A stretch of 64,000 bases of DNA from Cladochytrium replicatum (taxonomy: Eukaryota; Chytridiomycota; Chytridiomycetes; Cladochytriales; Cladochytriaceae): assembly GCA_025526935.1 (NCBI GenBank), contig JAHLKD010000138.1, forward strand, positions 28,918 through 92,917. Direction: 5' to 3'. The notes under the pieces were generated by a model. That model did no database searches, was not told the DNA's origin, and was given only the letters and a program-made list of their open reading frames with translations. Shown here in pieces: positions 1-64,000 of this stretch (its first letter is position 1; each line of letters starts with the position of its first letter). The translations under genes and the position numbers were made by a program.

Positions 1-126
1 GCTCAAACGATGACTCCTCCATGAAAGCTATGGGGGCGGTAGTCGTTTGGTTGAATTTATGCTGTTTATAACGAAGCTTTTTTATCAAGATTTTCGTGAG
101 TTCGGTCGCGCTGTGCCACCAAACGA

Positions 127-1191
127 ATGGCATCCAACAACCACGATGCCTATTGGACCGATTACCTGGAGTTGGACTATCTAGAGCTGGATCCCGCCCT
201 CCAAGAGGTCTACCCTGACCAATACGCTACATCAGACTCTCTTGGTCCATCGGACACTTCCCACTCGACAAGGGATATTCTGGCCGGCATATTGGATGAC
301 TTCTGGGACAGCTCTTCGTCTTCGTACGACCATCTTTATCGTGCTATTCCGCGTGTTCCACAGAAAAAACTTCCACAAGGACATACTCCTCCAAGGTTAC
401 CGCTTGAGCTCATCGACTACATTCTCATCATCCTCGGTCGATGGGGCGACAATCCAATTTTAGCGTTCAGAGCAGCGACACAATTGAGGCGGCGGCACGT
501 GCAGGCTCGAATTATCGACCTTATCATTTCAGTTGACATCGCTAGCGAACGTGGATTTGTTGGTGTACTGGATATGTACAAGGAGCGTAGAACGCCAATG
601 GTCTACACTTCGGGTGCGATGGACAACGCGAGCGGATACGGACACACGAATATATTGGAGTGGTGGAAGGCGAGTGATCTTAAAATGCTTTGGAGCGCAA
701 AGGCGATGGGATGGGCGAGCATAGAAGGTCACGTCGCAGTGCTTGAGTGGTGGAAGCAGAGTGGACTCGAATTGAAGTACAATGTGTGGGTGATGCCAAT
801 GGCGTCCAAGCACGGGCATGTCGATGTGCTCGAGTGGTGGAAGAGCAGCGGACTGCCTATCAAATGGACGGATCATACGATGGACTATGCTAGCAAGTAC
901 GGCCACGTGCATGTGCTCGAGTGGTGGAAGCAGAGCGGCCTGGCCCTCAAATACAGCGTGTATGCTTTACCTTTTGCTAGCGAAAACGGGAATGTAGCTG
1001 TGCTGGAGTGGTGGAAGACCAGCGGCTTGGAATTAAAATGGTCGGATGATGCAATGGAGGCGGTTTGGCGAAGCGGGAACACGGAGGTGATTGAGTGGTG
1101 GAGAAAGAGTGGTCTAATAGACTCGAAGCATAAGAAGAAAGGTGGTGGTGCTCTCAAGATGATGCGAAGTTGGCTGAACATGCTAGAGTAG
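127..1191 (+). CDS. Ankyrin-like WW-rich repeat protein, 354 aa
   Basis: Single-exon gene starting at a true ATG. Residues 1-~85 are acidic and low in complexity. From about residue 144 the protein is a run of 29-residue repeats: six full units and a partial seventh, each built on the pattern V-L-E-W-W-K-x-S-G-L-x-L-K-W followed by A-M-x-x-A-S-x-x-G. The spacing and the A-S-x-x-G-H turn resemble degenerate ankyrin repeats, although the unit is shorter than the usual 33 residues. Such repeats normally make a solenoid for protein binding, and no enzymatic motif is visible. Decayed relatives lie at 12463-13260 and 16226-16348, so this is a local member of an expanding family. Its specific role is unknown. 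Confidence 0.85.
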   Translation: MASNNHDAYWTDYLELDYLELDPALQEVYPDQYATSDSLGPSDTSHSTRDILAGILDDFWDSSSSSYDHLYRAIPRVPQKKLPQGHTPPRLPLELIDYILIILGRWGDNPILAFRAATQLRRRHVQARIIDLIISVDIASERGFVGVLDMYKERRTPMVYTSGAMDNASGYGHTNILEWWKASDLKMLWSAKAMGWASIEGHVAVLEWWKQSGLELKYNVWVMPMASKHGHVDVLEWWKSSGLPIKWTDHTMDYASKYGHVHVLEWWKQSGLALKYSVYALPFASENGNVAVLEWWKTSGLELKWSDDAMEAVWRSGNTEVIEWWRKSGLIDSKHKKKGGGALKMMRSWLNMLE

Positions 1192-3908
1192 TGGATCTCA
1201 TGTAGTATTTCTTTTTTGGACACGATTACGTATTTGGATCAAAAGTAGATTCACCAGTCATCATCATTTCAATTATGGCTGCTGGTTTTGTTGTGATTCA
1301 CGGTTCAAATGAACCCTCGCCAACATCATTCAACTTCTCTCTGTGCAGCAACGTGAAACCCAAAGTATATGGGAGCAATGGTGCGGTCGATGTGTTTAGT
1401 TCTCACTCTTACTCCGGGATATTCAAGCTCAAGCTGGCTTCCGTATTTGTACAAGAATGAGTGTTCAATTCGCTCCATCTGTTATGGAAGACTTTGAGAT
1501 TCCATAAAAACGCCCAAATGAGCGCAATAAAAATGCAGGCCGAACAAGAGCCGCTGCGAGGGCAGAACTCACCAGGATCGAGGAAAATAGCGCAGGAGTT
1601 TCGCTTTCGTTCTTGCAATCGCTCGGCTTCTTAACCACTGCGTTCCCTGCTATTTCAACTCGATGTGTTACGTTCGATACCGAGCCTGAAAAGCACGCCC
1701 CGCCAAGACCCGTACCGATATCGGTTGCAGCTGATCGATGGATTACGGCAGCTGTGAACGGAGTTTACGGAAGACCGTGTGTGAAGCGATTGTGAAGGAA
1801 AGCTGACGATCAGCGATCGGCGAAGATGGTTATTTTCGAGTTGATGCAGTGGGCGCGCCGATTGAGTGGGTAAGACTTTTCGACGCAGTTCAGGATCGAT
1901 ATTTGGAGGAGTCCCTATCCCTGGACGAATTGTTTGATGCGAGTGGAAATGAGGAGAAGCTTTTCTATGGACTCATGGATTCGATTATGAAGCAGAATCT
2001 TGGGTATCTGTTCGATTCAATTCCAGAAGACTTTTGCCAATCACACTGGGCGTGGAAGCCTACACGATTGGTCGAGGATAACCCTTTTGAAATGGATTGG
2101 AAGGGACAAGAAAATCTGTGCGGGGTGAAAAGTGGAATGCGCTCTGTTTGGTGATTGGGCAAGATTCAAGATCACAACATGCGACTGCAACAGTACATGC
2201 TCATCCACCACAACAATTGGCAATGACGAAATTGCTTCAACTCGGTGCTATATGCCACTGCGACACTGCATATCTGAGGGCTGTCAGAACAGAAGAACCA
2301 TGTGTCTCACATCTGTATGCTGCACTGGATCGCTATCTGAAAGAATCGAACCAACCCTCTCCTGTAGATGATGAAGACCTCGTGACGGCGTCGCGCGAAA
2401 ACTATCTAAGCAAGACTGCAAATAGGTCTATTCTTCCACCGCCGCAGTCAGCTGCTTCCATTCCAGTTCTGTCTATCTTGCGAGTCAGTGTCCCGTTACC
2501 AGAAGAGAATGAAGATGCGGATTCTAGTTTTCCTCGCCAATGCTGTTCTGAGGAGACTTGAGTTCTGTCCCAGATTTCACCCCACATCCTCCACAAGATA
2601 TATGGTCCATCCAAAATTTGGAATCTGAATCAGTTTCTGGAAACCACGTTTCCTCATGGATGGGATCTCCGTGCACAGCAGGCAGCTACTAACAAGAAAA
2701 TGCAAGCCTGCGCTAGAAAGCTTACCTACGATTGTACTCTATGCGTAAGCATTCTAACTCTCATTGTTCTAGTTACAAAGGAATGCTCATCAGCGACTCT
2801 TTTTCGCAGGGAGCTGAATCGTTGGACCCAGTACTTAACAGAACGGCGGACATGATCGAGGACGACCCACCTACTTTTCTCGTCCACTGATACGATCGTG
2901 ATCGTCAAAATATCACACAAGAAGAGGAGCAGAAAATCGTTGAAATATGTGCGAAACTCAGATCACAAACCGAGGAAGTATGTTCCAAGATCTCTGGTGA
3001 GTGATTTAAAAGAGTGCTGGATTTTATTAGGGCTCATGTATTTCAGGCTAACACCCTCACACAGAACGTGCTGCATTCTGCAATCGTAAAAGGGATCAAT
3101 CCACTTCAACAACGGAGTAGAATGACAACGATAGACCTCACCGAATCTTGGATGCCGTTTCCAAGAAATCGATTGTGGGGCGTCGGGAGTGAGGGATATC
3201 AGAACCTATATAGGTGCATCGACGACAAGGCGGACAACAAGATGGAACGCGAACAGGCGATGTGGAGATCAATACCTTGCATATGTGCTAACTGAGTGGG
3301 ATGGTGGTTACGATTTGATATAAAGGACCTCATCGCGGTGTGTGGATAAGAGCTTTTTGGAATCAAGGGACGAGTTTTGACTCTTTATCAAAGATCAGTG
3401 AGAAAACAGCCATTGAGCATCTGCTCTTCCGATCCGCAGGTTGTGTCACTTGCGTTCGTGTCGGTCTGTTAAATGCAAGATTGCCCATATTCTCTTGATT
3501 GCTCAATGTAATTTTATAGGCTCTGGTTTGCTCGAAAAAGATATTGAAGCGCAGAACTTCATTGCCCTGCCGCTCATGCACAGGAAGCAAGTGTGAAGTT
3601 CCGAGCTCAAGCTCGAGCACTCGGAATATAGGAGGGCTGAAAGTTGTTGTTGCGTGCGATGACTATGGAGAAAACTATGACGAAGAAGAGTGGCAAGAAG
3701 TGAACATGGCTGCATACTACGGCAAACAGGGGATAGAGTACGAACGGCGACGCCGAGTGTGGATAGGTTGGTTCAAAATTGAAGTCGGTCAGTTGTAAAG
3801 ACGTACGGGCGGAAGAATCTGGGAGGTCTTGCGAGACGAACTACTCCAGCTGAAGATCCGAACGATCAAATTGAAGTTCCCCTTTCCGATCGATCTGGGA
3901 TACCAGTA
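1192..3908. other. Poorly coding stretch, possible decayed gene
   Basis: I find no gene model I can defend. On the plus strand several short open stretches have protein-like composition, for example around 1855-2150 and 2230-2560. Both contain a similar R-Y-L-(E/K)-E-S segment, which may be an internal repeat. They are separated by stops without clear splice sites. This could be a multi-exon lineage-specific gene or the remains of one. I recognise no domain. Confidence 0.3.
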
Positions 3909-4426
3909 ATGGATCCTTCGAACCCAGCTCGAAAGCCCGCATCTGCACCGCCGACGAAGAACCCAGTACCAAAGTCGATCGAGTTGGATCTTGATTCTGA
4001 ATCGGAGGACGAAAACGTCTCCGAAGCGATCCAGGCAATGAGGGAGCGGGTGAAGAACAAACGGGCACGAACTCCTACTCGAACCCCAACTATATACACG
4101 CTCCAGATCCAATCCCGATATGTCAAATCAGAGAGCTGGGATCAATGCAGATGCGTTTGATATTTTGTTCACGGTGGATGTGGAGCGAGGGCAAATGCTG
4201 AATGAAGAAGAGGTGCACGGTGTGGAGCACAGAGATGTGGACGATGAGACGGCTTTGTGGTACATTAATTGTTGTCTTTCTTGTAGTTAATGACGTTTCA
4301 AATGCACAAGCGAAAAACAATATCCCAACTGTCGAACCTGAGACGGTACGAGTGATTCTGATCTTCACCATTCTGATCTGCATTACAACAATATTTGTTA
4401 TTTTTTTCAAATTGAAACAGGCATAG
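3909..4426 (+). other. Possible small membrane protein gene, structure unresolved
   Basis: An ATG at 3909 opens a Lys/Pro/Ser-rich then acidic stretch of about 70 residues. A second open stretch in another frame (about 4120-4265) is strongly acidic. A third (about 4290-4426) ends in a clear 19-residue hydrophobic segment (V-I-L-I-F-T-I-L-I-C...) followed by a short basic tail, as in a tail-anchored protein. I could not join the three with convincing splice sites, so this may be a multi-exon gene or a decaying one. It converges on the coatomer gene, whose stop is 116 bp away. Function unknown. Confidence 0.25.
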
Positions 4427-4541
4427 AAAAGAAAACATCCTTTGATCGATTAATTCAGATCACATTTTATGACTGATGCGAAAAACACAATCCCCATCTC
4501 ACATATACCCGTCTCATTCCCTTTCGAGTTGGTTGGGACTT

Positions 4542-7500
4542 TTATGGTGCTGCTGCTGCTTGGGCTTTTTGGCTCAATGTAATCTGTACCAAACGTAGAA
4601 TTGAAGGCCAGATTCAAATCATTACGGAAAAACGATGTACCTTGTCGCCAAGACTAAGTGCAATGCCTTGTGTTTTTGATCGAATGCGAATGTGCCCAGT
4701 GATGCTCTCTCCAATCTTTTCCAAGCTGATGTTTGCAAGCGCGTCCTCACCTGATTGGAGAAAATCAGCAACTAAATTGACTTTTCTGACGTCAGACTTA
4801 CCAAAGATGCTGCGAGCATACATGTTAGTGGCCAAGAAACCGCACTCTCCGGAAAGCGCGTGGTCTGGGGTCAAGCAGCTCATGTTGGTCGACTTCATGA
4901 TATGTTCCAAGTATTTTCGTAAGTCACTAACAAGCCAAATCAAACCATTGCGCACAAGTGGTAGCAAGCGATCCCAAGTTACGTGATGTTTGTGTTGACG
5001 TTAACCTTGTTTTCCCACTCAAACTCGGTCCACATCGAACGGAACTGGGTCTCGTTGCAGTAGGCGGGTTTGATGTAGTCCATGATGTCAATGTGGATGT
5101 CGTTCAGAATCACGCAGTGCATGTCCAGCGCGGATGGGCCATCGTACACAATGTTACCAAAGATCACACCTGTTTCTGTTGAAGAAACCTGCAAACAGGA
5201 GAATGAGATGAACTCTATGACAATTTTTAGCCCAGATACTTTGATATTCGCTTTGATAGCGTGGAATCCGTGGGGACCCAGAGTGTGCGGGGCTGGACGT
5301 TCGACCAGCTTGAGGTCACCGAGTGTCGAGAACTCGAGCGTCAAGTTCTGCAGTGTCTCATTGGTTTGGTTGACAATAAGTACATCTGAATGGAAGAATA
5401 TGAGTCCATTCTCCTCAAGAAACGTTCTCAATCTCACCAAGCAAGATGTCGTATTGGTGGACATTGACATATGCCTCCGCATAAACGGAGTCGGAGAATC
5501 CTACGCAAAAATTTGAATCCGGATCGCATCACCGCACACGCACGAACCTGTAAGTTGGACTACACGGCTCAACTTTGAGATGTAATCGTCAGAACGCTCG
5601 TTCTGTCCAGTTGCCCTCGTAAGATCAAGCTCGTACTAACAGAAAGGTGCACATTGTAAGTTTAATCCCCGACATTCATTAACGCACTCACCTCATCCGA
5701 CCCATCGCCGACCGCCCGCTTGCTCTTCAAATGCCTGAACATGATCGCATCGTCCACCTGCACGTTAACAGCTTTGCCCTTCCTCAATGCCTCAGCAGCT
5801 TTGTTCTTCTCCTCCTTCTTCTGCTCCTCCTGCACGAGCAACGCGTATGCCTTGTGGCATTCCTCGACGAACACTTCGCGAAGGACACCTTCTGCCGGGA
5901 CTGAGGCGAGAACTCGGAGGCATGCCATGATGCGGTCGTGCGAGTCTTCATCGATTGGGGAGGTAGGAAATTCGGAGCGACCGACACGGATGATGCTTGT
6001 CATAATCAGCATTGCCTTTTTGGCAACTTGTCAGCAACATACAAGACAGTTTGTACAAGCGCACGGTTCTTACCTCAGCCTTCATTGCATTTACTCGTGC
6101 ATGGTCGGAGCTGACATCGCCATAACGCAGCACAAGTTTCGTCAAGGCGGTGGAGAGTACCGACCCCAGGAAGTAGTCCCCGTTAAGAATGAAACCTAAA
6201 ACACACAATCGCAAGTCAGACGACTGATTAAAGTTTAATTTTCTTGACACTCACCTCGCAACGGGTTCCTGCTGTTCTTGGTGTCTCTCGCCCCCTTCGC
6301 AGATCCCGACAACGCACTCTCGGTCGCGTAGGTACCATCCGCCAGCACACGCCTTGCGGACTGTTCGGGCGACTTTGCCGATGCAGATTTAGCCTCCCCA
6401 TCTTCGTTTTGCTCCTCGAGTGCTCGCTAATTAAAGGTGAGTGTCGGAATGTCGAATCTAGTAATGGAAGTGGTACCTGCTCGGACGCCAAGATTGGGAC
6501 CTCGCCCAAACCAGTGCGAATCTGGCGAACTGCCTCCTCGATTGCTGAAATAAGAACAATGATAAGGACTAATTGGGGACATTCAGCCAGTTCCTACATG
6601 ACACGTCAAGTGCAAATTCTCCGATGATCCAAAGAGCTCCACGAACCACTCTTCCCGTCTTCATTTCGTTGAAAGTCTCCAAAAGTTTGCCAATGATGCT
6701 CTGGCGCAAATGAGGGAACTTTTCGACGACCTCGCGAACAAAAGCAACGACATCAACAGCAGAGGCTGTGTTGCTCTCTCCGAGGAACTCCATAAGAACA
6801 TGCACGACATTTGCAGCCACCTCCGAAAATTTAATGGCACACTGGTGAATCGACTGGATCAAGAGCTGGCGATACTCATTGTTCTGCAGATATGATTTAC
6901 ACTTTTGGAAGCGAAATCGTAAAATATGGCTCTGACCTTCTCGTATTCCTGATCATGCGTCTTAACAAGTTCCTTCTTCAAGAACCCTACAACTTCGTCC
7001 ACGTTGCGGCTCGATACCATTTCCATGGCAATGTTCAAGCACTTCTTCCGAACATCAATATCGGGGCTAAAAATGTAATCTTGAGATTTGAAGTGTTTTC
7101 GATATCCGTGGCGGAATCAGACCTTCCCAATACTCGCAAAATGTCCATCACAAGATCATCGATAACTTTATCGTGCTTCTCACGGAGTTCGCTAAGTCTG
7201 TCGAGGACGATCAACTTTACGTTGTTGTCAGACACTTTCAAGATCAGCTCGATGTACGATTGCGCGACAGCTATACCCAAAAAATAAATGCATTAAATTT
7301 CTGTAACGAATCTTTGTATGCAAAGTCTACCTTTCACTGCATTCGAGGTGGAGGTGAGAGCCACAAGTGTGTTTGCTGCTTCGTACTTGACAGCGGGCGC
7401 TGAACTCGACAGCAACGCAACAAGGCACTGCATGTACTTCGCCTTGTCAGCGGTGGGGAATCGGCAGTCTTTTCGGATCAATTCAATCGCAGCGAGTTGC

Positions 7501-8399
7501 ATGAGTTCGTCAAACGTCGACGTGACTTGGGACCAGACAGAGTTGAGGTATGTCACGGCGAGGGCAGGCTTTACATTGATGAGCATCATGAACGCATTGC
7601 GCTTGGCGTTCTGATCAGATTCCTGAGAGTAAAGTTGTTGGGAAAATGGACTAGATATTAGTTTTTCTGCCTTACCCCAGACAAATACTGAGCAACTAGT
7701 TCTGGCGCGTCCGGAATGAAATAGTCAAAGCTTTTGTAGATGGCATATATGGCGAGAACGGCGTTCTTTCTAACATAAGCGTGGCGATGCTCCTGGAAGT
7801 TAGGGGTTGATGATTGGTAAAAATATGAATTTGTGAAGTGATTACCAGGCACGTTCTGACGGCGGGAACAAGAGGCTCGAGCAGCTCAGCTTCACGGAGC
7901 TTGCACAAAAAACGAAGGGTCATTCCTCTTACAAATTCGTTGGGATGCTGAAGATCATTTCGAAGTGCATTGCTGTGCATCAAATGTCAGATATGTGATA
8001 AATTTGCTGCTCATCCCCACCCACCAGACCAAAATCATCTCTTGCTTCAGTTTGCCGTCGGCATTGTGTTTCGGGCAAATCTCCCAGTAAATGAGCAAAA
8101 GCTTTTTCAGCTGCTTGTTTTTGGAGGGCACAACGAATCGGATGATGTGCATGAGCAGTTGGGGGGCAGGGTCGCCGTTGAGCATGAGCAGAAGGATCTT
8201 CTTCATGGTTTCAATTTTTTGCGGGTCTTTCCCGTTCTCGAGCTGTGAGCGGAGGTCCTGGATGCTCGTTTGGTCTTTGTCATCTGTAGAACGGCGTGTA
8301 TTGGCAGTGTGTACTTTCATAAAGTGTTGCCAAAAGGTTTTTACACGTACCATCTGCCTGAATGACCGTGTAAGCAACGGAAGACTCTGGTGCCGCCAT
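4542..8399 (-). CDS. SEC26: Coatomer subunit beta (COPI coat), 957 aa, 19 exons
   Basis: Beta subunit of the COPI coat that buds vesicles for Golgi-to-ER retrieval. I placed 19 exons: 8351-8399, 8025-8283, 7846-7972, 7676-7792, 7331-7622, 7123-7270, 6937-7066, 6598-6883, 6477-6544, 6255-6426, 6074-6195, 5692-6015, 5548-5635, 5438-5500, 5240-5385, 4983-5188, 4802-4926, 4641-4750 and 4542-4583. They sum to 2874 nt with no internal stop, and 957 aa is close to the family length of about 950. The N-terminal half is the adaptin-like helical solenoid (H-P-N-E-F-V-R-G near residue 105). A charged Lys/Glu linker follows, then the C-terminal appendage with [10 protein letters not shown] and a G-D-K-I-T-L end. 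All introns are about 45-75 nt. Confidence 0.97.
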
Positions 8400-8657
8400 A
8401 ATGAGTTATAACGCTTCGAAATGGGTGGTTTGAGGGATCTCGTTCAGGTTGGATTATTGGGTCCAACGCTTCGAAACGGTATGCACAGGAATGCTACGCT
8501 AGCAATGCTGCGCGGGGTTCAGTTCAGAGTTCCGGCGTAGTTGTGACAGAGTAGCCGTGGGTTGTGTGCCGTGTTGTCCCAAGCTCCTTCCACCTACGTT
8601 CGAAACACTGCCACAAAGCCAGTGTCAGTCTCAACACAACCAGCGCCAAAATTCATC
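8400..8657. promoter_or_regulatory. Shared upstream region of coatomer beta and FUN14 genes
   Basis: The two start codons point away from each other across 258 bp, so both promoters must lie here or inside the transcribed leaders. A short direct repeat, with two copies of cgcttcgaaa at about 8411-8420 and 8467-8476, could be a shared binding site. I recognise no named element. Confidence 0.35.
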
Positions 8658-9428
8658 ATGGCTGACAAAGGTACATACAACCTACCAGTACTGCAGTTGC
8701 GTGGAACACCGCATCAGTTTACTCACTATTCATGTTGTTGGAAATGCAGCCCAGAACAACACCGCACCTCCTGCTGTCACCCACACAGCTGCTGCAGCTC
8801 AATCCCTCATTGCCTCATCGACAAACCCCTCCGCTATCTCCACAGACCCCGCAAAGTACTCCGAAATCGGAATGGCAACCGTATTTGGCGCCTGCTCGGG
8901 TTTTGCTGCAAAGAAGCTCGCTAAAACGTATGAGACCCAAATGGGTGGCACTCTCTGTGACGTTGGTGTTGAAGAAAGTCGTTTTTGTTCTTTAGGGGTG
9001 GCCTCATCGTCGGTCTTGGCTTCATGAGCATCCAAGGTATTCACGAACTGCTCCATTGGACACTGTAATTATTTAATGTTATGATATTTGTATGTGTGTG
9101 AAACAGCCCTCGTCTATGCGGACATCCTCAAGATTAACTGGCCACGGGTTGAAAGCATCATCATTGGTCCTTTGGATCTCGACAAGGACGGAAAGCTCAC
9201 CTCTAAGGATGTCCAAGTCGGTACCGCAAGGTAAACTCCCATCCGCTATTTGAATCGACATCACTTATTGCTGTATTGCAGGTTCATACATGTGCTGACC
9301 ACCGACATGCCCGTAAGTACACCGTGTGGAAGTAAATTTGGAAAGTTGCTAATATTGGTGCTTTTCTGTTTACGTAGAGCGCTGCTGGGTTTTCTGCCGC
9401 CTTCTTGATGGGCTTCCGCTATGGCTAA
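8658..9428 (+). CDS. FUN14-family mitochondrial membrane protein, 145 aa
   Basis: Six exons (8658-8670, 8750-8927, 8996-9036, 9107-9230, 9282-9312, 9378-9428) join to 438 nt. The FUN14 domain covers about residues 45-145. It has the G-x-C-S-G-F-A-A-K-K stretch, a glycine-rich hydrophobic segment (G-G-L-I-V-G-L-G-F), a K-I-N-W-P-R-V-E motif and a final helix ending G-F-R-Y-G. Relatives such as animal FUNDC1 sit in the mitochondrial outer membrane and recruit autophagy proteins. Between the hydrophobic parts lies L-D-L-D-K-D-G-K-L-T, which looks like an EF-hand calcium loop. The Ala/Thr/Pro-rich N terminus (residues 5-40) has no obvious LC3-binding motif, so a role in mitophagy is not shown. 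Confidence 0.9.
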
Positions 9429-10142
9429 TTTCACAGAGTGAAAAGCGGTTTTGTTAGCTTTTTGCGCATGCTTGCTTTTAAGCTCACTTGGAATGGCATT
9501 TTGATAAAGCCGCACTATAATACTTAAAAAGCATCTGAAGTTTTGATTGTCATAATCACAACAATGAGAAGTCACGCTTCAGCAGCTGGCTGCTAGACAG
9601 GTGAGAAAGGAACTCGTTGAATTCTGTCTCCATCAAAGGCTTCCACTTCTAAGTGATCGGTATAACAAGAATCGCTGCATGCCAATTATGTGCTGTCATA
9701 TCGCAGTTGCAGTTGCAAGCTTGTTGGAAAGAACGGTGAAATGAGGCGACCAGTTGGTCTGGACATCACTGATTTCCACACTGTTCTTTGTCCTGTTCGG
9801 AATCGATCAACTTTCTACTATCCATGGTTCAAGCGCATCTTTATTGATGAAATGTCGAGCTGATACCATTTGGCAACTGTATGGCAACTTGGTTGTTTTG
9901 TTTTGCTAGAGTCGCAGTGAATATAAAACCTTCTGTATCCAGCGCTTCCTTAGCATGTTCCGAAATTGTATCATTCATGCTGAGGAACTAGAGATCTTGG
10001 AACGGCTGAACAACGAAATGTGAGTTTGAATGGTGGATGAGCGCGAATGATTTCATGTCAGGTTGTTCGTCTGAACTCCAGATATTTACGTTCCAAATTC
10101 TTGATTTACTTTAGGAGCGACTGAGCATGATGCGAATAAACT
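9429..10142. other. Intergenic, no gene seen
   Basis: This is the space between the stops of two convergent genes. No open frame of note, RNA gene or repeat is visible. Confidence 0.6.
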
Positions 10143-12386
10143 TTAACAGCTCCCAGGAATTCGACAATATTCTGGGAATATCGGCATGGACCCCACACCT
10201 CTTCTCACCAACGAATTACGGAACCAATATAACCGAATCTGAGCTTCTGCTGCGTCCCGAGCATTCCTGTCCGACCATAACCTAGAGAACAGATGAATCT
10301 CAGCATGGTCAAAAGCAAAAGAAGTTGATAAAAACACCTTTCGCCAAGAACTGAGACCCGAGGAAAGAGCGTAGTTATCAGATTGGTCGAATCAGTGAGC
10401 TCACCCCACATGCATGCCGTTCCACCAATCACACGATTCCACTCTGGAGGGTCCGTGCTTGCCAAAGAAAGTCCCATCAGCGGATCATAAGCGTAAATCC
10501 TCTGCCACGTCTAACAGCCATAAACTAGTCAAAACAAAATCTGGACCTTTGAGCCTACATTACCTTGTAGGGGTCGCACCACGATGTCCCGCCCTTCATG
10601 TAATCCCCACGTCCGCAATCTAGGTACAGATAATCCTTAGGTGAAGCAACGACGCTGTACCCCAAATCCACAGCGCGCTTGAGGTTCGAGGCGTCTCTCC
10701 AGACTTGGATGACGGTGTCGTTGGGAAGCTTGATATTGAAATCCAAAACTGCTTCCTCCCAAAACATCCTGGTTTTGTTGGTCCCGAGCGCGGGATCGAC
10801 GGCGTGGTCTTGCAGGTATTGGATTAGTTCACTAAGGGAGGAGAGACTGTGCGAGCGCATAAAGTCTTGGGTTGGGCCGTGGGACGTATAACAACGGTCA
10901 TTAACCTGGTGAGTTTTGAGAATCATGTGAGTTTGAGTGGGATGAGGTAGTTAACCTAGAGGATACCTCGTCCATACCTAAGAATGTATTGTTTAGTCCA
11001 TCATTGCTGCACAATTGCGTCGCCATATTTGCGTACCAAGGTGGAAGTACTGGTCGGGGAACCAGGTCGCCATCTCGCGTAGAAGAGTGGCGACCTTTGT
11101 ATACGTCTCGTTCTTTGATAGATCCAGCTGTCCCGACGGGGGCTACTATCGCTGTCAAAAACCGTGATGTTTCATTACCTGGACAACATACCTGAGCTGC
11201 GTAACTCCACCAGTCCTTCATGGCTCCACATGTTATAAGATCCGGATACCCGATTCCCCAAGCGAAAGTGTGACCTGGCATATCAAACTCGGGAATGATC
11301 CTTACACCGCGATCCATCGCGTACTCTATGATCGACGCGATGTCCTGTTTGGTGTAAGTCTCGAAGGGAGAGTATGCTCCTTTCACAAGATCGGGGAGTG
11401 ATTCACTCTGAACTGGAAAACTCTGCGAATCAACAATGTGCCAGTGCAGCACGCTATGTGAGAATCAATAAATCATTTGAAATCATACACACGGATTTCC
11501 TCTTTGAGATGAATGTGTTCATCTTTCCTAAATGACCATATCTCTCAACTCACTTCATTTTAGAGAAGGAAAGACCGTCGACGACAGAGCGGATGGTCGA
11601 GAGAGTAAGATAGTGTCTCGACGAATCGATGAGAACCCCCCTATATCCAAACCGGGGGGCGTCCGTAATCTCGATAGGCGTCCTTGAAATGGACTTTTGA
11701 AGATTGAAGTATGCGCAGCTGGATTGTGTTGAGTTAGAAGAGAGCGATGGTGGGGGGTATCCCGTGATATTCGGACGAATCAGTTGATACAGTGTCTCGA
11801 TGGCTCTCAGCGCGCCAAAAGACGTAGCAGCGGAGATTTGGATTGTGGAATCTTTGTCTGATACTCTGATCGAGTACGATTCGTCTGTAGAAGGGGTCAG
11901 ATTCGAATCTGACGACGTGAGCGCGATTGACAGAGTGGTGAAACCCGACGTCTGCGATGGCGTTAGTGTGGGGCATTGAGATAAGTCGCCAAAGATGTAC
12001 GAGCTGTATCGGGCCCAAGCACGTTCTACGCGTGGGGATGAAGCATTTGGGAATACGAGAGCGATTGGTAGGGCGATTCGGCGTGTTGTTGCGCCGAGCG
12101 AAATTGATTTTGGTCGCGGAAAAAGAGGAATTTCAAGCGGGGGTAAGGCGGATACGGCGAACGGGATTGAAACATCGAATGAGGGGTTCGAGATTGATGG
12201 TGGACTGGCTGGATCATGCACGCGGAGAAGGAAGTGGAGGGATGTCGCTAGACAGGCGAGGAGAATTGCGACGAGCGACATGAGGAGTGAGACGACGGGG
12301 ACGGAGGTGAGGCATAAACGAATGCGGGAGGTCGAAGGACCAACGGAAACATTCTGTGGTTTTGTTGGTGTTTCTGTGTTAGGCAT
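10143..12386 (-). CDS. Beta-N-acetylhexosaminidase, GH20, membrane-anchored, 618 aa
   Basis: Removes terminal N-acetylglucosamine or galactosamine from chitin oligomers and glycans. Seven exons (11554-12386, 11192-11453, 11037-11142, 10967-10977, 10564-10905, 10338-10501, 10143-10281) give 1857 nt. The start is the ATG at 12386, because the longer open frame upstream begins at TTG. One hydrophobic segment at about residues 29-52 suggests a signal anchor with a lumenal or extracellular enzyme. The GH20b domain spans about 75-255. The catalytic barrel then shows R-G-V-L-I-D-S-S-R-H, L-H-W-H-I-V-D-S-Q-S-F-P and P-E-F-D-M-P-G-H. The catalytic pair is D403-E404 in H-L-G-M-D-E-V, and W-G-E comes later. 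The exon coding the catalytic pair is only 11 nt long. Confidence 0.93.
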
Positions 12387-12462
12387 TTTGTTAGAAATTG
12401 GAAATGTCAAAGCCAGTGAAAATGTCAAATTTTGTGGAGCCGACCGACGGAATTCTTGTGCT

Positions 12463-13260
12463 GCTGGATGGTGGTTAGACGACCAAATCGTCGCTTATAG
12501 AACCGCAACGCATCTGCTACGCTCATTTGTCCAATCAGATGTCGTCCATCTCGTTATCTCAATGGGCGATGCCAGCAAAGAGAGGGGGTTTGGACAACGC
12601 CTTGACGTGCACCTCCAAAGCTCCTTCCCATGCTCGTACACCTCGAATCCGATAGACAGAGCAAGTATGCTTCGACATATTGAAGTTCTCGAATGGTGGA
12701 AACGGAGTGGACTGAAGCTGAACTGGACTTTCTACGCAATGGCAATTGCGAGTTTGAAGGGTTACACATCGGTTCTCGAGTAGTGGAAACTAGTGGACTC
12801 GAATTAAAATGGACGACTTTACGTGATGGACTTTGCAAGCAGGGCGGGCTCGTCGCTGTGCTCGATTGGTGGAAGAACAGTGGGCTTGAAGCTAAAATGG
12901 ACTGATTATGCTTTGGACTAGTCCAGCGCGTCAGGATGGTTAAGCGTCTTAGACTGGTGTAAATCGAGCGGACTTGAATTGCGGTACAGAGACACGCCAT
13001 CTTGAAAACAAAAGACGTTCTGGTTCTAGACTGGTAGTATGCAGTGGTCTCGCGCTGAAGTGTGGCCCCTTGGCGATCGATCGGGCGAAGGATGTAGGAT
13101 CTATACCCTTAATTGGTGGAAAGCGGGTGGTCTTGAGCTGAAGTATTCCGAACATGCGATCGATGGAGCGATCGATGGAGCGAGCAATGGAGGTCATATG
13201 GCCTTGTTGGAGGGGTGGGGACCAAGTGGGCTCAAGCTCCTGCACATCATAACGAGTAGC
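12463..13260 (+). pseudogene. Decayed ankyrin-like WW-repeat gene
   Basis: The translation follows the gene at 127-1191 from its central region onward: an R-x-A-T-x-L-x-R segment, then I/V-S-x-x-D-A-S-x-E-R-G-F, then V-L-E-W-W-K-R-S-G-L units. Stops and frame changes near 12780, 12905 and 13000 break it. Repeat fragments continue in other frames (L-D-W-W-K-N-S-G-L at about 12860, L-N-W-W-K-A-G-G-L at about 13100). No start codon equivalent to the intact paralogue is present. The fragment begins close to the 5' end of the divergent hexosaminidase gene, which probably marks a duplication edge. Confidence 0.8.
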
Positions 13261-13279
13261 GAGATTATTGATCAACAAT

Positions 13280-13840
13280 ATAGTCTCAGGGCTTTCATTT
13301 CCATGAGTCTTTCTAAACCCATCAAGTACTTGAACGAGTAACGTTTCAGCCTGTCCGAATTTCGACCCAGCGAGGTAAAACGAAGCGAGGTTGTTCATGG
13401 CTTCAAGAGTGCTTAAGTGATCCGGCCCCATCGTGCGGTTCAGATCTTCGTAGACTTCAAAGCACAGCACCTCGGACTCTTCGTATCTGCCCAGGGAGCC
13501 GTATAGTGCCGCAAGGCTGCCAACGGCGGTAAGTGTGGCGAGGTTGTCACAATCGTTTGCTTGAGTTTGACGAAAGTCACGGACCGAGGGCATAGAGATA
13601 CAACGGCTCTGCCTCCAATAGTTTGCCCTGGGATTCATAAACTTGTGCGAGGTTCTCCATAGCCATGAGAGTGTCGTGATGTTTGCTCACAACAAAATGC
13701 TTGCATATCTCTACGCATGATACGTAGTTAATAAGCGACCCAAGAAAATTTTCTTTGATACTCCAACGCCCCTTTCTTCGAAAACGAAACGGAGAAGTGA
13801 TACCCAATGCGACCGCATGACGTTTGAACGTTATGCGCAA
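13280..13840 (-). pseudogene. TPR repeat fragment (kinesin-light-chain / NPHP3-like)
   Basis: Two overlapping frames encode tetratricopeptide units of the kinesin-light-chain type: A-M-E-N-L-A-Q-V-Y-E-S-Q-G-K, then A-L-Y-G-S-L-G-R-Y-E-E-S-E and A-M-N-N-L-A-S-F-Y near 13370-13500. The frame changes near 13580, and no start codon with a leader or matching C terminus is visible, so it reads as a broken fragment. In fungi such repeats often form the tail of NLR-like or signalling proteins, but no such partner domain is here. Confidence 0.65.
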
Positions 13841-14101
13841 CCATCTGTGTAACTTTCAAGTAACATTATGATTGAGTTAATATACCTTTTAGGATACAAG
13901 CGAAATCAGCAACAGTAAAATTATAGGCAAACACAAAAATGGAGCAATATTAATTAAAAAGCGTATTGAAAGCCTGGAAAACAAAAAGACTGCTATTGTT
14001 CCTAACATCTATGTTCCCACGCTCCGTTTTGTCTGTGCCACAGGCACACCAACTTTTCTTCCCCCAGTGGCTGAGTCAGTGAGGATCACTCAACTCTCGA
14101 C

Positions 14102-14654
14102 ATGGTAAAGGGAATGAGCTGAGGGAGACTCTGGCTGACTGCATTACTGTGACAAAAGACCAAGGGAACGTCCAGCTTCGGTACTCGTCACAGGAAGACC
14201 CACTCGCTGTGCAGGCGCTGCGGTCATCGTGCCTACCACAACGCAAAGAAGACCTGCGCTCAGTGTGGCTACCCCGCTGCTAAGACCCGCAGCTGTGCGT
14301 ATTACTAAAAGAGAGATATTGGTGTTGGGCTTGTGTCTCGTTCGATTTGGTGGATTGAGTTGAGGCGATAGACAACTTGGATTGTGGATGATTATTGGGA
14401 TTAGCAACGCGGCATTCCGTTTCGTAATGACTGACGCTCGCATTTCATGTGTATTAGTCAACTGGAGTGTGAAGGGCAAGCGCAGGAAGACCACGGGTAC
14501 CGGACGCATGAGGCACTTGAAAGAACTCCCCCGCCGATTCAAGAACGGCTTCCGGGAAGGTAATGTTATGAGATGTAATGTCTAGGATCATGGTGTCTCA
14601 TTGTACATATTTACATTAGGAACCGTTGCCAAGAAGGTCACTGCCAGCAGCTAA
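14102..14654 (+). CDS. RPL37: 60S ribosomal protein eL37, 91 aa
   Basis: Zinc-binding protein of the large ribosomal subunit. Four exons: 14102-14104, which is only the ATG, then 14159-14294, 14458-14559 and 14620-14654, summing to 276 nt. The sequence after the start (T-K-G-T-S-S-F-G) is the family signature. It is followed by two C-x-x-C zinc ligand pairs (C-R-R-C and C-A-Q-C), the [11 protein letters not shown] block and R-R-F-K-N-G-F. An intron directly after the initiator codon is typical of ribosomal protein genes. Its length matches the family. Confidence 0.97.
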
Positions 14655-14976
14655 ATGATTCAGAGTTGAATAACTCCCTCGCATCACATTCCTTGCTGAA
14701 CAACCCATTCTGTTAATCACAAAATACACGATTGGTTGCGCACATTCCCTCTGATCCACCTCATCAACCGGTCATTGTGATGATCTTTTGGAGTGTTTCC
14801 CATCACCAGAGGCTTTGACATTTCCCCATCACTAAGCCCCAGCAACTCCTGTCCAACCACCACAACCCATCAATTCTTGACCTGATCCTCATCACAACCT
14901 TGCAAAAGGCGTCTCGTTGTTCTCTCCATTACAGTCATTCTGCGGTGTCCTCTCATTAACGACCTCGCATTCAACT
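14655..14976. other. Intergenic leader region of ALG5
   Basis: This stretch is rich in C and T with several CAACC/CATCA runs, as expected for a fungal promoter and 5' leader. No gene is seen. Confidence 0.5.
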
Positions 14977-16097
14977 ATGGCTGCTCTTTTTTCAATCGTC
15001 TTAGTCCTCTTGGTAATTTCAATTCCCCTCTTCCTCTTCGTTGTGTGGGCCATCGCTCCTCGCCCACGTCCGCCAACTGCATCCGAACAAACTTACACAG
15101 ATCCATCAACCGGAGCCGCTCGCCCCTTCCCGTCCATCCTAGATGTCACTCTCTCAACAGTTGACCTATCTATCATTGTACCTGCATTTGATGAATCCAA
15201 GCGGTTGCCGGCTATGCTGGACGAAGCGGCAGAATACCTTGTTACCAGAAAAAGCAGAAACCCTGCATTTCAGTTTGAGATCATTGTTGTTGACGACGGA
15301 TCCAGAGACAATACTTCGGAAGTCGCCCTGAAATATGCAAAGAGGAAAAAGATGGCTGGTGTCATCAGAGTTATGACGCTGGAGAAGAACAGAGGGAAAG
15401 GTGGGGCCGTAACTCAGGTGGGTAATCAATCCCAAATATTTGAGTAATTGAGCCTTAATTTCGTGACCTTCTAAGGGCATGATGGTGGCGATAGGATGCA
15501 AGCTCCTCTTTGTCGATGCGGATGGCGCGACATTGTTTTCTGACATCGAACGATTGGAAGCAGAACTCGATCGAATTACTGACGGTAATGGTTTCGGAAT
15601 CGCTGTCGGATCTCGCGCGCACATGGTAAACTCGGCTGCCGTCGTCAAGGTATCATGAAAGAACAAAAAGTTTTGTCAGAAACATTTTGCTTGATCCTGC
15701 GTTTACTCTCGCACAGCGTACATTCATTCGTAACTTTTTGATGCGTGGTTTCCACACCATCCTGCTGTTCCTCGGCATCTCATCCATCAAAGACACACAA
15801 TGCGGCTTCAAACTCTTCACCCGGCCAGCTGCGCGCCTCATCTTCCCAAACATGCACGAGCAAGGCTGGATCTTTGACATTGAGCTGCTCCTCATCGCCG
15901 AGATGCGCCGTATGCCGATTGCTGAAGTGCCGGTGACGTGGCATGAGGTCGAGGGGAGCAAGATGCAACTTGTCAAGGATTCAATTAGGATGTTGATCGA
16001 TCTGGTGGTTATGAGAGTGTGCTATTTGGTTGGGTTTTGGAGAGTGAGTGAGGAAGGAGCAGCCGCAGCGAATGGGACGGCAAAGAAGGAGAACTAG
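14977..16097 (+). CDS. ALG5: Dolichyl-phosphate beta-glucosyltransferase, 331 aa
   Basis: ER enzyme that transfers glucose from UDP-glucose to dolichyl phosphate, making the donor for the last steps of N-glycan precursor assembly. Exons 14977-15417, 15476-15649 and 15717-16097 give 996 nt. The start is the ATG at 14977, since the open frame upstream begins with TTG. Residues ~5-27 form the membrane anchor. The GT2 fold follows with [34 protein letters not shown] and D-T-Q-C-G-F-K-L-F. The protein ends K-K-E-N, a textbook KKxx signal for COPI-mediated return to the ER. It converges on the Argonaute relic. Confidence 0.96.
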
Positions 16098-16225
16098 GGG
16101 TGCTGAACAACCCAACACACTATGTGCACCACTGACGCATTTTTTTGGTGCCGATTTATTGTTGATATCAAACATGACTGCAAATGCAACTCATATAGAT
16201 TTGAATCAGATTCATCTTTCTTCAA

Positions 16226-16348
16226 ATCATTTACTAGCCCACTCCGTGCCCACCAGTCAACCACATGCTGAAGCTTCTTTCTTCTGACAATTTCAATGCT
16301 GCGCTTTGACCATTTGAGTGGTAATCCACTGTTTTTCCACCATTCTTT
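16226..16348 (-). pseudogene. Ankyrin-like WW-repeat scrap
   Basis: About 41 codons in one frame match one and a half units of the 29-residue family: E-W-W-K-N-S-G-L-P-L-K-W, then V-V-D-W-W-A-R-S-G-L. It lies immediately downstream of, and in the same direction as, the truncated Argonaute. This is where the missing MID and PIWI domains would be expected. Confidence 0.75.
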
Positions 16349-16439
16349 TCCCTGTGCTCGATGATGAGGGACGGTGTGCAAATGGTTTCGGGAAAGCTTT
16401 GCCCATTCGTTACTTGTGTCCAGGGAAATAGAAGCGGCA

Positions 16440-18382
16440 TTCAGTGCCCACAGCACCAATTTACGAGCATGAATGCCTTCAGGTTCTCAATGTCGAGCAT
16501 GCGTGGTTCGCAGAACACAACGACTCCCAACAGCGATATTTCTTGAGGACGGTAGAACTGTCGCGCTCGGTACAACCATGTCCCAGATCCGTCTCCATGA
16601 ACCTTCTGACCACAACCAAACTCCAGAGTGGGCGGTGGGAGGACTCGGACTGGGATACGCTCAAGGTTTTTCGAGAGTCGCACGCCAAGTGTCGGATACT
16701 CGTTCTCAGGATAATTGAAGAGAGACAGTCCGTGCATGATCTGACGTGCATGAGCCTACAAAATAAGTTTGAGAAAATGCATGAACCTCTCATTCTGCGT
16801 TCCGACGTCGGGAGGTTTGCACGTGAATCCGATCTTCTCTCTTGTCTGTGCTTCGTTGAGCTTGCCAGTGTGACGTTGACCGTCAACAAGGCTGCACACC
16901 TCCATTGGGAAGTACACGGGTTTCTTGACATTGGTGCTGCAGCGCTCCGATCGTCGGAAGTCCAGTGTTGATAAACTTCGTCCCAAAATGCTCGGTGAAG
17001 TAGTCCTGGATGGAGATTTCGCTGCTCCCCTCGTCTTGTTTGAATGTCATGATAGAAGGAGCGTCTATTTGCGCGAAGTCATTTGAACTTTGAGCGGTTG
17101 GTGTAGCTTTAACGATTACCTCCCAGTTTCGTGATCTGTATTTCTTTGTTTGGCCATGGTGATTCGTTGAAATCCTTAGCCCGCGAAGCTGTAGTCATTG
17201 CGATCATTGAGATTCGAAGATGAAAGAACAGAAATTTGAGTTTCATACCGTCCTCTCGAACCTTTCCACATCTCTTTTTTGCAGAGGAGTCTTGATCTGG
17301 GCACCGTCCGTGAATCCAAGAAGCTTGCCCGCGAAATTCACCAAGGAACCAGCCTGGACGAAAGCGCTAGCAGATGTGTCAAGATTTGGCGCTAATCCGC
17401 GACCTGCTATGCATACGGATTGGTGGAATCCCGGCCAGCCAGACCTCCATCCCACCAGACATGGGACGCGAATTTTCTTCTTGGAAGAGATTTCGACCGA
17501 CGCTGATGAAAGAGTCCGCGACCTTATGGCGAATAATGATGTCCAAGAACGTGATCATCTCGTGCGGTGTAGTGATGGAACTGTCATGAGTGAGTCCGAA
17601 CGTGAAATTGCTCGACCATGCTCACCTGAGCAACTCTCCATTCAGAAATGAATGCAGAGATGAAGAATAAAGCTCTTTTGTGAATCTGAAAGCTAGTTGA
17701 TATGCAGCACGAGACCGATGCGTGGGATCGTAATTGCCCCGTGTGCCTCCTTCAATGGCATGGTGATGGGTTCCGCTTTCGATCGAGGCTTCAATGGTGA
17801 ACTTAAGGCAGTTGTCTTGATCAACTCGGATAGGTTTCGAAGTGTACGCGTTCTTCCTCCCGTCGAAAACAGGAATGGCACCGTTAAGCTCAGGTGAATC
17901 TTGGAAGCGCACCTCGAACAGTTGCCAGATCAGGCGGTAAAGCGGAGGTGGAAGCTCCGGTGCAACATTCACATCGTATCTGTAAAATAAACGAGTTTCT
18001 GAGGATCTGGGAATGGAAATAAATGAATTGCCTCACTGATATATTTTGCCAGTTGGGAACTCTTTGAGACGGATGTAGTTAACGAGCGCTCTGTGGTATA
18101 TAAGCATCTTCAGATCTTTGCACTTCAGAAACTGCGATTGACACTCACATAGTTTCTCTTCCGAGCGTTATGTTCCCTGTTGTGGTCGTACGATCATGAT
18201 GGATGTTTCTTAGAGAGTGATCCTGACGCACCTTTTCTGGTTGCAAAGAAGGAGCTTGAATTGATGCAACGCTTTCAGTGTCCGCGAGGGCCACAGTTGA
18301 AGCGAGCATTCTCCCAATCCCAAGCCAGGGGATGAGTTTATCTAAATGGAAGGAACAACGCTTCCCACGCACCTACTTTCAT
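16440..18382 (-). pseudogene. Argonaute 5' fragment (N, L1, PAZ, L2), PIWI missing
   Basis: RNA-silencing protein relic. Probable exons are 18373-18382, 18149-18341, 18037-18090 and 17626-17979, then one from 17580 down to the intron near 17220, and further ones to about 16440. The N domain shows G-K-I-Y-Q-Y-D-V-N-V-A-P-E-L and F-D-G-R-K-N-A-Y-T. L1 has G-R-N-F-F-S and G-G-M-E-V-W-P-G-F-H-Q-S. PAZ has Y-F-T-E-H-F and K-P-V-Y-F-P-M-E-V-C. L2 has R-V-L-P-P-P-T-L-E-F-G. The frame shifts by one base inside PAZ near 16945-16960. After the first MID strand the homology stops at about 16440-16480, and the next recognisable coding is an ankyrin-like scrap. The slicer domain is therefore absent. A PIWI-less expressed protein is possible but less likely than a pseudogene. 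Confidence 0.85.
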
Positions 18383-18561
18383 TCTGATCTTCACATGTCA
18401 CTGAGAATTGCTGCGCCCCATCCCACCTTGCGTCGTCCGGATCATGGCCCGTGCACGAACCTCCTCGCTACTTAAGACGTTCCCCAACCCGCCCCCTCCG
18501 AGCCCCGACCACCTTTTGAAGTCCTTTCATTCTCAGCGTACTTCCAAGATCACACCTTTCA
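18383..18561. promoter_or_regulatory. Divergent region between Argonaute relic and phytoene desaturase
   Basis: About 180 bp separate the two oppositely directed starts. It is C-rich on the desaturase side (ccgccccctccgagccccg, about 18491-18509) and must contain the desaturase promoter. I recognise no named light-response or other site with confidence. Confidence 0.35.
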
Positions 18562-20700
18562 ATGAAACAGAAGGCGGTCATCGTTGGTGGTGGTGCAGGA
18601 GGAATCACTCTTGCCGCTTATCTCGCAAGGAGCGGCATGGATGTCACCGTCGTCGAGAAGAACGAAAGCACTGGTGGTCGCTGCTCTACAATTTACGAGA
18701 TGGATCCCACATCCGATCCTTCTTCGCCGGCTCACTTCCGCCATGATCTTGGCCCTTCTCTCCTTCTTATGAAACCGATCTTTGACCGCATCTTTGAGGA
18801 ACTCGGAGAAAAGATGGAAGATCACGTTCGCTTGGTTCGCTGTGATCCCAACTATATCGTCCACTTTATCCGTTCTGCTAACGAGATGGTATCAACTGGC
18901 AATGGAAAGATGGCGAATCGTACTTCGTAATTTCTTGAAATTCTCCCGTTTATGTTGGTTTGATGATAATGTAACCTTCACAGATCCAAAACTCGTGTCG
19001 CTACACTCTCGAAGCCAAGCCCGCAAACCCCCGACCGTATCATGCTCTCAAGCGACGTTGCTGTTATGCGAAGTGAGCTGAACAAGTTTCACCAGAATGC
19101 ATTTGATGGTTATCTCCGCTTCCTCTCTGAGGCTCGCCGCCATTACGACCTGTCGATCGACAACGTACTAATGAAGAACTTTGACTCGTGGTGGCAGCTC
19201 GCAACTTCACCAGTTCAATGGATGAATCTCGCTCGTGAGTTTGACATAGCCGGAACTGTCTGGGGATCGACTGGAAAGTACTTCGAAACAGAAGAGCTTC
19301 GTCAAGCGTTCAGTTTCCAGACCATGTACATGGGCATGAGCCCCTACGATGCCCCCGCGACTTACAACCTGCTTCAGTTCACTGAATTCGCCGAAGGTAT
19401 GGTTCTAGATGTGCCTCTCTTGGAAAGCTATTAAGCGTGTAACTTACAAGGTATCTGGTATCCGATTGGTGGATTCAACGAAGTTCTGGTTTCCCTTCAA
19501 CGTATCGCCATGAAATATGGTGCTCGTTTTGTCTGCTCGACCACCGTTACGGAGATTTGCGTGAATGAGTTCAACCGCACCACTGGAGTGAGAGTCTCTT
19601 CAACTCAAAACCCCCAGGAGACCAGTTTTATCGGTGCCGATATTGTAATCTGCAACGCCGACCTCGTCCATGCCTACAATAAATTGCTGCCCAACCCTGC
19701 AGCGATGATGAACCGCTCAACAATGAAGCAGAAAACTTCTCTGATGAAATCGACTGCGATGGCTCACCGATCTACTGCTATGGTTCCCAAGGCAGCACCC
19801 GCAGGTGGTGGAATTATTGGAGCTGTTTCTGGGACGATTATGCCGTACGTTGATCGCGCAGTACCCGCCAATTGGCGTCCTTGGCTGACATATCCCGAGC
19901 GGCTCCGACGCATGGAGCACACATGTTCAACTTTCAGCTTCTACTGGGGTGTCTCTCGCAATATCCCTGAGCTGGGGGCACATAGCGTTTTCTTATGCTC
20001 GGACGAGTACCGTGCGTCTTTTGACCAGATTTTCAAAGATGGTACGCTGCCCGATATGCCAAGCTTCTACATCCACACTGCAAGCCGGGTCGATCCCAGC
20101 GCTGCACCCGCGGGAAAAGATTGTCTCACCGTGCTCGTACCAACTGGACACATGAACGATGCCGAGGATTACTGTGATGACCCTGATGGACGTCTGGCGA
20201 AGCTTCAAGCACGGGCTCGTGCCATGGTCATTTCCGTTCTCGAGGAACGTCTTGGGATCCCGGACTTCGAAGCGCTGATTCAAACCGAAAGGGTAATGAA
20301 TCCAATCAAGTGGCAGAAAAGCTTCAACCTTTCGCGTGGTTCTATCCTTGGTCTGGGTCACAACGTCACTCAGGTTTTGTGGATGCGACCCCGAACTCGT
20401 CACGATGTTATTGACAATATGTACTTTGTCGGTGAGTGGTCATTGTAAACATAAGGAATTCCTCATTCAAACGAACCTTTGGTAGGATCGTCCACCCACC
20501 CTGGTGTTGGTGTCCCGATCGTGCTTTGCTCTGCTCGTGTGGTCGCCGAACAGATTCTCGGAGGTCAGAAATGCGGTGAAATGATGCCCAGTAAAAGCAC
20601 TGGAATGGTTGGGGGGATGATGGATACCGCAAGCTCGCTGCTGAACTATGCAAGCAGTGCAGTCTTCGGCAACAGTGGATCAACAGCAACGACGGCCTGA
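18562..20700 (+). CDS. Phytoene desaturase (carotenoid synthesis), ~634 aa
   Basis: FAD enzyme that inserts double bases of unsaturation into phytoene on the way to lycopene and beta-carotene. The N terminus has the dinucleotide fold V-I-V-G-G-G-A-G-G and V-V-E-K-N-E-S-T-G-G-R-C. Later motifs are A-E-G-I-W-Y-P-I-G-G-F and Y-F-V-G-S-S-T-H-P-G-V-G-V-P-I-V-L, both family signatures. Firm exons are 19451-20431 and 20486-20700, plus an exon ending at 19396. The start of the latter and the exons between 18850 and 19040 are uncertain. One model (18562-18871, 18910-18926, 19015-19396) gives 1905 nt in frame but needs a 38-nt intron. Synthase and cyclase partners are not in the window. The function is firm, the 5' exon map is not. 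Confidence 0.92.
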
Positions 20701-22089
20701 TGGCACAGTGGGCTGTAATGTTATGTTCCTCATTGATAGAAGAAGCTTCTGGCGAAGCGATGATTTCCTATTTTTAATGGATAGCTATTTGTTTTCTAAG
20801 GAAACTGTAATATTTAAGTTATAATAATTTTTATCAATACCACAGCATTGGAAGACTCCTGCACAGGGAAATCACGGTGCACCGGCTAAGCGCTGGTCCC
20901 ATTGGTCCAACCAGCGCTAGGAAATTCAAGAAAATCGCAGGACTGACGAAAACATCAAGTCATCCAGCTTCCTCTTCATCATCTCGAGCAAGATCGTTTT
21001 TGGGGTCCAACTTTTAGGTGGGATCTGGCGAAAGCCAGCAGAATCATACTCAAGATCAACACACTGGTTTGAATTCGGAGAGAATAAACGATCTGACATC
21101 GCCAGGCAAAACCGTTGACAATCAAACATTGACACCAGAGCCGTTAAAGGAGCACAGTACTGCAAATATCGAGTCAAACGAAGAGCCGTTGTGGGTCCCA
21201 CCAATGAGCATCAATGTATGGCAGCGAGCGTTGTCGTTAATGGGATCCTGTCCCTCCGGTTCACGTCATGTATACCATAAGCTTTCTCTTCCGGTTCGTG
21301 TTCCTCTCCCTCATTATTCACGTAATAAACTTCTCAAATTCAGAATGAAGGATTGTGCAACATAAGCTTTCTTTCACATTTTCAGTTCCTCACATCCTAC
21401 TTGCCCGGAAATAATCTTGTTGATATCAGCCCCCTCACTAGTAACTAACTCAGGTGGATCCATCTAACAACTAGATGATGTCCAATGATCCTGAATGTGG
21501 ATGACCCTACGACGCCTGCTATGTTTAATTATCAGGAGCTGGATCTGTCACGTTAACTTGATCCAGGGAAATCTTTTGGATGTGCTTGGGGTACACAGGT
21601 TTCTCCGATGTGTCTGCCTAGATTGCAATAAAATTCTTCTCGTCGAAGAAGTTGTACAGGAGTGTGCACACCAAGGGAAAATGTGATAGAAAGCTTGCAG
21701 GGACTGGAAGGATTGCCATTGAAATGTTGGAGATGGTGAGAAGTTAATGGAGATGAATGTAACGATTTCTCTGGTCTTCTCGCAGCTTCATTGTGCGGAG
21801 TCGAAACCATGAGTGACCTTCAGTAGTTGAAAATATCCAGTAACCTGGTCTAATCACTTTCTCCACTGAAACTGAGAATCTCAAGAGCGAAGCCCAAACC
21901 TCGACCAATCCATATCATCTTCGGGTCCTGAACATCGCACACAACAATCTTGCATCAACTGCGGATCTCACAGCTCTCTCATCGTCCTCGGCCTCCTTTC
22001 CTTCCTGACTGACTTAAATCGTCAATCAAATCCGATTTCTTCCAGCCCAGTCTCTCATCCCGGCTCCTGATGCTTACACCCACCTGCAG
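20701..22089. other. No supported gene
   Basis: Short open stretches exist on the plus strand (about 21018-21365 and 21495-21686). They lack an ATG start or a recognisable domain. I see no RNA gene or repeat. This may hold eroded coding sequence. Confidence 0.4.
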
Positions 22090-22289
22090 AACACTCCCTT
22101 GTAGTCACCATTGAATGGAGGTACAGGTACTCCGTCATCTCTATCTCCTTCCAAGGCTGTGTCCTCGACGGAGGACCTGTCAGCGTCGAAGACAAGGTGC
22201 GGCACGGCTTCTCTATGATCTATCTGCGGAGGTTGTCGCCGGGTCGCGCACGCTGTGATGGTCGCCCGGAGATCAAAAAGAATATGCGA

Positions 22290-22640
22290 GGATACGGAAA
22301 GATTGAGGCCATTAGCATTATGAGATCCCAACGGAGTTTGTAAAAGGTAAGCCTGGCAGCAAGCGATACATGTGCGATGTGGGCGCTAAAGCGATCACAC
22401 TTGAACGCACGAAATGTGTTCATCGCCGCGCCGTCCATCGAAGACCTAACAGTAGCTTCCTGGATGCAGCCCGAGCAGGAGAATCTGTCACGAAATGGGT
22501 TAAAAAAGCTAGGAGTGGTTCACAAGCAATGGTACTCTTGAAGATGGTGTGTTTGATCTGAGCACTCTGAATGACGATGTGGAGGAATATTGAAAAAGCT
22601 GAAACAAAGGGGGTGCGGATAATTATTGGACCCAAAAAAG
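22290..22640 (+). pseudogene. Guanylate-kinase-like relic
   Basis: One frame around 22388-22440 reads H-L-N-A-R-N-V-F-I-A-A-P-S-I-E-D-L. This matches the conserved guanylate kinase segment after the nucleotide-binding core. A following frame near 22550-22600 has L-N-D-D-V-E-E-Y, like the V-N-D-D-L-E-x-A end of that family. The two are in different frames with stops between them, and the P-loop at the N terminus is not visible. I call it a decayed fragment. An alternative is a multi-exon gene whose splice sites I cannot see. Confidence 0.45.
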
Positions 22641-22763
22641 AGACACGGAAGACGAAGTAGAGGAGGATAACGACTAAAATATAAGTAAGAGTGTCCAATG
22701 TTCAAAAATGCGAAATGTTTGACTGGAACATATATTTTTTTAAACCCCAGCAGCTATCACACC

Positions 22764-23547
22764 TCAAGCACCAAAGAACACTAACGCAAGGATAGTGGCA
22801 ACACCAGCAATGGTCAGACGCTCAATGCCAAAAGCCGCAAGCCCAGCCGAAGTACCAGAGGGAGTTGAACCTGCAGTAGCTGCTGCGGTTCCTTTCGAGG
22901 TCAAAGTACTTGTAGTAGGTGACGAAGACTTTGAGGGCACCAGGACCTGGATAAAAAAACATCTTAGTTCTGTTTCGGATGGTTCTAGGCATTCATACTC
23001 TTCCATCCGGAGTGGTGAGATTCATTCCTGCATCCGCTGCAACACCCAAGTAGTTCTTAGCCTCACAGTCTGCATTCAACGTTTTGACAGTGTTCTTCGC
23101 CTTCTCCACGTCTGTACCCGGTGCAACCAGCGTCGGCGCACAACGATCGTATGCCTGAACGTAAGGCGACGTGGCATTGAACCCGGAGAGGCAAATACAG
23201 GATCCGACGCTGGCGAAGTAGTAGTCTGCCTTCGCCTGGTCGATCGTGGTCCCTGCCGCGCTTTGCATGTCTTGAAGCAAGTCAACCGTGCATCCACCCA
23301 CAATGAAGACGACATAGCTGGCAGTCTGTGCGCATTGAATCTGGTCAGCGGGAATGGCGGGGAATTGCGACGGAGGGGGAATGGAGAGGTAGTCAGGCTT
23401 TCCCGAACCACCAGGGGTCTGTCCCTGGATTAACGCAGCCCGCGCATTGTCACCAAGAAGCGACTCTGCAATCCCGCCAATTCGTGCGGGTTGGCTGGCA
23501 ACCGCACTGGCAAAAAGAGAAGCGATGATGGGCAAACTGTAGAGCAT
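22764..23547 (-). CDS. Secreted Cys-containing protein with GPI-type tail, 243 aa
   Basis: Exons 22999-23547 and 22764-22946 give 732 nt. Residues 1-18 (M-L-Y-S-L-P-I-I-A-S-L-F-A-S-A-V-A-S) are a clear signal peptide. The middle part has spaced cysteines in patterns such as I-Q-C-A-Q-T, G-G-C-T-V-D and G-S-C-I-C-L-S-G-F, and Y-V-Q-A-Y-D-R-C. The second exon encodes a Ser/Thr/Gly-rich spacer and a C-terminal hydrophobic run (T-I-A-G-V-A-T-I-L-A-L-V-F-F-G-A) with nothing after it, as in GPI-anchored wall or surface proteins. I do not recognise the family. A broken tandem copy lies at 24417-25120. Its likely place is the cell surface and its role is unknown. Confidence 0.8.
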
Positions 23548-24416
23548 TATGATGTTAGTAGCGGTAGGGTCCGGTTTTTAAATTGAAATTTAACACACAA
23601 ACACTAAATTTTTTCGCGCGTGTGCGGCTGTGTGGATGGAAGCATTTTCGTTGATGGTTGATGCACTCAGCTGAGAAGTTTCAATCATGAAGGCACACAC
23701 TCCTATGACAAGGTTACGACAATTAGACAAAGGGGGTGTCGAGAAAACGCCCAAACGACCCCTTGAAAGAGTCCCACTCTACGGCCCGGTGTTTCCCAGA
23801 AAACTTTTCATTGATTGAACCAGCCACAAATCACGCTTAGATCCTATCTGAATTTACCCGGGGAGCTGGACAACGCAGTGTTGTCTGGATTCAACTCCAG
23901 GCCTACGACCATTGCGCAACTTCACTTGTTGCTGCATCTGATGTCGATAAGGCGAAGAGTACCTGGAAAAGCTGGACACGGAAATTAGACTTCAAATACT
24001 AAAACTTTGACGCTGGAATGGAGATCAAGTTCAAAAGTGGCAATGTATTGAAGCATCGAAAAGAATATCTCATCAGACTCATTCGAAGGAGTTCAAGCCC
24101 TTCTCAGCGTTTGCGACCTATAGGATTGATGGTGTGACCATTGCCACCTTGCCTCTATGGTTACAGCAGTTTTTTTTTCGTTGCTTGAAAGTTCGAACAC
24201 GATACACACAGCATATACACTATTGCATTAATCTGAAGGGTATCTCAATTATATCGACAATCTCAAGATTTCCGTTCTTTTCCTCCCGTTTATTTCCTTG
24301 CCTTGACTCTCTTTGAATTGATACATCTCCTCCAGTTAGTCACCAAGTTAACGAAATGCAATGACGAAAACAAAATATTTCATAAACACCTCAAATAATC
24401 CAAGATGAGGACCAAT
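23548..24416. other. Intergenic between tandem paralogues, no gene seen
   Basis: There is no open frame of interest. The part next to 23547 should hold the promoter of the intact secreted-protein gene. Confidence 0.5.
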
Positions 24417-25120
24417 TCACGATCTCAAATACAGGGCGAGGATGGTGGAAACTATTCCGACAATTGGCAATCGCACATGTTCTCTTCGCCCAGCTCCATG
24501 TGAAGTCTTGGTGGGTGTGTTAATCTGGAATATGTAGTTCTGTGATCAGTGAAAGCGCTGCAAAACCGTTACACCTGACCTTCCCATTTAAATTCAGCTG
24601 AACCCAACCCCATTCGCAACGTCCAAGTAACGACGTGCATCACATTCCGAAGGAACACGGTTGATCGCTTTCTTCCCCTCTTCTGGATCCGTTCCTTGTG
24701 CCGCGATTGTTGATGCGCAACGATCGTACGCCTGCACATATGGTGACGTATTAAATCCAGAGTGCAAATACATTTCCCTCCGAGATAAAAGCAATAGTCT
24801 GCCTTCAATTGGGAGAAGTTATTTGTTGGACCTGAGCTTGCGACGAAACTGACTACGCCATTAAGGCATCCGCCCTAAATGAAGCGCATGTATTTGGAAA
24901 CTCCCATACACTCGATTTTGTCCGAAGCAATCCGCGGATAGATCGTCGGGTTTGGAGGTATGATCAACACAATTTCGCAGTTCGTGCTGACGCCCGTTAC
25001 GAACGAAGAATACACAGGGTCCAAGAGTACAGAACTAGTGGTGCCATCAATGCGACTGGAAGCCGTTGCGACTATGACTGACAGTGACATTATGGCCATA
25101 ATAATAGAGAGCATCTTCAT
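24417..25120 (-). pseudogene. Dead tandem copy of the secreted GPI-type protein gene
   Basis: It starts with a signal-peptide-like sequence (M-K-M-L-S-I-I-M-A-I-M-S-L) at 25120. It keeps the same cysteine framework (D-K-I-E-C-M-G-V, G-G-C-L-N, S-P-Y-V-Q-A-Y-D-R-C) and ends with a matching hydrophobic tail (I-V-G-I-V-S-T-I-L-A-L-Y-L) at about 24420-24470. A TAG sits where the paralogue reads F-I-V-G-G-C (near 24877), and the frame shifts near 24770. The gene is therefore broken, although both ends and both exons survive. The duplication is tandem and in the same direction. Confidence 0.8.
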
Positions 25121-25391
25121 CTGTGACCAGCAGAAGTCCCTTTCGAAGTATGATTTCTGTTTTATAGCCGATCGTGTGTTCACCTGTGGAATTTCATCAC
25201 CAACCGCCGCCAAAGCAACATGGGATATCGCACGGCGTGAACCTCGCAAATTTTCACCACAGGTTTACTCCATCACTTCTATTTAGCTGCAGAGTAAAAA
25301 GAAACCATAAACAAACACTTCCACTGAAAATGCATCACAGGCAAAGGAAAGAAACACATCGATCACACAAAATTGAATAGCACCATCGAAA

Positions 25392-28300
25392 CTATTCAAA
25401 GTCGCACATAGTGCGGCGCTTCATCTCTCCATACATGTCTTTGTTCACCTTCTCCGACTTTCCGAGTTTCCTTCCATTGACTCCACAAGTCCCTACAACG
25501 GCAGATTCTCTCAGAGCGCTCTCTGGGAACGCCCCCTGAATCCATTGTGTGCACTCGCTTCGCAATTTTGTCCGATCCTTCTGCAGCGCTAATCCACCTG
25601 TTTCCATTCTGTGGAGGCGATGACACTCCTCGTAATAATCAATCACGGTCTGCGGTGGGAGGATCACCCGGAACGGTGGCTTCTTTCCGGTGTAAGCAAC
25701 AATTGCGTTCAGTGTAATATCGTCACAGTGACCTTCCTGCGAATCTACATAGCTCTGAAGAGTGCTAGAGTAATCAGAGTCTCGGTACATTAGCAAGTGC
25801 CGACGATTGAGCAGCATGATCCGCGGAAGGATGAGCGAGTACGTTGCTCGGTCTTCGAAGCGCTCGTCCATAATATACTGATTATCTGCGGATATCTGAC
25901 GGGCGAATGGACCTATTATCTGCGTCGGGTCTTCAAGCCAGTGGACGAGCATGCATGTGATTCCGTCCTCGTTGACAAAAATGTCGTCATCAATGTTGAG
26001 CACGGCGTCCGTCTCGATAAAGTCAATTGTTGTAGTCCAGCGATTATTGAGAGAGTTTTTGGTTTGGTGCAGAATAAAGAGGGGTGGTCCTTTGGGCCGA
26101 TCGGGTTTAAGTGTGAAAGCAGGATTTGGCTTTTCTTTCCCATCTTCGCCAATGTACACATAGTGCGATGCAAAGCCGGTAACCTTCGCTGCCGGGCTGC
26201 CTTCAGGATTGTTCCACACCAATAGGATTCGATCGATCACGTTGAGATACTTTAAACTGGTATATTCTGCGACAGTTGACTCGAGCCATCGTGAACGGAA
26301 ACCACTAGAAACGTGAGCGGTCACAATCACCGTCACGAGCGATCTTCGACTGACATCAGATCTCATGCCGAGGCCTCCGAGCTGGGCACGAAGAGGGTGT
26401 GATCCTGTGAAAGTTGAGTTGATCCAGCGCAAGGATAATCGCTGGGAGAGATGGTGGGCTGTTCGGTAATCACCGCACCGTTTGGATCCCCAAGTATCTA
26501 ACGTGATTTTCCAAGGGTCCATATCAGTGACATTGTTTGCACGGATATCCGAATCAGCACCCTGCTCAACCAGACTCCCTTCATCTGTCGCCGAAATAAT
26601 GTTGCTCGATTGATCCCCGAACAGGTTGGATGTGTGGAACATGTATCCTGAAGCATCGATATCTCCGATCGAAATCTTCGACTTCCCAAAAGAGCCATCC
26701 GAAGGAGTAATTCTACCCAAGTGTGATTTCCAAAGGACAAGCTCCTGAGTGCTTCGAGCGTGCGCAAGTAATGTGGTGAGAGCCTGCGGATCCGTAAGCA
26801 TATTGTCGTCATCGAGATACACAATCCACCCGTGCTGGACTTCGTCCTCCCCACCGCGCTGATCGTTCCGAAGATCCTCCACCACCATCTCATGGAGTCT
26901 GTCGACATACGTGTTCATCGGATAATGTGTTTCGCAAAAGCAGTTCAGAAATTTGGTCCGTTCCTCGCTTTTGCTAAGCGGCGGAGCGTTCGCACAGTTC
27001 TTCTCCGGTGAACCACCGCAACTGCGACACGGTTCCATCTTATCAAACTCGCTGTAGAGGCTCTTAATGAGCCGAACCTGCATCGGTGCCCTGACGCCCG
27101 GAGCGGTCCACAAACTCGTTGCATCGTCTTGCGCGGCCCATCGTGAAGCTTCTACTTCCTCAATCGCAACCGTTCCAGATTGTCTTTCTGCTACTCTAGC
27201 AGTTCCATTCGCAAGGTAGCTGTTGAAGCTCTCTCGATCGTCGGTGACGACCAGGTGTCGAATGTGCGGGTGCGACTGGATCATCACAGACCTCCTGGCG
27301 TCATGGAAGAACTTTGGGCGTCCAGAAGTTCGCGTGAGTATATAAACAGGGTCGTTGTTGAAAATCGGATCTGTATCGTCGTTGATACTTTGGCAATCGT
27401 AATCCGATTGGTGTGGGCAGTTAGTACGGTACCGGAACGGATACATCCTTGTTGGTCCCGAAGGTTGTGCAACGGCCGATAGCGTAGGAGCTGCTGGCGG
27501 GACATTCGAAGACTTGAATCCTGACCGGAAGTAAAAGAATAGGTGGTTGTACAGATTTGTGGACTGCTCCGAAACTCCTCTACTCCTACATATGGCCATA
27601 TGTTAGATTAAAATTATGGTTCATCCCTTTTAAACCCACCACCCATGAGCTAGGTACACTGGCTGATTCGGGCACTTGACTTCCCGACGAGAAGCTGTAA
27701 ACTGATAGTTACACCCACATGGAAGTGGATGAAGTGAGTCCGGATGTACTCGGAAGAAACTGTTGATGACTAAGAAATAGAAAGCAATTAGACGACTGAC
27801 AAAGTGCACCTTCAAACTTACAATCCTGTTCACCCCATCTAGCTTTCTTGAATCCGATATTCCTCGCAGTTCTAACTGTCGTATTCACATACATTTCCGT
27901 GAACCCAACCTTCCTCATCTTCTCCAGATCCATTAGCACGACCCCGCCGTTGAACTGGTACGTCTCCGTCTGCCCCGGTTTCGGACAGTACTGATTGAGC
28001 GATGGATCATAAAGCTTGCTTCGTGATGGCACATTCCCGCAGAACAATCCTGGTGGCACGACCCACTCGAAACCCAAGGGCCAACACAGGTTTGGGAAGT
28101 ACTGGCAAATATCACCTTGATCCACAGACATCCCGATAAACTGGCTGTTGCTAAAGAAACGTCTCCAGCACGGCGTGATATCCTGCACTGCTGTTACGTC
28201 ATTATCGACATACAATACTCGAGCAAACACCGAATCCGGCACTTTCTCATCGATCGCCTTTCCATTGACTTTCGGCATAAACGCAAGTCGTGCATGATGA

Positions 28301-29556
28301 GCCTGCAGTATCTCTGAAAGGAAGAACTTGCAGTGTGCCGACAAGTGGATCCCAGGGTCAGAGAACGCCATCACGGCGTGGCCGTACCTCTCACAAAGTC
28401 CATGATCATACACCAAAAATCTCACAGAGCTAGCCACATTCTTTCCACCTTTATCTAGGAACACAAATCCTTCATCGCTCCTCGTCGTCTCGTTTGATGT
28501 TCCGGGCAGAATCAGTAGTTCGTCGTATATCGAGTCCTCGAGCCCCCGCGGCACGATGAGATGGAAATAGAATTTGCTTCCGGGATTCGCAAACCTCATT
28601 ACCGATCGCACCAGTTGTGCAGCATGCGGGAGTCTGTTCCGATCAAAGATCAGAGCGAGACTGATTTCACCCGGTAACCTCTCCTTTCCGACGTCTCCGA
28701 TCGAATCGGATCCAAGCCGTTCTCGGATTGATGCGCGAAGATTAGAAGCAGATTTGTAGTAGTAGTCCGCTCCACCTCGATCAGCGAGGTTCCAGACCAA
28801 CCACATCACCATCAAAAGGCTCAGAAAATACCTCCACACATGCCGTCTGAACGTTCCAGAGTTTGGCGCGTGAAACATGGCTTTCCGTCCCGTAGCACCG
28901 CTCCCGAAGGCCAGGAGCATCTCACAAGGGTTCATACACTGCAAAATTGAACAAACATATCAGAATGATTTCCACAAACCACTCGGATCACAAATCCAAC
29001 CCACCCCAAAGTCACCTCCTCTCGATTTTTCGTACGCCTCCGCCTCATTCCCCGCCTTCTTCACCCGCCCCATCGTAAGCAAACCCACCGCCGCCGTCTT
29101 CGCTGCCCCGCACACTCCACCTCCCGCGCCGACCACAGCCCTCGCACTTGCAAATGCCCCCAAAAGCCTCCCAATAATGCTCCTCGCGTCCCGCGCGCGT
29201 TTTGTCTTCACCATCGGAGTCTGTGGAGGTGAGATCCCGTTCCCCCCCCTCTCCTCGTCTCCCTCCCTCGCGCACTCGAGATCCAGACGCGTCACGTCGA
29301 CCTCGAGCATTCCGCGTTCTGTCGTGGAAGTCGCGGGAACGGTGGATCCAGTGATTAACACGCTCATCGTTTGGGTTGTGCTATATGAGATCGGTTGGAT
29401 ATTTGGTTGGACCAGTGCGGATGTGGCGACTGATCGCGAGCCACGCACAGTCGCACCCATCATGCTGATATTGGCATTGCTGTTCGAGCGCGCTACAACG
29501 GATTGCACGCCCTCTTTCCTGCGCTGAGTCGTGTTGTTCCCTAGTAGCACGTCCAT
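25392..29556 (-). CDS. Predicted fused glycosyltransferase, GT8 then GT64, ~1330 aa
   Basis: Type II membrane glycosyltransferase, probably in the Golgi. Exons 29005-29556, 27822-28938, 27640-27769 and 25392-27585 sum to 3993 nt in one frame. Residues 1-~215 are Ser/Thr-rich and cytosolic. About 220-236 is a single membrane helix (L-S-L-L-M-V-M-W-L-V-W). A GT8 domain follows with V-L-Y-V-D-N-D-V-T-A-V as DxD motif and F-N-G-G-V-V-L-M-D-L. The second half has a GT-A-like part with Y-L-D-D-D-N (about residue 857). After it comes an exostosin-type GT64 domain with N-I-D-D-D-I-F (about 1131) and C-D-D-I-T-L-N. If the last intron is not removed, there are instead two genes, 27630-29556 (602 aa) and 25392-27599 (735 aa). 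The downstream protein would then lack any membrane anchor or signal peptide. Acceptor and sugar donors are unknown. Confidence 0.75.
27586..27639 (-). other. Inferred 54-nt intron joining the GT8 and GT64 parts
   Basis: On the minus strand the donor is GTGGGT, the same hexamer used by the first intron of this gene. The acceptor is TAG, and a CTAAC branch-point-like motif lies about 20 nt before it. Removing it skips the in-frame TAA at 27630-27632 and keeps the reading frame. Confidence 0.65.
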
Positions 29557-30093
29557 TGATGGGTAAGAGAGGAACGCGTGCGCACGTGGGAAGATATTTT
29601 TTTAGATTTTGTCTTTTGGAATTGGATGTCTACAAAAGGAAACATGGTCGGGAATGTCAGAAAGGAAGTATTCTATCCAGAACTAAATAGCGAAAGCAGG
29701 TTCCATAAAAAATTTCACCCCTCATCGATCATCCATAAACTCACCGAGCAAAACATACCCCAGCTAACTTAGAGACCAGAGAAATAATCCCTCCGCACTC
29801 AATAGAATACTCGAAGAATTAGAGTGTGTTCTTGAGTTGAAAAGAAAAAAGTCCAAAGGAAACTGGTCCAAAGATGTGTCCAACAGAAAATGCGTCACCC
29901 AAACTGATAGAGCTGATAAATTGGACACCAAATAACCCACATGACTGGAGTAATGAATGGGACAGTTTCGACTCGAAACAGAATAGCGAAAAGTAAAATG
30001 TCGGAGGGTACGTACCGCTCCATTAGATACGAGACAGAAAAGCTCAACGAATGAAAAACCGTCACCACAACCAGACCGCTCAAAGACAGCTCT
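29557..30093. other. Intergenic, no gene seen
   Basis: AT-rich spacer between two minus-strand genes. It should contain the promoter of the fused glycosyltransferase and the 3' end of the adenylating enzyme gene. Confidence 0.5.
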
Positions 30094-33000
30094 TCACATT
30101 CCCGCACTTCCCCGATCTCTCCTCCTGCTCTGGAACAACCCAAACATCTTCCCCTTAACCCTCCTCCGTTTCCTCTGTCTCGTCGCCATCCTATATACGA
30201 CCGCGTCCTCAAGCTCGCTTCCGAATCCTCCCCCGCCACCACTGTTAAACGATCCCGTGCTCGCAAGCTGGTCCGCAGGCCATCCCTGCCACAACCCGGT
30301 CCCGGCAACGTCTCCAGACAAGATGAGTGTGTGCTCGAGAAGGATGGCGTCTTCCTCAGTCTCTGCTCCAGAAAGCAACCGGGAGTTCGCACGGAGAACG
30401 GATCCAGCGCCAAGCACAAGTGGATTAAGCGAAAACTGGCCCTTCGAGTTGATGTGACAAATCACCGACGCTCGGTCCACACACGCATCATCGTGGATGG
30501 TAACAAGATCTGGCTCCGTCATCATCGGGTCGCCGCCGGTAGGATATAAACAAACACGCTTTCCAATCTTGGCTCCAAGCATTCTAAAGAACGCAACAAT
30601 GTACCATGAGCCGCGGACAAGGTCAAGGAAATCGTGCCGAGCGTGCTGGAATACAATAAGAATTTGCCACCGCTGGCAATAGCTCGACTCGTCCCAATTG
30701 TACTGGCCAACCTGTCGCCGTCCATGAAGCGTCCATTTGGCAATGATCTCAAGGACCAGCGAAATTGTAACCCATGACCAGTACAGCACAATATAGCTTC
30801 CAGCAAGTGTAGCGTATCCAATTCCCTCGGCCAATCCAAAGTTCTTGTTGTCCGGGTTCCGAATCACATTGTTTCCAAACGTTCTGAAAACGTAAGCTGA
30901 AGCCTGGATCGCACCAACGAACGGCATGGCCTTCATTGCTGCAAAGATCGCTGACAGCACGATAGTATAGAAAGCACAGAACCACATCGGATACACGAAA
31001 TATTTTGCCTTGCGCTGATAGAACGCCCGTCCGAACGGCATCAACGTGTCCATCCTTCGCGCTTCAACAGGGTTGCCAGCGTCCCAGAGCACCGCGCCAC
31101 CATTTTTGCTTCCAAGCCAGACCGATCCGTCAGGGTACCCTGTGTCGCGCTTTGCAAGTCCTCCGCTTCCAAGCACCGTGGTCCGTCCGATGTGACTTCC
31201 AGGCAGCAACACGCACCGATCCGCAACCATCGCTCCAGCGTCGATACTGATATGTGCAGATCCATCCAAGTCAGTTGGAACAACATACGTCCTAGATCCA
31301 AACACAACGTCGTCGCCGACAGAGAATAACTCGTGCTCGTACAAGAACAAACCAGTTCCTGGCCAATAGATTCGTTTCCCGCATCGTGCGCCAAGTGCTC
31401 GGTAAAACATGCTCGTAAACTCATAATGCTTCCCAAGAAGCCCGTAAACTCCTCCGAGTGATCCGTCTCCAAGCAACTCTTTCATGACAAATCGCCTAGT
31501 AAGTGCCCACTGGCTGCTGTTTTCTCCCGGTTTCGCGAGACCCAGAACTGCCCTCTTGACGAAGAGCACCATCGCCATGTAAACAAACGGAGACACCACC
31601 TCCCTCGCAACCGCAGCAAGTACCTTGAGCGCAATACGATCCGTCTGCGCAAAGTACACCACGATGGAAGGGAAGTTGGTCGTGTACCGGTCGCCATCGC
31701 TTCCAACTACACCGAGCAAGTAAAGGGCAGCACCCCAAGGCACCATCGATACAAGGTTCACAAGGATGATCAACGGGTAGCCGACAAACATCTGCATAAA
31801 CAGCCCAGGTGCTGGCAATAGCACCCTGCAAAGCGCCTGATACGAAGGGTGGCAATCTCGAAGCTCGTAACTTGACGACAACGGCGGGAAAGCAGTGTCC
31901 GGTGGGATGTCTGCTCCGGGCGCAATCACCGTGCTCAGATTCACAATCACACGGTCCGAGATGTAGATTGGCGTAAGTACCATGCACCCATTCTCCATCG
32001 CAAAAGGTCGCACCCTCGAAGCGTCGAACGCACAATCGTCGCCAATTTCGACCAAGTCGTACTCTCCAATCACAGTCGATCGGTCAAACCTGGAGTTCTG
32101 CCCAATACGGGCGCCCATCAGTCGGAGGTACATCGACATCATCCTCGAGTTTGTCGAAAAGATTCCGCGTCCACAAAGCTTAATGATCTGATCCGCCAGC
32201 CACCATCGCAAATAGTACGATCCCCACAACGGGAATCGTCCCGCGCGGTAACGCCCAATGATCAACCACTTTGCTCCGATTCCAATAAACGGCATCATCA
32301 GCTTCACGAAGAACAATGTCACAAGAAGCACTGCCGCGAGCAACTCGAAGAACTTGAGGTTGGTTGGGTAGTACGCAGTCTCGGGAACAGCGGCAAACAT
32401 AAACACAAGGCTGTGTAGGAACGCCAAAAGGTTCGCCATCAAGCTCCAGTAAATAAGTGATCGCAGTGGCCGGAACAACGCAATGGGAAGGATCTGGATC
32501 CATAGCGCCGCGAAAGACGTCGAGGACTGCGCTAAACGAGGTGGAGGCTCGTAATCTGGGCTTCCGGACTGATGCGCGTCTCCATCGTCACCGTCCGCCA
32601 TCGAATCCACAATGAGCCCTGCGATTGCCTCGACCGTTCTGTACTTGAACAGCACCGAAGGCTTGAGATCGACTTGCGCAACCTTACGAAGCTTGCTAAT
32701 TACTCGTCCTGCAGACATCGAATTGCCTCCAAGCATGAAGAAGTCAGAGTCCGCACCGATCATGAATTCCGGCTTCAATCCCAGCACGTCCCTAAACACG
32801 TCTGCGACGGCCTTCTCCGAACGCCCTTGCTTTCCGCCAGCTGCGCCGACTCCTGGTTTCGCAAGACTACCCTCGAGGGTCTGGAGGTCGACTTGCCCGT
32901 TTTTGTATCGGGGGATGAGGTCCACCACAAGCATCTTGACGGGCACATCGTAGTCATGCACCCTCTCACCAACAAAACGACCGATGTCCACCGCTGTAAG

Positions 33001-35686
33001 CGTTGAGCCAGGAAACAGCTGAACCAGCGCAATGAGCTGATCAGGATAGGACTTAAGCAGCCCTGCACCAACAACAACGTCCTGCACCTCCGGAATCATC
33101 CTGATGCATTGAAGAGATGATTCTGGGTTTGCAACAATCGGATAGCAAGGGATCGGGTCATTGACCGTTGCAGTGCGGGGAGGGCATCTGGGTGCCTCGT
33201 AAAGACGCTTGTGAGGCATAACCGAGTCCGTCAGCTCCACAATACCGAAGCGCTTGGCAAGGTTGATACGCAGGGGTTTGTTTGCTTGGTTCTTGGGAAG
33301 ATCGTTCATGAACACAATGAGCTGGGGCCACTTCGATGGGTGGAGCGTCTTGGCTGCAAACCTGAAAATTATTCATTCAACTATGTTCAAAACGACTTGC
33401 GGTAATGACACTCACGTCTGAAGCTCGGAAAGGTCCAAGCGACGAGTGCCTTCCTCTTGCACAATCACCATACCGATCGTCTCCTGAAGCACGTCGTGCG
33501 GAACTACAAACGCAAGACAATATCGCACACGGGGATGCGCAAGTACCGCATCCTCGACTTCTACAGGTGAAATAATCTCACCACCACGGTTGATGACTTC
33601 CTTCGATCGACCAGTAATGACTATGAAAGCTTGTTAGTCGACAATCAGCCTGAAATGAAAACCTTACAGAGATAACCATCCTGGTCTAGGTATCCCATAT
33701 CACCAGTGTTGAACCACCCATCAGCCGTGAAAGCCTTCTTGTTAGCCTCCGCGTCTCCCTCGTATCCGTGGAATAGCGGCTCGCCTCGAACAACAATGTT
33801 ACCAATCGTCCCCGACTGCACAGGCTTATCGTCGCCTCCAAATATAGCAATCTCCGGACCCACCGAAACACCAGATGTTCCAGGCCTCTCGAGCGCGTAC
33901 CCGATCGGCGGAGTCGAGATCGGCATGCACTCCGTCATACCGTACGATGGAAGCACACAGCTTCCTACAAAGAAAGTCCGCAAGTCCACCGCCAGGGACG
34001 GGAGAAGTCCACCACCAGCGTTACAGATCATGCGGATGCCAGTATTGCGGGCAATGCCACTGGGGTATCGCTCTCGACCTTCGAGCAAGATCGCTTGGTG
34101 CATAGTGGGCACGGCGTAGTACCACGTAGGGGGCAAAGCAGAAGAGTCAAGGAGATCCCAGAACACAGACGAGTCGAAACCAGACGTGACAATAACGGAG
34201 CCGGAGGAGAGCATTGGGGCGAGGAGATTTCGCACAATTCCGCCGACGTGGTACAAGGGCATCATGTTGAGGTTGACGTCGTTGGGCTTGAGGTCCCAAG
34301 AACGAGCAACACAAACTGCACCAACAACTAGTGTACGAAGGGTGTAAGGCACCGTCTTCTTGTTTCCCGAAGTTCCTGAAGTCCGCAGAATTAGAGCAAT
34401 GTCTTCGGGACCATTGTGAATGTCCAAGAACTTTAAAAAATGACGATAAGCGTAAAAGTTCTTCAGAATGATTAGAGTGCTTACCTTATGCTGGGAGTGA
34501 GCCGCGGGTTCAGGGAATTGGGGTTCTAGGGTAAACAGACCCGATACCGCTGGGTCTGGCTGCAAAATCAGCAGCTGGATCGAATGTCTGCGCAGCTCGT
34601 CACCCAACTCAGGATATTGCTAAATGAAACAGTAGATTAAAAACTGGCCCGAAATTTCTTTCAAACGCTTCTCTCTTCTCAAAACATACCTCAGTGAGCT
34701 TACTGGTTGCAATGAGGGCACGACACTTCAAGCTGACAACCTCATGAATAATTTCATCTTTCGTGCTGGACGGATTCATTGGGACAGCCGTGCAAGTCGA
34801 GAGCACCAAAATCAACGAACTGGCTAGTTCCGGTCCTTCAGGAACGACAATGGCGACTCTGTCCTTTCTGTAGATCCTCACAGCTCCCATCATACCTGGC
34901 GCATTATACACGAAATTCTTGAGCATGACGTGGTACAACGGCTTCCTATGAATTGTGACAGGCATATCCTGGTTGTCGATGGTAGGCTCTAGGATAGCAG
35001 GGTGGTTTGTCCCAGACAACAAGTCGACAAGCGAACTGAATTTCAGGGTCCTAGCGACCACAGCACCTAAGTGATGCGATTTAGCCAACCATGATATTCA
35101 CCGTTCCATTTGCTCTTCTCATCCCCCTTTCCTCGCGTGGACCTCTCTCTTAAACTGTCGTTCTCTTTGCTTACATACCAGGATGGGTATTTTCATGTTT
35201 CGCCGTTGAATTGAGCCGAGCGAGGCCGGCCTCGTTCAAAGCAGTGGTAGGCTCTACGCGCATAGAGTTTCGAGTGTTGTTTGCTGGTGCCATAGTGTAG
35301 GCCATTGACTGTGGTCTCGCCATGGACGTTCTATGAATACTCAGGGACGCAGATGGTCTTCTGTTGTCAGCATTGTAAGAAGGTGGTTGCAAGTATCCCT
35401 GAGACTGTTGGTAGCCAAACATAGACTGCCTCTGCTGTTGTTGCTGGTGTTGCTGGGTGGGAGGGTAAGAGGGAGGGTAGGCGGGTGGGTCTCTCGAGTA
35501 TGAAGGTGGGGAGAATTGTCTGGCCATGTTTGACATTGGCGGAGCGCGGGGACGGTTTCCGGAACGGTTACTCCGCGGGGCAGAGTTTGAGCGCTGAGGT
35601 TGTTGAGATTGATTCGAGTAACCAGCAGAGGACTGGTTATTCTCGTCTATGGGATAATAGTTTGGGCTGCGGTTGTAGTTATCCAT
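30094..35686 (-). CDS. Adenylation-carrier-membrane synthetase of poly-lysine-synthetase type, 1751 aa
   Basis: Exons 35179-35686, 34690-35066, 34485-34619, 33668-34430, 33416-33620 and 30094-33361 sum to 5256 nt. The ATG at 35686 is chosen because the later open frame starts with TTG just before a splice acceptor. Residues 1-169 are Gln/Pro/Ser-rich and disordered. About 170-790 is an AMP-forming adenylation domain (L-R-T-S-G-T-S-G-N-K-K, Y-G-M-T-E, W-F-N-T-G-D-M-G-Y). A carrier domain follows, with the phosphopantetheine serine at Ser877 in L-G-G-N-S-M-S. The rest (about 960-1751) alternates membrane helices with three hexapeptide-repeat acyltransferase-like blocks. This order is that of epsilon-poly-lysine synthetases (Pls/VibA type), which activate an amino acid and polymerise it without condensation domains. 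The substrate cannot be read from the sequence. It belongs in a membrane. Confidence 0.9.
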
Positions 35687-37459
35687 GTTCTAGAAGTATG
35701 AGGAGAAAGGTACAGAGTTAGAAAGCCGTCAACCGCAACGGGGAATAAGTGTGTCTCAGTAAAGCCAGGAGGGGCGCTGACACACATCGATCACAGAGAG
35801 CCGAGACTTACTGCAGCAGAGAGTGGAACTATAGTGGATGGGACGCACGTATCGCAGACGGCAGCTCTATAGGGCCAGCTACGCCAGTGCCAGTACGAGG
35901 AGGGGAAGGCTTAATGTTAGAGGTCAACAATATTATTAGTATTATTGTTGTTTTATTTTCTTGTTCCACAGATGCAAATTTGAGACACTGAAAAATAATC
36001 GAAATCGATCGGTGGCACTGCAGACGTGTTCGAGACTCGGAAAATACAAAACACCACCGCTCCGTTTTCCAAATGGCACACATTTATATGTCACTTCTGC
36101 ACAAAGTATTACGGGAAGCCATTGCCAACCCACCACATCAAGCGGAACGCGACCAAACATGGAGGCTGTGTGGTTTGGGATATAGTGTAGTCACATCAGG
36201 TGCAGCATTTAGTTAGAAAAAGTTCTTCTGATAGATCAGGAATTACCTGATTGTGGGGGTACATCACGAGCCTCTCGAATGGAGCTGTATTGGAAGGCTA
36301 AAGGTTACCCAAGAGAGAGTTGTTGCAGGTTCACATACCCCGAACATCTTCAAAGGGTGAAGTGGACAATTGCACAGTCTGCAGATCGAGCCAAAATTTT
36401 AAATTCCTCACAGACTTTGCAGCGAGGTCTTGTCTGAAGAATCACACTCCAACTATAGGTTGAAAGCAGCATGCACTTGGTTGATCGTCAGCGAATTTTT
36501 GACCAATGTATGCAGCACCCTCTGCTGCCTTGAAAAATTCACTTCTGTGCGACCTGATATACAATCACTTGAGCAGCATTGAGCAACAGAAAAAATGACA
36601 GCAGCCATTCAGATTTTCACGTTCTATACATGGGGAGCTAATGAAGACAATTGCCAAGCCCGCAGTTTTCAAAATCATACATTTATAGGTGTGAAATGGT
36701 CAATCTTAGCTCTGCTACAGATGCAAAAGAGCTCACCATTGCTCTGGCTGCTGCTTTTGGTTGATTCAAGAGAGAATTTCTGAGAGAGCGGGCTCAAAGA
36801 ATCCTTGCTCCACTAGATCATTCACCTCATTCCAACCAGCATTTTGGAGAGTCTATTTCATTACAAAAAACACTGGAGTCCATCCGCAATGCTGGGATCA
36901 CTGACTCGACCCGAATCTATCAGACGAGACTTTGGGATCCTGACAGTCAATCGGTACAAGGATCTGACCCGATAGTTGATCATCAAATCTGAGCGAGATA
37001 AGTTCTGAAGCTACCAATTCTGAGAAGCTGCCCCACAGCATCGACAGTCTTAAATTAATGTGTGGGGCTGAAAACTGGAAGCACCCCACATCATGGTGAC
37101 CTGTGAGGTTTGCAACAACAAATGTGTTTTGGCCAGACCTTTCCTCGAAGCTGGTTACCTCACTTTTTCGTGAGGATGACCTGTATTGGCAGGTTGGGGT
37201 TAAAGGAGGGAGCTTGAAGGTAAAGGAGCATGGAATCAAGCTGCTGAGCAACTACTTCCATAAACCAATCCACAGTTTCAAAGTTGCCAATGTCCAAGTT
37301 GTCATCTACTCCAAAATCAATCTCATTGATCAGCACTCCGCCAGAAGCGGAGGTAATGTACGTGTCTGCGCTGAATAAATTTTTATAGTGCCTCACTGAG
37401 GCCTTGAGTTCATGTTCAACTAACATAGTGAATACAAGATAGCGAAGGATTACTATAAG
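35687..37459. other. Intergenic, no supported gene
   Basis: There are only short open frames of low-complexity or unrecognised composition. The end near 37460 passes into a transposon, so part of this stretch may be the transposon's 5' non-coding region. Confidence 0.45.
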
Positions 37460-38620
37460 GTTGATAATGGTCTGAGAACATGTTTGGTTGCGAAATGCAA
37501 GTGGAGCCAGAAGGTCGATAAGAAGGGATCAACAAAAAACTTCCTCCGGCATCTGAAAAACCACCATGGAAGTATTGCCAGGTCGCTTGGACTGTTGGAC
37601 ATCGTCCCCAAGGGACAACAGACATAGAATTTCGGCTCGGAGGAGAAGGAGCAAAACTTTGTGTTCAATCCAGACGTAGCGTGGCGGTCGATTTTGGACT
37701 GGATTGCTGCAGACAATCAGGCTTTTACTGTTGTGGAGAACGAGTTCTTTGTCAGCATGCTGAAGACTTTTCAGCCAAACTATACACCAAAGACGGCAAA
37801 AGCAGTGAAGCAAAAGGAGATGGATCTTTACGATAGGCAGAAGGAGCTCCTTAAAGGTCTGATTGTTGGTTCACCTTCAAAAGTATCAATAACAGCTGAC
37901 TGTTGGACATTGAAGAACCAGATTTCTTTTCTTGGAATTACTGCCCACTTCATCATGAATGAATGGGAGCCGCAGGACTTGCTGCTGCAGATGATTCCGA
38001 TGATTGGAAAGCATGAAGGCGTCGCCATGGCTAATCAGCTTGTCAAGTGCCTTGATGAATTTGGCATGCTATCGGGTGAACGCTTATTGTGCATTACAAC
38101 CGACAACGGTTCAAACAACTTTACTATGAGTGCTAAGCTGGAGACGCTCTTGGAAGATAGGGATATTGCGTGGTCTGCAGAAACTCAACACATGCGGTGT
38201 ATGGCACACATTATCAATCTTGCAGCAAAGGATTTTATCGATACATTCGCGCCCGCAGGGGACACAGTCGCAAATGACGATAACTCCGGCGTTAATGTCA
38301 TAAACCTTCTTCGACGGCTAGTCAGAGGAATCCGGTCTTCCCCAAAACGACGAAGCTCATTTATTGATTCGTGCCGATTTGTGAAACTGGTTCCTCTATT
38401 ACCAATTATGGATGTGACAACTCGCTGGAATAGCACGTTCTATATGGTCAAACGAGCCTTATAGCTACGAGAGGCAATGGACAAAATATGCTGGATTGAA
38501 GATTCTTTGAAAGATTGGTCAATAAATCCAAAGCAATGGGAGGTCCTACAGAAGATCCGGGATGGTTTGAGTGTTTTCGAGGTTATATCAAAGGCAATCG
38601 AGGGGTCTAGATATCCAACT
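37460..38620 (+). mobile_element. hAT-type DNA transposon, copy 1, broken
   Basis: Transposase relic. A BED-like zinc finger lies at about 37480-37570 (K-C-K-W, then L-K-N-H-H). The RNase-H-like catalytic core follows: I-T-A-D-C-W-T, C-I-T-T-D-N-G-S-N-N, H-M-R-C-M-A-H-I-I-N-L and T-T-R-W-N-S-T-F-Y. A TAG at 37624-37626 and another at 38461-38463 break the frame. Homology ends at A-I-E-G-S-R-Y-P-T at about 38620, before the C-terminal dimerisation region, where copy 2 starts. Known hAT elements move by cut and paste with 8-bp target duplications. I could not define terminal repeats for this copy. Confidence 0.85.
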
Positions 38621-39170
38621 CCTGGGCAGCAAAAACCCGGTGGGTCAGGGTTGGGTACAGGTTTCAACCACTTTGGGTCCAGGTATTCCCTTCGTACCCA
38701 TCAGTGACCCGGCGGGTGCCTGGACAAACACGACCTGCATAAAGGGTTTAATGCGGGTCGCCACTGAAACCCTGACCCGACCCAGACCGGCCCAACCTCT
38801 GAGAACATGTTTGGTTGCAAAATGCAAGTGGAACCAGAAGGTCGATAAGACGGGATCAACAAAAAACTTCCTCTGGCATCTGAAAAACAACCATAGAAGT
38901 ATTGCCAGGTCGCTTGGACTGTTGGACATCGTTCACAAGGGACAACAGAAATTGCATTTTGGGACGTTGGAGACGGAGCAAGACTTTGTGTTCAATCCAG
39001 ACGTAGCATGGCAGTCGGATTTGGACAGGATTGCTGCAGACAATCAGGCTTCTACTGTTGTGGAGAACGAGTTCTTTGGCAGCATGCTGAAGACTTTTCC
39101 ACCAAACTATACACCAAAGACGGCAAAAGCAGTGAAGCAAAAGGAGATGGATCTTTACTACTTGGCTAGG
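38621..39170 (+). mobile_element. hAT copy 2, 5' fragment nested in copy 1
   Basis: 38797-39158 repeats 37468-37832 with scattered substitutions: zinc finger, then F-N-P-D-V-A-W and A-A-D-N-Q-A. Copy 2 reads through the position of copy 1's first stop, with lysine where copy 1 has TAG. It ends soon after M-D-L-Y. Its upstream part, about 38625-38790, is a run of GGGT/ACCC-type words in both orientations, quite unlike the surrounding AT-rich DNA. This looks like the subterminal repeat region of an hAT element and suggests that the left end of copy 2 landed in copy 1. Confidence 0.7.
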
Positions 39171-39974
39171 CAAAAAGCTATTCCCAACTTGAAACTGTTC
39201 AAACAATCCCTGTTGAATGACTCAACCAAATGCCAACATTGTCTCCTGCATAAGATGGACTGGAGATGTCCAGGAGTTCTCCATGTGGGATGCAGAGAGA
39301 CGTGTCAGTTATAATTGTTAAGGCGATAAAACATGGCTACTCAGGAAGAGTAGTATGCATTTATGATGGTGGAAACACATACCTACGTGTCTTCTATGTT
39401 GTTACCAAAAATGGATATGGAAATCTTACTAACATTGTCTGATTGAAGCACTTTAGAAATCACAGTAATATTTGCTTATTGGGAACAGTAGTTTAGTAAT
39501 CAAGCCGTACTGCTATATAAGAGTATGCACTGCTGAGTGAATGGCGTGTATGAGTCTCAGGTTCGACTCTACTCAATCACGTTCCAACGGAGTATGCCCA
39601 ACTCCTACTTCGCTGATCTACCTTGTCATTGACGTTGAATAGAAGCAGTAGGGCAACAATGTGGTTGGGGCTTGTTGCACCACCATCTACTTCCGAAAGT
39701 TCGTCTATGGCGTGAGTAATGGTACTGATGTAGTCGTCAATCTTGTCCCGAAGGCTGCAGCAGCCTGTGCCATGAGGTGAGTGTTGGGAGTATGCTCAAC
39801 CCTCTGTTCGACTGAGAACCCCTCTTCTGCGACTTTGACAACTACGTCCGCAACTATATCGATGCTGTCTTCTCCGGCGCTTACAACCCCTAATCCGGCG
39901 GATCGCAAATACCTCCTCGGCTGAGAACCACGTTCACCAAAACCGAGCAGCAGCAGCACCACCGTAAACAATGC
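39171..39974. other. Intergenic, no supported gene
   Basis: There are open frames but none with a recognisable product. A tRNA-like stretch at 39481-39586 was examined and not accepted. Confidence 0.45.
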
Positions 39975-39980
39975 ATGCGT

Positions 39981-40311
39981 GCTCCGCTAGTGGACGTCAG
40001 CAAAACCAAATCCGAGTACCTGACCCAAGTGGATCTGCCAGGGCTCAAGAAGGAGGACGTAAACATTCAGCTCTGCGACAATATTCTGACGATCGAGGTG
40101 AGCGCAAGGATGAGAGGAGTGGGGAGAAAGATGTCAAGAAGGTACATTTTTTGGGAGGACTTTCAGGAAGTTCTCAAGGCATCGAGGCAGTTGCATTTTC
40201 CAGCGGATTGTTGAGAAGATGGTGGCGACAATGGAAGATGGGGTTTTGCAGCTGAGGTTGGGGAGGGAAGTTAAGGAGAAGCCTGCTGTGAGGCAGATCA
40301 TGATCCAGTAA
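39981..40311 (+). pseudogene. Small heat-shock protein (Hsp20) relic
   Basis: The alpha-crystallin domain is recognisable piecewise: V-D-V-S-K-T-K-S-E-Y, V-D-L-P-G-L-K-K-E-D-V, N-I-L-T-I-E, then G-E-R-K-D-E in another frame. Next come E-D-F-Q-E-V and L-H-F-P-A in the first frame, and M-E-D-G-V-L-Q-L-R-L with a terminal stop in a third frame. At least three frame changes lie within 330 bp and no introns fit them, so it is a pseudogene. The N-terminal part is missing. Confidence 0.75.
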
Positions 40312-40580
40312 TTAAGGGTTGATAGTGCGGCTGAATGGAGTTGATGACAGTTGTATTTTGTGCACATTTCATGAATAGTATGTTTTCCGCCTCAGGTAGT
40401 TTGGATCTTGGCCTGATCGTGTATTTGAGGCTGAAAAACCCCTATCTTGAAGAAGCTGAGACGCGAATACGGGAGCTTGAGGTACATTTCAATACACTAA
40501 GAAAAAAGATCTTTTAGCCTGAGGTACATGTTAAGAAAAAAATTACATCATACTTCGCAACAATATTCAACAAAATCCCC

Positions 40581-41832
40581 ATGTCTGAGCCCCTGGAGCG
40601 TCAGATTTTAACCATCAAAATGTGCCCACCCTCCTCAGTCTCTGACGGCTCATCGGGCCCGTCCAACACAAGAAAACACTCCCGCGACTCCACAGACCCA
40701 TCAGCAGACTCCCTCCCCACCACAAAGCGCATGGCCCCCTCGCGCTCCAAAATCGTCATCGGCTCACGGGAGTCGCAGCTCGCCATGGTTCAATCCAAAC
40801 ATGTCCTTTCCCTTCTGCGCTCCCACAACCCAGACATAGAATTCGAGATCCTGGGGATGACTACCCAAGGAGACAAAGTCCTCGACGTCGCATTGAACAA
40901 AGTTGGCAAGAGCGTGTTCACGAAAGAACTCGAAGTAGCCTTGAACGAAAAGTCTGTGGACCTTGTCGTGCACTCTCTGAAGGACATGCCGACGCTGTTG
41001 CCGGATGGTCTGGTGATTGGAGCGATCACACAGAGGGAGGACCCAAGAGATGCAGTTGTGTTTAACGCAAAGTGGAAGGGCAAGAAAGGTTTGGAGGAGT
41101 TACCGCTAGGGAGCGTGGTCGGGACGAGCTCGGTGAGAAGAGTCGCACAGCTGAGCAGACGATTCCCGCACCTTAAATTCCTCGACGTGGTAAGCAGTGC
41201 TTTTCATAATTATGCGGAAACCAGTTAACATGTTCCACTCAAAAAGCGAGGAAACTTGCAGACGAGGTGCGTGCGAAAATGTTTTACAGTGATTCAATGT
41301 GCTGATACTTTTTCTCAGATTCAAGAAGCTGGACGCGGACGATTCGCCCTACGACGCTCTGCTCCTCGCCTACGCGGGCCTGCACCGCATGGGTCTCGAC
41401 TCCCGGATCTCCTCCGTTCTCTCCCCAGAAACTATGCTTCACGCTGTTGGCCAAGGTGCCCTCGGGATCGAATGCCGCGCCAACGACGGGGAGATCCTTT
41501 CGCTTGTTCAACAGCTCGACGACCACGACACCCACCTCCGCTGTGCAGCTGAGCGTGCTTTCATGCGCAAACTCGAGGGTGGATGCAGCGTGCCCCTTGG
41601 AGTGGGGACGTCATTCAAGGAGGACAAGGATGGTGTGAGGATTTTGGAGCTCAAAGTTTCAGTCTGCAGCCGGGACGGATCCCGGGAAATTTTAACAACG
41701 TTGGAGAAGCGACTGGATCGCTCGACTTATGAGGACAATTGCAGGAAAGCGGAGGAGCTGGGACAGGAGATTGGGGGTGAGTGCTTGTTGTTGGGTGCAA
41801 AGGAGATTCTTGCAGAAATTAGGTCGACCTAG
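40581..41832 (+). CDS. HEM3: Porphobilinogen deaminase (hydroxymethylbilane synthase), 380 aa
   Basis: Third enzyme of haem synthesis. It links four porphobilinogen units into hydroxymethylbilane in the cytosol. Exons 40581-41189, 41247-41266 (only 20 nt) and 41319-41832 give 1143 nt. Residues 1-~52 are a Ser/Pro-rich extension. The family core begins at K-I-V-I-G-S-R-E-S-Q-L-A. The active-site aspartate is in H-S-L-K-D-M-P-T. The V-R-R-V-A-Q-L and R-G-N-L-Q-T-R motifs bind the growing chain, and the cysteine that carries the dipyrromethane cofactor is in E-G-G-C-S-V-P-L-G. The R-G-N-L-Q-T segment is coded by the tiny second exon. Length fits the family. Confidence 0.96.
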
Positions 41833-41973
41833 ACAGACCTATAGTGTTGAGTTACAGCATCGCACTACAACTAGTGCCATTGAATTTGTCATTTTTCAGC
41901 ATTTTTACATTTTTTGGAGAATCCGAATTCAATAACACGATCAGTCAAGAGATCATTGAACAAGCCACCGTGG

Positions 41974-42401
41974 ATGTCCCAACACAAAGACAGTTCATTC
42001 AGCAATTATCTGCATAGAAACGATACCTACTTGGACATCGACGACGATGACACAGAATGGGCACTGGAGACATTGCCAGATGATGGTAATTGCAAGAATA
42101 TAATCAACTCCTGAAGCCATAAACTGATTGTCGGCATAAATGACCATCTGTTCTGCGCATCACTTAGACGTAAAGGTTCCCGAAGATCTCGTGCCCAAGC
42201 AGGAAGAAGAAGCAGAAGAGCTTGTGGACAAACCAAACGGTATGCAATGTGTTCGCTGGAACCGCTCTGCGGCGTGTGTAGCCGACTCCCCGAAATTCAA
42301 CTTGTAGCCTTCAGACTAAATGTATTTGTTCTCTCTTATTGACAGAAGAGCGAGCCAGCAGACGGTGGGACGACTACGGTCTTGACGATCTCAAGCGGTA
42401 G
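41974..42401 (+). CDS. Small acidic hypothetical protein, 79 aa
   Basis: Exons 41974-42085, 42168-42239 and 42346-42401 join to 240 nt with good GT..AG ends and a continuous frame. The product is highly acidic, with D-I-D-D-D-D-T-E-W near residue 22 and a Glu-rich stretch (K-Q-E-E-E-A-E-E-L) near residue 50. It ends R-R-W-D-D-Y-G-L-D-D-L-K-R. There is no signal peptide, membrane segment or known motif. Conserved Trp and acidic patches suggest a disordered binding protein. The consistent splice pattern makes a real gene likely, but I do not recognise it. Confidence 0.6.
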
Positions 42402-42626
42402 TGCCAGTGCGGACGATGAAGATGGTCCGAGAAAGAGAAAAGATTGTCGATTGGTTGGTGTTAATACACGCTCGCTACGTCACCTGAGATACAATGACCA
42501 CGCAATCTCGTAAACTCCCAACGTCAACAAATCAAACCTTCCAACTCCCACACCGCATGGTGTTCCTCCTCGTGGTGCACGTCTACCACTGCCACAACAA
42601 AATTTGTTCCTGTTGTGATCATTCCA

Positions 42627-43601
42627 ATGTCCTCTGAATCCTCCACCAAGAAGCGTCTCGGCGATCCCATCCCGTTCCCCGAAGGATCTATCAGCTTTAC
42701 CTACAAATATGTTGGCACCATCCCCGTTCATGCAACCTTCGTGCCCGCTCCCAACAGTTCCAATCCGTGTCCACTTTTCGTCACCGCCCACGGCGGCGGT
42801 CTCTGCTCCGGGTCGCACGTAAACTACCCGACTCAATGGTTTGACATCTGCCGCTCGCGTGGATGGCACTGCCTAACTGTCGCATACCAGCTCCTTCCGC
42901 CAGGCAACGCAACCACTGTCATCGAGGACATGACCGACCTCGGCCTCTGGATCTCAAACTCTCTCAATGCCGAGCTCCAATCGCATAGCCCCGATCTCGT
43001 TGTTGACACCGCCAAGATCGTAGTCTCTGGACACTCTGCCGGCGGGTACATTGCGTACCAAATGGCTCTCCGCTTCCCACCCACTGCCAAACCCCTCGCG
43101 GTGTTCTCGATGGTGGGAATGAGCTGCGACTGGGGCCGATTGTCCTCCTCGGATTGGTACACCTCACCAAAACCAAAAGGTTATAAATGGCTTGGCGCGA
43201 AGATCCCGATCACAGACCACACCGACGAAGAGTTCACTGAATTGCTTGCCGACAAAACTCCGGTCCCGGACCTCGCGTTCGAGGATATGTGGGAGAACCA
43301 TCCCCGCTTCCTGTACTTTGACCATCTGATCGGAAGTGGCAAATTTGCCAACGTGTTCGGGTTTGAAAGAGGGACAGTGATCCCACTCATGGACGCTGGT
43401 TTCCCGAAAACGGTCATAGTGCATGGAAACGCGGATACTGTGGTGCCGATTTGGGACAGTAAGGCTGTGATTCTGAAGCTGGAAAGTGTGGGAGTGGAGT
43501 GCAAGTTGATTGTGGTCGATGGTGCGGATCACAACGCCGATATGGGCGGTCCAGAAGTGGTTGAAGGATTATCTTTGGTAGCAAAGTGGGTCGATGCGTA
43601 G
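42627..43601 (+). CDS. Alpha/beta hydrolase, HSL-like esterase, 324 aa
   Basis: Single-exon cytosolic-type hydrolase. The ATG at 42627 is used because the open frame 12 nt upstream starts with GTG. Residues ~60-64 (T-A-H-G-G-G) form the oxyanion-hole motif of the hormone-sensitive-lipase group. The nucleophile is in V-S-G-H-S-A-G-G. The acid is probably the Asp of G-N-A-D-T-V-V-P and the histidine that of G-A-D-H-N-A-D. There is no signal peptide or membrane segment. Substrates of this group range from short acyl esters to lactones and cannot be told apart here. Confidence 0.88.
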   Translation: MSSESSTKKRLGDPIPFPEGSISFTYKYVGTIPVHATFVPAPNSSNPCPLFVTAHGGGLCSGSHVNYPTQWFDICRSRGWHCLTVAYQLLPPGNATTVIEDMTDLGLWISNSLNAELQSHSPDLVVDTAKIVVSGHSAGGYIAYQMALRFPPTAKPLAVFSMVGMSCDWGRLSSSDWYTSPKPKGYKWLGAKIPITDHTDEEFTELLADKTPVPDLAFEDMWENHPRFLYFDHLIGSGKFANVFGFERGTVIPLMDAGFPKTVIVHGNADTVVPIWDSKAVILKLESVGVECKLIVVDGADHNADMGGPEVVEGLSLVAKWVDA

Positions 43602-46434
43602 ATTAAGGTGAATTGAACACGTCAAATTCATTTTGAGGTTGAAAACTTTGAGGTACGTTATAAAGTATCACTCCAACAAGCTCTGTGCTGAAACATGATT
43701 TTCGATGCTGTGAAGGCAGATTTGAGATAGAAGATGTTGAAGTAGGCACTGGGATAACAGAACTAGAGACACAATTGATAAATAGATAAGTATTGAGATG
43801 GAAGAGAACAAAAATTATTACTGAGATGGAAGAGAACCAAGGTTACCAACGACACGGTCGAAGGTTAAGTTGTCGTTGCAGTTGTCACTTTTTGTTGCAG
43901 TCGCTTTCGATCACACTAAATTCGCTCGCACATCGAATGTCCAAACCTCTACGCACACTTTTTTGACGTGTGACTCAACTGTGCGCTAATGAAGATGGAC
44001 TACATCATTCTTCCCGCTTTTGCTTTCCAACGAGTCAAAGTGTCCGAATGGGATCGTTGCTTTTGTTTGTAATTTCCAAGCACATAATGGTCAAAACAAG
44101 GAACAAAAATTGAATTGGCAGTGTCCCGTCAGCTACTCACCGGATTTGTGTTTTTGGGCAGAAGGACAAAACTCTCTCGTCCTCTTGGAAATCTCGAATG
44201 TTTCAATAGCAGCTATCCAGTTTCTAATAAAGGAATTAATTGGTCAGCGTTGGCGAGAAGCAAACAGACGTACTGCACCTTTATCCGTTGGCCTCTTGAT
44301 GGATGCCAACAACACTAAACTCAGCCAAAACGTTTGTCTTATTGAAGTTAAGGATCGCTTTCTCGCAAAGTTGTCGTCAGAATATTTCACAATAACTTCC
44401 CAGCTAACGGGTCCGACAAATGATTGGGAAGTGAACTGTTTCGGAGCCGCCGGATCTTGACACGAGCTTTAAACGCTCTTGTTTCGTAATTGAGCATTCT
44501 GTTTTAATGTTCATGGACGAAGATGGGGATGGTTGTGGTTTGTCGTGATCTGCGGGTGTGGATCAACTGCGCAGGTGGGTTGCTGGCATCTGCACAGAAG
44601 ACGTTAAGAATCATTGTCGTGAAGCAGAAGTGAAGACCTGTTCTTACCATCCAGACATGCACAACAAATGCCAGAGTGCACTTGGTAGTCGAAAGTGCAG
44701 ATCCACATGGGATCAGAAGTCGCAGTGAGGAGAAATAAGGGGTAGGAGCGAGTTTAGCACCTTCAAGTACCTTCTCACTCCAGTTTCAAGCTGGGAAAGA
44801 CCTTCACGGGATGGGCAGTGGCAGACATATCAATGGATTATCGAGGAGTCAACATTGGGTTGATCTAAGCTTTGGCAGGACAACGCGTCCTGTTTGTAGC
44901 GATAGCCTGGCTTGTTATGTGAATTGAATGCATAGTCTGCTCACATGTTAACGTTGTGTGCAACGAATGAGGATAATATCTAAAACATCTCCGACTTAAT
45001 CAGTCAGGTTGGGAGATCTTGTGAGACCTTGTGACCTTAGTGGAGGCCACAATAAACTGCTATACTCATACTAGGAAGCCATATTAGCCCAATGAGCACA
45101 AATAGCCACATCGAGTGATCTAGGACTGCCCCTGACTCCAGGCTTCCAAACTGACACAAACATCATGTATGGGAGTTGACGAAGATACGTCTATTCCCAG
45201 CCTACTGGAGTACAGTAACGCCTTTTTCCAGAAGTATCACCGTCCATCCAACCATAGGCTCACATCAGGCCCGGCTCACAAAGATGCGGACCTGGGATAG
45301 TACGACGATGGAGCAATTTCTCTTTGCGAGTAAAATGCCGCAATTTAAGATTCTGGGAAAAGGTGAGTTCCAAATAATGGTGTGCTCGAATATTTTGAGT
45401 CACTCAGATTTTGTGAGCAAGTCAAAACAGGAACTCGAAAACTGTTAATGATTGGCGCTCAATGGAGCAGTGAGTACATTCCCGATTCCATTCCCACGTC
45501 GCCGTAGCTACCAATTGAGCGTTGAGCACAACGCAAAATGAATCCCCCTACCTTCCTGACTACTTCAGATGAACTTGGCTCACAGGAGCAAACGATGACA
45601 TGTAAGACTCTCGCTAGGAGTTGTGTTCTGAGACGAGTTGAGTGTCCAGCTGACCAAATTAAATCTGATGTTTAGTTATATGGTTTCTCTAAACCGGATT
45701 TGATTGATGGCATTTGAAGGCTTTTGTCGTGAGTGATGCTCCATTTCCACAACTGACAGGCCGTTAAATACACCAGGAATTTGTGACTCCGATACAGATA
45801 ATAACTACGTGAATAACTAACATTGATTCCAAACAGCACCCAATTATCATCCAATCATTGGGGAACAAACTTTCTTTCAAGGCAAAAAACTAGTTGCGGA
45901 TTTTGCTCCGAAACACGAGGGGTATGGAAGTCTTGGGTAAAAGTAAAATGCCAATCGAGCTTTCCCAAATCACAATCAATCGAGCTTTCCCAAATCACAA
46001 TCATTATTCCATTACATATAACATGCGAGATTTTTCCCAGTTTATGACATTTTTGCCATTTCCTCGTTGTTGAGCGAGTCAGATCATTGTTCCGATTGCT
46101 CCCGTGGCAAACAAACGCGTTCCGAATTTGGTGGTTTCGACAACATTCCATCGGAAACAGTGGGAATGAGAAGGACAATGAAGGGCAACCATTGCAGAAT
46201 TATGACCGTGGATCATCTAAAGATCAATAAACTGGCAACTGTAAGAAGCTCTGCCCGCATTCTTCCACTCTTTTCAAGTCTTTTTCGATATCCGCTACAC
46301 GACACGTTTCGTATGTGGTCACGCGACCAAAAGAAAACGGATTGTTTAAATCTGGTGAATCCCCCGCCGTATTGTGATCTCAAGAAAAGGAAGCGGACAA
46401 CGAAACGCATCGCATCCGATCGAACACACCAACA
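43602..46434. other. Long stretch without a supported gene
   Basis: About 2.8 kb of mixed composition. Open frames such as 44020-44460 lack an ATG and any known motif. I see no RNA gene. A 25-bp tandem duplication lies at 45953-46002. The right end should contain the promoter of the mitochondrial Hsp70 gene. Confidence 0.45.
45953..46002. repeat. Two perfect tandem copies of a 25-bp unit
   Basis: The unit aatcgagctttcccaaatca (plus caatc) occurs twice in a row without mismatch. It lies outside any gene, about 430 bp before the Hsp70 start codon. Confidence 0.9.
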
Positions 46435-48888
<2,454 letters not shown>

Positions 48889-49908
48889 ACATTTTGATAG
48901 TAATTTCATGGATTGGGGTGTTGACGGGATGATGTGTGTTGCATCATTTAGGAGTTAGCTTGTCAAAGATCGATTGCATCTTCCAAGAGACTTTTTTGTC
49001 TTAAATTGGAATTATATATTGACGTCACTTTTCTTACCCAACTTCAATAACTGCTAATGATCAGTTGATCATGGTATGATTCGGGGCGATGGTTACTATG
49101 TGGACAAAGAACGAAAATTCGGACTGTCAGTGTCTTTTCGTTCCGTCTTCATCTTGAAGAGAATTTTTGAGAAGTTAATCAGGTGTACATATGCTCGTTA
49201 ATGCACATCGCGTGAATTGAATGACATAGGAATTAGCTACTCCAGTCGTCCGACATACCGGTGATGAGATCCATGGATCAGAGACGTCTGATAGCTGTAT
49301 CGCGGGAGCGACAAACACCAATTGGATCTAACTGTTGATGATAGTACAAATCCTCTTATGTTTGAATGCAGTAGAGCATAGAGAGTGTATTTAAGTGATT
49401 GTTAACGGATGCAAGTGATTAAAAAGCATTGCGGAATGCTACTTCACATATGCTTGAGAGAACATCTGTTATAGTGAAACAACAAGGTGAAAGTCCTATT
49501 ACAGTGTAATTGGCACTCTTGCATGCTCTGTTGATACGATCAATGATCGGTATGCATACTTACACTGTATACGTGTAAATGAACAATATTTGAGATTATA
49601 GATGTGTTTCTTGGTCTATAGTTATGAAACTGAAATCAGTAACTAATTTCATGAGTAACTAAGCGTTATGACACTGAAACGTGTCCTTTAGCAATAAATG
49701 CCACAACGTCAGTACACCAACCATATTGCATGATTGGGAGCCTGTGGTGAGGCGGAGAGACCATTACTGTCTAGTAGCACCAAGGCATTCCGCAATGCAA
49801 CCATATCACCAGATCTCTTCTATTTTGCTTGTATTATCGATTATAGTCACGAAACTTCACACAACAGTTACTAGTGACCCAGTGATCTCATTTTAGCCAA
49901 CCTGATCG
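48889..49908. other. Intergenic between Hsp70 and the transposon block
   Basis: AT-rich, no gene seen. It probably includes the 5' non-coding part or left end of the old copia element, but I could not find its LTR. Confidence 0.4.
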
Positions 49909-50994
49909 GTGGTGAAGCGTAATGCCTACAGATATCATCCCAACCTCCAACCACTAGTTTTCATCGGCCAAATGCTTGCAGAGTTCGATTTACACATGCA
50001 GCACGTTACTGCTTATGCCGGATCCATGGGACAAGCTGGGACTTACTTGGAGAGCTCCCCAGTTGCTAAACCTGCTGAATTTGTGCCAGAACTTGAACCT
50101 GAGCGCCTGCAAGCTCCTGGAGCCAATGCGACTGCTGAGGAGCGTGCTGAATTCGATTGTGAGCTCAAACTCTATAATGCAATCTGTGCAGACAACATGA
50201 GGGATCAGCAGAATTATCGAGCGGAAATGCAGATCTATCAGGCTCAACAGGGATTCAACAACGTTGCAAACTTGCCTGATCCAATGTTTTGGTGCCTGAC
50301 AACTTCAACCTGTTCTGAAGTGTTGAAGTTTGGTTTGAGGGCAATGTAGTTTGATCAGTTTAAGTGCTGCTGATCTGGGACTTGCGCTAGAGATAGTCCT
50401 CAGGTTGCTGTGTGTATGTGCAGAGTTTCGTGTTTCTCCAATCACGCTCTTGTGCCACAGCCACCCGAAATCTCATATCTCAACAGACTCTTTGAATTGT
50501 GCAAACAATTCAAATATACTGTCGTTTCGGCTTTTATAATTAACCTGTAACTATAGATTTATAGGAATATCTAATATAAACATTATTCTCTTGACTAGAG
50601 AGATATAGATCCCAGTGATCGTTCACATGGATAACCATCGTGAGCAGAACATGAAGATTAGCTGTAATCTTGTCTACAATGACATGTTCTCTATGAAAAA
50701 TAAGTATGTAGTACCTTGCATTAATATCATACGAGATGTACTCGAGTATGATATAACTGTCAGCAGCAAACTGATTAGCATCACATCCTTTCTCAAACGC
50801 TTGATCACTTGCAGAACTCTACTAGATTCCAATGAGTAAAGGAGGATGTCTTCATGACCAATAGTTAGAAATGCCAGTTCTTTCATGTAATGTATGATTA
50901 TGCCTGAACTTGTCCCAGACTTCTCCAGTAAGGCTATTTCCCCTCAGTGTCGGTAGTGGATGAAGAATAGAGTAGCTAGTTCCATATATTTGCA

Positions 50995-51573
50995 TGTTAA
51001 ACAAAGCAGTGATCTGGATCCTCAGCTTGTGTGTGTTGATTCACGAGTTAATGATAACAAGAGATGAATAAAGAAGATTGCGAGTCACAAGTGCTAGCGC
51101 AAGAGAACGCTCCTTGTGTGTATCGCCACAGGCTCCTTAAATAAGTTACTGTCGTTTGGCTTTTCCTTCTGGAAGCTCTGGATCACAGCGATCAGGTTTG
51201 ACTTTTCATCTCACATGCGTAGCGAAGCATAATCATAAAAAATTAACTGTGCATGAGATCTAGCTCTCATCAACAGGATTGTATGTTTCCCACGAACGTG
51301 GGAATCATATGTAAACCTTGATCTGATCGGGCTTCACTTCTACAAGTGGATAACAGAAAAGTAATGACAGTTTACTACACTTATGGCTGAAATAAATACA
51401 ACCCATGAAGAAATAACCGAAGGTGTCCAAACTCGTAATAGATCATTTATATGCTTTAGTTCAATAGTTCGAAATGTTGCTTGGTGAAGAGTGACATTTC
51501 TGTATATCAGGCGTTTGTGTTTTGTACTATCAATGACTGGATTGGCCAAGTCCATCAAACGAAATACTTAACA
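50995..51573 (-). repeat. Single LTR of the younger copia family, reverse orientation
   Basis: It starts TGTTAAACAAAG and ends ATACTTAACA on the plus strand. Apart from small differences it is the reverse complement of the roughly 600-bp LTRs at 56774, 57456 and 62478. It sits inside the old relic. The flanking 5-mers do not match, so the site has been rearranged or the LTR is not a simple recombination product. Confidence 0.85.
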
Positions 51574-52879
51574 ATTAAAGGCTATGGAGATATTGCACTT
51601 GTTTTGTCAAATGGTTCAATAAAACACATTCAAAACGCACTTTTTGTTCCTGATTTAGAGGATACACTTATATCTGTCCATAGCATCATCGGGGATGAAG
51701 GTGATATAGTCAGTTTTACCAAAGACAAAGTCTATTTGTCAAACAAAGGAACTAAACAATGTGTTACCATTGGTTTAAGACGTGGAGGTTTATATTATCT
51801 TCATGGAAGTTTGGATACTACTAATCCGTTACTTAAACACTCTTCCAAAATAGGTGCAGCTATTTTGACGAATCTTTCTAATTCTGCACTCTCTGTTGGC
51901 AAACTGATTGTTTTACCTGGTACCACTACAATCACTGCCCAAGAGCAGCAGACAACCACATCTGGTGTAAGGTTTGACACAGTGAAGGACAACAATGTTT
52001 TCCCAAAAGATTCTAACAAAACTAGAGATTACGGGGGTGAAGTTTTAGACGGAGCTTCATCTGCAACATTAAGTCTATACTCCCAAACAATGGCTGATAG
52101 TGGAGTAAACAACATTTCAGCTGTGACCATTAACAAATTAGCTAGATTACACCAGCAATTTGGTCACATACATTTGCGAAAAATCCTGCAAACTCTTCTC
52201 TGGGAAAGAAACTGCCCAAAATCAGGAGTGATGCACTTGATTTTGTTAACTTGTCTATTTTACAGAACTGCATGATTTGCAATCAGACTAAGGCTGGACA
52301 AACTCCAATTTACTCAACGCTAAGTCCAGCACTGAGGAAATTATATCGCCTACATACTGATGCAGTACCAATTGTCAGAAATGGCACATCAATAGGTCAC
52401 TGGCAGATTATTGTAGATGAATACAGTTCTCACATCACAATCTACTTCTTGCAACGAAAGAGCGAAGCCTCTCATAGTATGCTAAGACACATCGCAGATG
52501 TTGAAAATAGGTTTCTGCCACTTCACGTCTATGAAGTGAAATCCGATTCTGGAGAACTATTGTCAAACCAATTCTTGACTTGGTGTAGTAACAAGGTACC
52601 ACGCATACATGCCCATCCTTCACCTGCATCAGTCAAAGAGCTGAATGGTCTTGTTGAACAGAATGTCTGTTCAATGAAGGAGATGTACAAGTCTATGCTG
52701 AAAACTGCTGGTCTTCCACATACTTTACAGTTCATCAAATTTGCCATCCTTTATGCTGGGACTGTCAAAATTCCTGTTTACCATTCTAGAACTAAGAATG
52801 TACCACATGCTGTTTACTTTGACAAGCTGATTGATCCGGCAATCATTCACACCTTTGGTACCCTGGTTAGTCTCTGGAT

Positions 52880-53317
52880 TGTTGAGTGTTGTTTCGTTCA
52901 TAAAAGTTTTCCTTCTTTGTTTTTACTTTCAAAAGAAAAAGTTCAGCTGAGGATAACAACAGGATTATTGTTGATCCTCGGAATCGAACTTGCGACATGA
53001 TGTTGAATGGCTTGTGGTTTAACCCACGACCCTAGCTTTGCTGTTATCCAAAACTTTCATTCCTGTTTCTATTTCGGCTTCATGTTCTTCGACGAAAACT
53101 TCAAAAGCCAGCGTTCCAGAAAATTCCGGATCACCAGCAAACTTGAAGGGGACTTACCAAAGGAGGAAGGAGAGCGCCGCTGCTGACGTGGCAAGGACAA
53201 ATTAAGGGAGGCTTTGTTGGGAATGGGAGAACCTATAAAAGGTGTGAGTCTTAAGCTTCCAATACATCGAACAAGTACCTCTTATCTGATCTTACCTGCC
53301 TACGAAGAAATTCTACA
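52880..53317 (+). repeat. Solo LTR of another family with 5-bp target duplication
   Basis: This 438-bp insert interrupts the integrase of the old relic exactly between two copies of TGGAT (52875-52879 and 53318-53322). It begins TGTTGAGTG and ends TTCTACA, and carries a CCTATAAAAGG TATA-like box near 53231. These are the marks of a solo LTR left by recombination. Its sequence is unlike the LTRs of the younger copies. Confidence 0.85.
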
Positions 53318-54076
53318 TGGATCTCTCCAGAACAAAGGTCTAGTCGCAAAGTATCAGAGAAGTCAGAGCTAGGACTATTTCTGGGTTATAAGGGTGAAAA
53401 TATGAAAATCATTCATGCTTTGAATCTTAATACCAAATGCATGAGCGAATATTTTCATTTTACTTTTCATGAGGGAGTATTTGTTGGCTTAAACCCAACA
53501 TCACAAACTTTAAATGACATCACCAAACACTATCCTATTCCTCAGGGTCAACATTTTGATATTTCAAAGTTACCTGATATGAATAGCTATAATGAAAATA
53601 CTACAGACTCAGATTCTGATGATAGTGCTAACACCTCATCTGATGAGGAGTTGGATCCCAATCAACGATTTTATCATCGAATCGATATCTCACAAATGCA
53701 TGTTACTCCTATGTCCCAACATGATTCAAATGTTGATGAGGAGTACTATACCACCAACGACTATAACCATTCGTTAAACATGAACGATGACACTTATGTA
53801 CCACTTTCTGTACAACACGTACAAGAACAAAATGAAGATGATTCCCAAAGTGATTTGGAAGATTTACAATGGATTGGTGAAGATGATGACAACGATTATG
53901 GATTTGTTGCACACAATGCCAAACGTCGCAAACTTAAAGGCAAACAACCTATGGTTACTCCAACAAACAGATTTCATCCCCAGCGAAGACATCCTTTGTT
54001 GAGACGTAATATCCCCAATGTCAATGTAAATGAGAAAGCAAAGTTGAGTACACCTGACATTCCTATACCTCAAGGA

Positions 54077-54675
54077 TGTTGAACAAAGCTGTGGTCTGGA
54101 TCCTCAGGTTGTGTGTGTTGCTAATTCACGGGTTAATGTTTCTAAGAGATGAATAAAGAAGATTGCGAGTCACAAGTACTAGCGCAAGAGAATGCTCCTT
54201 GTGTGTATCGCCACAGGCTCCTTAAATAAGTGTACTGTCGTTTTGGCTTTTCCTTCCGGAAGATCTGGATCGAAGCAATAAGGTTTGACTCTTCTTCTCA
54301 CAGGCGTAGCAAAGCATAATCATGCTAAGCTGTGCGTGAGATCTAGCTCTCCTCAACAGGATTGTTCTCACACATGATTCCCACGAACGCGTTAATCATA
54401 TGTAAACCTTTGCTGTGATCTGATCCGGGCTTCACTTCTACAAGTGGATGATAGAAAAGTAATGACAGTTTACTATACCTATGGCCGCAATAAATATAAC
54501 CCATGAAGAAATAACCGGAGGTATCCAAACTCGTAATAGATCATCATCTATATGCTTTAGTTCAATAGTTAGAAATGTTGCTCAGTGAAGAGTGACATTT
54601 CTGTATATCGGGCGTTTGTGTTTTTGTACTATCAATGACTGGATTGGCCAAGTCCATCAATCGAAATACTTAACA
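54077..54675 (-). repeat. 3' LTR of copia copy C (minus strand)
   Basis: 599 bp, reverse complement of the LTRs at 56774, 57456 and 62478. Its outer boundary here (TGTTGAAC at 54077) defines the true 3' end of this LTR family as TTCAACA. Confidence 0.9.
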
Positions 54676-54686
54676 CACCCCCTCAG
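54676..54686 (-). promoter_or_regulatory. Polypurine tract of copia copy C
   Basis: Read on the minus strand, CTGAGGGGGTG lies directly before the 3' LTR, the position of the plus-strand priming site in LTR retrotransposons. Confidence 0.75.
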
Positions 54687-54802
54687 TCATTAGATAGGTA
54701 CAACCGAGAGTATCACTCAACCGATCATAACTTTCTGTAAATGCTGAAGTTGATATTCTATTGAAATAAAGGTGAGTTGTATGGACATCGCCAGCCGGTC
54801 GT

Positions 54803-56773
54803 TCAAGATAGTATATTAAGTGAAGACTGACTGACTAGCCCCAACGAGCCCCTGTGTTTAAGGTATAATTTACTTCCAAGAGGTTTAGTTAAGATGTCCG
54901 CGATCATATCAGAAGTATCCATATGGTGTAACTCCTGATGTTTCTGTTCAACTTGGAGATTCACAAATCTCTCGCGAACGTCCATGTGTTTGGTCCGTTT
55001 GTTGTTGAACAGATTGTTTGCGATAGACTCGGTGGATTGATTGTCTTGCCATAAACGGAGCGGATTGAACGACGTAATTCCAATACCCGTCATAAGATTT
55101 TTCATCCACTTCATCTCACGCGATAGTTCGTTCAGCGCATACAGTTCGGCTTCCGACGACGAGGCTGCAATAGTCTGTTGTCGAATCGACTGCCAACTGA
55201 TTGCCGCATTAGCGAACATTACCACGTAACCGGTTCGTGAGTATCTATCTGCATCGCCCGCCCAGTCTGCATCGGCATAACCTTGTGGGTTGTTAGCCGA
55301 ATCAAACATGTAGAGACCGTCGGGTCTTAGCATCGGAGACGTGATACCAGTCCGTGTATAGTGTAAACCGTAATCCCAAGTACCGAGTAAATATCGTTGT
55401 AATCGATAGAGAGCCTTTGATTCTGACTGTCGAGGATCAATCTGATGTTGTGCCAAAATATTGACTGCGTATGAAATATCCGGTCGTGTCTTAGTCGCCA
55501 CGTACGATATCTTCATTAACATTGATCGAAATTGTGTTGCCTCGGCATCGGACAGTGTTGGTGTGGTCTCATCAAAGATATATGATTTTGACATCGGTGT
55601 TTTGGTCGGTTTGATGTTGGTACCCCATAAATTCGCTTCTTCGAGAATCTTCTTTACGTACAATGCATTGCTAAGGAAATATCCTTCCGTTGTCTGCAAT
55701 AACTCCATTTTCAGAATCCATTTCGCCTTCGAAGTACTGCCTACTGTGAACGAAGTTTCCAAATCGGTCTGAAACCGATGATATGCGTTTGGATCTGTGG
55801 AAAAATGTAGTATATCATCGACATGAACGGTAGTGTGTTCGCGGGTATTATTTGTTGGATTGTATCGCCAGAAATGACAGATGTCTGCAATATTCCGCAC
55901 GAAACCAACACTGAGATATTGTTTCCAAAGAGTTTTGTACCATTCTCGAGCTGCCTGGTGTAGACCGTACAGACTTTTGATAAGTCTGCAGACGATGGGT
56001 CGATTCCGGAAATCTACTCGTCCGAAACCATGAGGGAGTTCGACGTAGTTCTCTTCTTCCAGTATTGCATTGAGATATGCACCCTTGATATCAAACTGGA
56101 ATATGATCATGCCGACTAATGCTGCTAATGCAATCAGAAAACGGATCGTGGACGTTTTCGTAACTGGAGAATAGGTTTCATCGAAATCCAATCCTTCAAT
56201 CTGTGAAAATCCTCGTACGACCCAACGTGCTTTGAATCGAGTAATATTGCCATGTTCGTCAAGCTTATATGTGAAAACCCATTTGCCCGATAATAAATTC
56301 CGTCCATCAGGTAAAAACGTTTCGGCCCAAGTATTGTTGCCGACTAGTTGTGTAACTTCCTCCTTCATCGCCGCTAACCAGAATGGAGCCTCATCGGATC
56401 GTGATAAAGCCTCACGAAGAGTCTTTGGTGCAGTCCGTATATTTCCATTCGCAATTGGTTTGTTGGATATGAGGAATCGGCCTTCAGGGTCCAATCGATA
56501 TTAGGAACGGACCGGGTAAACAAGGAATTTTGTTTCCTTTTGGCGTTCGACAAATTTGCACTTGCTTGACGTTTTCGTTTTCTTGCTGCATATGCTTCGT
56601 CGACATCTTCTCCAATGAATTGAAGATCACTTTCGAGTTGTGCATCATATTCCTCTACAGGAGATACGGAAGACAAATTCGGAGATTCTTCAGTAATGGA
56701 TTGTGGAGTCGATAAATCAGCATTTGGATCATAATCAGCATCGTCTGGGTCATCATCGTCTAGTCCATGTAAA
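54803..56773 (-). pseudogene. Copia copy C, pol 3' part (reverse transcriptase and RNase H)
   Basis: The 563-codon open frame ending at 54803 encodes the reverse transcriptase (F-D-E-T-Y-S-P-V, F-D-I-K-G-A-Y-L-N, V-H-V-D-D-I-L at the active site). It also encodes RNase H (A-A-S-S-S-E-A-E-L-Y-A-L, W-Q-D-N-Q-S). This is the only complete reverse transcriptase-RNase H block in the window. Upstream, the frame shifts by one base near 56460. At 56773 the copy is cut by the LTR of copy A, in the acidic linker after integrase. Gag and integrase of copy C are not in the window. Confidence 0.9.
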
Positions 56774-57374
56774 TGTTAAGTATTTCGATTGATGGACTTG
56801 GCCAATCCAGTCATTGATAGTACAAAAACACAAACGCCCGATATACAGAAATGCCACTCTTCACTGAGCAACATTTCTAACTATTGAACTAAAGCATATA
56901 GATGATGATCTATTACGAGTTTGGATACCTCCGGGTATTTCTTCATGGGTTATATTTATTGCGGCCATAGGTATAGTAAACTGTCATTACTTTTCTATCA
57001 TCCACTTGTAGAAGTGAAGCCCGGATCAGATCACAGCAAAGGTTTACATATGATTAACGCGTTCGTGGGAATCATGTGTGAGAACAATCCTGTTCAGGAG
57101 AGCTAGATCTCACGCACAGCTTAGCATGATTATGCTTCGCTACGCCTGTGAGAAGAAGAGTCAAACCTTATCGCTTCGATCCAGATCTTCCGGAAGGAAA
57201 AGCCAAAACGACAGTACACTTATTTAAGGAGCCTGTGGCGATACACACAAGGAGCATTCTCTTGCGCTAGTACTTGTGACTCGCAATCTTCTTTATTCAT
57301 CTCTTAGAAACATTAACCCGTGAATTAGCAACACACACACAACCTGAGGATCCAGACCACAGCTTTGTTCAACA
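56774..57374 (+). repeat. 5' LTR of copia copy A
   Basis: About 601 bp, TGTTAAG to TTCAACA. It is inserted into copy C and followed by only 81 bp of internal sequence (57375-57455: leader and the first codons of gag) before copy B interrupts it. Confidence 0.9.
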
Positions 57375-57455
57375 CAATAGTTACGAATCGTTGCTTAACA
57401 CATTTCTTTGGACAACAACGACAAGATGGGTTCAGGATCGAATGACGCCACATCT
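57375..57455 (+). mobile_element. Internal remnant of copia copy A
   Basis: It carries the leader and the gag ATG with about ten codons, identical to the start of copy B's gag, then stops at the LTR of copy B. The rest of copy A must lie beyond the right edge. Confidence 0.85.
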
Positions 57456-58054
57456 TGTTAAGTATTTCGATTGATGGACTTGGCCAATCCAGTCATTGAT
57501 AGTACAAAAACACAAACGCCCGATATACAGAAATGTCACTCTTCACTGAGCAACATTTCTAACTATTGAACTAAAGCATATAGATGATGATCTATTACGA
57601 GTTTGGATACCTCCGGGTATTTCTTCATGGGTTATATTTATTGCGGCCATAGGTATAGTAAACTGTCATTACTTTTCTATCATCCACTTGTAGAAGTGAA
57701 GCCCGGATCAGATCACAGCAAAGGTTTACATATGATTAACGCGTTCGTGGGAATCATGTGTGAGAACAATCCTGTTGAGGAGAGCTAGATCTCACGCACA
57801 GCTTAGCATGATTATGCTTCGCTACGCCTGTGAGAAGAAGAGTCAAACCTTATCGCTTCGATCCAGATCTTCCGGAAGGAAAAGCCAAAACGACAGTACA
57901 CTTATTTAAGGAGCCTGTGGCGATACACACAAGGAGCATTCTCTTGCGCTAGTACTTGTGACTCGCAATCTTCTTTATTCATCTCTTAGAAACATTAACC
58001 CGTGAATTAGCAACACACACAACCTGAGGATCCAGACCACAGCTTTGTTCAACA
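57456..58054 (+). repeat. 5' LTR of copia copy B
   Basis: 599 bp, nearly identical to LTR A. It begins TGTTAAG and ends TTCAACA. The next 51 bp (58055-58105) are the leader, where the primer-binding site should lie. I could not match it to a tRNA by eye. Confidence 0.9.
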
Positions 58055-58105
58055 CAATAGTTACGAATCGTTGCTTAACACATTTCTTTGGACAACAACG
58101 ACAAG

Positions 58106-61100
58106 ATGGGTTCAGGATCGAATGACGCCACATCTTCGCGGCCGAAGCCATTCACCGGTAAAACGCTGCAGGATTTCGATCTGTACATGGAACAAGTGCA
58201 GACTTACGCAAACTTACGTGGCGGCGCTGGCACTATGCTTCTCCAAGAACCAATGGCTCTTCCTGATAGTCCGAATTACGAGGCGGAAGGAAATCGCCCA
58301 CAGCGTCCGATAGTCATCGCCGGAGCTGCTGGCGGAGCTGCTAACGAAGCACGAGCACAATGGGAAGCAGAACTACGTGAACATTTGGCGATCGTCACAC
58401 ACAACAGTCACTTACGTACGCAATATCGTGCTGAGATGCAAGATTACCGTGCACAACAAGCGGACAATAACGTCGCAGTTGGAATTCTATGCGAATGTTT
58501 CCCAAAACGCGACATGAATCGAGTCAGAGCTTATGCGTCAGCAAAAGGCAAAGTCGATGGACTTCGCCGAATTTTCAGTGCTGGCGGTCAAGCTCCGATC
58601 GAATCGTCTATGTGGGAGCAACGGCTGGTAGATCTGAAATGTACGAACGGTCAGTCGGCAGAAAGCGTTCAGCAGTTTGTGACCGACCTCACTGAGTTAT
58701 TCGAACTCAAACTGAACTCTTTACCGGACGAACTCGTAATCAAGGATCTACTAAACCGGTTAGTCGCAAAAATCACGATGCAGACAATTGAACTACGGAC
58801 CCTCGTACCTTTTCTCGGAAAAATGATCACTTCTGCGTATGCCGAATGGGAACCGGCGTTAATACAAGATCCAATTGATGCTGCAAACCCGAATGCTCCG
58901 CGACCATTCCACCAAAAGCCAACGCATTACTTCGAAACAGTGTCAAATATCTTGACCGACCTAAACCAATTGGTCCAACTCAACGTCACCATGGATGCCG
59001 GTGGGCCGAATGGGACAAAGAAGGCCATGAAGGCAAAGGCGAAGAAAGCGAAGGCGAAAGCGAAAGCCAAGGTTGCGAAGTCGGAGGATATTTGTACCTT
59101 GCATCCAAACTCATCTCACACCAATGCTCAATGCCGTAAGCAGGGTGCCTCGGGTGGCTCAGGCAGTAGCGGTGGGAGTAGCAGTTCCACTCGGACCAGG
59201 CAGTCGCAGGACTCCAGGTCGTCCACATCTTCTTCTGCAAAGAAGACAGATCTCACATGCAATTTCTGTGGCAAACGAGGACACAAGCAGTCGGCGTGTA
59301 AACGCTATCTCACTGCAAAGAGTCTTTGTTTAGACACGGATTTTCGTGCATTCATTGCCAGCCGTGGCGATGCAGGTGATGATTCGTCGGAGGACGAATC
59401 TACCGCCAAACCGGTGTTGACCAAGAAGGTAATCTTTGACCTTACCCAACCTACTTCTGTTGATAAAGATGCTGACACATACATCGGAAATATGTTTTCG
59501 ATAGTGAACGCACACTCGGCACAGAAGGTTGTCCGTGTACATGTTCAAGCAAAGGATCGTGTGGGTTTGCTTGATACAGGCGCAACTGTTTGGATGACAC
59601 CTAATCGTCATGCCTTTAGTTCGCTGACGTATACGAATGACGAGGACGTGGTGGAACTAGCGGATAGTCATACAATTCCAGTTTGTGGTTTTGGAGATGT
59701 ATCTGTAGTTTTACCCAATGGGCGAATTAAGATAATACACAACGCACTTTATGTTCCTGATCTCGAAGACACACTTGCATCAGTGTGTAGTATCATTGGA
59801 GACTCCGGGGACATTGTGAGTTTCACCAAAGACAAGGTTATCCTCACGCATGGTGATACGGATGAACATGTTATTATTGGGCGACGGGAAAGAGATTTGT
59901 ACTATCTCTATGCTGATGTTAGTACCGTCGGAACTCACCAACCGCGGCATGCGATTGCTCAACGAGCTAAAGCAGTAGCGGTATCCGCAGAAGGTCTCGA
60001 TCAGTCGATGGACTTTACGTCCGGTGTACGATCTTCTCACGCGATGGGTCTCGATGTAATGTCAGACAACAACATTCGTCAAACGAACGATGATGAATGT
60101 CAACGAGCATCTCAAGATACAGTTGGAGTGAGCACCAACTTATCGCCAGTGACAGTACACGAACTTGCAAAGTTACACCAGCAGTTTGGTCACATCCACT
60201 TACGGACAATCTTTCGAACGGCAGAGAAGCTCAACATCAAAATGCCCAAGGTTGAACCGGATGCATTCAATCTTGTCAACAAATCAATTATGCAGAATTG
60301 TTTGGTCTGTAGTCGCACGAAGCTGAAGCAGAAGCCGATTTATTCTACAATAAGTCGAGCTCCGAGGAAACTTTTCCGTCTGTTTTCCGATGTCGTACGT
60401 TTAATCTACGACGGACAGAAGAAGAGATATTGGCAGATCATTGTCGACGAACAACCTCGTTTCATCACAATCTACTTCCTGAATCGAAAGAGTGATGCGG
60501 TGGATAGTATGATTCGACATATCGCTGATGTGGAAAATCGCAATCACCCATTACACGTTGCTGAACTACGTTCCGATTCAGGAGAATTGATTACTAAACG
60601 GTTGATCCAATGGTGCAATACCAAGATTCCTCGCATCCGCGTCCACCCAGCTCCTCCGTCAGTAAAGGAACTCGATGGTCTATCAGAGCGGAATATACAA
60701 TCGATCAAGTATATGTCGGACGCGATGCTGCTACAAGCTGGACTACCACGAACACTTCAATTCGTGCAACTCTCCATCCTATACGCTGCGGTCGTCAAGA
60801 ACGCTACTTTCCATTCAGCTGTGAATGCGATTCCGTACTGTGCTTACCTTGACAAGCGGATAGATTTGGCAACTATCCACGCCTTTGGAACACTCGTTAG
60901 TTTGTGGATCTCACACGAACAAAGGTTGGCGCGCAGAATCCGAGACAAGTCTGAACTAGGTCTGTTTCTCAGATACAAGGGTGAAGACCTGAAGATCGTC
61001 ATAGCACTCAATTTTCGGACAAACACAATAGGCGAATACTTCCATGTTACGTTCCACGAGGGAGTTTTTGTTGGTTATAATCCTACCCGACAGTTACTCG

Positions 61101-61771
61101 ACGATCTTACGGTACAATATCCACTGAAGGCCGGGACATATTTCGATGTTGATCAAATACCAACCGGGGATCAGGGGGTGCAAGAGACGACTGTTGAGTT
61201 TGTCTCAGACAATTTCCCGATTTCTACCGTTGCAGACGAAGAAATCGATGAGGATATAAACGACGACCCCATATATTACCGCTTAGAAGAAGCCGGTGAC
61301 ATGCATGTTGTTGAACATTTACATGGACTAGACGATGATGACCCAGACGATGCTGATTATGATCCAAATGCTGATTTATCGACTCCACAATCCATTACTG
61401 AAGAATCTCCGAATTTGTCTTCCGTATCTCCTGTAGAGGAATATGATGCACAACTCGAAAGTGATCTTCAATTCATTGGAGAAGATGTCGACGAAGCGTA
61501 TGCAGCAAGAAAACGAAAACGTCAAGCAAGTGCAAATTTGTCGAACGCCAAAAGGAAACAAAATTCCTTATTTACCCGGTCCGTTCCTAATATCGATTGG
61601 ACCCTGAAGGCCGATTCCTCATATCCAACACAACCAATTGCGAATGGAAATATACGGACTGCACCAAAGACTCTTCGTGAGGCTTTATCACGATCCGATG
61701 AGGCTCCATTCTGGTTAGCGGCGATGAAGGAGGAAGTTACACAACTAGTCGGCAACAATACTTGGGCCTGA
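58106..61771 (+). CDS. Copia copy B gag-pol, open for 1221 codons
   Basis: Ty1/copia polyprotein. The ATG at 58106 follows the leader, and the open frame 18 nt upstream begins TTG. Order of parts: gag with a central helical region; a Lys/Ala-rich basic tract and Ser-rich linker; a C-x2-C-x4-H-x4-C zinc knuckle at about 59260-59300; aspartic protease with L-L-D-T-G-A-T at about 59570; pre-integrase (L-H-Q-Q-F-G-H-I-H-L); integrase with R-S-D-S-G-E-L; and an acidic linker. The frame ends prematurely just before the reverse transcriptase because of one extra T near 61768, compared with copy C. Apart from that and the truncation by copy D it looks recent. Confidence 0.9.
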   Translation: MGSGSNDATSSRPKPFTGKTLQDFDLYMEQVQTYANLRGGAGTMLLQEPMALPDSPNYEAEGNRPQRPIVIAGAAGGAANEARAQWEAELREHLAIVTHNSHLRTQYRAEMQDYRAQQADNNVAVGILCECFPKRDMNRVRAYASAKGKVDGLRRIFSAGGQAPIESSMWEQRLVDLKCTNGQSAESVQQFVTDLTELFELKLNSLPDELVIKDLLNRLVAKITMQTIELRTLVPFLGKMITSAYAEWEPALIQDPIDAANPNAPRPFHQKPTHYFETVSNILTDLNQLVQLNVTMDAGGPNGTKKAMKAKAKKAKAKAKAKVAKSEDICTLHPNSSHTNAQCRKQGASGGSGSSGGSSSSTRTRQSQDSRSSTSSSAKKTDLTCNFCGKRGHKQSACKRYLTAKSLCLDTDFRAFIASRGDAGDDSSEDESTAKPVLTKKVIFDLTQPTSVDKDADTYIGNMFSIVNAHSAQKVVRVHVQAKDRVGLLDTGATVWMTPNRHAFSSLTYTNDEDVVELADSHTIPVCGFGDVSVVLPNGRIKIIHNALYVPDLEDTLASVCSIIGDSGDIVSFTKDKVILTHGDTDEHVIIGRRERDLYYLYADVSTVGTHQPRHAIAQRAKAVAVSAEGLDQSMDFTSGVRSSHAMGLDVMSDNNIRQTNDDECQRASQDTVGVSTNLSPVTVHELAKLHQQFGHIHLRTIFRTAEKLNIKMPKVEPDAFNLVNKSIMQNCLVCSRTKLKQKPIYSTISRAPRKLFRLFSDVVRLIYDGQKKRYWQIIVDEQPRFITIYFLNRKSDAVDSMIRHIADVENRNHPLHVAELRSDSGELITKRLIQWCNTKIPRIRVHPAPPSVKELDGLSERNIQSIKYMSDAMLLQAGLPRTLQFVQLSILYAAVVKNATFHSAVNAIPYCAYLDKRIDLATIHAFGTLVSLWISHEQRLARRIRDKSELGLFLRYKGEDLKIVIALNFRTNTIGEYFHVTFHEGVFVGYNPTRQLLDDLTVQYPLKAGTYFDVDQIPTGDQGVQETTVEFVSDNFPISTVADEEIDEDINDDPIYYRLEEAGDMHVVEHLHGLDDDDPDDADYDPNADLSTPQSITEESPNLSSVSPVEEYDAQLESDLQFIGEDVDEAYAARKRKRQASANLSNAKRKQNSLFTRSVPNIDWTLKADSSYPTQPIANGNIRTAPKTLREALSRSDEAPFWLAAMKEEVTQLVGNNTWA

Positions 61772-62477
61772 AACGTTTTTACCTGATGGACGGAATTTAT
61801 TATCGGGCAAATGGGTTTTCACATATAAGCTTGACGAACATGGCAATATTACTCGATTCAAAGCACGTTGGGTCGTACGAGGATTTTCACAGATTGAAGG
61901 ATTGGATTTCGATGAAACCTATTCTCCAGTTACGAAAACGTCCACGATCCGTTTTCTGATTGCATTAGCAGCATTAGTCGGCATGATCATATTCCAGTTT
62001 GATATCAAAGGTGCATATCTCAATGCAATACTGGAAGAAGAGAACTACGTCGAACTCCCTCATGGTTTCGGACGAGTAGATTTCCGGAATCGACCCATCG
62101 TCTGCAGACTTATCAAAAGTCTGTACGGTCTACACCAGGCAGCTCGAGAATGGTACAAAACTCTTTGGAAACAATATCTCAGTGTTGGTTTCGTGCGGAA
62201 TATTGCAGACATCTGTCATTTCTGGCGATACAATCCAACAAATAATACCCGCGAACACACTACCGTTCATGTCGATGATATACTACATTTTTCCACAGAT
62301 CCAAACGCATATCATCGGTTTCAGACCGATTTGGAAACTTCGTTCACAGTAGGCAGTACTTCGAAGGCGAAATGGATTCTGAAAATGGAGTTATTGCAGA
62401 CAACGGAAGGATATTTCCTTAGCAATGCATTGTACGTAAAGAAGATTCTCGAAGAAGCGAATTTATGGGGTACCAAC
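61768..62477 (+). pseudogene. Copia copy B, reverse transcriptase 5' part after frameshift
   Basis: The frame recovers the same protein as copy C (F-D-I-K-G-A-Y-L-N, V-H-V-D-D-I-L) and then stops at 62477, where the LTR of copy D is inserted. RNase H is missing from the window. Confidence 0.9.
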
Positions 62478-63077
62478 TGTTAAGTATTTCGATTGATGGA
62501 CTTGGCCAATCCAGTCATTGATAGTACAAAAACACAAACGCCCGATATACAGAAATGTCACTCTTCACTGAGCAACATTTCTAACTATTGAACTAAAGCA
62601 TATAGATGATGATCTATTACGAGTTTGGATACCTCCGGTTATTTCTTCATGGGTTATATTTATTGCGGCCATAGGTATAGTAAACTGTCATTACTTTTCT
62701 ATCATCCACTTGTAGAAGTGAAGCCCGGATCAGATCACAGCAAAGGTTTACATATGATTAACGCGTTCGTGGGAATCATGTGTGAGAACAATCCTGTTGA
62801 GGAGAGCTAGATCTCACGCACAGCTTAGCATGATTATGCTTTGCTACGCCTGTGAGAAGAAGAGTCAAACCTTATTGCTTCGATCCAGATCTTCCGGAAG
62901 GAAAAAGCCAAAACGACAGTACACTTATTTAAGGAGCCTGTGGCGATACACACAAGGAGCATTCTCTTGCGCTAGTACTTGTGACTCGCAATCTTCTTTA
63001 TTCATCTCTTAGAAACATTAACCCGTGAATTAGCAACACACACAACCTGAGGATCCAGACCACAGCTTTGTTCAACA
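62478..63077 (+). repeat. 5' LTR of copia copy D
   Basis: 600 bp, TGTTAAG to TTCAACA. It lies inside the reverse transcriptase of copy B. It shares several diagnostic bases with the LTR of copy C rather than with those of A and B. Confidence 0.9.
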
Positions 63078-63128
63078 CAATAGTTACGAATCGTTGCTTA
63101 ACACATTTCTTCGGACAACAACGACAAG

Positions 63129-64000
63129 ATGGGTTCAGGATCGAATGACGCCACATCTTCGCGGCCGAAGCCATTCACCGGTAAAACGCTGCAGGATTTT
63201 CGATCTGTACATGGAACAAGTGCAGACTTACGCAAACTTACGTGGCGGCGCTGGCACTATGCTTCTCCAAGAACCAACTGGCTCTTCCTGATAATCCGAA
63301 TTACGAGGCGGAAGGAAATCGCCCACAGCGTCCGATAGTCATCGCCGGAGCTGCTGGCGGAGCTGCTAACGAAGCACGAGCACAATGGGAAGCAGAACTA
63401 CGTGAACATTTGGCGATCGTCACACACAACAGTCACTTACGTACGCAATATCGTGCTGAGATGCAAGATTACCGTGCACAACAAGCGGACAATAACGTCG
63501 CAGTTGGAATTCTATGCGAATGTTTCCCAAAACGCGACATGAATCGAGTCAGAGCTTATGCGTCAGCAAAAGGCAAAGTCGATGGACTTCGCCGAATTTT
63601 CAGTGCTGGCGGACAAGCTCCGATCGAATCGTCTATGTGGGAGCAACGGCTGGTAGATCTGAAATGTACGAACGGTCAGTCGGCAGAAAGCGTTCAGCAG
63701 TTTGTGACCGACCTCACTGAGTTATTTCGAACTCAAACTGAACTCTTTACCGGACGAACTCGTAATCAAGGATCTACTAAACCGGTTAGTCGCAAAAATC
63801 ACGATGCAGACAATTGAACTACGGACCCTCGTACCTTTTCTCGGAAAAATGATCACTTCTGCGTATGCCGAATGGGAAACGGCGTTAATACAAGATCCAA
63901 TTGATGCTCGCAAATCCGAATGCTCCGCGACCATTCCACCAAAGCCAAAGCATTACTTCGAAACAGTGTCAAATATCTTGACCGACCTCAACCATTGGTC
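63129..64000 (+). pseudogene. Copia copy D gag, partial, frameshifted, runs off the window
   Basis: Near-identical to the gag of copy B at the DNA level, but with single-base insertions near 63200, 63285, 63726 and 63908 that break the frame. Most lie in short homopolymers. The element continues past position 64000. Confidence 0.85.

Follow-up and report, generated by a model that had tools for sequence, protein, structure and literature searches.

In the window, by which we mean the entire 64,000-nucleotide stretch of Cladochytrium replicatum DNA analysed, a single minus-strand frame of 1,330 residues, assembled from four exons (29556-29005, 28938-27822, 27769-27640 and 27585-25392), would encode hydrophobic N-terminal stretches followed by three glycosyltransferase (GT) domains in series: a LARGE/XXYLT1-like GT8, a GT2-like domain and an exostosin-type GT64. 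As far as the gene model goes, we regard the fusion as nearly certain, and it is very likely that the protein contains three GT-A domains. The original prediction had described a GT8 and GT64 pair with an extra GT-A-like part bearing a D-D-D-N motif; the fusion stands, while the notion of a pair does not, since the middle part is a third catalytic-looking domain of GT2-like type. The gene fusion (GT8 + GT2-like + GT64) is thus bigger than was supposed.

The 1,330-residue frame is obtained by removing three introns, 29004-28939 (66 nt), 27821-27770 (52 nt) and 27639-27586 (54 nt). Exon 1 (29005..29556; minus strand, as are all features of the gene) encodes the N-terminal 184 residues, is an ATG-started open frame in both copies of the gene discussed below, and contains a Gly/Ala-rich hydrophobic stretch at residues 131-149; it has no Pfam match and no known domain. 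Intron 1 (28939..29004, GTGGGT...CAG) leads to exon 2 (27822..28938), which carries the candidate membrane anchor and, after it, the greater part of the GT8 domain. This domain is split, directly after WGEQD, by intron 2 (27770..27821, GTAAGT...TAG) and continues in exon 3 (27640..27769; INSFF...LPCGCNYQ...AHGW, including H598). Exon 4 (25392..27585) is one continuous frame comprising the start that would complete GT8, a linker, the GT2-like domain, the GT64 domain and the stop codon. The two halves are joined by removal of intron 3 (27586..27639, GTGGGT...CTAAC...TAG). As had been predicted, two minus-strand frames lie here only 30 bp apart, with the stop TAA of the exon-3 frame at 27632-27630 and the following ATG, in the second frame, at 27599; the proposed 54-nt intron, with its GTGGGT donor, CTAAC and TAG acceptor, is borne out as well, and its excision joins the frames in phase to the anticipated length of about 1330 residues. 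If intron 3 is kept, the window protein stops at 602 residues.

Decisive evidence for the fusion is provided by a second copy in the same genome with the same three introns. This copy (locus L009, 3444 to 7601, on contig C29) was retrieved by each half of the gene used alone as query, and shows the same in-frame join of AHGW to SRG. Its introns measure 65, 51 and 61 nt, compared with 66, 52 and 54 nt in the window, and 39/66, 31/54 and 33/61 aligned columns are identical in introns 1, 2 and 3, respectively, the last of these having gaps of 2 and 5. Over 1,321 aligned codons the two proteins share 86.8% identity (dN 0.076, dS 0.859, dN/dS 0.088), and on this comparison the exons are under purifying selection. 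Amino acid identity and dN/dS are 75% and 0.136 for exon 1, 88% and 0.069 for exon 2, and 87-90% and 0.036-0.098 for the regions of exon 4 (0.036 in the first 60 residues, 0.098 in the middle and 0.086 in the GT64 part), while in exon 3 all 42 of 42 residues are identical despite 14 third-position differences (dN/dS 0). In the genomic DNA alignment all seven exon gaps (6, 3, 3, 9, 9, 9 and 3) are multiples of three, compared with one of the five intron gaps (1, 2, 3, 2 and 5), and DNA identity is 0.60-0.63 in introns and 0.73-0.89 in exons. Although the introns drift (54 vs 61 nt in intron 3), both copies have exactly the same residues at the joint. Both copies belong to one genome and do not represent independent species; with dS at about 0.9, the fused architecture has probably persisted in both for a long time. 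L009 is located inside a larger duplicated block: between window 0.8 and 35.6 kb, 25 of the 1.5-kb bins match C29, and 23 of these follow a single inverted, collinear order with C29 416-383 kb. More duplicated patches are seen beyond this collinear block.

The same comparison bears on the possibility of two adjoining genes, one for GT8 and one for GT2-like/GT64, 30 bp apart. Such an arrangement would account for the in-frame ATG at 27599 and the stop at 27632-27630, and in the unspliced L009, too, the GT8 frame meets a stop and an in-frame ATG falls just within intron 3. However, read as two genes the copies disagree with each other: the GT8 tail is AHGWWV in the window but AHGWYVIQRTTRFFSSDK in the copy; the second protein would begin with MAICR-SRG in the former and, in the latter, with MVPR-SRG or at an ATG lying further upstream; and the gap is 30 bp in one and 4 bp in the other, whereas the spliced joint is identical. 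The second protein would also be devoid of a membrane segment, and a gap of 30 or 4 bp would be almost too small to accommodate a terminator, a promoter and a 5' leader. Two separate genes are therefore very improbable, and it is this sameness of the spliced joint, set against the differing two-gene readings, that brings the fusion close to certainty.

A hydropathy scan (Kyte-Doolittle, 19-residue windows, score over 1.4) showed hydrophobic stretches confined to the first 236 residues, namely one in exon 1 (residues 131-149) and one in exon 2 (residues 218-236). We judge the latter (28783..28839) to be the candidate membrane anchor because it occupies the usual place just before the catalytic domain; by score it is no better than the exon-1 stretch (1.43 for both in the window; 1.57, compared with up to 1.60 for the exon-1 stretch, in the copy). 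Two membrane spans would flip the side which the enzyme faces, leaving the topology unsure, and more sequence precedes residue 218 than is usual in a Golgi type II enzyme. The scan revealed no membrane segment in the GT64 half, which supports the earlier suggestion that this part has no anchor of its own and would be supplied with one by the fusion.

The Pfam GT8 profile scored 46.3 bits (E 5.4e-12) on the spliced region, against a curated cut-off of 24.3, vs 37.0 bits on the unspliced frame. The match spans only positions 100-222 of the 253 in the profile (residues 423-583) and ends before the joint; the start of exon 4 probably completes the GT8 fold. The best solved relatives of this part are LARGE1 (E 2.6e-7) and XXYLT1 (xyloside xylosyltransferase 1, E 0.0043), and a profile built from the two copies pointed to the same two proteins again. 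As the GT8 domain of LARGE is grouped with GT8 xylosyltransferases (PMC7185993), xylose transfer is a reasonable guess, but no more than that. GT8 enzymes have a DxD-type motif and a C-terminal metal-binding His (C-His; PMC7185993); DND 429-431 and H598 are present in both copies, with H598 being, by position only, the putative C-His. Six other GT8 loci of the genome gave chance-level matches only to this GT8 in tblastn (best E 0.068) and were of no use in placing it. No GT49 follows the GT8 among the Pfam matches of the gene, and its architecture is thus not that of LARGE.

The middle domain (residues 675-1007; 26364..27362), with the motifs TRTSGRP, YLDDDN and GDYR and a Cys-rich insert, looks like a catalytic member of the GT2-like superfamily; related sequences occur in bacteria and in uncultivated viral contigs. 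A family with TRTSxRP and GWIxFLDDDD motifs served as the search lead. Viral contigs were scanned with a degenerate DNA pattern encoding GWIx[FY]LDDD, and 21 out of 24 pattern stretches encode a relative of the window domain (tblastn E < 1e-3); the frames are 164-283 residues long in 20/24 cases and longer in 4/24. Seventeen viral loci entered the alignment (A2), from which three weak members (L030, L031, L033), three duplicates (L021, L028 and L034, of L013, L026 and L022, respectively) and one locus with its start cut (L015) were left out. A 17-member profile containing no fungal sequences gave the window protein 106.7 bits and the copy 109.6. Because the pattern itself selects for GWIx[FY]LDDD, the profile was rerun without the pattern columns, giving 85.2 (window) and 84.3 (copy) bits; the best scores on shuffled residues 601-1030 (n=1,000) were 3.6 and 4.0 bits. 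Fifteen columns are invariant across 19 aligned sequences (two fungal included), seven of them belonging to the pattern and eight lying outside it (R11, T12, R15, F19, Q29, N150, P220 and D298, domain numbering).

A later scan, made with A2, picked out 70 stretches that gave 22 confirmed loci; 20 of these lie on contigs that had come up before, and the other two (L058 and L071, which were not included in A2) are new. In a collection with one genome per bacterial or archaeal species, 10/45 pattern stretches were confirmed: eight in Flavobacteriaceae, Flavobacterium itself included, and the others in Ca. Shapirobacteria and Verrucomicrobiales. Inspection by eye showed GT-like frames adjoining the Shapirobacteria member and one Flavobacteriaceae member, and a capsule-type ABC transporter ATPase is also visible next to the former. 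Another GT2-type domain precedes this domain in two of the three long viral frames scanned (L012, L025, L027). The fungal copies resemble this bacterial and viral family (TRTSxRPxxF...GWIxFLDDDD) in motif order, in the 15 columns invariant among 19 sequences and in profile score, but differ from it by the Cys-rich insert and by the placement of the domain between two other GT domains. A search of the fungus's own genome with the middle domain returned only the two copies up to E 10 (three candidates scored).

Pfam Glycos_transf_2 gave no match at E 0.01 with the window middle domain alone; PF00535 was matched at E 0.01 by 16/19 members of the alignment. By sequence, heparosan synthase B is among the solved proteins closest to the middle domain. 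Exon 4, folded with an alignment of 11 of the 17 sequences (A4), gave a model with a mean pLDDT of 48.8, in which the middle part is usable in blocks only and the GT64 part unusable. Model residues 76-414 show a GT-A fold like that of solved GT2 enzymes, and the fold list obtained with these residues only includes chondroitin and hyaluronan synthases, with SpsA, WrtF, TarP and TarS as near or nearer. Structure prediction, originally proposed for each of the GT-A-like parts, was hence informative for the middle one, in blocks, and not for the GT64 part or for GT8, whose model (mean pLDDT 36.4) was too low in confidence to use.

The GT64 (exostosin-type) domain (25500..26330; NSLNNR, NIDDD, HCDDI) matched Pfam PF09258 at E 1e-28, with 100.8 bits against a cut-off of 21.3 and coverage of profile positions 3-237 of 245. 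EXTL3, EXTL2, EXT2 and EXT1 are its best solved relatives, and the family motifs NSLNNR, IDDD and C-D/E-DI align with those of EXTL3. No GT47 is found ahead of the GT64 among the Pfam matches of the gene, which sets it apart from the EXT/EXTL3 architecture. A GT64 gene on another contig of this genome (C12; L010:2213-4513) shares NSLNNR, DDD and CDDI; it forms a frame of its own, 766 residues long, which ends in GT64 and does not match GT8, and it was dropped from alignment A3 as it aligned to the wrong part. Besides this additional GT64, matches to GT47, GT49 and GT8 occur on other contigs of the genome.

We suggest that the protein is likely to be a membrane-anchored enzyme, most likely of the Golgi type II kind, adding several sugars to one glycan. 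Location, topology and activity are what we infer here, and our confidence was lowered slightly by the unsure topology. The N-terminal anchor would hold the enzyme in the Golgi membrane with its three GT-A parts facing the lumen, where they would add successive sugars, up to three, to one shared acceptor. GT8 enzymes retain and GT2 enzymes invert. GT64 is also retaining (PMC7185993), so that with retaining chemistry in the GT8 and GT64 parts and inverting chemistry in the GT2-like part an alpha-beta-alpha series would be possible; the order of the domains does not imply the order of addition. That at least two of the domains are active on one glycan seems fairly probable. It is unlikely that one or more parts of the fusion protein are catalytically dead and act as a scaffold, as the GT47 domain of EXTL3 is reported to do: the DxD-type motifs (DND, DDD and DDD) are intact and, together with neighbouring family motifs, identical in both copies in all three domains, and each has a low dN/dS (exon 2, 0.069; middle, 0.098; GT64, 0.086), so none of the domains looks dead.

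A repeating polymer as the product, by analogy with LARGE and the exostosins, is conceivable but doubtful. A heteroglycan polymerase would use the three active sites in turn to make a repeating unit, as LARGE does with two, and would fit the resemblance of the GT8 part to LARGE1, the exostosin family membership of GT64, and the presence of heparosan synthase B among the sequence relatives of the middle part and of chondroitin and hyaluronan synthases in its fold list. However, domain kinship is no predictor of this, SpsA, WrtF, TarP and TarS being as near or nearer, and the three GT domains of chlorovirus A111/114R are proposed to build a fixed core and no polymer, possibly serving a fixed oligosaccharide, in an account described as preliminary (PMC9614988). 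We consider it rather unlikely that the protein is a three-site polysaccharide synthase of a new type, with each site from a different GT-A family (GT8, GT2-like, GT64), making a fungal heteroglycan with a three-sugar repeat, with a middle site that would derive from the bacterial and viral surface-polysaccharide gene pool. Synthesis of a sphingolipid head group of the GIPC type, with GT8 adding GlcA to inositol phosphorylceramide and GT64 the next sugar, would parallel the consecutive action of plant IPUT1 (GT8) and GMT1 (GT64) (PMC7980081), and UDP-GlcA is plausible as UDP-glucose dehydrogenase-type genes are present (2 PF03721 matches). It is nevertheless quite improbable: among solved proteins the relatives of the GT8 part are LARGE1 and XXYLT1, and such a synthase offers no place for a third domain.

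Among known systems, LARGE1/LARGE2 (GT8 + GT49) similarly begin with a xylosyltransferase-type GT8, which is followed by a second GT-A domain (PMC7185993), whereas here GT8 is followed by GT2-like and GT64 domains and no GT49. The exostosins EXT1, EXT2 and EXTL3 (GT47 + GT64) share a C-terminal GT64 in a multi-domain membrane enzyme, but the partner of GT64 here is GT8 + GT2-like instead of GT47. Chlorovirus PBCV-1 A111/114R also has three glycosyltransferase domains in one polypeptide; unlike the fungal protein it is viral, with Gal, Xyl and Fuc as proposed donors and no mention of GT64 in the excerpts of the article cited here (PMC9614988). In plants, IPUT1 and GMT1 provide a GT8 and a GT64 acting in turn on a glycolipid (PMC7980081), although these are separate proteins without a third GT domain. 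The original prediction knew of no GT8+GT64 pair, and our search of the openly licensed PubMed Central literature agrees, having found no description of GT8 with GT64 in one protein. Multi-domain glycosyltransferases as such are already known; what appears to be new, within the literature searched, is the combination of GT8, GT2-like and GT64.

The genome contains 22 chitin-synthase matches (gene pieces) and 7 radial-spoke matches, in keeping with a flagellated fungus. In animals, alternating glycans are made by tandem glycosyltransferases, among them LARGE, the exostosins and chondroitin synthases. Three catalytic-looking domains in one fungal protein would widen the known design space of such enzymes and would point to an unfamiliar glycan in flagellated fungi, where the protein may build a sugar chain. 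With all domains on one chain, both the product and the order of addition would be accessible with a single recombinant protein.

Window positions 800-35600 are duplicated in the same genome at 383-416 kb of contig C29, where 23 of the 25 matched 1.5-kb bins are collinear with the window in inverted orientation, and additional matching patches lie outside this main block. The two copies of the GT gene, one in the window and one on C29, differ at a dS of ~0.9. This duplication may represent a segmental duplication, a whole-genome duplication or the trace of a hybrid origin. The region upstream of the GT gene (30097-34607, minus strand), part of which is also present in duplicate on C29, carries adjoining AMP-binding (33648-34607, minus) and phosphopantetheine-binding (inside 30097-33315, minus) domains, and has a long tail that on visual inspection resembles hexapeptide-repeat acyltransferase units. 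Retrotransposon pol pieces of the RVT_2/Pol_BBD kind, which is Ty1/copia-like, are present in the window's right part (51481-52272, plus; 54806-56494, minus; 58088-61768, plus).

In two uncultivated viral contigs (L012 and L025), the GT2-like domain is preceded in one frame by another GT2-type domain. Judging from this arrangement, it is also used as a module of multi-domain glycosyltransferases outside the GT gene. A separate second GT64 gene, encoding 766 residues, is located on contig C12 of the fungus (L010:2213-4513). Residues 1 to about 498 of its product gave no Pfam match at E < 0.1, and another domain could be hidden there.

Contig C46 holds GT47, GT49 and two GT8 matches within ~56 kb (133882-189809), possibly a loose cluster of glycan genes. 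At C46:133882-135417 (L079:1336-3150, minus strand), a single frame of 605 residues combines two Pfam matches, one to PF03567 (sulfotransferase, E 1.6e-9) and the other to GT47 (exostosin domain, E 1.2e-25). The same two domains occur in the same order at C86:95434-97006 (L102), split across two overlapping frames, perhaps owing to an intron. These were the only two PF03567 matches reported in the search of the C. replicatum genome. The pairing of PF03567 with GT47 on both contigs suggests that Cladochytrium replicatum makes sulfated glycans.
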